From contig JAFGTT010000029.1 of NCBI GenBank assembly GCA_016933955.1, positions 1-37,966 of the forward strand: a DNA stretch of 37,966 nucleotides, read 5' to 3'. The notes beneath the pieces were generated by a model, which saw only the letters and a list, made by a program, of their open reading frames with translations, searched no databases and had not been told where the DNA came from. Positions 1-37,966 of this stretch are shown here, one piece after another. Origin of the DNA: Candidatus Zixiibacteriota bacterium. GTDB taxonomy: Bacteria; Zixibacteria; MSB-5A5; GN15; PGXB01. Made by a program: the position numbers and the translations under genes. Within the stretch, counting starts at the first letter, position 1. Each line of letters opens with the position of its first letter.

Positions 1-112
1 ACTTTGTCAAGAAAAAAATGCGGTTTAGTGACAGGTTTTGACACCCGAAATTTGGCTTTACCCGGTGACGGGAATGCGGGTATATAGTAGTTGCATAACG
101 CGGCAATATCTT

Positions 113-219
113 CCGGGCCGGGACCGGTTGAGTGCCGGCGATATGAAAGCACTCGGCTGACCCGGCCCGGTTCCGCGCATCAGGACCACTACCTCACGGC
201 TTGTTGGGAACTACAAGCC
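113..219 (+). ncRNA. candidate structured RNA, two hairpins
   Basis: A perfect 10-bp inverted repeat, CCGGGCCGGG (113-122) against CCCGGCCCGG (161-170), encloses a second perfect 6-bp pair, GAGTGC (130-135) with GCACTC (149-154). Together they make a two-tier stem of 58 nt. After 27 nt comes another perfect hairpin, GGCTTGT (198-204) with ACAAGCC (213-219), loop of 8. A Shine-Dalgarno-like AAGGA (225-229) and a short Cys-rich frame follow directly. The arrangement resembles a structured mRNA leader (riboswitch or attenuator) but matches no RNA family I know. Strand is assumed from the downstream frame. Confidence 0.35.
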
Positions 220-235
220 TTTGAAAGGATGTTTT

Positions 236-316
236 ATGTGCAATCAAACCCCGTGCCAAAACTGCCGCATAATGTCATGGATTTGTAACTGTATCTTATA
301 TAATAGGATGGTGTAG
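236..316 (+). CDS. candidate 26-aa Cys-rich peptide
   Basis: A 27-codon frame starts with ATG at 236, six bases after AAGGA (225-229), and ends at TAG 314-316. The peptide has five Cys in 26 residues (positions 2, 7, 10, 17, 19: pattern C-x4-C-x2-C-x6-C-x-C), which is unusual for random sequence and could bind metal or act as a Cys-sensing leader peptide. It sits 16 nt after a strong hairpin. I do not recognise it. No downstream gene is close, so a leader-peptide role would need a longer transcript. It may be chance. Confidence 0.25.
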   Translation: MCNQTPCQNCRIMSWICNCILYNRMV

Positions 317-356
317 TTTAAAGACGGGTCAAAGGCTTAATTTGTCAAAAAAATCG

Positions 357-389
357 CGCACGGTGCGAATTCGGCCCCGCACGGTGCGA
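357..389. repeat. pair of palindromes, 21-bp period
   Basis: CGCACGGTGCGA occurs at 357-368 and again, identical, at 378-389, exactly 21 bp apart. The core CGCAC-G-GTGCG is a perfect palindrome about a central G. A spacing of about two helical turns places both copies on one face of DNA, as expected for operators or other binding sites. A diverged second pair lies at 516-549. Confidence 0.6.
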
Positions 390-515
390 GCGTGGATTGA
401 TCAGTCGATATAAGAAGATCGTAAAAGGATAATATTTAACAGGATAGGGGAATATGGTTAACCGATATTATTACCTTGAAAGCCACAAAGGACCTGATTT
501 ATGCAAATTCGACCT

Positions 516-549
516 CGCATGGTGCGCGTTGACACTCGTACGGTTGCGA
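516..549. repeat. second, diverged pair of the same repeat
   Basis: CGCATGGTGCGC (516-527) and CGTACGGTTGCGA (537-549) resemble the repeat at 357-389 and again start 21 bp apart. The bases around 504-531 also align with 366-393 (shared GC-AATTCG-CC-CGCA-GGTGCG), which points to an old duplication with an offset of about 138 bp. Confidence 0.4.
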
Positions 550-828
550 AATCCAAGAATCCGGATAAGATTGAAGATGTCTGGGTGTTTTGTTCAGAGA
601 TTTAGTCGAGGGGGAGGGCATTCGTTTGATGATTCAATCAAAAATCAACTTAGGGAAATCGGGTTATCCTGGGATATAATGACATAGACCAGCAGGCTAT
701 TTTATTATTATTCGCTGATCAGTGAGATATTAAAGTTTATATTTTCTTCTACCGCCCGAATGCGTACATCATTAGAGGCGAAAATTCGTAAATCTTTCAA
801 CTATTAGATTATTGTGTACCGCCCCAAT

Positions 829-969
829 ATGGATGGTTTAGGAGATAAAATAGCGTTGCGGCCGCTCAAGAGAGAGAAAATGGTCGAAATATACCCCGGC
901 AGAATATCGAAAATAGTAAAAGGGAATGATGTTGGGAATTTATATGAGTCAACATTATCCATATTGTAG
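829..969 (+). CDS. doubtful 46-aa reading frame
   Basis: ATG 829 opens a 46-codon frame ending at TAG 967-969. The composition is protein-like (balanced Lys, Glu, Ile, Gly, few rare residues), unlike the other frames nearby. There is no clear ribosome binding site before 829; an internal ATG at 880 has AGAGAG (871-876) upstream and would give 29 residues. I recognise no family. Listed only because it is the most protein-like frame in the gene-poor region. Confidence 0.15.
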   Translation: MDGLGDKIALRPLKREKMVEIYPGRISKIVKGNDVGNLYESTLSIL

Positions 970-1085
970 CGTATGGCGGGCCATCTAAGGCGTTATCATA
1001 TAAGGGTTAATGTGGGTTTGTTCGGTCGGCCGATAATCCGAAATTGTCATAAAACCCCCACTGCCCGATAAAAATCAAATAATAT

Positions 1086-1113
1086 TTGACTTAAATTCTC
1101 ATTGCGGTATATT
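1086..1113 (+). promoter_or_regulatory. sigma70-type promoter
   Basis: TTGACT (1086-1091), 16-nt spacer, TATATT (1108-1113). An AGGAGG-like ribosome site (about 1129-1134) and ATG 1144 follow, but the frame opened there (to 1569) does not look like a real protein. The promoter may drive a long leader or non-coding transcript running into hdrC, which starts about 570 nt downstream. Confidence 0.4.
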
Positions 1114-1585
1114 AATCTGCAAAAACAGGAGGACTCAGTTCCGATGCAGTTTTTTAGGGCGCATCGGCGTCGATATTTCTTGGACCGAGACCGCAATTCT
1201 TCCTGGCCGAATAATATATCCGGAACCGGGATTCTATCTCATTTTATATCCATTCCGTTAGCTGTAAAAAAGTCTTATTCGTTGAAAAGACAGGACTTGA
1301 CGGGCATGGATAATTTTGTTTTATCCCGGATTGTGAAAAGATTCACATTAGTTTCCGGCCCGGTATATGCCGGCCGCAATTCCTCCCTCAACAAGTACGC
1401 TCGACCTGATCGACGTCCGCCGGCCCGCACTATCCGCCGGGTTCATGTGATGCCCTGGGCCACATCGATCCGGAGGATCGGTTGCATGCGAATCAACTCA
1501 ATTGGACCGGATGATGATGACACCGGCGGGTCGAACGGACGCCGGGACTTTGGTTTTGGTGTCCGATAAAGGCTGATAATGTACT

Positions 1586-1679
1586 GTGGCCGCGCCACTG
1601 CATCCATATTGTCCGACAGAATTAGCCGATGCTGTCGGGACGGGTTCTCTGAGATTAATTGAAGTCTCTTAAAGGAGAG
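1586..1679 (+). promoter_or_regulatory. hairpins in the hdr operon leader
   Basis: Three inverted repeats precede hdrC. GTGGC/GCCAC is at 1586-1598 (loop CGC). CCGACAG/CTGTCGG is at 1613-1638 (7 bp, loop 12). A short CTCT/AGAG pair around 1666-1679 includes the Shine-Dalgarno AAGGAG and could mask it. A GATAAT (1575-1580) may be a -10, but no good -35 is seen. No known riboswitch is recognised. Confidence 0.3.
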
Positions 1680-1684
1680 TATCT

Positions 1685-2317
1685 ATGGAGAAGTGGAAAG
1701 GGTGGCGCAAGATGCGGTACGAAGCGGAACTGGATCCGGATTTCTCCCGGGAAATCGCCTCCATCCCGGGGGGCGACCAGCTCTACAGCTGTATCCAGTG
1801 CGGGACCTGTAGCGGAATGTGCCCGCTGAGTCCCAATATGGACTACACCCCCAGACAGATTATCGCCATGATCCGGGCCGGATTCAAAGGCGATGTTCTC
1901 AGCAGTTACACCACCTGGCTCTGCGCCTCGTGTTATTCCTGTACCGTCGAATGTCCCAAGGAAATTAAAATAACCGATATCATGTACGCCGCCAAACGGT
2001 TGGCCATCCGTGAGAAGGTTCACCCCAAGCGCTTTCCGACACCGGTTCTGGCCCGGGAATTTTTCCGCTCGGTGGAAAAGAACGGCCGCAGTACCGAAAG
2101 CCGCCTGCTGGTGAATCTGTACCTGAGGACCAATCCCTTTAAAATGTTCAAACAGACCGGCCTGGGTCTGAAACTCTGGATGAAAGGCCGGCTGGGAATC
2201 CGCAAGGAATCGATCAAACGGACCGGGGAACTGAGGAAAATATTCAAGGTCCTGGAAACCGAGCATATGGTCAAGACCAAAGATCAATTGGCCCGGCAGG
2301 AGGAGGTGTCGTCATGA
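1685..2317 (+). CDS. hdrC: heterodisulfide reductase subunit C (HdrC-like)
   Basis: This is the small iron-sulfur subunit that passes electrons from HdrA to HdrB in the HdrABC complex of the cytoplasm. The 210-residue protein has two classical [4Fe-4S] motifs, CxxCxxCxxxC: Cys36/39/42/46 (segment CIQCGTCSGMCP) and Cys80/83/86/90 (CASCYSCTVECP). This is the bacterial ferredoxin-like arrangement of HdrC. Length matches the family (about 180-210). ATG 1685 has a good ribosome site (AAAGGAG, 8 nt upstream). It is the first gene of a tight operon and overlaps hdrB by 4 nt. Identity is well supported by its neighbours hdrB and hdrA; a GlpC/DsrK-like iron-sulfur protein is the alternative family but does not fit this context. 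Confidence 0.92.
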   Translation: MEKWKGWRKMRYEAELDPDFSREIASIPGGDQLYSCIQCGTCSGMCPLSPNMDYTPRQIIAMIRAGFKGDVLSSYTTWLCASCYSCTVECPKEIKITDIMYAAKRLAIREKVHPKRFPTPVLAREFFRSVEKNGRSTESRLLVNLYLRTNPFKMFKQTGLGLKLWMKGRLGIRKESIKRTGELRKIFKVLETEHMVKTKDQLARQEEVSS

Positions 2318-3222
2318 GTTACCTGTACTATCCCGGATGTTCGCTGAAGAGCACCGGCCGGGCTTACGAGGAATCAATGCTGGCCGTGTTCGAACACCTG
2401 CAACTGCCGCTTGAGGAACTTGAGGACTGGAATTGCTGCGGCGCAACCGCCTATATGGCTATCAGCGAATTGAAAGCTTTTGCCCTGAGCGCCCGGAATT
2501 TCGCCCTGGCCGAAAAACAGGCCGGAGGAGCAGGTGAGATCAATATGGTCGTTCCCTGCGCAGCCTGCTATCTCGGGCTGAATAAAGCCTACCGTTATCT
2601 AAAAGAACATGCCGATCTTCAGAAAACCATCCTCAAGGCTCTCAAGGCGGCCGGGTTGTCCTATTCCGATCACCTGAGAATCCGTCACCCGCTCGATATT
2701 CTGGCCAATGATATCAGTCCCGACCGGATCAAAGAAGCGGTCAGCCGTCCCCTGGAGGGTCTCAAGGTGGCCTGTTATTACGGGTGCCAGATTGTCCGGC
2801 CGTACGCCGATTTCGATGACCAGCATGAACCGGTCATCATGGATAAACTGCTTCGCCTTCTGGGGGCCGAGGTGGTCGATTGGCCGTTGAAAACCCGCTG
2901 TTGCGGCGGTTCGTTGACCGGAACGGTGGAGGATGTCGGCTTGCGATTGAGTTATATCCTTCTTAAAGAAGCCAAAAAGCGGGGATGCGATGTTATTGCC
3001 ACCGCCTGCCCGTTGTGCCAGTTCAACCTGGAATGCTATCAGTCCCAGATCGGCCGTAAGTACGGCAACGGGAATGACATAGCGGTGGCTTATTTCACCC
3101 AGTTGATGGGCGCCGCTTTCGGTATCGCCGAGCATGATCTCGGCCTGCAGCGGCTGTTCGTGCCGCTCCATCTCCAGGGTACAGGTGATAAAGTGACGGG
3201 AGGTCAATATGTCAGCCGCTGA
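2314..3222 (+). CDS. hdrB: heterodisulfide reductase subunit B (HdrB-like)
   Basis: This is the catalytic subunit where disulfide-type substrates are reduced. The 302-residue protein carries two cysteine-rich CCG domains, each of the form C-x(31-39)-CC-x(35-39)-CxxC. The first has Cys9, Cys41-Cys42, Cys82/85; the second has Cys154 (and Cys158), Cys196-Cys197, Cys232/235. In the methanogen enzyme these two motifs hold a pair of non-cubane [4Fe-4S] clusters that cleave the CoM-S-S-CoB disulfide; all ligand positions appear present here. A bacterium without methanogenesis must use another acceptor, so the substrate is unknown. ATGA overlap with hdrC, and a 14-nt overlap with hdrA, show translational coupling. 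Confidence 0.93.
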   Translation: MSYLYYPGCSLKSTGRAYEESMLAVFEHLQLPLEELEDWNCCGATAYMAISELKAFALSARNFALAEKQAGGAGEINMVVPCAACYLGLNKAYRYLKEHADLQKTILKALKAAGLSYSDHLRIRHPLDILANDISPDRIKEAVSRPLEGLKVACYYGCQIVRPYADFDDQHEPVIMDKLLRLLGAEVVDWPLKTRCCGGSLTGTVEDVGLRLSYILLKEAKKRGCDVIATACPLCQFNLECYQSQIGRKYGNGNDIAVAYFTQLMGAAFGIAEHDLGLQRLFVPLHLQGTGDKVTGGQYVSR

Positions 3223-5212
3223 AAATAAAACCAATGGAATACCGAAAATCGGAGTTTATGTCTGTCACTGCGGGATAAATATCGCCGGTAAAGTCAATGT
3301 TCCCGAAGCGGTCGAGTTTGCCGCCAAGTTGCCGAATGTCGCGGTGGCGCGGGAATATAAATTCATGTGCTCCGATCCGGGCCAGGAAATCATCCAGAAT
3401 GATATTCGTGAAGGTTTAATCAATCGGGTGGTGGTCGCTTCCTGTTCGCCATTGATGCATGAAACAACCTTCCGTACCGCCATGGCGGCCGGGGGCGGAA
3501 ATCCGTTCCTGTTCCAGATGGCCAATATCCGCGAGCATGTCAGCTGGGTAACGCCCGATAAACCGGCCGGAACACAAAAAGCCAAGGCCCTGATTGCCGC
3601 GGCCGTGGAACGGGTTGCCCGTCATGTCCCGCTGGAAAAAACCAGGGTTCCGGTCAATCCCGATGTTCTCATTGTCGGCGGCGGTATCGCGGGAATTCAT
3701 GCCGCCTTGACTATCGCCAACGCCGGTAAAAAAGTGTACCTGGTAGAGAAAGAGCCGACCATCGGCGGCCATATGGCCAAGTTTGATAAGACCTTTCCCA
3801 CCCTGGATTGTTCCGCCTGTATTCTGACTCCCAAGATGTCATCGGTTCGGGCCCATCCCAATATCACCCTCTGGACCTATTCCGAAGTGGTCGGGGTCGA
3901 GGGTTTTGTGGGGAATTTTAGAATCCAGGTCAAACGGAAACCGCGCTATGTCGACGAAGACCTCTGCGTCGGTTGTCTGGAGTGTATCGAATCCTGCGTT
4001 TACAAGAAAGGGCGGATCAGCGACGAGTTCAATGTCGGCCTGAGCAAACGCAAACCCATTTATGTCCCGTTTCCTCAGGCGACCCCGCTGGTGGCCGTTA
4101 TCGATCCCGAATCATGTGCCGAGTTGAAAACCGGGAAATGCAAAAAACCATGTATGGATGCCTGTGAGCCCAAGGCCATCAATTTCAAACAGACCGAGGA
4201 AATAAAAGAAGTTTCCGCAGGAGCTATCATTCTGGCGACCGGGTTCCGGACCTTCGATGCCGCCCGGGTCAAACGCTATGGCTACGGCAAGTATCCCAAT
4301 GTTTATACCAGTCTGGAAGTGGAGCGGCTGGTGAATGCCGCCGGACCGACCGGGGGGGAAGTGATTATGTCGAACGGCGAGAAACCTAAAAAGGTCGGGA
4401 TTGTGCACTGTGTCGGTAGCCGCGATGCCCATACCAATAAATACTGCTCGCGAGTCTGCTGTATGTACTCTTTGAAGCTGGCCCACCTTATCAAGGAACG
4501 CACCGGGGCCGAAATCTATAACTTCTATATCGATATGCGGACCCCGGGGAAGGGGTATGAGGAGTTCTATGATCGTCTTCTCCAGGAAGATGTTCATTTT
4601 ATTCGGGGACGGGTGGCCGAAATCTCCGACTGGACCATGACACCTGAGGAAGAAGGCAAACTGATAATCCGGGCCGAGGATACTCTGGTCGGGGCGGTTC
4701 GGCGGATCCCGGTCGATATGGTGGTTCTGTCAGTCGGCCTGGAACCGCGAGCCGATGCCGACGAAGTGCGGCGGTTATTCAATATCAGTTGCAGTCATGA
4801 AGGCTGGTTTTTGGAACGACATCCTAAGCTGGCGCCGGTTTCAACCTTCACCGAAGGGGTGTATCTGGCCGGGGCCTGCCAGGGTCCCAAGGATATTCCC
4901 GACAGCGTTGCCCAGGCCGGGGCGGCCGCGGCCGAGGCCCTGGCCCTGATCGACAAGGGTCATGTCGAACTGGAACCAAACACGGCCTTCATCCGCGAAG
5001 AATTCTGTTCCGGTTGCAAAACCTGCCTGATGCTCTGTCCCTACAGCGCTATTTCGTTTAACAGCGAGAAGAACACCGCTGAGGTCAACGGCGCTCTTTG
5101 CAAGGGATGCGGAACCTGTGTCGCGGCCTGCCCGTCGGGCGCCCTGCAGCAGAATCTCTTCACCGATGAGCAGATTTATTGCGAAATTAAAGGAGTCGTG
5201 AATTATGTCTGA
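3209..5212 (+). CDS. hdrA: heterodisulfide reductase subunit A (HdrA-like)
   Basis: This is the FAD subunit, the site of electron bifurcation in HdrABC-MvhADG. In its 667 residues I see, in order: an N-terminal Cys-containing domain (CHCG near residue 20), a Rossmann FAD site VGGGIAG near 155, and the conserved LDCSACILTPKM segment. These are followed by a ferredoxin-like insert (CVGCLECIESC, about 253-265), a second dinucleotide-binding part (VGIVHCVGSRD), and a C-terminal two-cluster ferredoxin (CSGCKTCLMLCP and CKGCGTCVAACP, about 600-645). This is the full-length HdrA form, not a fusion with a hydrogenase subunit. It lies between hdrB and mvhD, overlapping both. Confidence 0.95.
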   Translation: MSAAENKTNGIPKIGVYVCHCGINIAGKVNVPEAVEFAAKLPNVAVAREYKFMCSDPGQEIIQNDIREGLINRVVVASCSPLMHETTFRTAMAAGGGNPFLFQMANIREHVSWVTPDKPAGTQKAKALIAAAVERVARHVPLEKTRVPVNPDVLIVGGGIAGIHAALTIANAGKKVYLVEKEPTIGGHMAKFDKTFPTLDCSACILTPKMSSVRAHPNITLWTYSEVVGVEGFVGNFRIQVKRKPRYVDEDLCVGCLECIESCVYKKGRISDEFNVGLSKRKPIYVPFPQATPLVAVIDPESCAELKTGKCKKPCMDACEPKAINFKQTEEIKEVSAGAIILATGFRTFDAARVKRYGYGKYPNVYTSLEVERLVNAAGPTGGEVIMSNGEKPKKVGIVHCVGSRDAHTNKYCSRVCCMYSLKLAHLIKERTGAEIYNFYIDMRTPGKGYEEFYDRLLQEDVHFIRGRVAEISDWTMTPEEEGKLIIRAEDTLVGAVRRIPVDMVVLSVGLEPRADADEVRRLFNISCSHEGWFLERHPKLAPVSTFTEGVYLAGACQGPKDIPDSVAQAGAAAAEALALIDKGHVELEPNTAFIREEFCSGCKTCLMLCPYSAISFNSEKNTAEVNGALCKGCGTCVAACPSGALQQNLFTDEQIYCEIKGVVNYV

Positions 5213-5708
5213 TAAAGATACGAACCAAAAACCATTCGAGCCTAGGATCGTGGCTTTCTTCTGCAACTGGTGTACTTACACCGCCGCCGATTTGGCTGGA
5301 ACGGCCCGTATGACCTATGCTCCCAACGTCCGGGTCATCCGGGTTATGTGTTCCGGGCGGCTCGATCCCCAGTTCATCCTGACTGCCCTGCGCCAGGGAG
5401 CCGATGGTGTTTTAATCGGCGGTTGCCATCCGGGTGACTGCCACTATCAGGAAGGCAACTACAAAGCCCTGAGGCGATTCACCCTCCTCAAACGGCTTCT
5501 CCGGGAGATGGGTATTGAAGACGAACGTGTCCAGTTGGAGTGGATTGCGGCCTCGGAAGGGGATAAGGTACAGAAAGTGATTAACCGTATCACCGAGGAT
5601 GTCCGTCGCCTGGGTCCCCTTCATCTCGAGCCCGAGGCACTGGACCGGGCCACCGAGGCCCTATTGCCCGATCAGACTCCGGCCGTGGCCGAAGGAGGTG
5701 CTTTATGA
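5205..5708 (+). CDS. mvhD: hydrogenase iron-sulfur subunit MvhD
   Basis: MvhD (FrhD/MvhD family, [2Fe-2S]) links the hydrogenase MvhAG to HdrA. The 167-residue protein shows the typical conserved Cys set: FFCNWCTYTAADLAG near the N-terminus, VMCSGRLDP in the middle, and GGCHPGDCHYQEGNY. The family is about 140-170 residues, so it is complete. It overlaps hdrA by 8 nt and mvhG by 4 nt, in the order expected for an HdrABC-MvhDGA complex. In some organisms MvhD is fused to HdrA; here it is separate. Confidence 0.93.
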   Translation: MSDKDTNQKPFEPRIVAFFCNWCTYTAADLAGTARMTYAPNVRVIRVMCSGRLDPQFILTALRQGADGVLIGGCHPGDCHYQEGNYKALRRFTLLKRLLREMGIEDERVQLEWIAASEGDKVQKVINRITEDVRRLGPLHLEPEALDRATEALLPDQTPAVAEGGAL

Positions 5709-6691
5709 GCAAGCCGAAAGTCGCCTTTTACTGGTGCGCTTCCTGCGGCGGATGCGAAGAAGCCGTAGTTGATCTGGCCGAGGATATTCTCAAGGTGGTC
5801 GGGGCCGTCGATATCGTTTTCTGGCCGGTGGCCCTGGATTTCAAACGGGAGGATGTCGAGGCTATGGCCGACAACTCCCTGGCCGTGGCTTTTATCAACG
5901 GCGCCATCCGCAGTTCCGAACAGCATGAAATGGTGGAACTGCTCCGCCGTAAGGCCGGTCTGGTGGTGGCCTTCGGCAGTTGCGCCCATCTGGGCGGGAT
6001 TCCCGGACTGGCCAATACCTTCCGACGGGCCGACCTGATCGATGAAGCCTATCATAAATCGCTGAGTGTTACCGATGGAAACGGAACCGAGCCTCTGGAA
6101 AAAACCGAGGTTCCTGAAGGGACCCTGACATTACCGAAACTCTGGGATACGGTCAAAACGCTCGACCAGGTTATCAAGGTCGATTATTATCTTCCGGGTT
6201 GCCCGCCGCCGGTCAATCTGATCAACGGGGCTATCGGGAGTATTCTTAAAAATGAACTTCCCCCGCCCGGATCGGTGCTGGCCCCGGATATGGCCCTGTG
6301 CGAGGAGTGCGAACGGCGGGCTACCAAGCCGGATAAAATGGCCCAGCGCGAATTTTTGAGACCCCATCAAATCAAAGCCGATCCCGAGAAATGCCTCCTG
6401 GCCCAGGGATTGCTGTGTCTGGGACCGGTAACCCGGAAAGGCTGCGGGGCTGCCTGTGTCAAGGGTAATATGCCTTGTACCGGCTGTATGGGACCCACCA
6501 GCCATGTGGTTGATTTCGGAACCAAAGCCCTGACTGCCATGGCTTCCTTGGTCGATTCCAACGATGATCGTGAAATCGCCGCTATCCTTGATCAGATTGC
6601 CGATCCGGTCGGGACCTTTTATCGATACAGTCTCCCGGCTTCATTGTTGCATCGGAGCTATCAGCCCGAACATGCGAAAGGAGAAAAATAA
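5705..6691 (+). CDS. mvhG: [NiFe] hydrogenase small subunit, MvhG type
   Basis: This is the small subunit of a group 3c (F420-non-reducing, Hdr-linked) [NiFe] hydrogenase; it carries the iron-sulfur relay from the active site. The 328-residue protein has the proximal-cluster motif CASCGGCEEAVVD at the N-terminus, GSCAHLGGIPG and PGCPPP (further ligands), and a C-terminal ferredoxin-like part rich in Cys (CEEC, then CLLAQGLLCLGPVTRKGCG and CVKGNMPCTGCMG). There is no twin-arginine signal peptide, which fits a cytoplasmic enzyme. It is 4-nt overlapped with mvhD and ends 1 nt into mvhA. Confidence 0.93.
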   Translation: MSKPKVAFYWCASCGGCEEAVVDLAEDILKVVGAVDIVFWPVALDFKREDVEAMADNSLAVAFINGAIRSSEQHEMVELLRRKAGLVVAFGSCAHLGGIPGLANTFRRADLIDEAYHKSLSVTDGNGTEPLEKTEVPEGTLTLPKLWDTVKTLDQVIKVDYYLPGCPPPVNLINGAIGSILKNELPPPGSVLAPDMALCEECERRATKPDKMAQREFLRPHQIKADPEKCLLAQGLLCLGPVTRKGCGAACVKGNMPCTGCMGPTSHVVDFGTKALTAMASLVDSNDDREIAAILDQIADPVGTFYRYSLPASLLHRSYQPEHAKGEK

Positions 6692-8154
6692 TGGCCCGTA
6701 AAATAACCATAGATCCGATTACCCGTCTTGAAGGCCACGGCAAGATCGATATCTTTTTGAACGATCAGGGTAACGTCGATCGGGCCTATTTCCAGGTTCC
6801 GGAATCGCGCGGTTTCGAACGTTTTGCCATCGGCCGCCCGGCCGAGGACATGCCGCAAATTACCTCCCGGATATGCGGCGTCTGTCCGACAGCCCATCAT
6901 ATGGCCGCGACCAGGGCTCTTGATGATCTCTATAAGGTTGATCCGCCTCCGGCGGCCAAAAAAGTCCGGGAATTGATGTATAATATCTTTTTCATGGAGG
7001 ATCATGCTCTCCATTTCTTTTTCCTGGCCGGACCCGATTTCGTGGTCGGCCCCCAGGCGCCCAAGGCCGAGCGGAATATTCTCGGCGTCCTCGGCAAGGT
7101 GGGCAATGAAATCGGCCTTAAAGTGATCGGGATGAGAAAACAGTGGCGTGAACTCATGAATCTTGTTATGGGGAAAGCCATTCACCCGGTTTTCGGATTA
7201 CCGGGAGGAATTTCCCGATCGATCACCAAAGAGGATTTACCCCGGTTTATCAAAACCGCCGATGAGTCGGTTGAGTTTGGCCAATTTGCCCTGAAGCTGT
7301 TCAATGATATCGTTCTTAAAAATCCCGATTACATGCATCATATAACCTCGGATACCTACACTCACAAGACCTACTATATGGGCCTGGTCGATAAAAACAA
7401 TCGGATCAATTTCTATGATGGCGATTTGCGGGTGGTGGGTCCCGACGGGAAGGAATACGTAAAATTCGGTGGCCGCCAATATCTTGATCATATGGATGAG
7501 CATGTCGAGCCCTGGAGTTATATTAAATTCCCGTACCTTAAAAACATCGGTTGGAAAGGCTTCGAGGACGGCGCCGACAGCGGCATTTTCGCCGTCGCGC
7601 CGCTGGCTCGGTTGAATGCCGCCGAGAGTATGGGCACCCCGCTGGCTCAGGAAAACTACGAGCAGTATTTCAAGATATGCGGCGGCAAACCGGTTCATTT
7701 TACGCTGGCGACCAGCTGGGCCCGGCTGATAGAAATGCTTTACAGCGCCGAACGCATGAAGGAACTGGTGGCTGATCCGGATATCATCAATCCCGATTTT
7801 CGGACTATTCCAACCAATACCCCATCAGAAGGTATTGGTGTCGTCGAGGCTCCCCGGGGGACTCTGATCCATCATTATCGAACTGATGATAACGGTATCA
7901 TAACCAAAGCCAATTTGATCGTGGCGACTCAGAACAATGCCGCGCGGATTGCCATGTCGGTCGATAAGGCCGCCCGTGGGCTGATTTCCGGTGGCAAAGT
8001 CGATGACGGCATTTTAAATATGGTCGAGATGGCTTTCCGGGCCTATGATCCCTGCCATGGATGTGGCACCCATGCTCTTCCGGGCGAGATGCCGCTGGTG
8101 GTGGATATCTATGATCGCGATCATAATTTGGTCCGGCAACTCCGGCAGGATTGA
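6691..8154 (+). CDS. mvhA: [NiFe] hydrogenase large subunit, MvhA type
   Basis: This is the catalytic subunit of the hydrogenase that feeds electrons from H2 into the Hdr complex. The 487-residue protein has ITRLEGHGKI at the N-terminus, the L1 motif RICGVCPTAHH (Ni ligands Cys62, Cys65) and the L2 motif DPCHGCGTH (Cys455, Cys458, His461). The chain continues 26 residues past His461, beginning ALPGE; family knowledge says a maturation protease removes this tail after nickel insertion, and that protease gene follows directly. All four nickel-binding cysteines are present, so it should be an active hydrogenase rather than a complex-I-like relic. Confidence 0.95.
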   Translation: MARKITIDPITRLEGHGKIDIFLNDQGNVDRAYFQVPESRGFERFAIGRPAEDMPQITSRICGVCPTAHHMAATRALDDLYKVDPPPAAKKVRELMYNIFFMEDHALHFFFLAGPDFVVGPQAPKAERNILGVLGKVGNEIGLKVIGMRKQWRELMNLVMGKAIHPVFGLPGGISRSITKEDLPRFIKTADESVEFGQFALKLFNDIVLKNPDYMHHITSDTYTHKTYYMGLVDKNNRINFYDGDLRVVGPDGKEYVKFGGRQYLDHMDEHVEPWSYIKFPYLKNIGWKGFEDGADSGIFAVAPLARLNAAESMGTPLAQENYEQYFKICGGKPVHFTLATSWARLIEMLYSAERMKELVADPDIINPDFRTIPTNTPSEGIGVVEAPRGTLIHHYRTDDNGIITKANLIVATQNNAARIAMSVDKAARGLISGGKVDDGILNMVEMAFRAYDPCHGCGTHALPGEMPLVVDIYDRDHNLVRQLRQD

Positions 8155-8157
8155 GTC

Positions 8158-8640
8158 ATGAAGCCGCTCATTCTGGGTTTGGGCAATGAATTGCTGTGTG
8201 ATGACGGCATCGGAATAATAATCACGCGGAAACTGCCGGGTGCAGTGGCCGAGGCCGCCGATGTGATCCGGAGCGGTCAACATGGGGTGGCCCTGCTGGA
8301 TTTGTTTCTAGGATACCGGCAGGCTATTATTATCGATGCCATCCAGACGGGAAAACATCCTCCGGGGACGGTTCTGGAACTGATCCCCGGAGATCTCAAC
8401 AATGTTTCAAGCCCCTCCCCGCATTATACCGGTATCCCGGAATTAATCCGTATTGCCCGCGAAATGCAGCTGGATTTCCCCGATGATATCAGAATTCTCG
8501 CGGTGGAGATTGAAGACCCCCTGACGGTGGGTGGCGAACTCACCCCGGCAGTGGAAAAATCAATCGAAAAAGTAATTCCCATAATCGAATCATATTTGTA
8601 TCATTGGCGGGTAAATGAGGTCTGTGAGAAACGATGCTAA
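8158..8640 (+). CDS. hydrogenase maturation protease
   Basis: This is a nickel-dependent endopeptidase of the HycI/HybD/HyaD (M52) family that trims the C-terminus of the large subunit. The 160-residue protein begins with ILGLGNELLCDDGIG, the family's LGxGNxLxxDDGxG signature, with the metal-binding acidic residue in the first part. A second acidic site lies in IIIDAIQTG. It starts 3 nt after the mvhA stop, so the likely target is MvhA with its 26-residue tail. Which gene symbol to use cannot be told from sequence alone. Confidence 0.88.
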   Translation: MKPLILGLGNELLCDDGIGIIITRKLPGAVAEAADVIRSGQHGVALLDLFLGYRQAIIIDAIQTGKHPPGTVLELIPGDLNNVSSPSPHYTGIPELIRIAREMQLDFPDDIRILAVEIEDPLTVGGELTPAVEKSIEKVIPIIESYLYHWRVNEVCEKRC

Positions 8641-8663
8641 CATGGGTTGTCCGGGATTGAAAT

Positions 8664-9002
8664 ATGCATGAACTGCAGATTGCCGGCGAGGTGATAAAAA
8701 TCGCCAGGGCCGAAATGAAACGGCGACGTCTGACACGCATTTCCGAAATCGGTCTGGCCGTGGGCGCTCTGGCCGCGGTCGATCCCGATGCCCTGGCCTT
8801 CAGCTTCGAGGCTTCGGTGGTCGATACTCCTCTGGCCGGAAGTCGGTTGCATATTGATTTTATCCCGGTTGAGGGAACCTGCCGAAACTGCCGACGGGAT
8901 TTCAAGGTGTCGGATTATGTTTTTATCTGTCCCCACTGCGGATCCGGTGATATCCTGGTCCGGAGAGGTGAAGAACTTGACGTAACTTATATATTGGCCT
9001 AA
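8664..9002 (+). CDS. hypA: hydrogenase nickel incorporation protein HypA
   Basis: HypA delivers nickel to the hydrogenase large subunit together with HypB. The 112-residue protein begins MHELQIAGEV, preserving the MHE nickel-binding N-terminus, and ends with a zinc-ribbon: CRNC near residue 73 and CPHC about 18 residues later. Length is normal for the family (about 113-118). It lies 23 nt after the protease gene and directly before hypB. Only hypA and hypB are present here; hypC, hypD, hypE and hypF, needed for the Fe(CN)2CO group, must be elsewhere. Confidence 0.93.
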   Translation: MHELQIAGEVIKIARAEMKRRRLTRISEIGLAVGALAAVDPDALAFSFEASVVDTPLAGSRLHIDFIPVEGTCRNCRRDFKVSDYVFICPHCGSGDILVRRGEELDVTYILA

Positions 9003-9030
9003 GGAGTTGTGTAATGTTGGAGAATTCCTG

Positions 9031-9696
9031 ATGAGTAATAAAATCACCGTTGAAAAAAAAGTCCTGTCCGAAAATGACCGTCTGGCGGCCCAGATCCGGG
9101 CCAGGCTGGACAAGGAGAAAATCGTCACCCTTAATCTGGTCAGTTCCCCCGGATCGGGCAAAACTTCACTACTTGAACAGACATTGAAAAATCTCGGGGA
9201 TAAAATACCGATGGCGTTAATTGCCGGTGATGTTCAAACCGATAATGATGCCCGGCGGTTGACCGAGGCCGGCGGGCAGATCGTCCGGCCTATAATCACC
9301 GGCGGGGCCTGCCATCTCGATGCCCGGATGGTTCTGGCGGTCCTTGATGAACTTGATTTCAAAGGTGTCGATATTCTTTTTATCGAAAACGTCGGTAACC
9401 TGGTTTGTCCGTCGAGTTATGACCTGGGGGAAGATATGAAGGTTGTTCTTATCAGCACCACCGAGGGCGATGACAAACCGCTTAAATATCCTTCAATGTT
9501 CCGACGTTCCTCAACCCTGGTCATCAACAAAACCGATTTGCTGGGGCTGTCGGATTTTAATCTGGAACGGGTCCGGCAAAATGCGCTGAGTATTAACAGC
9601 GCCCTGGATATTTTCGAAATTTCCTGTAGAACCGGTCAGGGATTGGAGTTCTGGTTCCAATGGCTGGGCAAACTGGTAAAAGAGAAGAAAAAATAA
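9031..9696 (+). CDS. hypB: hydrogenase nickel incorporation GTPase HypB
   Basis: HypB is the GTPase that drives nickel insertion. P-loop SSPGSGKTS is near residue 45 of the chain, the metal/switch segment GGACHLDARM follows, then IENVGNLVCP and the guanine motif NKTD. It lacks the long His-rich N-terminal stretch found in some HypB proteins, so it probably does not store nickel. I chose ATG 9031 (221 residues), preceded by GGAG with about 7-nt spacing; an in-frame TTG at 9007 would add eight residues but has its ribosome site immediately adjacent. Located 28 nt after hypA. Confidence 0.93.
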   Translation: MSNKITVEKKVLSENDRLAAQIRARLDKEKIVTLNLVSSPGSGKTSLLEQTLKNLGDKIPMALIAGDVQTDNDARRLTEAGGQIVRPIITGGACHLDARMVLAVLDELDFKGVDILFIENVGNLVCPSSYDLGEDMKVVLISTTEGDDKPLKYPSMFRRSSTLVINKTDLLGLSDFNLERVRQNALSINSALDIFEISCRTGQGLEFWFQWLGKLVKEKKK

Positions 9697-9721
9697 TATA
9701 TTAAGGTATTGTTGAAATATT

Positions 9722-10384
9722 ATGGTTATGCGCACTTTTACATACAAGGGGAAAAGTTACCAGGTTGATTACTATGGTTTTCTGTTGAAACCGGATGAAT
9801 GGGATGAAAATTTCGCCGAGGGTATGGCCCCTTATGCCGGGATTGAGAACGGCTTGACCGACGATCACTGGCGGGTTATCCGCTTTATTCGTAATACCTT
9901 CGAGCAGATCAACAAATGTCCTCTGGTGTATATTGCCTGCAAGAAAAATGATCTTGGGCTCGGTGACCTGAAACGGCTCTTTCCCTCCGGTTATCTGCGG
10001 GGGGCCTGCAAACTGTCCGGTGTGACCTACCGCGAGGGACATTTTCAAGAATTCTGGATTGAAGAACATATCGTTCATCATACCCGGATTTACGATAGAA
10101 AAAAATACGAAACCGATGCCCTGGGTTTCCTGATCAACCCCGGCGACTGGGATGAAAACTTCGCTATCCATAAAGCCAGTGAGCTGAAAATGCCGGATTT
10201 ACTGACTTCCAGACACTGGGATATAATCTACTACCTGCGACGCCAATTCGAGGTTTATAAAGAGATTCCGACGGTTTATCAGACCTGTGAAGACAATAAT
10301 CTGAGTCTGGAAGAACTGGAAAGGCTTTTCCCCGACGGTTACCATCGGGGGGCAGTTAAAATCTCCGGACTTCATGTCCGCTGA
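9722..10384 (+). CDS. tandem DsrC/TusE-like protein
   Basis: The 220-residue protein is two DsrC-like domains in a row. Repeat 1 (about 5-105) and repeat 2 (about 121-220) each show D-x2-GFL-x2-P-x-(E/D)-WDENFA, then a helix with (D/R)HW-x-(I/V)I, and the end motif LFP-x-GY-x-RGA-x-K-x-SG. DsrC proteins carry sulfur or form disulfides and dock to HdrB/DsrK-type subunits. DsrC has a penultimate Cys in the flexible C-terminal arm (CysA) and one about 11 residues earlier (CysB). Here repeat 1 keeps CysB (Cys96, GACKLSG), repeat 2 has Val212 instead, and neither has the C-terminal arm or CysA. Other Cys are 66, 73 and 189. It starts 25 nt after hypB, so probably belongs to the Hdr/Mvh operon; the ribosome site is weak. 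It could be a redox or scaffold partner of HdrB. Confidence 0.75.
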   Translation: MVMRTFTYKGKSYQVDYYGFLLKPDEWDENFAEGMAPYAGIENGLTDDHWRVIRFIRNTFEQINKCPLVYIACKKNDLGLGDLKRLFPSGYLRGACKLSGVTYREGHFQEFWIEEHIVHHTRIYDRKKYETDALGFLINPGDWDENFAIHKASELKMPDLLTSRHWDIIYYLRRQFEVYKEIPTVYQTCEDNNLSLEELERLFPDGYHRGAVKISGLHVR

Positions 10385-10605
10385 GAAATACTTTCGCCTT
10401 CAGCATTCCGGGTCGAGAATAATCCGCAAACTGTTTCAGGCCTTGATCTTATATTAATCCCGGAGTGTCGGATGCTGGCTAATGATGATCCCTGATTTTG
10501 GCTTTTTACCACGAAATATCCCCTATTCAAGAAAATTCTCACAAAATATCAAAGCCACATACCATATCTGCCGACAAACAGAATGATCATTTGGAGTAAT
10601 TTCGC

Positions 10606-11472
10606 ATGAAGGTCATCGATCAGGTCGTTGCAAAAATATCACTTTTCCCCGCCCTGCCGACTATGGTTCATAAGCTGTTGGGCATAATCAATGATCCCGA
10701 ATCAAAGTCGACCGATATTGTCAATATTATTCAGCACGATCCGGCCCTGTCGGCCAATGTTCTTAAAACCGCCAATTCCGCTTACCTGGGATTCGCCAAT
10801 CCGGTCAATTCTATCGGGGATGCCAGCTTTCGGATCGGGACAAAAAAAATATACCAGATAGCAATTTCCTCGCTGATGCATTCGTCCGTTAATAAACCTG
10901 CCCGGGGATATGAGATGAAAGCGGAGGATATCTGGAAACATTCCACGGCCGTTTCCATTACGGCCGACAACCTTTGCCATCTGCTTGATATTCACGATAA
11001 TGGTTCGATTTTCACGGCCGCCCTGATACATGATATCGGCAAGATTGCCCTGGAAAAATATGTTGATGAAAACTCCGACCAGATAATGAATTTTGTCGAA
11101 CGCGAAAACCTGTCATTCGGTCAGGCAGAAAACAAATCTCTGGGTATTGATCATGCCGAAGTAGGAGCGCAAATTGCGGCTAAATGGAATTTCCCCGAAG
11201 AAATCGTCGACATAATCCGTTGGCATCATGATCCCAACAGTGCGCCTGTTATATCTGTCGGTATCGATATTGTCCATCTGGCCGATGCCATTTGTTTAAT
11301 GCAGGGTATCGGGGTGGGCAAAGACGGCCTTCATTACTATTATAATATCGATTCCATAGAACGTCTGAAACTGAATGATGATATCGTTGAAATCGCCCTG
11401 TCGCGACTAACCGAAGAATTGGAAAACATCGAGGAATTATATGCCGGTCAAAAAAGCGAAACCCCGGCCTGA
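10606..11472 (+). CDS. HDOD domain protein
   Basis: HDOD proteins are regulators related to HD phosphohydrolases, often found in signalling and motility control. The 288-residue protein matches the domain over almost its whole length: FPALPTMVHKLLGIINDP at the start, DPALSANVLKTANSA, then the HD-like segment ALIHDIGKIALEKY and IIRWHHDP later. A His-Asp pair is kept, so residual hydrolase activity cannot be excluded. No receiver, GGDEF or EAL domain is attached. The gene stands alone between the hydrogenase operon (221-nt gap, no clear promoter) and the two-component genes. GGAG about 9 nt before ATG 10606. Its target is not apparent. Confidence 0.85.
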   Translation: MKVIDQVVAKISLFPALPTMVHKLLGIINDPESKSTDIVNIIQHDPALSANVLKTANSAYLGFANPVNSIGDASFRIGTKKIYQIAISSLMHSSVNKPARGYEMKAEDIWKHSTAVSITADNLCHLLDIHDNGSIFTAALIHDIGKIALEKYVDENSDQIMNFVERENLSFGQAENKSLGIDHAEVGAQIAAKWNFPEEIVDIIRWHHDPNSAPVISVGIDIVHLADAICLMQGIGVGKDGLHYYYNIDSIERLKLNDDIVEIALSRLTEELENIEELYAGQKSETPA

Positions 11473-11753
11473 TTCCCCTTGAAATTTCAATAAATCCAAA
11501 GTTCCCTGTTCATTTTTATTGCCGAATCATTCCGATTTTCAAGTGCGGGCATGCCATTAACTTACCATGCGCAGAACCTTGAAATTCTGGAAAATTGGCT
11601 TATCCTGTGACAATTCCGTGACATAAGACGTATAGAATAAAATATATATATGTCGGATATTGGATTGGATCGGATAATAATATGCTTATAGTATTGTTTG
11701 ACAGGCAGATTGCTGACTATGACAGCGCTTTATAAAAATCTCCGGAGACTGTT
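11473..11753 (+). other. intergenic region before sensor kinase
   Basis: 281 nt without a gene. It contains a 12-bp perfect palindrome TTGAAATTTCAA (11479-11490) shortly after the HDOD stop, and an AT-rich stretch. A weak promoter is possible: GTGACA (11607-11612), 18 nt, TATAGA (11631-11636). A TTGACA at 11698-11703 has no -10 at the right distance. Confidence 0.3.
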
Positions 11754-12764
11754 TTGAAAACCGTCCGGAACGCAAATCCGGGGCGGATGGCCCTTGTTAT
11801 TTTTATTGGACTGGTCGTTTTCTGCCTGGCTCAACTGACCTGGTGGATTGTCTTTCAGATCGAGAATAACAGGGATCTCAAACAGGCCCGGATTGAATTG
11901 CTCCGAATGACAACCGGGAACCCCGACCAAATACCGTCCCCGCTACTGGAACAGATTGAAAGGGAAGCCCGCGGACGGGTGGTAATGTTTGTCTCCGAGG
12001 GAACCTTTTTCATGCTGATCGTTCTGCTGGGCGCTTATCTTATCTATCGTTCTCTTTTGATCTCCGAGGATTTGAAAGCCCGCCAGCGGAATTTCATCGA
12101 AGGCGTAACCCATGAATTTCGCACCCCGTTGACCTCGCTGAAATTGTACCTTGAAACGCTCCAGTCAGGAAATCTCGAAGCCGGTAAAGTCGCCGAGTTG
12201 TATCCGAAAATGCTTGATGACTGCGATCATCTGGATAATCTGATCGATAATGTTCTCGAGGCGGGTCATTTCGGCAAAGGGCCGTTGCGGCTGGAATTAA
12301 GCCGGACCGATCTTTACGAAGATCTAAATGAGTATCTTGATGGTCTGGAACCGCTTGTTAAACGCTATGGCGGGGAACTGAGGCAAAAGCTTGAAAAAAA
12401 TATTATGGCTCAAACCGAATACCAGTCACTTGGTCGGGCTGTCCGCATTCTGGTGGATAACGCCCTTAAGTACTCTCCGCCCGACCGTAAAGTAGTCGAA
12501 GTAGAATTGTCCAGTCTTGGCGGTAAGGCTGTTATCAAGGTCGCCGATCAGGGGATCGGTATCCCCGACGGTGAAAAAAGACGAATATTCGAGCGGTTCT
12601 ACCGGGTTAACAATCCCGATTCACCCAATCCCAGGGGAACCGGACTGGGGCTTTACTTGTTGAGTCAGATTGTGGAAGCGCATCATGGCGAAGTGGATGT
12701 GGCTTCCGGTAGCTCCGGCCGGGGAACGACGTTCACTATCAGGATTCCATTGGCGGAACGATGA
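11754..12764 (+). CDS. two-component sensor histidine kinase
   Basis: This is a membrane sensor kinase, 336 residues, with two transmembrane helices (about 12-34 and 76-99) enclosing only a ~40-residue external loop, too small for a usual ligand domain. The cytoplasmic part has HisKA with the phospho-acceptor His120 (GVTHEFRTPLTS), and a HATPase with VDNALKYSPP, VADQGIGIP and GTGLGLYL. No clear HAMP domain is seen. Start is TTG 11754, with CGGAGA about 7 nt upstream; no better start exists nearby. It overlaps the response regulator by 4 nt, and that gene overlaps the haem genes, so the pair is likely to sense something related to haem, redox or envelope state (inference). Confidence 0.85.
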   Translation: MKTVRNANPGRMALVIFIGLVVFCLAQLTWWIVFQIENNRDLKQARIELLRMTTGNPDQIPSPLLEQIEREARGRVVMFVSEGTFFMLIVLLGAYLIYRSLLISEDLKARQRNFIEGVTHEFRTPLTSLKLYLETLQSGNLEAGKVAELYPKMLDDCDHLDNLIDNVLEAGHFGKGPLRLELSRTDLYEDLNEYLDGLEPLVKRYGGELRQKLEKNIMAQTEYQSLGRAVRILVDNALKYSPPDRKVVEVELSSLGGKAVIKVADQGIGIPDGEKRRIFERFYRVNNPDSPNPRGTGLGLYLLSQIVEAHHGEVDVASGSSGRGTTFTIRIPLAER

Positions 12765-13477
12765 AGAAAAAAATTTTGATTGTTGAGGATGATGAACATA
12801 TCGCCGAGGGATTACGGCTTAATCTGGAAGCCCGGGGCTATGATACAGTGATAGCCGCCGATGGCCTGGCGGCTCTCCATTTCTGGCGAAATGAAGGCTT
12901 TGACCTGATTATTCTGGATATCATGTTACCCGGTAAAGACGGCCTTGATGTCTGCCGGACGATCAGGAGAGAAGCCGGACGAGTCCCGATTTTATTTCTG
13001 ACCGCCCGGGATCGAGAGGATGATCGGATTGCTGGGCTGGCGGCTGGGGGCGATGATTACCTGTCCAAGCCCTTTAATCTTGAGGAATTGATCCTGAGAA
13101 TCGCGGCCATGTTTAGACGTCAGGTTTGGTACGGCACGACCAGCTTGGAAAATAATCGAATTGAATTCGGCAGCTGTGCTGTGGATTTCGCATCATACAG
13201 GGCCAGAGGAGTGCATGGAAACACCGAACTTTCGCAGAAGGAATGCATGATAATGAAATTTCTGGCCGAACATGCCGGTGATGTCGTCACCCGCGATATG
13301 ATTCTCGATGCCATCTGGGGATATAACGTTTTCCCATCAAGTCGGACAGTGGATAATTTTATCGTCAGGTTGAGAAAAACTTTCGAAACCGATCCATCTC
13401 GACCGCGCTATCTGCACACCGTCCGTGGAGTCGGCTACCGTTTTACACCTGAGGGGGCTGGTAATGTCCAGTCATGA
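12761..13477 (+). CDS. OmpR/PhoB-family response regulator
   Basis: The receiver domain (1-120) has the acidic pair ED-D at 9-11, phosphorylation site Asp53 (ILDIMLPGKDG), Thr in FLTARD, and Lys in SKPFN. A winged-helix DNA-binding domain follows (about 140-238, ending VRGVGYRF). It is 238 residues, complete. It is coupled to the sensor kinase by a 4-nt overlap, and its last 14 nt overlap the start of the HemE-HemN gene, so the regulator and haem genes must share a transcript. Whether it controls its own operon is inference. Confidence 0.9.
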   Translation: MKKKILIVEDDEHIAEGLRLNLEARGYDTVIAADGLAALHFWRNEGFDLIILDIMLPGKDGLDVCRTIRREAGRVPILFLTARDREDDRIAGLAAGGDDYLSKPFNLEELILRIAAMFRRQVWYGTTSLENNRIEFGSCAVDFASYRARGVHGNTELSQKECMIMKFLAEHAGDVVTRDMILDAIWGYNVFPSSRTVDNFIVRLRKTFETDPSRPRYLHTVRGVGYRFTPEGAGNVQS

Positions 13478-15875
13478 TTTCATCGAAGCCGCCTATGGCC
13501 GGGTACATAAACGAGTCCCTATCTGGATCATGCGTCAGGCCGGCAGATATCTGCCTCAATACCAGGAAATAAAAAAAAATCATACTTTCTGGGAAATATG
13601 CCGCTCGCCGGAACTGATTGCCGAGGTGACGGCTCAGCCGGTGGAAATTTTGGGTATGGATGCGGCTATTTTGTTTTCGGATATATTGATTCCGCTGGAA
13701 CCGCTGGGGCTTAATGTTGATTTCACTGAAAAGGGCCCCCGACTTCACCCGACTATTGTCTCCCCGGATGATGTTGACCGCCTGAGACTCTATGACCCTG
13801 CTGCCGAACTGGATTATATTCTAAAGGGAATCGAAAGGACACGGAAACGACTGAACGGCTCGGTGCCGCTGATCGGTTTCTGCGGATCGCCGTTCACCAT
13901 GGCCTATTACGCGGTCGAGGGCAAAAGCTCTCCGGCTGACAATGAAATCAAACCGTTTATATTCAGATATCCCCGGGCGGCAGAGAAACTTCTTGACCTT
14001 CTGGCCGAATTGATCGGTCAATATCTCAGGGCTCAGATTCAGGCCGGGGTCCAGGCCGTACAATTATTCGACAGCCGTGGCGGGATTCTCTCTCAGGATG
14101 ATTATGCCCGGTTTTCACTGCCTTTCATAAAACGAGTATTTGATATCTGCCGAACCGAAGGAGTCCCCAGAATATTTTATGTTAACAACAGCAGGCCGTA
14201 TCTTAAACAGCTGGCCGATCTTGATTGTGAGGTTGTTGGTGTCGATTGGCGAACCGATCTTAACGAGGCCCTTGATGTCCTGAGGAGTAAAACGGTGCAG
14301 GGTAATCTTGATCCTCATATGCTCTATGCTCCCCCTGATGAACTGCGGGAGCAGACCCTGAAAATTCTCGATAAGACCAGGCACACTGACCGGTTTATTT
14401 TTAATCTCGGACACGGTATCACACCACAGACCCCGGTCGAGAATGTCCGCCTGCTGGTGGAAACCGTCCATGCTTATCGGGGCAATTTGGCCGCGTCCGG
14501 CGGTAATGTCAGCCGCCTGTTACTCTATAAGTACGATCGTCCCGGCCCGCGATATACCAGCTATCCCACCGCTCCGGAATGGACCGAGGAATATTCGGTT
14601 TCCGATTATAAGGCGGATCTGGAAACCGCGTCGAATAATCCGGAGCCGCTTTCAATGTATATCCACATACCCTTTTGCCGTTCCCGTTGTTTTTACTGCG
14701 GCTGTAATACCGTGGTCAGCCGCGACCCGGAGCGACCCGAGCAGTATCTCAATCTGGTGGACTGCGAGATCAGCAGGGTGGCCGGATTGCTTGACCGACG
14801 TAATCACCTTCAACAACTTCACTGGGGTGGCGGAACACCGACTTATCTGGCCGAACAACAGATCGCCCGGCTTTTTGAATCAATCACCAAACGGTTTTCA
14901 ACGGGATCCGGGGCCGAACTGGCAATAGAAGTCGATCCCCGGGTGACCACAACCGCCCAGATTGATCTGCTCGAAACGCTGGGATTTAACCGGATTTCTT
15001 TCGGTGTCCAGGATTTCACTTCTCGGGTTCAGCAGGCTATCGGTCGGGGGCAGACTCAGGCTCAAACCGTCGCTCTGTACGATTATTGCCGTAAGAAAGG
15101 ATTTAACGGTATTAATGTTGATCTGATTTACGGTCTGCCTTATCAAACGGTGGAGGATTTTTCCCGGACGATTTCACAGGTGATAGAAATGGGAGTTGAT
15201 CGGGTGGCGGTTTACAGCTTTGCCTTTCTTCCAACCGTTAAAACGCATCAACGTAAAATCGAGGAGACCAGTCTGCCCGGAGCTGATCTCAAATACGATC
15301 TCTTTGCCACCGCCGTAGAGCTTTTTCTGGCGGCAGGTTATATCCAGATCGGAATGGATCATTTCGCCCGACCCGATGACGAACTGGCGCGGGCCCTGGC
15401 CGATGGAACCCTGCATCGTAATTTCATGGGCTATACACCTCGAAAAACCACCGATATGGTCGGAATCGGGATGTCGGCGATCAGTGAATTAAGCGGCAGC
15501 TTCGCCCAGAATTATTCCGGTCTTGATAGTTACACTGAGGTAATCAGACATGATGGCCTGGCCACGTATCGCGGATGCCGTTTAAGCCGGGATGATCATA
15601 TCCGCCGCTGGAGTATTCTCTCGTTGATGTGTAATTTCCGTCTGGATTATAACGAACTGCAGAACAAATTCGGGGTTGCTTTCTCGGATTATTTCCCGAT
15701 TGAAAATAATGAACTTTCGGAGTTTATTGATGACGGTCTTCTGGAAAGAGATAAATCCGGGATAAAGATTACGCCCCGGGGACGGGTTTTTGTCCGAAAT
15801 ATCGCCATGATTTTCGACGCCTATTTGCGTCAGAAAAACCACGATAGAAAAGTGCAGTTTTCCCGGACCATATAG
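13464..15875 (+). CDS. HemE-HemN fusion, decarboxylase plus coprogen dehydrogenase
   Basis: This is one continuous 803-residue frame containing two haem enzymes. Residues 1-340 are uroporphyrinogen III decarboxylase (HemE): IMRQAGRYLPQY near 22, DAAILFSDIL, GFCGSPFTM, and the C-terminal GNLDP and FNLGHGI motifs. Residues ~350-803 are oxygen-independent coproporphyrinogen III dehydrogenase (HemN): the true HemN N-terminus YDRPGPRYTSYPTAP, and the radical-SAM site Cys405/409/412 plus Cys414 (HIPFCRSRCFYCGCN), then the GGGTPTYL SAM motif. Both halves are full length, so the fusion would perform two successive steps, uroporphyrinogen to protoporphyrinogen IX. The linker is only about 10 residues. 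ATG 13464 is preferred (GAGGGGG upstream, 14-nt overlap with the regulator); in-frame codons to 13425 are inside the regulator gene. Confidence 0.9.
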   Translation: MSSHDFIEAAYGRVHKRVPIWIMRQAGRYLPQYQEIKKNHTFWEICRSPELIAEVTAQPVEILGMDAAILFSDILIPLEPLGLNVDFTEKGPRLHPTIVSPDDVDRLRLYDPAAELDYILKGIERTRKRLNGSVPLIGFCGSPFTMAYYAVEGKSSPADNEIKPFIFRYPRAAEKLLDLLAELIGQYLRAQIQAGVQAVQLFDSRGGILSQDDYARFSLPFIKRVFDICRTEGVPRIFYVNNSRPYLKQLADLDCEVVGVDWRTDLNEALDVLRSKTVQGNLDPHMLYAPPDELREQTLKILDKTRHTDRFIFNLGHGITPQTPVENVRLLVETVHAYRGNLAASGGNVSRLLLYKYDRPGPRYTSYPTAPEWTEEYSVSDYKADLETASNNPEPLSMYIHIPFCRSRCFYCGCNTVVSRDPERPEQYLNLVDCEISRVAGLLDRRNHLQQLHWGGGTPTYLAEQQIARLFESITKRFSTGSGAELAIEVDPRVTTTAQIDLLETLGFNRISFGVQDFTSRVQQAIGRGQTQAQTVALYDYCRKKGFNGINVDLIYGLPYQTVEDFSRTISQVIEMGVDRVAVYSFAFLPTVKTHQRKIEETSLPGADLKYDLFATAVELFLAAGYIQIGMDHFARPDDELARALADGTLHRNFMGYTPRKTTDMVGIGMSAISELSGSFAQNYSGLDSYTEVIRHDGLATYRGCRLSRDDHIRRWSILSLMCNFRLDYNELQNKFGVAFSDYFPIENNELSEFIDDGLLERDKSGIKITPRGRVFVRNIAMIFDAYLRQKNHDRKVQFSRTI

Positions 15876-15888
15876 GAATTATTGGATC

Positions 15889-16914
15889 ATGGTTGCTTCT
15901 ACCACAAATTTCCGCCGTCTTGTAAACAATCTCCCGACTGATTTCGATCCGGTTGCCGATTGCTGGGGATTACTCTTTCTCAACATGGGTGGTCCGGAGG
16001 CACTCGAAGATATCGAGCCATATCTTTATAATATTTTTTCCGATGCTTCGATCATTCGATTACCGTTATCCTTTATCCTGCAAAAATCGCTGGCCCGTCT
16101 GATTGCATCCCGTCGGACCCCCGGAGTTCGGGAACATTATCGGCTCATCGGGGGCGGCTCACCTCTTCTGAAATGGTCACGGAAGGTCGCCGATGATATC
16201 GAAAAAAATTTACGACAGTATTATCCGAATATGATCAGTCTGGTCGGAATGCGTTATTCCCCGCCATTTATCGGAGAAGCTATGGATAAAGCCAATGCCG
16301 CCGGGTGCCGCCATCTCATGGTGGTTCCTTTTTATCCTCATTACAGCCTTGTCACCACCGGCACTGCCCTGATGGAAATTAATCGCTGGTTGAGTAGTAA
16401 TAGCGCCAAATTATCCGCTTCGGTTATTTCTGACTGGCACGATTGCCCCGGTTATATAGAACTGTTAAAAGTCAAAATCAGTGAAGCAATGAATAAGGTA
16501 GAAAATCCCGATATGGCCCGGCTGGTTTTCTCGGCTCATTCTTTACCTCTGAAAATAGTCAAATCCGGTGATCCCTATGTTGATCAGGTCCGCCGGACGG
16601 TTTCGCTGGCCGGGGAAGGATATGATTATATTCTCGGCTTTCAATCCCGTTCTGGTCCGGTTAAGTGGCAGGGACCGGAAACAGTCGAAATAGTCGATAA
16701 ACTTGGCCGCGAGGGTGTCCGGGAAATCGTAATTGTCCCGATCAGTTTCGTCTCCGATCATATCGAAACCCTCTATGAAATTGATATCGAGATGAAAGAA
16801 TTAGCTCTTCGGGCCGGAATCAAGAGCCTTATCCGGACAGAATCATTCAACGATGATCCTCGCTTCATCTCATTTTTATCGGAAATGATTTCCCGGAGAT
16901 TGGAAAGCATATGA
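15889..16914 (+). CDS. hemH: ferrochelatase
   Basis: This inserts Fe2+ into protoporphyrin IX (or coproporphyrin III in the alternative pathway). The 341-residue protein starts GLLFLNMGGPE and has the catalytic His in SAHSLPLKIV. The family signature is FQSRSGPVKWQGPET, and the conserved acidic site lies in SDHIETLYEID. No C-terminal membrane anchor or [2Fe-2S] cluster is seen. It begins 13 nt after the HemE-HemN stop and ends in an ATGA overlap with the oxidase gene. Sequence alone does not tell whether the true substrate is proto- or coproporphyrin. Confidence 0.93.
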   Translation: MVASTTNFRRLVNNLPTDFDPVADCWGLLFLNMGGPEALEDIEPYLYNIFSDASIIRLPLSFILQKSLARLIASRRTPGVREHYRLIGGGSPLLKWSRKVADDIEKNLRQYYPNMISLVGMRYSPPFIGEAMDKANAAGCRHLMVVPFYPHYSLVTTGTALMEINRWLSSNSAKLSASVISDWHDCPGYIELLKVKISEAMNKVENPDMARLVFSAHSLPLKIVKSGDPYVDQVRRTVSLAGEGYDYILGFQSRSGPVKWQGPETVEIVDKLGREGVREIVIVPISFVSDHIETLYEIDIEMKELALRAGIKSLIRTESFNDDPRFISFLSEMISRRLESI

Positions 16915-18323
16915 AAGCGATGGATAAGAAGAATATTGCCATCATTGGCGGGGGGATATCGGGATTATCGGCCCTGCATTTCCTGATGAACCGTTATCCG
17001 GACAATATCCGGGTGACTCTTTTCGAGAAGGAATCCCGGCTCGGTGGTACTATCGGGACCGATCGCCTTGAAAATTTCAACACCGATTGGGGTCCCAATG
17101 GATTTCTTGATAAAGTCCCCCTCACCCTTCAAATGATTCATGAGCTTGGTATCGAGGAGTTGTTACAACCCGCTCATCCCAAGGCCGAAAAACGTTTCAT
17201 CTACCGCAATAAAAAGCTGCATGAAATAAATCCGTCGCCGGCCAAATTCATGCGCTCACCGGTTCTTTCACTCGGCGGCCGTCTGAGGCTGGCCCGGGAG
17301 CCCTTTATCAATCCCAAGACAGATGGTAATGATGAATCCATTTTTGACTTTGCCGAACGACGGATCGGCCGCGAAGCGGCCGAAAACCTGATCGGCCCGA
17401 TGGTGTCGGGGATATTCGGCGGTGATGCCAGGAAGCTGTCTCTGAGAGCTTGTTTCCCGGCCATGGTCGAAATGGAACGGGAATATGGCTCGCTGGTTAA
17501 AGCCATGATGGCCAAAAAGAAAAACGGGGGAGGGGGGCCGGCCGGACCGGGCGGGAGATTGACGTCCTTTAAAAACGGTCTTTATACCCTGATCGAGAAA
17601 ATGAAGGAAATATATTCAGACTGGATTATCATCGGCAAAGAGGTATTTTCTGTTGATTCACTGAAAGATGGCTTTCGACTGCGCTTTTCCGATGGTTCTT
17701 CGGATTCCTTTGATGCCGTTATCTGCGCCGTCCCTGCTTTTGCGGCCGCGGAGATACTGAAAAAGACCGATCGATTATTGGCCGAACTGCTGATCTCGAT
17801 TCCCTATGCCCCGATTGCCGTGGCGGCATTTGGATATAATCGTGAGGCTGTTGCCCATGATCTCAACGGTTTTGGATTCCTTGTCCCGAGGAGCGAAGGA
17901 TTGAACATTCTCGGTTCCATCTGGACCTCATCGATTTTTACCGACAGGACTCCGTCAGGTATGGTACAACTGCGGACCATGCTGGGCGGTGCAACCGATC
18001 CGGAATTGGTATCCCTGCCTGATCAGGCAATAATAGATATTGTTGAAACAGAACTGCGCAATATCCTCGGGATTACAGCGATACCGGAAATCGTCCGCCT
18101 TTATAAATGGGATCGCGGCATTCCGCAGTTTGTTTTGGGTCATCCCGAAAAAATGGCCAGGATGGAAGACCTGCTTCAAAACCACCCCGGCCTCTATTTC
18201 ACCGGTAACGCCTATGATGGGGTAGGTTTGAATGACTGTGTGATCAGATCGGATAAGGTCGTCAACCGGTTGGCCGGGGAGTTGCGATTGACGCCTTCGG
18301 AAATCGCCGATTCCGTTAGATAA
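16911..18323 (+). CDS. hemY: protoporphyrinogen oxidase, HemY type
   Basis: This is a FAD enzyme oxidising protoporphyrinogen IX (or coproporphyrinogen III) to the porphyrin. The 470-residue protein has the dinucleotide site IAIIGGGISGLSALHF at the N-terminus, the conserved GPNGFLDK and MVSGIFGGDARKLSLRA segments, and the C-terminal FAD motif LYFTGNAYDGVGLNDCV. HemY-type enzymes use O2 in characterised cases, while the HemN upstream works without O2. Start may be ATG 16911 (4-nt overlap with hemH) or ATG 16920. It is the last gene of the haem operon; a terminator follows. Confidence 0.92.
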   Translation: MKAMDKKNIAIIGGGISGLSALHFLMNRYPDNIRVTLFEKESRLGGTIGTDRLENFNTDWGPNGFLDKVPLTLQMIHELGIEELLQPAHPKAEKRFIYRNKKLHEINPSPAKFMRSPVLSLGGRLRLAREPFINPKTDGNDESIFDFAERRIGREAAENLIGPMVSGIFGGDARKLSLRACFPAMVEMEREYGSLVKAMMAKKKNGGGGPAGPGGRLTSFKNGLYTLIEKMKEIYSDWIIIGKEVFSVDSLKDGFRLRFSDGSSDSFDAVICAVPAFAAAEILKKTDRLLAELLISIPYAPIAVAAFGYNREAVAHDLNGFGFLVPRSEGLNILGSIWTSSIFTDRTPSGMVQLRTMLGGATDPELVSLPDQAIIDIVETELRNILGITAIPEIVRLYKWDRGIPQFVLGHPEKMARMEDLLQNHPGLYFTGNAYDGVGLNDCVIRSDKVVNRLAGELRLTPSEIADSVR

Positions 18324-18353
18324 TTCTCTCATATCAGAGTTATTATGAAAACC

Positions 18354-18386
18354 GGAGACCGCTTTTTGATCGGTTTCCTGTTTTTT
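18354..18386 (+). terminator. intrinsic terminator after haem operon
   Basis: GGAGACCG (18354-18361) pairs with CGGTTTCC (18371-18378), 8 bp with one G-U, loop of 9, then TG and six T (18381-18386). It lies 31 nt after the hemY stop. Confidence 0.7.
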
Positions 18387-18396
18387 CCGATATGGC

Positions 18397-18441
18397 TTGC
18401 AGATTCATTCGGGATAGTATATTATCCGACGAAATATCCCG
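18397..18441 (+). promoter_or_regulatory. candidate mut promoter with inverted repeat
   Basis: A -10-like TATATT lies at 18418-18423, with a poor -35 (TTGCAG 18397-18402, 15-nt spacing). A 7-bp inverted repeat, CGGGATA (18410-18416) and TATCCCG (18435-18441), surrounds the -10 and could be an operator. No cobalamin riboswitch is recognisable in the 166 nt before mutA. Confidence 0.3.
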
Positions 18442-18489
18442 CAAAAAAGGGATTAGGCATTAGATGTTTTAATATTGGGATTTGCTGTT

Positions 18490-20658
18490 ATGACAGATAA
18501 AAATAAACAAACCGCCGGTATGCCGGAGAAACAGAAACTGATGTCGGATTTTCCGGCTCCATCCTATGAGGAATGGCGCTCCGAAGTCGAACGCTTACTC
18601 AAGGGGGCTCCTTTTGAAAAACGGATGCTGACCGAGACCCCGGAAGGCATCACCCTGCAACCGTTATATCGGGCCGAGGATTGCCGTGATTTGCCTTGGA
18701 TTTCATCCTTACCCGGATTTGCACCGTTCATTCGTGGTTTCCTTCCGCTCGGTAAAAAAAACGGAGGCTGGGAGATCGCCCAGTCAATCAATTATCCGAC
18801 CGCGGCGGAATTTAACCGGGCCGTTATTATTGATCTGGCCCGTGGACTGACGTCCGTTATTCTGCCGCTCGATGGAGCATCGTCGTTCGGTCTGGATCCT
18901 GATCAGGTCGGCGATAACATGGTTGGATTCGATGGTGTTTCGATTGCTTCGCTGGATGATCTGGCGACTGCCCTTAAAGGGATCGACCTGACGACTATTC
19001 CGATAATTATTGAAACCGGTTTTCCCGGACTGCCATTTCTGGGATTTTTGCTGGCCCTGGCCAAAAAGGTCGGAGTAAACCCGGCCGATCTCAAAGGTGT
19101 CGTGGCTGTCGATCCTCTGGGGGAACTGGCTACTCGGGGAGTGCTTCCCGTTTCGCTGAATCAGGTCTTTGATGAAATGGCCGTCATGACCGCCTGGGCA
19201 AATAAGAAAAATCCCGGTTTCCAAACCATAGCGGTTCGGAGTGTTGCCTATTATCTGGGTGGCGGAAACGCTGTCCAGGAACTGGCCTTCATTCTGGCCA
19301 CGGCGGTGGAATATCTGCGCCAGATGGAAAAACGCGGATTGGATATCGAGATGGTTATTCCGCATATGCGATTAAGTTTCGGCTTGGGAAATAACTATTT
19401 TATGGAGGTCGCCAAATTACGGGCGGCCCGCGTCCTCTGGAATAATGTTCTCGAAACATGTAACGTCCCGGAGGATAAGCGGAAAATCCATCTCCACGCT
19501 GAAACCTCGCGTTACACCAAAACCAAGTATGATCCTTATGTCAATATGCTTCGAGCCACCACTGAGGCCTTCTCAGGTGTGGTCGGAGGTGTCGATAGCC
19601 TTCAGGTGGCGCCCTTTGATGAAATTATCCGACCGGCCGATGATTCCTCCCGGCGAATTGCCCGCAACACCCAGTTAATCCTGAAGGATGAAGCGCATTT
19701 ATCCGAGGTCGCCGATCCGGCCGGCGGTTCCTGGTATATTGAAAAACTGACCGATCAGATTGCCGATGCGGCATGGTCATTGTTCCGGGATGTGGAAATT
19801 CGCGGGGGAATGATAGCCGCTCTTGAAGAGGGTTATCCCCAGGATGCTGTAGCCGCCGCGGCCCACCTGCAGGCCGAGTCTGCGGCAACCCGTAAGAAGA
19901 TTATCGTTGGAACTAATATGTACCCCAACGCCTCCGAGTCAAAACTTGAGGCGGATCTGCCGGATTACACTGCTCTGGCGGCGACCAGAACTGGAGAACT
20001 TACGCAAGACAAAAAGAGACAATCGCCTGATGCCAAAGCCGCCTTGAAAAAAACCGCCGGTATTGGTTATAATCAGGCAAATGAGCTGGTGGATGCGATT
20101 GTAACTGCGGCTTCCAACGGTGCTACACTGGGGCAGATAACCTCGGCTTTGAAAAAATCCGGCGATCCACCGATGAAAATCAAACCTGTTCCCCAATGCC
20201 ATGCCGCCAAGCAATTCGAAAAGCTTCGAACGGCGGTCGAGAATCATCGGGCAAAATATGGCGGTCTTCAAGTTTTTCTGGCCACTCTGGGACCGGTAGC
20301 GGAATATATGCCGCGCCTCGATTTCTCAGCCTCCTTTTTCGAGATCGGGGGGTTTGAAGTCATCCGGACCAAAGGTTTTGGAAATCCCGATGAAAATGCC
20401 CATGAGGCGATCAAATCCGGAGCCGAAATAGTTGTTATTTGCGGCCTCGATGATAGCTACCAGGAAGGAGTTCCTGTGATTGCGGGGATGATTAAAAAAT
20501 CGAAACCGGAGACTTCAATTATTCTCGCCGGGTTGCCCATAGACGAAACAACCCGGACGCGATTTGAGCAGGCCGGAGTGAATATTTTCATTCACATGAA
20601 ATCGAATGTCCTGAAAGTCCTGACCGAGATTGCATCAGAGAAGGGGGTGCAATTATGA
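18490..20658 (+). CDS. mutA: methylmalonyl-CoA mutase small subunit
   Basis: This is the non-catalytic beta subunit of the heterodimeric, B12-dependent methylmalonyl-CoA mutase, which interconverts succinyl-CoA and methylmalonyl-CoA. The protein (722 residues from ATG 18490) has the TIM-barrel part with [20 protein letters not shown] and [16 protein letters not shown], and a C-terminal flavodoxin-like domain. The cobalamin-binding DxHxxG motif present in MutB is missing, as expected for the small subunit. I prefer ATG 18490 (GGGAT 8 nt before) over an upstream TTG at 18475. It overlaps mutB by 4 nt. Role: propionate/succinate interconversion or amino-acid catabolism. Confidence 0.93.
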
Positions 20659-22820
20659 GCCGCATACCGAATTTTTCAAAGATAGATTATAAGCGCTCCG
20701 CTTTAAAAGTTGATTATCAGACCTGGAAAAACCGGATTAAAAAAGAAACCGGAAAGGATCCGGAAACCTTTATCTGGCGGACTATGGAACAAATTGCTGT
20801 CCAGCCGCTGTACACCCCGGCCGACATACAAAATACCGAGCATCTCGATTACCTTCCGGGTCTGCCGCCGTATTCCCGAGGGCCATATGCCACCATGTAT
20901 GTCATGCGTCCCTGGACAGTCCGTCAATACGCCGGGTTTTCGACCGCCGAGGAATCCAATTCTTTTTATCGCCGCAACCTGGCGGCTGGTCAAAAAGGCC
21001 TTTCGGTGGCCTTCGATCTGGCCACTCACCGGGGTTATGATTCCGACCATCCGCGGGTGGTCAGCGATGTCGGCAAAGCAGGAGTGGCAATAGATTCCAT
21101 TCTCGATATGGAAATTCTGTTCGATGGCATCCCGCTGGATAAAATGTCGGTTTCGATGACCATGAATGGAGCTGTCCTGCCGGTTATGGCCTTCTATATC
21201 GTGGCCGCTCAGGAGCAGGGTGTCAAAATGGAACAACTGGCCGGTACCATACAGAATGATATTCTTAAAGAATACATGGTTCGCAATACCTATATCTACC
21301 CGCCGGCGGCCTCTATGAGAATTATCGGGGATATAATCGCCTTTACCTCCCGACATATGCCGAAATTCAATTCCATCTCGATCTCCGGCTATCATATGCA
21401 GGAAGCCGGGGCAACTGCTGATCTGGAAATGGCCTATACCCTGGCCGATGGAGTCGAATATGTTCGCACCGGTCTGACAGCCGGACTGACGATTGATGAA
21501 TTCGCTCCTCGGCTGTCCTTCTTTTGGGGAATCGGGATGAATTATTTCATGGAAGTAGCCAAAATGCGAGCCGCCCGGATACTCTGGGCAAAGTTGATCA
21601 GGCAATTCAATCCGAAGAATCCCAAATCGATGATGTTACGAACTCACTGCCAGACTTCCGGTTGGTCACTGACCGAACAGGATCCGTTCAATAATGTGGC
21701 CAGAACCTGTCTTGAGGCCATGGCCGCGGCCCTGGGCCACACCCAGAGCCTGCATACCAATGCCCTTGATGAGGCTATCGCCCTGCCCACCGATTTCAGC
21801 GCCCGGATCGCCCGTAATACCCAGCTTTATCTCCAGGATGAAACCGGAATTTGCCGCGTGATCGATCCCTGGGGCGGTTCGTGCTATGTCGAGGCTCTGA
21901 CACATATTCTCGTTCATAAGGGCTGGGAACATCTTCAGGAAATCGAGGGGATGGGCGGCATGGCACGAGCTATCGAAAGCGGTCTGCCGAAGATGCGTAT
22001 CGAGGAAGCCTCGGCCCGGCGCCAGGCGCATATCGATTCCGGTTCGGAAAGTATCACCGGTGTTAACCGTTATCGGCTTGACAAAGAGGCGCCAATCGAT
22101 ATTCTTGAAGTTGACAATGAGGAGGTTCGGCGCCAGCAGATCGAACGTCTTACACGACTCCGACGCGATCGTGACGATAACGCGGTCCGGAAGGCTATGG
22201 AGAATTTGAGTCGATGTGCCGAAACGGGACAGGGAAATCTGCTGGAACTGGCGGTTGAAGCCGCCCGGGTTCGCTGTTCACTCGGCGAAATAAGTTATGC
22301 CCTGGAAAAAATCTGGGGTCGCCATAAAGCCGAAACCAGAACTATCTCGGGTGTTTATAGCAGTGAATATATGGATGATGGTACCATTGCAAAAGTCCGG
22401 CGAATGACCGATGATTTCGAGAAGAAAGAAGGTCGCCGGCCGCGTATTTTGGTGGCCAAAATGGGCCAGGATGGTCATGATCGGGGCGCCAAGGTTATTG
22501 CCACCGCCTTTGCCGATCTCGGTTTTGATGTCGATGTCGGCCCGCTGTTCCAGACCCCGGAGGAAACCGCGCGACAGGCGGTCGAAAACGATGTCCACGT
22601 AATCGGCATGAGTTCTCTGGCGGCAGGACACAAAACGCTGTTGCCGCAACTGGTTGAGGAACTGAAGAAACTGGGCCGCGAAGATATCCTGATTGTTGTC
22701 GGCGGAGTCATTCCCGCCCAGGATTACCAGTTCCTGTACGATCATGGAGCGGCCGCCGTTTTTGGTCCCGGCACCGTTATTCCGGTCGCGGCTAGGAATA
22801 TCATGGAAAAACTTCTCTAG
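20655..22820 (+). CDS. mutB: methylmalonyl-CoA mutase large subunit
   Basis: This is the catalytic subunit, 721 residues. The barrel domain has [17 protein letters not shown] (with the active-site Tyr) and [12 protein letters not shown] (active-site His). The C-terminal domain has the base-off/His-on cobalamin motif [11 protein letters not shown], followed by GPLFQTPEE and GMSSLAAGH. All expected catalytic residues are visible, so the enzyme should be active with adenosylcobalamin. AGGGGG ribosome site before ATG 20655; ATGA overlap with mutA. No methylmalonyl-CoA epimerase or propionyl-CoA carboxylase gene is in the window. Confidence 0.96.
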
Positions 22821-22853
22821 ATATTTTTATCAAAAGGGTCGATTGATATAATA

Positions 22854-23978
22854 ATGACCGAAGATAAGCCGAATCGAAAAAAACGTGATTCTCATCCCAG
22901 CGCCCTGCATGTCGTGCGGGGCGTTGAGGGTGGTCATGATGGCCTGCCGGGCAATTCCCGGAAAAATACCGAGCGGAAAAAACCATCGGCTGAAAATCAT
23001 GGTTTGACCACGGCCCAATATATTGAGGGGGTCCTGGCGGGGGATCGGACCATACTCGGGAAAGCCATTACCCTGATTGAGTCGAATGCCCCGGCCCACC
23101 AGAATCAGGCCCAGGATGTCCTCCGGGAATTACTCCCCCATACCGGTTGTTCTCTTAGAGTCGGCATAACGGGTATCCCCGGGGCGGGGAAAAGCACATT
23201 TATCGAGACCCTCGGATGCCGCCTGACAGCACAGGATCATAAAGTGGCCGTGATGGCCGTTGATCCCTCGAGTAGCCTTACCCGGGGAAGTATTCTCGGC
23301 GATAAAACCCGCATGGAACAGCTTTCTCGCGAACCGGGAGCGTTTATCCGGCCCAGCCCCAGCGGCGGAACCCTTGGAGGGGTGGCCCGCAAGACCCGCG
23401 AGACCATGCTGGTATTCGAGGCCGCCGGATATGATGTTATTCTGGTTGAAACCATCGGGGTCGGTCAGAGTGAAATCACGGTCCGTTCCATGGTCGATTT
23501 TTTCCTGCTGATTCTGATTGCCGGGGGGGGGGATGAACTTCAGGGATTGAAACGCGGTGTTATGGAAATCGCCGATGCCGTTCTGATTAACAAAGTCGAT
23601 GGAGATAATATCAAACCGGCTCGTCTGGCCCAAACCGATTATCAACGCGCCCTGCATTATCTTCAGCCGGCTACCCGGGGATGGCAAACCGAGGCTCATC
23701 TTGCCTCGTCGTTGACCGGGTATGGGATCGATGATATCTGGAAGGTGATTTTGAAATTCCGTGAAATAACCGGTCGTAACGGCGAATTCGACCGCCGCCG
23801 CCGCGAGCAATCCCGGGATTGGTTGCATACGATGCTTGAGGAACGACTGAAGGATTTGTTTTATCGACATCCCAATGTCGAAAAAAAACTGCCCGAAATC
23901 GAACAGAAAGTAATGAATGGCCGCCTTCCGGTCACGATTGCCGCCTGGGAATTACTTCAAACCTTTGAGAAAGAATAA
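22854..23978 (+). CDS. meaB: MeaB/ArgK GTPase, mutase chaperone
   Basis: This G3E-family GTPase protects and reloads methylmalonyl-CoA mutase with cofactor. It has the P-loop GIPGAGKST, the segment AVDPSSSLTRGSILGDKTRM, the switch VETIGVGQSE and guanine motif NKVD. It is 374 residues; the recognisable family match starts near residue 53 (LTTAQYIEGVLAGD), leaving a ~50-residue basic, low-complexity N-terminus that typical MeaB proteins lack. The ribosome site before ATG 22854 is weak, so the true start could be later. The 33-nt gap to mutB fits one operon. The old annotation as arginine kinase (ArgK) should be ignored. Confidence 0.93.
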   Translation: MTEDKPNRKKRDSHPSALHVVRGVEGGHDGLPGNSRKNTERKKPSAENHGLTTAQYIEGVLAGDRTILGKAITLIESNAPAHQNQAQDVLRELLPHTGCSLRVGITGIPGAGKSTFIETLGCRLTAQDHKVAVMAVDPSSSLTRGSILGDKTRMEQLSREPGAFIRPSPSGGTLGGVARKTRETMLVFEAAGYDVILVETIGVGQSEITVRSMVDFFLLILIAGGGDELQGLKRGVMEIADAVLINKVDGDNIKPARLAQTDYQRALHYLQPATRGWQTEAHLASSLTGYGIDDIWKVILKFREITGRNGEFDRRRREQSRDWLHTMLEERLKDLFYRHPNVEKKLPEIEQKVMNGRLPVTIAAWELLQTFEKE

Positions 23979-24045
23979 CCTCAAGATTGCCACCCAATAT
24001 TGGGCACTTCCCGAAAAATTCGAACCCGCAAGACCTGCCATTCGT

Positions 24046-24113
24046 CTGATATTATAAATGGTTTGGATAGATTCCGCAGTTGTCCTTGACGGATTTATAA
24101 TATCAGCTATATT
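24046..24113 (+). promoter_or_regulatory. promoter with 14-bp inverted repeat
   Basis: A perfect inverted repeat of 14 bp, CTGATATTATAAAT (24046-24059) and ATTTATAATATCAG (24093-24106), is separated by 33 nt. The right arm lies exactly between a -35 (TTGACG, 24086-24091) and a -10 (TATATT, 24108-24113; 16-nt spacing). A dimeric or looping regulator bound there would block RNA polymerase. A cruciform or RNA stem is possible only for transcripts starting upstream. It is 104 nt before the protease gene. Confidence 0.55.
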
Positions 24114-24216
24114 ATTATATATCCATCACCTTTTTTAAAGGGTCTCGCGCTTGGCGTTTAATGGCCTCATTTGAGAATAATCCTTAACAGCAATCTGTTA
24201 TAAAAGAGGAGGATTT

Positions 24217-26901
24217 ATGATCAGAAAGATAACGGAAAGACATTGCTTAAGAATATTCACACCAATCGTTCTCTTCTTAATTATGGGATTCTTGGGCTTG
24301 GCCCCGATGGTTTCAACGGCCGATTTTGAGTGTGGGGACGCCAATGCCGACGGACGCGTTAATATTCTCGATGGTACCTATATCATAAATTACCTTTATA
24401 GAGGCGGTCCGGCTCCGGTATATCCGGATCTGGCGGATGTCAATCATTCCGAATCAATCAATATTCTCGATGTGACTTATCTTATAGTTTATCTTTACCG
24501 CGGCGGCCCGGAACCTGATTGCCCCTCCGGTTCATCCCAGCTTCCGGCATCATTTGATTTACGCGATGTCGAGGGTGAAAATTATGTGTCGTCGGTCAAA
24601 AACCAGTCGGGTGGTACCTGCTGGACCCATGGCGCCATGGCCGCTATCGAAAGCAATCTCCTGATAACCGGAAACTGGGCGAACGCCGGGGAATCCGGAG
24701 AACCCAATCTGGCCGAATATCATCTTGACTGGTGGAATGGTTTCAATCAGTACAACAATGATGATATCTATCCGCCCACCGGTGATGGTCTGATCGTTCA
24801 CCAGGGCGGGGATTACATGGTCACCTCGGCCTATCTGGCCCGTGGCGAAGGGGCGGTGCGCGATATCGACGGCCAGTCATTTGATGATCCGCCGGCTCGA
24901 AACGGGGACGGCTATCACCATTACTATGTCCGGGATATCGAGTGGTACACCGCCGGGGCAAATCTGGAAAGGATCGATCTCGTCAAGACCAAAATCATGA
25001 CCGAGGGGGCGCTCGGGACGGCCATGCTTTATGATGATTATCTCCTGTATAACGGAATATATCATTATCAGCCCGATTACTATGACTACGATCCGACTCA
25101 TGCCGTAGCCATAGTCGGCTGGAATGACAGCATCAACAATCCCAATGCTCCCGGTCCAGGGGCCTGGTTATGTAAAAACAGCTGGGGGACGGGATGGGGA
25201 TTGGGCGGTTATTTTTGGATTTCGTATTATGACAAACACTGCGGTAAACACCCGCAAATGGGCGCTGTTTCATTTCAGGATGTAATGCTCATGCCCTACG
25301 ATCATGTTTATTACCACGATTCTCATGGCTGGCGGTCTACCAGGACCGATTTGACAGAAGCCTTTAATGCCTTTACGACCGATCAAAGCGCCCAGCTTCA
25401 GGCGGTTAATTTCTATACCGCCGACGACAGTGTCAATTATACTGTCAAAGTTTACAGCACTTTCGAAGGGGGTCAATTAAGCGGAGAGATGACCTCGGTT
25501 AGCGGCCTGATTGAATTTCTGGGATTGCATACCGTTGATTTGCCGGATTCGATCGATCTCAAACCGGGCGATAATTTCTATATCTATCTGCAATTGTCGA
25601 CCGGGGGTCAGCCATATGATGAAACGTCCATTGTCCCAACCCTGCTGGGAGCCAAATACCGGACTCAGGTGACATCATCGGCCGGTCCGGGCGAGAGTTT
25701 CTATCGTTCCGGCGGTAATTGGGTGGATCTGACCAGCTATGAGGCCACGGCCAATTTCTGTATCAAAGGACTGGGAATTATACCGGCTTTAAAAGTGATG
25801 CCATCGGATGATTTCTATTCCGAGGGCCCGACCGGCGGACCGTTCAGCCCTTCCGGCAAAACCTATTCCTTTGCTCATAAGTACGCTCAGGCCATAGAAT
25901 ATGAAATATCCCTCGATCCCTCGGCCGATTGGCTGGAATTAAGCGGCGATGTAGCGGGTATGCTTGATCCCTATGACACCGCCCATGTTACGGTCCAGTT
26001 TAATCTTAATGCCGGAAGCTTGATTCAGGGCCGTCATACCGCGGTTGTGTATTTTAAGAATTTATCCGCGCCCGAGGATAATACCGTTCGTTATGTGGAA
26101 CTGGTGGTCGGTACCCCAGCGATTGAATATCAATGGTTGCTGGATACTGATCCCGGGTGGACCTGCCAGGGCGACTGGGAATTTGGCTCACCCACCGGCG
26201 GCGGCGGATATTTTACTTATGGCGCCGATCCGGTTGGCGGTTATACCGGCGATAATGTTTATGGATATGTCATCGATGGCAACTACCCGGATACTCTTTC
26301 TCAAACCTATTTGACCACCGCCGTCATTGACTGTTCACGACTGCTTAAAGTGCATCTGGATTTTCACCGCTGGCTGGCCTCGGACGGTTTTGGCTACGGG
26401 CGGGTTTTGGTTAGTACCGATGGATCGCAGTGGACTCAGGTCTGGGGAGGTTATGATGGTGTCATCGATATGATCTGGAGAGATACCTATCTTGATATCT
26501 CCGATATCGTCGATTATCAATCGACCGTTTATATCCGCTGGTCGATGGAGGTATTATCGGGCGGCCTGTATACTTTCGGCGGCTGGAATATCGATGATAT
26601 TCAAATCATCGCCATCTATGATTCAACCATGACCAAAGATATTCACGTTGTGAAGGAGCAATTATCAACAGGAGATCTCCCGGCTCGGATCAGCTTTGAA
26701 CTCGACAAGTCCTCGCCGGTGGAAATAACCATCCTTGATCGTAAGGAGCAACCGGTGGTTGAAATCCATAACGACTTTCTTGAAAGCGGCCGTCATGATT
26801 TCACGTGGGATCGACGGGATCGTTACGGGAAACCGATTCCCGATGCCGTTTATTATCGGTTGAAAATTGATGACCGGGTCGAGGTTCATAGATTAAGATA
26901 G
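24217..26901 (+). CDS. secreted papain-family (C1A) peptidase with dockerin-like module
   Basis: 894 residues. A signal peptide spans about 1-35 (hydrophobic 14-30, cleavage near VSTA). A dockerin-like module follows (38-102) with two calcium-loop repeats: DANADGRVNILDGTYI and DVNHSESINILDVTYL. The C1A peptidase domain (about 110-345) has oxyanion Gln130, catalytic Cys135 (GGTCWTHG), His295 (PTHAVAIVGW) and Asn321 (CKNSWGTGWG). Next come a beta-rich segment like the lectin-like domain of bacterial C1A peptidases (about 375-490), an Ig-like part and a jelly-roll-like part (about 640-800). The chain ends with a FlgD-like Ig domain (about 825-894: ITILDRKEQPVVEI, then DAVYYRLKI). Such C-terminal domains are common on secreted proteins of FCB bacteria. 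Strong GAGGAGG ribosome site. Probably extracellular or surface-bound protein degradation. Confidence 0.88.
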   Translation: MIRKITERHCLRIFTPIVLFLIMGFLGLAPMVSTADFECGDANADGRVNILDGTYIINYLYRGGPAPVYPDLADVNHSESINILDVTYLIVYLYRGGPEPDCPSGSSQLPASFDLRDVEGENYVSSVKNQSGGTCWTHGAMAAIESNLLITGNWANAGESGEPNLAEYHLDWWNGFNQYNNDDIYPPTGDGLIVHQGGDYMVTSAYLARGEGAVRDIDGQSFDDPPARNGDGYHHYYVRDIEWYTAGANLERIDLVKTKIMTEGALGTAMLYDDYLLYNGIYHYQPDYYDYDPTHAVAIVGWNDSINNPNAPGPGAWLCKNSWGTGWGLGGYFWISYYDKHCGKHPQMGAVSFQDVMLMPYDHVYYHDSHGWRSTRTDLTEAFNAFTTDQSAQLQAVNFYTADDSVNYTVKVYSTFEGGQLSGEMTSVSGLIEFLGLHTVDLPDSIDLKPGDNFYIYLQLSTGGQPYDETSIVPTLLGAKYRTQVTSSAGPGESFYRSGGNWVDLTSYEATANFCIKGLGIIPALKVMPSDDFYSEGPTGGPFSPSGKTYSFAHKYAQAIEYEISLDPSADWLELSGDVAGMLDPYDTAHVTVQFNLNAGSLIQGRHTAVVYFKNLSAPEDNTVRYVELVVGTPAIEYQWLLDTDPGWTCQGDWEFGSPTGGGGYFTYGADPVGGYTGDNVYGYVIDGNYPDTLSQTYLTTAVIDCSRLLKVHLDFHRWLASDGFGYGRVLVSTDGSQWTQVWGGYDGVIDMIWRDTYLDISDIVDYQSTVYIRWSMEVLSGGLYTFGGWNIDDIQIIAIYDSTMTKDIHVVKEQLSTGDLPARISFELDKSSPVEITILDRKEQPVVEIHNDFLESGRHDFTWDRRDRYGKPIPDAVYYRLKIDDRVEVHRLR

Positions 26902-26922
26902 TTGGGATAATGAGAAGATCAA

Positions 26923-26953
26923 ACGGGTCGGTTTCTGCCGGCCCGTTTTTTTT
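26923..26953 (+). terminator. intrinsic terminator after peptidase gene
   Basis: ACGGGTCGG (26923-26931) pairs with CCGGCCCGT (26938-26946), 9 bp with one T-G, loop of 6, followed by a run of eight T (26946-26953). It lies 21 nt after the stop codon. Confidence 0.88.
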
Positions 26954-26992
26954 ATATTTAATTGTCGGGACACCGCCGGTGATAATATTCTT

Positions 26993-27021
26993 TTGGTCTT
27001 ATCTGCCGGACGTATTATATT
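26993..27021 (+). promoter_or_regulatory. candidate promoter of sms operon
   Basis: TTGGTC (26993-26998), 17-nt spacer, TATATT (27016-27021), 35 nt before smsC. The -10 is good and the -35 is poor. Confidence 0.35.
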
Positions 27022-27055
27022 ATTTACTTAAATTGGAATATGAAAGGATCAGATT

Positions 27056-27799
27056 ATGGGCGTCCTGTCCCTTGAAAATGTGAAACTCAACCTGGGCGGC
27101 AAACCGATCTTGAATAATCTTTCCATCGATTTCTGGGATAATCATATCCATGCCGTGGTGGGACCCAACGGGGCCGGAAAATCAACCCTGGCCGCTACCA
27201 TTATGGGACTGGGCGGGTACACTATCGATGAAGGCGATATTATTTTTGAAGGAAATTCAATCAGGGATTGGCCGCTGGATAAACGGGCCAAGGGTGGAAT
27301 TACCCTGGCCTGGCAGGAACCGGCTCGTTTTGAGGGGTTGACGGTCAGGGATTTTATACGAGCCTCCGCCCGCGATAAAAGCGAGGCTAATCTCGAAAAA
27401 TGTCTTCGACAGGCAGGCCTGGAACCGGCTGTATATTTTCGCCGGGCGGTCGATAAAACCCTCAGCGGCGGAGAGAGGAAAAAAGTCGAACTGGCCTCGA
27501 TTCTGGCCATGCAACCCAGGCTGGCCCTTCTCGATGAACCCGATTCCGGGATCGATATCGAGTCCATACAGCGAATATTCGATGCCGTCCGCATTCTCAA
27601 AGAGGGTGGAACCACGGTGATTCTGATTACCCACAGCTTGGCCGTTCTCGATCAGGCGGAGCATGCCTTTCTGCTCTGTAGCGGGCAGTTGGTTGATAAG
27701 GGTAACGTCGGCCGAATAAGGAAATATTTCGAAAGAAATTGCATGCCGTGCGACCACAAAAATCTTCCCCAGCCAATTCAACTTGGAGATAAAGCATGA
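27056..27799 (+). CDS. smsC: SufC-like ATPase (SmsC) of Fe-S assembly
   Basis: This ABC-type soluble ATPase works with a SufB-like scaffold in iron-sulfur cluster assembly. In its 247 residues are Walker A GPNGAGKST (about 37-45), Q-loop in LAWQEPARFEGL, signature LSGGERKKVE, Walker B LALLDEPDSGID and the switch His in LITHS. Length and the LAWQEP and EPDSGID variants fit the SufC branch rather than a transport ATPase, and no permease is adjacent. It overlaps the SufB-like gene by 4 nt. With no SufS, SufU, SufE or SufD nearby, this matches the minimal two-gene SMS system. A small MCDHK-type Cys pair lies near the C-terminus. Confidence 0.85.
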   Translation: MGVLSLENVKLNLGGKPILNNLSIDFWDNHIHAVVGPNGAGKSTLAATIMGLGGYTIDEGDIIFEGNSIRDWPLDKRAKGGITLAWQEPARFEGLTVRDFIRASARDKSEANLEKCLRQAGLEPAVYFRRAVDKTLSGGERKKVELASILAMQPRLALLDEPDSGIDIESIQRIFDAVRILKEGGTTVILITHSLAVLDQAEHAFLLCSGQLVDKGNVGRIRKYFERNCMPCDHKNLPQPIQLGDKA

Positions 27800-28734
27800 C
27801 CAGTCAGCTTCAGATGATAAAGCAAATCTACGATTATACCGGCACCGATCCCAATTTGAAAGACCCCGATACCGCCCACCTGGTCATTAACGGAAACCGC
27901 GTCCTGGGGATGCAATCGGTTCCCGGTTTGAATATCATCGTCCGGGAACTTGAGGATGGTATCGACGCCAATATTAATCTGGCCGAGGGGACAGTTATGG
28001 CCAAACCGGTCCATCTCTGTTTCGGAATGCTGCCGGAAAAGGGCATCCAGCGTATTATCATGAAAGTCAACATTGAAAAAGAAGCCCGTATATCGCTTCT
28101 GGCTCATTGTGTCTTTCCCAATGCGGTCGATGTCAGCCATATCATGAATGCCGAAATCAATATCGGCGAGGGAGGGGAGTGCAGTTATTTCGAGAAACAC
28201 GTTCACAGCCTCCGCGGAGGGATCAAAGTTTATCCTAAGGCGATTGTCGAAGTCGGCAAAAGAGCTGTATTCAAAACCGAATTCGAACTCATCAAGGGCC
28301 GGGTCGGGTTGATTGATATCGATTACGAAACCACTTCACTTGAAAACAGCGTAATGGAAATGACCTCGCGAATCAGCGGACGCGATGATGATATTATCAA
28401 GATCAGAGAAGTGGGGCATCTCAAGGGCGAATATGCCCGCGGTGCCCTGACCTCAAAAATCGCCGTTCGTAATAACGCCCGGGCGGAAGTATATAATAAA
28501 CTGACGGCTTCGGCCGCCTATACCCGAGGACATGTCGATTGCAAGGAAATTCTCCAGGATAACGGCCGGGCGATTGCAGTCCCGATTGTCGAGGTCAATC
28601 ATTCCAAAGCGCATGTTACCCATGAAGCGGCCATCGGCAGTGTCGATAATAAACAGCTCGAAACCCTGATGGCCAGAGGTCTGTCCGAAGATGATGCGGT
28701 AGAATTGATTATCAATGGCCTTTTAAGTCATTGA
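27796..28734 (+). CDS. smsB: SufB-like scaffold (SmsB) of Fe-S assembly
   Basis: This is the scaffold partner of the SufC-like ATPase. At 312 residues it is much shorter than SufB (about 470), consisting mainly of the beta-helix core and the C-terminal region. Diagnostic segments are GGECSYFEKHVHS in the middle, GHVDCKEIL (a conserved Cys that may hold the nascent cluster), EVNHSKAHVTHEAAIG, and the family's end motif LMARGLSEDDAVELIINGLL. This is the SmsB/short SufB-SufD-like form found in many archaea and anaerobic bacteria. ATGA coupling to smsC. A weak terminator follows. Confidence 0.85.
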   Translation: MTSQLQMIKQIYDYTGTDPNLKDPDTAHLVINGNRVLGMQSVPGLNIIVRELEDGIDANINLAEGTVMAKPVHLCFGMLPEKGIQRIIMKVNIEKEARISLLAHCVFPNAVDVSHIMNAEINIGEGGECSYFEKHVHSLRGGIKVYPKAIVEVGKRAVFKTEFELIKGRVGLIDIDYETTSLENSVMEMTSRISGRDDDIIKIREVGHLKGEYARGALTSKIAVRNNARAEVYNKLTASAAYTRGHVDCKEILQDNGRAIAVPIVEVNHSKAHVTHEAAIGSVDNKQLETLMARGLSEDDAVELIINGLLSH

Positions 28735-28744
28735 AATATTCACC

Positions 28745-28776
28745 GGGGTTGGCCGCTGTTCATAAAACCCTTTTTT
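28745..28776 (+). terminator. weak terminator after sms operon
   Basis: GGGTT (28746-28750) pairs with AACCC (28766-28770), extended by a G-T pair, loop of 15, then six T (28771-28776). The stem is short, so readthrough into phoB is possible. Confidence 0.4.
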
Positions 28777-28790
28777 GGTCCGGCTAAATC

Positions 28791-28819
28791 TTCTAACCAA
28801 TTCCTAATCTATTCCTAAT
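28791..28819 (+). promoter_or_regulatory. Pho-box-like triple direct repeat before phoB
   Basis: Three heptamers lie in exact 11-bp register: TTCTAAC (28791-28797), TCCTAAT (28802-28808), TCCTAAT (28813-28819). A 7-bp unit with 4-bp spacer is the architecture of PhoB/PhoP binding sites in other bacteria, although the heptamer differs from the E. coli one. Similar repeats precede the porin-pst operon. Confidence 0.55.
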
Positions 28820-28895
28820 AATCTGATGCGCACCTTATTTTTGTTGATTTGTTTCTGTGAAGTATTAAACTAAATTTTGGTGCGGAGGGCTGATT

Positions 28896-29588
28896 ATGGC
28901 CAAAGAAAAAATATTAGTCGTTGAGGATGAGGAGGATATCCAGGAACTGGTCCGCTATAATCTCGAGCGGGAAGGATACCAGATCGCCGGCGCTTTGAGC
29001 GGCGAGGAAGGGATGAAAGCTGTTAAAGCGGCCCCCCCGGATTTGATTGTGCTCGATTTAATGTTGCCGGGAATTGACGGTCTGGAAATTTGTAAACTGC
29101 TAAAAAACAATCCCAAAGCGGAACATATCCCGATTGTCATGCTGACCGCCAAGGGCGAGGAAGCCGATATCGTGGCCGGTCTGGAACTCGGCGCCGATGA
29201 TTATATAACCAAGCCATTCAGTCCCAGAGTCCTGGTGGCCAGAATACGCGCCGTCCTGAGGCGCAAAGCGCGGGAATCGGATACCGATAATATGACTGTT
29301 AAAGTCAGCGAGCTTATTATCCACCCGGGAAGGCGCGAGGTCTTGGTTAAGGGAAGCCGGGTCGATCTGACTTATACCGAGTTTCAGGTGCTTCATTTTC
29401 TGGCCAGCCGTCCGGGATGGGTTTTCACGCGTTACCAGATAGTCAATGCCATCAAGGGTGATGATTATCCGGTCACCGATCGTTCGGTCGATGTTCAAAT
29501 TGTTGGCCTTCGTAAAAAACTTGGCGACTACGGCGACCTGATTGAAACGGTAAGGGGTGTCGGTTACAGATTCAGGGAAATAGAATGA
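28896..29588 (+). CDS. phoB: phosphate response regulator PhoB
   Basis: This OmpR-family regulator is 230 residues long. The receiver has the acidic cluster EDEED (10-14), phosphorylation site Asp54 (IVLDLMLPGIDG), Thr in MLTAKG, Lys in TKPFSP. The winged-helix domain ends VRGVGYRFRE. Assignment to PhoB rather than another regulator rests on the following PhoR-like kinase with HAMP and PAS domains, and on the pst-phoU genes downstream. GGAGGG ribosome site; ends in a 4-nt overlap with phoR. Probably autoregulated by the repeats 72 nt upstream. Confidence 0.9.
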   Translation: MAKEKILVVEDEEDIQELVRYNLEREGYQIAGALSGEEGMKAVKAAPPDLIVLDLMLPGIDGLEICKLLKNNPKAEHIPIVMLTAKGEEADIVAGLELGADDYITKPFSPRVLVARIRAVLRRKARESDTDNMTVKVSELIIHPGRREVLVKGSRVDLTYTEFQVLHFLASRPGWVFTRYQIVNAIKGDDYPVTDRSVDVQIVGLRKKLGDYGDLIETVRGVGYRFREIE

Positions 29589-31354
29589 CAAATCGTCGCA
29601 TGCTCTGGCAGCTTTATACGCCTTTTCTTGTAATTATCCTTGTATCACTAATATTTATCATTATTTATTCCACCCGTTCCATGAATAAATTTTATATCGG
29701 GGAAGCCACCACCAGCCTGGAAAGAGCCGCCAATCTTTTGCAGGAGCCGGTCAATAATCTTCTCGCGATCGGCGATACCACAGCGGTCGATACTCTCTGT
29801 ATTCGACTGGGCAAACAAACCGCGACGCGTTATACGGTTATACTGGCCGATGGCAATGTTCTTGGAGACACCAATGAAGATCCTGCCCGAATGGAAAAAC
29901 ATGATACTCGCCCGGAAATAGCCCGCGCCCTCTCTGGGGAAACAGGTTCCTCGACTCGCTACAGCAATACCCTGCAAATTTCTCTTTTATATGTGGCGGT
30001 CCCGATTTTCAGGGATAATCGGGTCGATTTTGTTATCAGGGCGGCCATCCCGATTACCGCCCTTGGCACCGCCATGAATCGTATTACCTATGATATCGCC
30101 CTGGTCGGTCTGGTTATCGCCTTTCTCGCGGCCCTGGTTAGTCTCCTGGTTTCCCGCCGTATCAGCCGGCCTCTGGAGCAGTTGAAGACCGGAGCGGAAC
30201 GTTTTGCCGGGGGAGATTTAACTTACAAATTGCCGATGCCGGCCGCCGAGGAAGTCCGCGGCCTGGCGGTGGCGATGAACCGGATGGCTGTTCAACTTGA
30301 TGAACGTATCCGCACGATAATTCGACAGCGTAATGAGCAGGAGGCCATGCTGGCCAGTATGACCGAGGGCGTTCTTGCGGTGGATACCGGAAAACGGATA
30401 CTCAGTATCAATCTCGCCGCGGCCCGCCTGTTTAATATCGATCTCAATAACACCATCGGACGCAGTATCCTGGAAATTATCCGAAATGCCGATCTGCCAA
30501 AATTGGTCAATCAGGCGCTGAATGCCGATAGCACCGTCGAAAGAGAAATCACCCTCAATGACAATGACGAACGTTTTCTCCAGGCCCACGGCACTCCTCT
30601 GCGCGACAGCCACGGCGACCGGATCGGGGCCATGATTGTTCTCAACGACCTCACCCGTATCCGTCGTCTGGAACGGATGCGTAAAGATTTTGTCGCCAAT
30701 GTTTCCCATGAATTAAAAACCCCGGTAACTTCTATCAAAGGTTTTGTCGAAACCCTTCTGGATGGAGCCGTCGAAAACACCGATGATGCCGTCAAATTTT
30801 TAAATATTATCGCGCGCCAGGCGGACCGCCTCAATGCTATCATTGATGATATCCTGAGTCTGTCACGAATCGAGGAAGATTCGGAAAAAGGAACAATTGT
30901 CGTCGAAGAAAGAAATCTCAATAATATAGTCAAAGCGGCGGTGCAAACCTGTGAGTTGAAATCCAGGGAAAAGGAGATCAGGATTGATGTTGAATGCGGT
31001 AACCAGATCAAACACCGGATTAATGGACAGCTTTTGGAACAGGCACTTGTCAACCTGATCGATAACGCTATCAAATACAGCGAAAAGGGCAGCCCTGTTA
31101 AAATCGTCTGTGACCGGGATGAAAATGAAATTCGTATCGTTATTCAGGATAACGGCGTCGGTATCAGAAAGGAACACCTGCCTCGTATTTTTGAAAGATT
31201 TTATCGGGTCGATAAAGCCCGGAGCCGCAAAATAGGCGGGACCGGGCTCGGTCTGGCTATCGTCAAGCATATCGTTCTGGCTCACGGCGGACAGGTTACG
31301 GTGGATAGCACCCCGGGGCAGGGAAGTGCTTTTACTATCCATCTTCCTCTGTAA
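29585..31354 (+). CDS. phoR: phosphate sensor histidine kinase PhoR
   Basis: 589 residues: TM1 (about 7-29), a ~140-residue periplasmic domain, TM2 (about 169-190), HAMP (191-243), PAS (about 250-360), HisKA with phospho-acceptor His375 (ANVSHELKTPVTS), and HATPase with IDNAIKYSEKG, IQDNGVGI and GTGLGLAI. This is the large PhoR form with an extracytoplasmic domain seen in Gram-positive and many deep-branching bacteria, rather than the short E. coli type. In the family, signalling depends on contacts with Pst and PhoU, both encoded downstream. Coupled to phoB by a 4-nt overlap. Confidence 0.88.
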   Translation: MTNRRMLWQLYTPFLVIILVSLIFIIIYSTRSMNKFYIGEATTSLERAANLLQEPVNNLLAIGDTTAVDTLCIRLGKQTATRYTVILADGNVLGDTNEDPARMEKHDTRPEIARALSGETGSSTRYSNTLQISLLYVAVPIFRDNRVDFVIRAAIPITALGTAMNRITYDIALVGLVIAFLAALVSLLVSRRISRPLEQLKTGAERFAGGDLTYKLPMPAAEEVRGLAVAMNRMAVQLDERIRTIIRQRNEQEAMLASMTEGVLAVDTGKRILSINLAAARLFNIDLNNTIGRSILEIIRNADLPKLVNQALNADSTVEREITLNDNDERFLQAHGTPLRDSHGDRIGAMIVLNDLTRIRRLERMRKDFVANVSHELKTPVTSIKGFVETLLDGAVENTDDAVKFLNIIARQADRLNAIIDDILSLSRIEEDSEKGTIVVEERNLNNIVKAAVQTCELKSREKEIRIDVECGNQIKHRINGQLLEQALVNLIDNAIKYSEKGSPVKIVCDRDENEIRIVIQDNGVGIRKEHLPRIFERFYRVDKARSRKIGGTGLGLAIVKHIVLAHGGQVTVDSTPGQGSAFTIHLPL

Positions 31355-31659
31355 ACCCTTGTATCATAATAAATAAGTTCAATCTTTTTTGCGCCCGGGA
31401 TTATTGTTGGCCGGGTTCATTAATTCCTAATATTTAATCAAACGCTAACATTTCTCTAACAATCCAAAAGTTTAATCAGGCGACAGGTATGAACAAAAAA
31501 AAATATGATAATGCGATGGAAAGACAAAACTCCACAGGGATGAATGAAAGGAGGCATAATAAATCGATTTCTTCATTTACGAATTGAATTTACGGTACTG
31601 AAATAATTAACAAATAACTGAGAAATATTTTTATACGGTTAAAATCAGGGGAGACCAAA
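31355..31659 (+). promoter_or_regulatory. intergenic region with Pho-box-like repeats
   Basis: 305 nt with no convincing gene. Three heptamers in 11-bp register are seen: ATTTAAT (31432-31438), CGCTAAC (31443-31449), CTCTAAC (31454-31460). A fourth copy, TCCTAAT (31425-31431), identical to those before phoB, is out of register. The repeats should control the porin-pst operon. A 32-codon frame at 31489-31587 is Lys/Asn-rich, has a poor ribosome site and is probably not translated. No terminator is evident after phoR. Confidence 0.5.
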
Positions 31660-32808
31660 GTGAAAACATATCTCATAGCTTCAGTAATTGTCCTGATGAC
31701 TTTTATTCTGACTATCAATGCTAAAGCCGACGAAATGAAAACCTCACCGCTGGATGGCATAAAGCTCAAATCACTGGCTTATATTGATTACTCCAACGGC
31801 AAAACAGGACTTGTAAACGATGCCGACACCGGTTACAATCAATTTTCTTTAACCCGGGGTTATTTTACACTCGAGAAAGAATTACAGCCATGGATGGGAA
31901 TGCGTCTGACCATGGATTTGACGCAGGATGATGACGGGGATTACAAAGTCCGACAGAAATATTTTTACGCCGCGTTGAAACCCAAAGATTTGGGATTTTT
32001 GACCGGTATGAGTTCCGAGATCGGATTGGGTCATATTCCTTGGCTTGATTTCGAAGAACATATCAATCCCTATCGTTGCCAGGGAACCATGGCCATCGAG
32101 CGGGCCGGAGTTTTAAATTCGGCTGATGTTGGAATCAGTCTTATGGGTTCATTCGGTGGTAAACTGACCGACGCTAAATCAAAAACGGGAAACGACCATT
32201 ATGACGGCTTGTATGGAAGCTGGCATATCGGTATTTATAATGGCAGTGGTTATCATGCCAAGGAAGTCAACGAAAACAAGGTTCCCGAAGCCAGGGTTAC
32301 ATTGAGACCATTGCCGGAAGTCCTGCCCGGATTGCAATTAAGTTATTTCGGGGTTTTCGGAAAAGGCAACACTCTGGAAGCGCCGGATTATATCGTCAAT
32401 ATGGGCATGATCAGTCTTGAGCATCCCATGGTTATCCTGACCGGTCAATTCATGATGACTGAGGGTAACGCCAAAGGCACCTGGATTGACGAATCCGGCA
32501 AGGCTTTAAAAACTCAGGGATTTTCCGCTTTCGGTCAATTCAGAATTCCCGATTCCCGGCTGGCCGTATTCGGCCGGGTCGATTATTTTGATACCGACGC
32601 CGATAATGTCATTGTCTCCGATAAGTCCGCCTACACCACTTTCATTGGCGGGCTTTCTTATAGCCTGTACAAGAGTAATATGATTCTGGTAACCTTCGAA
32701 ACCACTGACTACGACGAAAACGTCGCCGGCAAAGGAAAGATTCCTGCGGCCGGAACCATGCTCGGCAAAGACCAGAAAGTTCAGATGGTTTATCAGATCA
32801 GCTTTTAG
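31660..32808 (+). CDS. outer-membrane porin, probably phosphate-related
   Basis: The 382-residue protein has a signal peptide (hydrophobic about 4-19, cleavage near INAKA). The remainder has alternating hydrophobic-polar strands and Tyr/Gly-rich turns typical of a beta-barrel, with no long hydrophobic helix. It ends with Phe (VYQISF), the aromatic terminus recognised by the BAM machinery. Start is GTG 31660 with GGGGAG upstream. It lies behind Pho-box-like repeats and 45 nt before pstS, so an OprP/OprO-like phosphate-uptake porin is the natural inference. I see no residues that prove phosphate selectivity. Confidence 0.75.
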   Translation: MKTYLIASVIVLMTFILTINAKADEMKTSPLDGIKLKSLAYIDYSNGKTGLVNDADTGYNQFSLTRGYFTLEKELQPWMGMRLTMDLTQDDDGDYKVRQKYFYAALKPKDLGFLTGMSSEIGLGHIPWLDFEEHINPYRCQGTMAIERAGVLNSADVGISLMGSFGGKLTDAKSKTGNDHYDGLYGSWHIGIYNGSGYHAKEVNENKVPEARVTLRPLPEVLPGLQLSYFGVFGKGNTLEAPDYIVNMGMISLEHPMVILTGQFMMTEGNAKGTWIDESGKALKTQGFSAFGQFRIPDSRLAVFGRVDYFDTDADNVIVSDKSAYTTFIGGLSYSLYKSNMILVTFETTDYDENVAGKGKIPAAGTMLGKDQKVQMVYQISF

Positions 32809-32853
32809 TGAAATATGATATAATAAAGAAATGAATATAACGAGGAGGTTCTT

Positions 32854-33711
32854 ATGAAAAAGTCATTTATCCTGATAGCCGCGGTTGTTCTATTGACCGT
32901 TGCCGGAAGTATCCTGGCCGCCGCGACCATAACCATCAAGGGTTCCGATACCCTTGTCCGCTTGGGCCAACGCTGGGCCGAAGAATACATGAAGATTAAC
33001 AAAGGAGTTGTTATTCAGGTCTCCGGTGGCGGATCGGGAACCGGTATTGCCGCTCTTCTAAACGGAAGTACCGATATCTGTGAAGCTTCACGTGATATGA
33101 AAGAAAAAGAATACAGCAAAGCCGAGGAACTTGGAATTCATCCCTTCCGGGTCTCAGTGGCCCTTGATGGCATCGCGGTTTTCCTGAATGAAAGCAATCT
33201 CATCGGCGAACTCAGTCTGGCCCAGCTTAAGGGCATCTATACCGGGGCTATCACCAACTGGAAGGAAGTCGGCGGTAAAGATGCACAAATCATTCTTTAT
33301 GGCCGGGAAAATAATTCAGGGACATATGTTTTCTTTAAGGAACATGTTCTCAATGACGAGGATTATTCGGATTACACCCAGACCCTGCCCGGAACGGCGG
33401 CGGTCGTCAACGCCGTCTCCAAGGATATCAACGGCATCGGTTATGGTGGCATTGCCTGGGCCAAAGGCGTCAAATATGCCAGTGTCAAGGTCAATGACAC
33501 CAGCGCCGCAATCCTGCCATCGGTAGAAACGGTTTCTTCGGGAACCTATCCCATTTCACGCGACCTCTATTGGTTTTTCAACGGAAAACCGACCGGCGAA
33601 TTGAAAAAACTGATCAACTGGGCTCTTTCACCCGAGGGACAGAAAATTGCTGAGGAGATGGATTATGTCCCTCTTCCCAAAGAGCAGGCCCAAAAAATGA
33701 TGGTTGACTAA
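32854..33711 (+). CDS. pstS: phosphate-binding protein PstS
   Basis: This is the periplasmic phosphate-binding component of the PstSCAB transporter. 285 residues with a signal peptide (1-23, ending LAAA). The mature part begins TITIKGSDTLVRLGQRWAEE and shows the phosphate-ligand segments GSDT, GGGSGTGIAAL and (near 150) GRENNSGTYVFF. It has a strong AGGAGG ribosome site. No lipobox Cys is seen, so it should be soluble in the periplasm, as in Gram-negative bacteria. A strong hairpin follows in the gap before pstC. Confidence 0.93.
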   Translation: MKKSFILIAAVVLLTVAGSILAAATITIKGSDTLVRLGQRWAEEYMKINKGVVIQVSGGGSGTGIAALLNGSTDICEASRDMKEKEYSKAEELGIHPFRVSVALDGIAVFLNESNLIGELSLAQLKGIYTGAITNWKEVGGKDAQIILYGRENNSGTYVFFKEHVLNDEDYSDYTQTLPGTAAVVNAVSKDINGIGYGGIAWAKGVKYASVKVNDTSAAILPSVETVSSGTYPISRDLYWFFNGKPTGELKKLINWALSPEGQKIAEEMDYVPLPKEQAQKMMVD

Positions 33712-33733
33712 TATAAAGTTTCCCTCTTCCTTT

Positions 33734-33767
33734 AACCCTGCGGGGACGAGGCCGTCGCCGCAGGGTT
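33734..33767 (+). promoter_or_regulatory. intercistronic hairpin between pstS and pstC
   Basis: A perfect 10-bp stem, AACCCTGCGG (33734-33743) with CCGCAGGGTT (33758-33767), continues after one mismatch with GACG/CGTC (33745-33748 / 33753-33756). No T-run follows, so it is not a terminator. Such hairpins often protect binding-protein mRNA or weaken expression of downstream permease genes. It ends 11 nt before the pstC ATG. Confidence 0.7.
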
Positions 33768-33778
33768 TGTGGGTGACT

Positions 33779-34738
33779 ATGGAAGAACTGCGATTTAAAC
33801 CGAAATCGAAAATCACCGAATTCCTCGGTTCAAAGCTGATCGCCGTCAGTGCCTTCACTGCCCTGATCGGCATTTTGCTTATTTTTATCTTCATTTTCAA
33901 AGAGGCCGTTCCGATTTTCACCAATCCCGAAATCAGGGAAGAGGCCTCGGTCGATAAAATGGTTTTCAAGCAGAAATTTTATGAGGGCAGGGAGGCCAAA
34001 TGGTCCTGGCAGCCCAATTCTAAAATCCCCAAATTTTCTTTATTGCCTCTTTTTATCGGTACCATAAAGGCGGCTATTATCGCTATGTTGTTTGCGGTTC
34101 CCCTGGCCGTCGGGGCCGCCATTTATACCTCGGAATTCGCCTCCAAACGGATGAGGGAGTTAATCAAACCGGTCATCGAAACCCTGGCCGCCATACCTTC
34201 GGTCGTCCTGGGTTTTTTCGCCCTCATGGTCTTGGCCACCTTTTTACAGAAAACCCTCGGTCTGACCTTCCGGTTGAACGCCCTCAATGCCGGGATTGCC
34301 CTTGGGCTGGCGGTCATCCCCATTATTTTTACCGTAGCCGAGGATGCCATGACATCCGTTCCACGCTCTCTGCGTGAGGCCGCCATCGCTCTCGGCGCCA
34401 ATCCCTGGCAGGTTTCATTAACAATGGTGTTTCCGGCCGCTCTGCCGGGAATCGCCGCTGGCGTCGTCCTTGGTTTTGGGAGGGCTATCGGCGAGACCAT
34501 GATTGTCCTCATGGCCTCCGGAAATGCGGCTATATTGTCGGCCAGCCTGACCGATTCGGTCCGAACTTTTTCAGCCACCATCGCTGCGGAACTGGCCGAG
34601 GTGGTTTTTGGAAGCGCTCATTACAGCGTCCTGTTTTTTATCGGGACCATGCTTTTTATCTTCACCTTTCTTATCAACCTCGGCGGCGATTTCATCCTGA
34701 TTAAGTTGAAAGACCGGTTGCAGGGGAGAATGAAATGA
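33779..34738 (+). CDS. pstC: phosphate permease PstC
   Basis: This is a membrane subunit of the phosphate ABC transporter. From ATG 33779 it has 319 residues with about six transmembrane helices and the permease EAA-type loop (LREAAIALGANPWQVS) that contacts PstB. A TTG at 33704 would add 25 residues, but those would be encoded across the strong hairpin and overlap the pstS end, so I chose 33779. The N-terminus MEELRFKPKSK resembles that of PstA. It overlaps pstA by 4 nt. Confidence 0.92.
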   Translation: MEELRFKPKSKITEFLGSKLIAVSAFTALIGILLIFIFIFKEAVPIFTNPEIREEASVDKMVFKQKFYEGREAKWSWQPNSKIPKFSLLPLFIGTIKAAIIAMLFAVPLAVGAAIYTSEFASKRMRELIKPVIETLAAIPSVVLGFFALMVLATFLQKTLGLTFRLNALNAGIALGLAVIPIIFTVAEDAMTSVPRSLREAAIALGANPWQVSLTMVFPAALPGIAAGVVLGFGRAIGETMIVLMASGNAAILSASLTDSVRTFSATIAAELAEVVFGSAHYSVLFFIGTMLFIFTFLINLGGDFILIKLKDRLQGRMK

Positions 34739-35703
34739 ATCCCGCCCCTTCAATCAAGACTCTGCTGACCAAGCCGGTAGCCGATATCTCTGAGCTGAAA
34801 TTCAAACCCAAAACACGTGGTCTTATTCCAAAGAGTATGACCCTTATGGCGGTGGTTGTTATCGTCATGATGCTGGTTATTGTTGTTGGGAATATTGTCT
34901 ATGGCGGACTGGGAACCATTAATTGGAAATTTCTGACTCATCCCCCGGAACAGGGGATGGAAGCCGGCGGTGTTTTCCCGGCCATCTTCGGAACCGTCTT
35001 TCTCGTCATTTTAATGGTGATTGCGGTAGTCCCGATCGGCGTTCTGACAGCCGTTTATCTTTATGAATATACTCGTCCGGATTCCTGGATCACCCACCTT
35101 ATCCGGATTGCCATCAACAACCTGGCTGGCGTCCCATCGATCGTATTCGGTCTTTTCGGTCTGGGCTTTTTTGTTGGCTTTATCGGCTCGGGGATTGATT
35201 CGGTCTTTTTTTACGACGAAGGTCCGGTCTGGGGACAACCGGCCATCATCTGGGCCGCCCTGACTCTCTCGCTTCTGACCCTGCCGGTGGTTATTGTCGC
35301 CACCGAAGAAGCCCTGCGAACTATCCCGCAGGAATTCAAAGAGGCCAGTTATGCTCTCGGAGCCACCAAACTCCAGACGATCATTAGAATTATTATCCCC
35401 CAGGCAATGCCGGGGATTTTTACGGGTTCAATCCTGGCCGTGAGCCGCGGAGCCGGAGAGGTGGCCCCTATCATGTTCACCGGGGCGGCCTACTATCTGC
35501 CTTACCTTCCCGCTAAACTCAACGACCAGTTTATGGAACTCGGTTATCATATTTATGTTATGGCGACCCAGTCGCCCGATGTCGAAAAAACCAAGCCGAT
35601 TCTCTACGGAACCGTGCTGGTTCTTTTATTGTTGACATTCCTGTTGAATTTTGTTGCCATATTAATTCGTTCCAGAATGAGGAAAAAGCGTGCCAATGTC
35701 TGA
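34735..35703 (+). CDS. pstA: phosphate permease PstA
   Basis: This is the second permease subunit, 322 residues, with a ~35-residue cytoplasmic N-terminus containing ELKFKPKTR, about six transmembrane helices, and the coupling loop [16 protein letters not shown]. Conserved segments [15 protein letters not shown] and [15 protein letters not shown] match the PstA family. ATGA overlap with pstC and an 8-nt overlap with pstB. Confidence 0.93.
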
Positions 35704-36544
35704 TAAAACCGCTAATACCGAAGATGTCGAAATGGATACCGGCGAAAATAGAACCGATCTTCAGAAACAATCTCTGTTGCCGGAGACAGCCACTCTGAAA
35801 ATGATTGTCCGCCATCTTGATTTTTTCTACGGGAAAAACCAGGTTCTTTTCGATGTTTCCCTGGATATTGAAAAAAATCGGGTGACGGCCCTGATTGGCC
35901 CCTCGGGGTGCGGCAAATCGACTTTTCTGAGAACTCTGAATCGGATGAATGAAACCATTCCGTCCACCACCATGAGGGGAGAGGTTATCCTGGATGGGGT
36001 CAATATTTATAAGGATATTAAAGATCCGTCTGTCGTTCGGACGCGGATTGGAATGGTGTTCCAGAAATCCAATCCTTTTCCCAAATCGATCTATGATAAT
36101 GTCGCCTATGGCCTGCGGGTTAACGGTATCAAGGATAAGAATATTATTAATGAGGTGGTCGAGGAATCGCTGAAAGGCGCTTTTCTCTGGGATGAAGTCA
36201 AGGATAAGCTCGACAATAATGCTTATATGCTCTCCGGCGGACAGCAACAGCGGCTCTGCATCGCTCGCGCCCTGGCCATAAGGCCCGAGGTCATTCTGAT
36301 GGACGAGCCGGCCTCCGCCCTCGACCCCATCTCGACTTCCAAAATTGAAGATTTAATCGATGATTTGAAAAAACAATATACGATTGTCATCGTTACTCAT
36401 AACATGCAACAGGCGGCCCGGATATCCGATTACACGGCCTTTTTCTTTGAAGGCGTCATGATTGAATTCGGGCAGACCAAGAAGATATTTACCAAACCGT
36501 TGAAGAAGAAAACGGAAGATTATATCACCGGGCGATTTGGATAA
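35696..36544 (+). CDS. pstB: phosphate transporter ATPase PstB
   Basis: This ATPase powers phosphate import; it has 282 residues from ATG 35696. It has Walker [11 protein letters not shown]-loop [13 protein letters not shown], signature [16 protein letters not shown], Walker [13 protein letters not shown] and the switch His in VTHNMQQA. It starts inside the pstA end; a GTG at 35690, closer to AGGA (35680-35683), is an alternative adding two residues. The N-terminus has a ~28-residue extension before the ABC domain. Confidence 0.95.
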
Positions 36545-36589
36545 TTTCCGAAGCGAAACCGGAAATCGGTATGTCAGGGGAATATTATT

Positions 36590-37258
36590 ATGACTATTCA
36601 CTTACGTAAAGAAATAGACCGCCTTAAACAGAAAGTATTGTCTCTCAGCGCCCATGTCGAACAGGCCGTCCATGATGCCGTTAAATCGATTTCGGAAAGG
36701 GATGAGGAACTGGCCGCCAGAACCATGGAAAACGATAAAACCATTGACCAGATGGAGGTTGAGGTTGAGGAAGAATGTCTCAAGATTCTCGCCCTGCACC
36801 AGCCGGTGGCCAATGATTTACGATTCATAATCGCCGTTCTGAAAATCAATAATGACCTGGAGCGGATCGGCGACCAGGCTGTTAATATCGCCCGCGGAGC
36901 ACTTTATCTGTCAAAACACGAGCCGGTGGAGATGCCCTTCGATTTGAGTAATATGGCCGATAAGGTGAAATTGATGCTCAAGAGAAGTATTGATTCGCTG
37001 GTTAATCTCAATGCCGGCGAGGCTCATGAAATAAGCCTGATGGATGACGAAATCGATGACCTGCATCACCAGATGTACGGGGTTGTCGAACGCGGAATCC
37101 TCAGTCATCCCGAGCGGATCGAATGCCTGATTCAGTTTCTTTCGGCTTCCCGCCAGTTGGAGCGGATCGCCGATCATGCCACCAATATCGCCGAAGATGT
37201 TATTTATATGATTGAGGGTGAAATCTTCCGCCACCGGATGCAAGATTTCAAAGCCTGA
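36590..37258 (+). CDS. phoU: phosphate regulator PhoU
   Basis: This is a negative regulator linking Pst activity to PhoR. The 222 residues form two helical PhoU repeats (about 8-100 and 115-210), each with the family's acidic E/D-x3-D-x6-N-type metal-binding patch: NNDLERIGDQAVNIA in the first and SRQLERIADHATNIAED in the second. GGGG ribosome site near 36577. It is the last gene of the porin-pst operon, 45 nt after pstB. No clear T-rich terminator follows; an inverted repeat CGGCC/GGCCG (about 37281-37307) has no T-run. Confidence 0.94.
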   Translation: MTIHLRKEIDRLKQKVLSLSAHVEQAVHDAVKSISERDEELAARTMENDKTIDQMEVEVEEECLKILALHQPVANDLRFIIAVLKINNDLERIGDQAVNIARGALYLSKHEPVEMPFDLSNMADKVKLMLKRSIDSLVNLNAGEAHEISLMDDEIDDLHHQMYGVVERGILSHPERIECLIQFLSASRQLERIADHATNIAEDVIYMIEGEIFRHRMQDFKA

Positions 37259-37471
37259 TAATTTCAATATTTAATTACCGCGGCCTGATCGATTTCGGTC
37301 TCTGGCCGTATTCATAAGTTATTGTTTATCGGTATCTTAATTGATGCTGTCAAGAAACCGGTCGGTCGCCGGATGGCTTGTCGGCGAGGTCCGGGGAAAT
37401 ATTGACCACTTTTTTCGATTATGATGAATATAAGATGTTGAAAATTATTGAAATTTATGGTTAAAATACGC

Positions 37472-37499
37472 TTGACATCGAAAATTAAAGTATTATTTT
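37472..37499 (+). promoter_or_regulatory. rrn promoter P1
   Basis: TTGACA (37472-37477), 16-nt spacer, TATTTT (37494-37499). This is the first of three spaced promoter-like sites before the 16S gene. Confidence 0.5.
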
Positions 37500-37509
37500 C
37501 CCGTGCCGA

Positions 37510-37538
37510 TTACAAAGAGGCGATTGGATTCGTATAAT
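37510..37538 (+). promoter_or_regulatory. rrn promoter P2
   Basis: TTACAA (37510-37515), 17-nt spacer, consensus TATAAT (37533-37538). Confidence 0.6.
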
Positions 37539-37629
37539 ATTGTAGAACTTATTATAGAGCTGGCTGTTATATAAAAATTGGACGGGAACGGGACTCGCGA
37601 AAAAAGTTGATGTTTGATAAAAATATTAC

Positions 37630-37658
37630 TTGACAGGTGGATATTAAATGTTTATTAT
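37630..37658 (+). promoter_or_regulatory. rrn promoter P3
   Basis: Consensus TTGACA (37630-37635), 17-nt spacer, TATTAT (37653-37658). Start of transcription is expected near 37665, the first base of the attenuator-like hairpin. Confidence 0.75.
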
Positions 37659-37664
37659 TCGAGC

Positions 37665-37700
37665 CTGTCGGTAAAAATGGCCGACAGATTTTTTTGTCGG
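37665..37700 (+). promoter_or_regulatory. attenuator-like hairpin in rRNA leader
   Basis: CTGTCGG (37665-37671) pairs with CCGACAG (37681-37687), loop of 9, followed by A and seven T (37689-37695): the form of an intrinsic terminator. The same middle arm can instead pair with TGTCGG (37695-37700), putting the T-run in the loop and removing the terminator. The two structures exclude each other. Confidence 0.55.
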
Positions 37701-37703
37701 AAT

Positions 37704-37717
37704 TGTTCTTTGAAAAC
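37704..37717 (+). promoter_or_regulatory. rRNA boxA-like antitermination site
   Basis: TGTTCTTTGAAAAC matches the boxA-type leader sequence found before many bacterial 16S genes, where NusB-NusE load to make RNA polymerase resistant to termination. It stands directly after the attenuator-like hairpin. Confidence 0.65.
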
Positions 37718-37735
37718 TAAATAGTAAGTCATGCG

Positions 37736-37799
37736 CCAGAAGATCTTATCTTCTGGAGTAGTGTGGGTCTCGAGTATGTCGACGACATGCTTAAGAGAC
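37736..37799 (+). other. rRNA leader hairpins
   Basis: A perfect 9-bp stem CCAGAAGAT/ATCTTCTGG (37736-37744 / 37748-37756, loop CTT) is followed by an imperfect hairpin GTCTC...ATGTC-GAC-GACAT...GAGAC (37767-37799). Probably part of the leader fold used for rRNA processing. The long 16S processing stem cannot be tested because the 3' side is outside the window. Confidence 0.55.
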
Positions 37800-37880
37800 G
37801 AATTCTTACAATTCAGAACAACGAAGTGTTCTAGAAGGACAAACTTCGGAATTATACAAGCGATAATAATTGCTGATATA

Positions 37881-37966
37881 TTTACGGAGAGTTTGATCCT
37901 GGCTCAGAACGAACGCTGGCGGCGTGCTTAATACATGCAAGTCGAACGAGAAAGTCTGGCTTCGGC
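37881..37966 (+). rRNA. rrs: 16S ribosomal RNA, 5' end only
   Basis: AGAGTTTGATCCTGGCTCAG begins at 37888, the universal bacterial 16S start (E. coli position 8), followed by GAACGCTGGCGGCGTGC and CATGCAAGTCGAACG. The mature 5' end should be about 37881. The gene runs off the window after about 86 nt, too little to place the organism. Confidence 0.97.

Follow-up and report, generated by a model that had tools for sequence, protein, structure and literature searches.

The 37,966-nucleotide stretch of Candidatus Zixiibacteriota DNA analyzed here (hereafter the window) contains, at the end of a hydrogenase operon, a gene for a protein in which the DsrC domain occurs twice. Dissimilatory sulfur metabolism has DsrC as its hub. 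Both halves of the tandem protein have the DsrC fold and lack the C-terminal arm with which DsrC and TusE bind sulfur, and its homologues keep four cysteines nearly invariant, occur mostly in hosts that carry dsrA, and are repeatedly linked to genes for group-3 [NiFe]-hydrogenases and for hydrogenase maturation (hyp). They form a widespread protein family of sulfur bacteria that appears to be undescribed. We propose, with a probability of a little under four in ten, that tandem DsrC is a cysteine-based sensor or adaptor of sulfur state in anaerobes that use the Dsr pathway.

A protein composed of two DsrC domains

The tandem gene (9722–10384, forward strand) encodes 220 amino acids, with an ATG at 9728 as a possible start. 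Domain 1 (9743–10027, forward) and domain 2 (10094–10375, forward) each match the Pfam DsrC profile (PF04358) on their own, scoring 71.0 and 61.6 bits against a cut-off of 24.9 bits. The entire protein scores 129.7 bits against the same profile and 103.7 bits against NCBIfam TIGR03342 (TusE/DsrC/DsvC; cut-off 53.5 bits). An AlphaFold2 model built with 29 homologues (mean pLDDT 85; the linker at residues 106–115 is not resolved) shows the DsrC fold. Foldseek searches of the PDB with this model gave significant E-values for DsrC-family structures only (3or1_C, 2v4j_C, and 1sau), the first two of which superpose on the model at 0.9–1.0 Å over approximately 97 columns; DNA-binding proteins were absent from the significant matches. 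By profile score and fold, the tandem protein is a member of the TusE/DsrC/DsvC family. These results uphold an earlier, sequence-only reading of the window, which had called the product a two-domain DsrC-like protein and had pointed to the motifs GFL-P-WDENFA and LFP-GY-RGA-K-SG, both of which are common to the two halves. The best relatives from other genera are 57–69% identical over their full length. The possibility of a passenger or chance DsrC-like ORF is ruled out by the scores of the two halves, which lie far over the cut-off, and by conservation in many phyla.

Conserved cysteines and the missing arm

Comparison of C-terminal ends locates the difference from canonical DsrC. The canonical DsrC of the same genome ends in GACKVAGLPKPTGCV, domain 1 of the tandem protein in RGACKLSGVTYREG, and domain 2 in RGAVKISGLHVR. 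Domain 1 retains CysB (Cys96) and lacks CysA; domain 2 has neither, the CysB position being occupied by Val, as it is in most of the 106 distinct tandem copies that we analyzed. The assignments made from the sequence at the outset, with the CysA arm missing from both halves and CysB present in the first half only, are confirmed by these ends. The CysA arm is found in none of the rows of a 39-protein tandem alignment. On the deepest branch of the family (L072, L073, L074), CysB is present in domain 2 as well (RGACRAAG).

Four cysteines are conserved across the 106 proteins, and they are exactly the four that the sequence-only reading had singled out. All of their codons lie on the forward strand: Cys66 (9917–9919, a position obtained by arithmetic from 9722) is conserved in 101 of the 106 proteins, Cys73 (9938–9940) in 98, Cys96, the equivalent of DsrC CysB (10007–10009), in all 106, and Cys189 of domain 2 (10286–10288), which aligns with Cys73 of domain 1, in 103. 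No further cysteine column in these proteins exceeds 8%. Four near-invariant cysteines rule out a cysteine-free scaffold. The median pI of the tandem proteins is 6.2.

In A. vinosum DsrC, sulfur is bound at CysA only and CysB is irrelevant to that reaction (PMC3397948), which makes a simple DsrC-like carrier role unlikely for the tandem protein. Judged by its cysteines, the protein is neither a functional DsrC nor a TusE. Strong constraint acts on another set of cysteines, while the arm that binds sulfur in DsrC and TusE is missing.

Distribution and origin of the tandem family

A scan of named genomes located the two-domain protein in at least 11 named phyla, among them Thermodesulfobacteriota, Acidobacteriota, Chloroflexota, Planctomycetota, Ignavibacteriota, Electryoneota, and Calditrichota, with at most five intact copies per genome, the number found in G010. 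Within Zixiibacteriota, 34 of 132 genomes carry it. The genome of the window, whose nearest named relatives are Zixiibacteriota MAGs, contains three tandem genes (in the window and on contigs C14 and C26) together with a broken DsrC fragment. A DsrC second domain that survives only as a truncated and decayed fragment (L008; G000 contig C26, 76406–76546) lies upstream of an intact tandem gene. Elsewhere, one protein contains three DsrC domains (L118, 8917–10008), and three consecutive tandem DsrC genes follow mvhA-hycI (L113, 8959–11098). The genomes are mostly fragmented MAGs with ORFs obtained by mechanical calling, and genes are named by their resemblance to reference proteins in profile or BLAST comparisons; neighboring ORFs shorter than about 100 amino acids are often spurious.

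In a tree of individual domains, all of the tandem domains lie apart from single DsrC proteins (99% SH-aLRT), and domain 2 forms one group while domain 1 needs two changes; the alignment is short (96 columns) and many forks of this tree are unresolved. Because of this grouping, the simplest reading of the family's origin is a single duplication and fusion of a DsrC domain. The same short tree does not support separate fusions lineage by lineage. Within the open-access literature, we found no description of a tandem or two-domain DsrC. So far, the duplicated form seems to go only under the family-wide label "sulfur relay protein".

Association with dissimilatory sulfite reductase

Across the genomes sampled, tandem DsrC mostly accompanies dsrA. 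In Zixiibacteriota, dsrA is present in 28 of 34 genomes with a tandem gene versus 22 of 98 without one (Fisher p = 8e-10 with kinship ignored; related genomes are non-independent, which makes p-values of this kind optimistic). The named genomes with a tandem gene, a few of which are again Zixiibacteriota, contain dsrA in 41 of 47 cases, 39 of them above the cut-off. Among relatives of an Acidobacterium, dsrA occurs in 3 of 3 tandem genomes versus 16 of 145 others; the corresponding figures for relatives of Desulforhabdus are 13 of 14 versus 77 of 134. These figures from several sampled groups therefore mark tandem DsrC as an accessory that a minority of dsr organisms possess, and genome-wide, dsrA is a stronger correlate of its presence than the Hdr complex. 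The co-occurrence parallels a published rule according to which CysB is confined, few exceptions aside, to organisms that bear DsrAB (PMC3397948).

In the window's own genome, dsrA is present together with an apparent dsr cluster that includes dsrMK, with canonical DsrC on contig C7. In a Chloroflexota bin (L197), a tandem copy lies immediately upstream of dsrMKJOP-dsrAB-dsrC, the small genes of which were assigned by position and sequence. An apparent loss of canonical DsrC in G004 was withdrawn; the dsr stretch of that genome is masked with N.

Linkage to group-3 hydrogenases

The tandem gene is the last of a series that begins with genes for an HdrC-like 4Fe-4S subunit (1685–2317), an HdrB-like CCG subunit (2314–3222), and an HdrA-like flavoprotein of 667 amino acids (3209–5212). 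There follow mvhD (FlpD; 5205–5708), mvhG for the hydrogenase small subunit (5705–6691), mvhA for a [NiFe]-hydrogenase large subunit of group 3c type (6691–8154), a hycI/hupD-type hydrogenase maturation protease gene (8158–8640), hypA (8664–9002), and hypB (9007–9696, with a likely start at 9028), all on the forward strand. The order originally proposed for this operon is correct, and 25 bp separate hypB from the tandem gene directly downstream.

Linkage of this kind recurs. Of the 65 tandem genes in Zixiibacteriota, 20 have a gene for a group-3 hydrogenase large subunit within 10 kb, compared with 0.53 expected from random placement; group-3 hydrogenases were counted with the MvhA protein as query, as PF00374 at a limit of 1e-20 under-counts them. 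These 20 genes are spread over 13 genomes and involve 13 distinct hydrogenase loci. When the neighbors of all 106 copies were clustered, a hydrogenase small subunit was found near 20 of them and a large subunit near 18. The tandem gene directly follows hypB in the window and in L103, L044, L062, L106, and L206, hypE in L050, L051, L108, and L203, and hycI in L112, L113, and L068; in L208 it lies between hycI and hypF. At L044, the hypB that it follows ends an hdrCBA-mvhG-hycI-hypB series, and a group-3b hydrogenase operon lies on the other side. The linked hydrogenases are of the Mvh and 3b types, and the link extends to other phyla, with examples in Desulfobacteraceae (L136), Holophagae (L152), and Ignavibacteria (L178). 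Of the 19 rows in the window's clade (98% support), 11 are hydrogenase-linked. On the protein tree, the pattern of linkage needs 14 changes, of which at least 7 are forced by starred branches, against a mean of 22.5 after shuffling; the need for 14 changes indicates several gains or losses of linkage.

The sequence-only reading had suggested, as one possibility, a partner or sulfur/disulfide carrier for the bacterial Hdr complex. The survey supports a genomic link to mvh and hyp genes, but not a partnership specific to Hdr. HdrA genes are near only 4 of the 106 distinct copies, linked 3b operons occur without Hdr, and approximately 20 Zixiibacteriota genomes contain an Mvh-type hydrogenase without tandem DsrC. 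Thus, the link is to group-3 hydrogenases generally and is not Hdr-specific. Group-3 hydrogenase matches are absent from 8 of the 34 tandem-bearing genomes, and many tandem copies lie far from any hydrogenase.

Other gene neighborhoods and fusions

One-third of the tandem copies (33 of 106) have no co-directional neighbor within 150 bp. Of the 104 immediate co-directional neighbors, 8 are histidine kinases, at least 5 are response regulators, 3 are Rrf2 proteins, 3 are APS kinases, and at least 6 belong to the cobW/HypB family; the regulators come partly from near-identical relatives. A control set of 53 genes located at least 6 genes away contains 2 response regulators and, within the families listed for it, no member of the others. 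The orientation of tandem genes shows no bias to divergent gene pairs. We found no convincing upstream motif shared by tandem genes, k-mer and palindrome counts having returned nothing beyond A/T-rich words and a few low-count repeats.

Several arrangements around tandem and related genes involve other protein classes. In L073 (2950–7339), L074 (9658–12973), and L205 (4841–8038), an operon encodes a single DsrC protein with CysA only (RGAYRLAGLPRPSGCL type), DsrM-like and DsrK-like proteins, and a tandem protein with CysB in both halves; the key cysteines are split across two proteins. The same CysA-only DsrC/DsrM-like/DsrK-like operon occurs in L199, L200, and L201 without a tandem gene. In Chloroflexota (L194, 5801–7857; L195, 6361–8409), a DsrM-like gene precedes one for a DsrK-like CCG protein with a C-terminal DsrC domain that has neither cysteine, and the next gene encodes a DsrC-like protein without the CysA arm. 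An Acidobacterium locus (L147, 742–2610) encodes a fusion of an Aminotran_5 domain of the cysteine desulfurase type with two DsrC domains, located after a member of an Rrf2-type regulator cluster. A cysteine desulfurase–SelD-like (AIRS) fusion, IscS-SelD, is encoded near tandem DsrC in L009 (10404–12644), and similarly in L057, L063, and L066; this adjacency or proximity is seen in the window's bacterial family only. Directly upstream of the tandem gene in L136 (7702–8997) is a fusion of a response regulator receiver domain to a FocA-family (formate/nitrite transporter) domain. The window also contains an 816-amino acid ORF (13425–15875) in which a HemE (uroporphyrinogen decarboxylase)-like region is followed by a HemN-type radical SAM region, a possible heme-pathway fusion.

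Possible functions of tandem DsrC

The mechanism that we tentatively favor begins with a DsrC domain that would have been duplicated once and fused, with loss of the C-terminal carrier arm and its CysA. Cys96 (CysB-type), Cys66 and Cys73 of domain 1, and Cys189 of domain 2 would react with persulfides or disulfides, such as those that canonical DsrC handles. The protein may then act on the enzymes encoded by adjacent genes or on the expression of these enzymes; the targets within the window's clade would be group-3 [NiFe]-hydrogenases and the Hyp maturation genes. We infer that its output is regulatory or adaptor-like and does not consist of bulk electron or sulfur transfer. The multiplicity of copies, the variety of their neighbors, and the regulator genes nearby argue for a sensor or adaptor, and the different neighbors of paralogues, together with the 33 copies that have no co-directional neighbor, make the protein unlike an obligate subunit. 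Against this reading stand the pI and the structural matches, neither of which hints at DNA binding, the absence of a convincing shared upstream motif, the unbiased gene orientation, and the near-identical relatives that supply part of the regulator neighbors. A sensor or adaptor fits the observations slightly better than does a carrier for Hdr, which is possible and not favored.

Nearly as likely is that the tandem protein is a redox or sulfur partner, that is, a protein disulfide or persulfide substrate reduced with electrons from H2, which would dock on HdrB of Hdr-Mvh, on the 3b sulfhydrogenase, and on CCG proteins of the DsrK type. The basis for this assessment is that enzymes reducing S–S bonds or sulfur recur nearby: Hdr-Mvh in the window, L044, L062, L112, L113, and L178, a group-3b hydrogenase in L044, L050, L059, L103, L136, and L208, and DsrM/DsrK-like pairs in L073, L074, and L205. 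In addition, the DsrK-like–DsrC fusion of L194 indicates that DsrC-fold domains devoid of CysA do associate with CCG proteins, and canonical DsrC interacts with FlxABCD-HdrABC, as cited in PMC10504309 and PMC10553843. The L147 desulfurase fusion and the DsrK/DsrM-like neighbors of the deepest branch fit a partner just as well as a sensor. However, the CysA arm occurs in no aligned copy, many Mvh operons are without a tandem gene, HdrA is near so few copies, and one-third of the copies are without an operon partner.

Considerably less probable is a split heterodisulfide, in which CysB (Cys96) would come from the tandem protein and CysA from canonical or CysA-only DsrC. An intermolecular disulfide or trisulfide would then hold the sulfur and be reduced by H2-linked enzymes (Hdr-Mvh, group-3b sulfhydrogenase) or by DsrMK-like complexes. 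We consider it unlikely, to a slightly greater degree, that the tandem protein is a sulfur relay, taking up persulfide from a cysteine desulfurase and delivering it to a target in biosynthesis in the way that TusE serves tRNA thiolation. The natural desulfurase fusion of L147 and the IscS-SelD genes that adjoin or lie near tandem DsrC would suit such a relay, but TusE acts via the CysA that is missing here, the fusion is single, the IscS-SelD link is limited to one bacterial family, and the linkage to dsrA and hydrogenases would be left unexplained. Least likely is a role in the biogenesis of group-3 [NiFe]-hydrogenases, whose maturation the protein would assist as a chaperone or scaffold, since the positions directly after hypB or hypE, or between hycI and hypF, in the window's clade and some other copies are offset by the approximately 20 genomes of the phylum that mature Mvh hydrogenases without tandem DsrC, by the location of most paralogues away from hyp genes, and by the 8 tandem-bearing genomes without a group-3 match.

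Sulfur respiration and hydrogen metabolism may be coupled through tandem DsrC. If sulfur state is reported or carried to hydrogenases, the protein would connect Dsr sulfur chemistry directly, at the molecular level, with the cytoplasmic H2 metabolism of these mostly uncultured sulfite and sulfate reducers, and it bears on the question of which substrate bacterial Hdr complexes reduce. The protein could be tested in Desulforhabdus sp. TSK (L156), which carries tandem DsrC and is not labelled as a MAG.

Comparison with known DsrC and TusE systems

Cysteine-less regulatory homologues of DsrC have been named "RspA". Unlike these proteins, which have lost the DsrC cysteines, tandem DsrC keeps four; no open-access text on "RspA" was found. 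Tandem DsrC shares with DsrC (dissimilatory sulfite reductase gamma/DsvC) the fold and family score of both halves, the CysB position of domain 1 with its flanking GAC-K-AG motif, and hosts that mostly bear dsrAB. Functional DsrC, in contrast, is a single domain of approximately 105–115 amino acids, whereas the tandem protein has two domains in 220 amino acids, lacks the CysA arm, reads GY[LH]RGA in place of GPAKGA, and has Cys66, Cys73, and Cys189 as extra conserved cysteines. It also occupies a separate clade of the domain tree and coexists with canonical DsrC in the same genome (L011). CysB, which precedes CysA by approximately 11 residues in the DsrC carrier, has its counterpart in Cys96, whereas the arm with the penultimate CysA has none.

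In TusE, CysA is retained and CysB is usually missing (PMC3397948). The tandem protein has the fold and NCBIfam family in common with TusE; however, it is duplicated and shows the opposite cysteine pattern, with CysB and no CysA. A further parallel is the DsrC/FlxABCD-HdrABC system of Desulfovibrio vulgaris, in which a DsrC-family protein is likewise linked to an HdrABC-type complex. The partner there is an ordinary single-domain DsrC with two cysteines, whereas tandem DsrC is a two-domain, CysB-only protein found in Mvh and 3b operons. The DsrC-like proteins encoded beside DsrM/DsrK-like pairs resemble tandem DsrC in their altered cysteine sets, and the deepest tandem branch (L073, L074, L205) resides in the same operons as CysA-only DsrC. 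Unlike the tandem protein, these DsrC-like proteins are single-domain or fused to a CCG subunit, and the single ones are CysA-only or without CysA.
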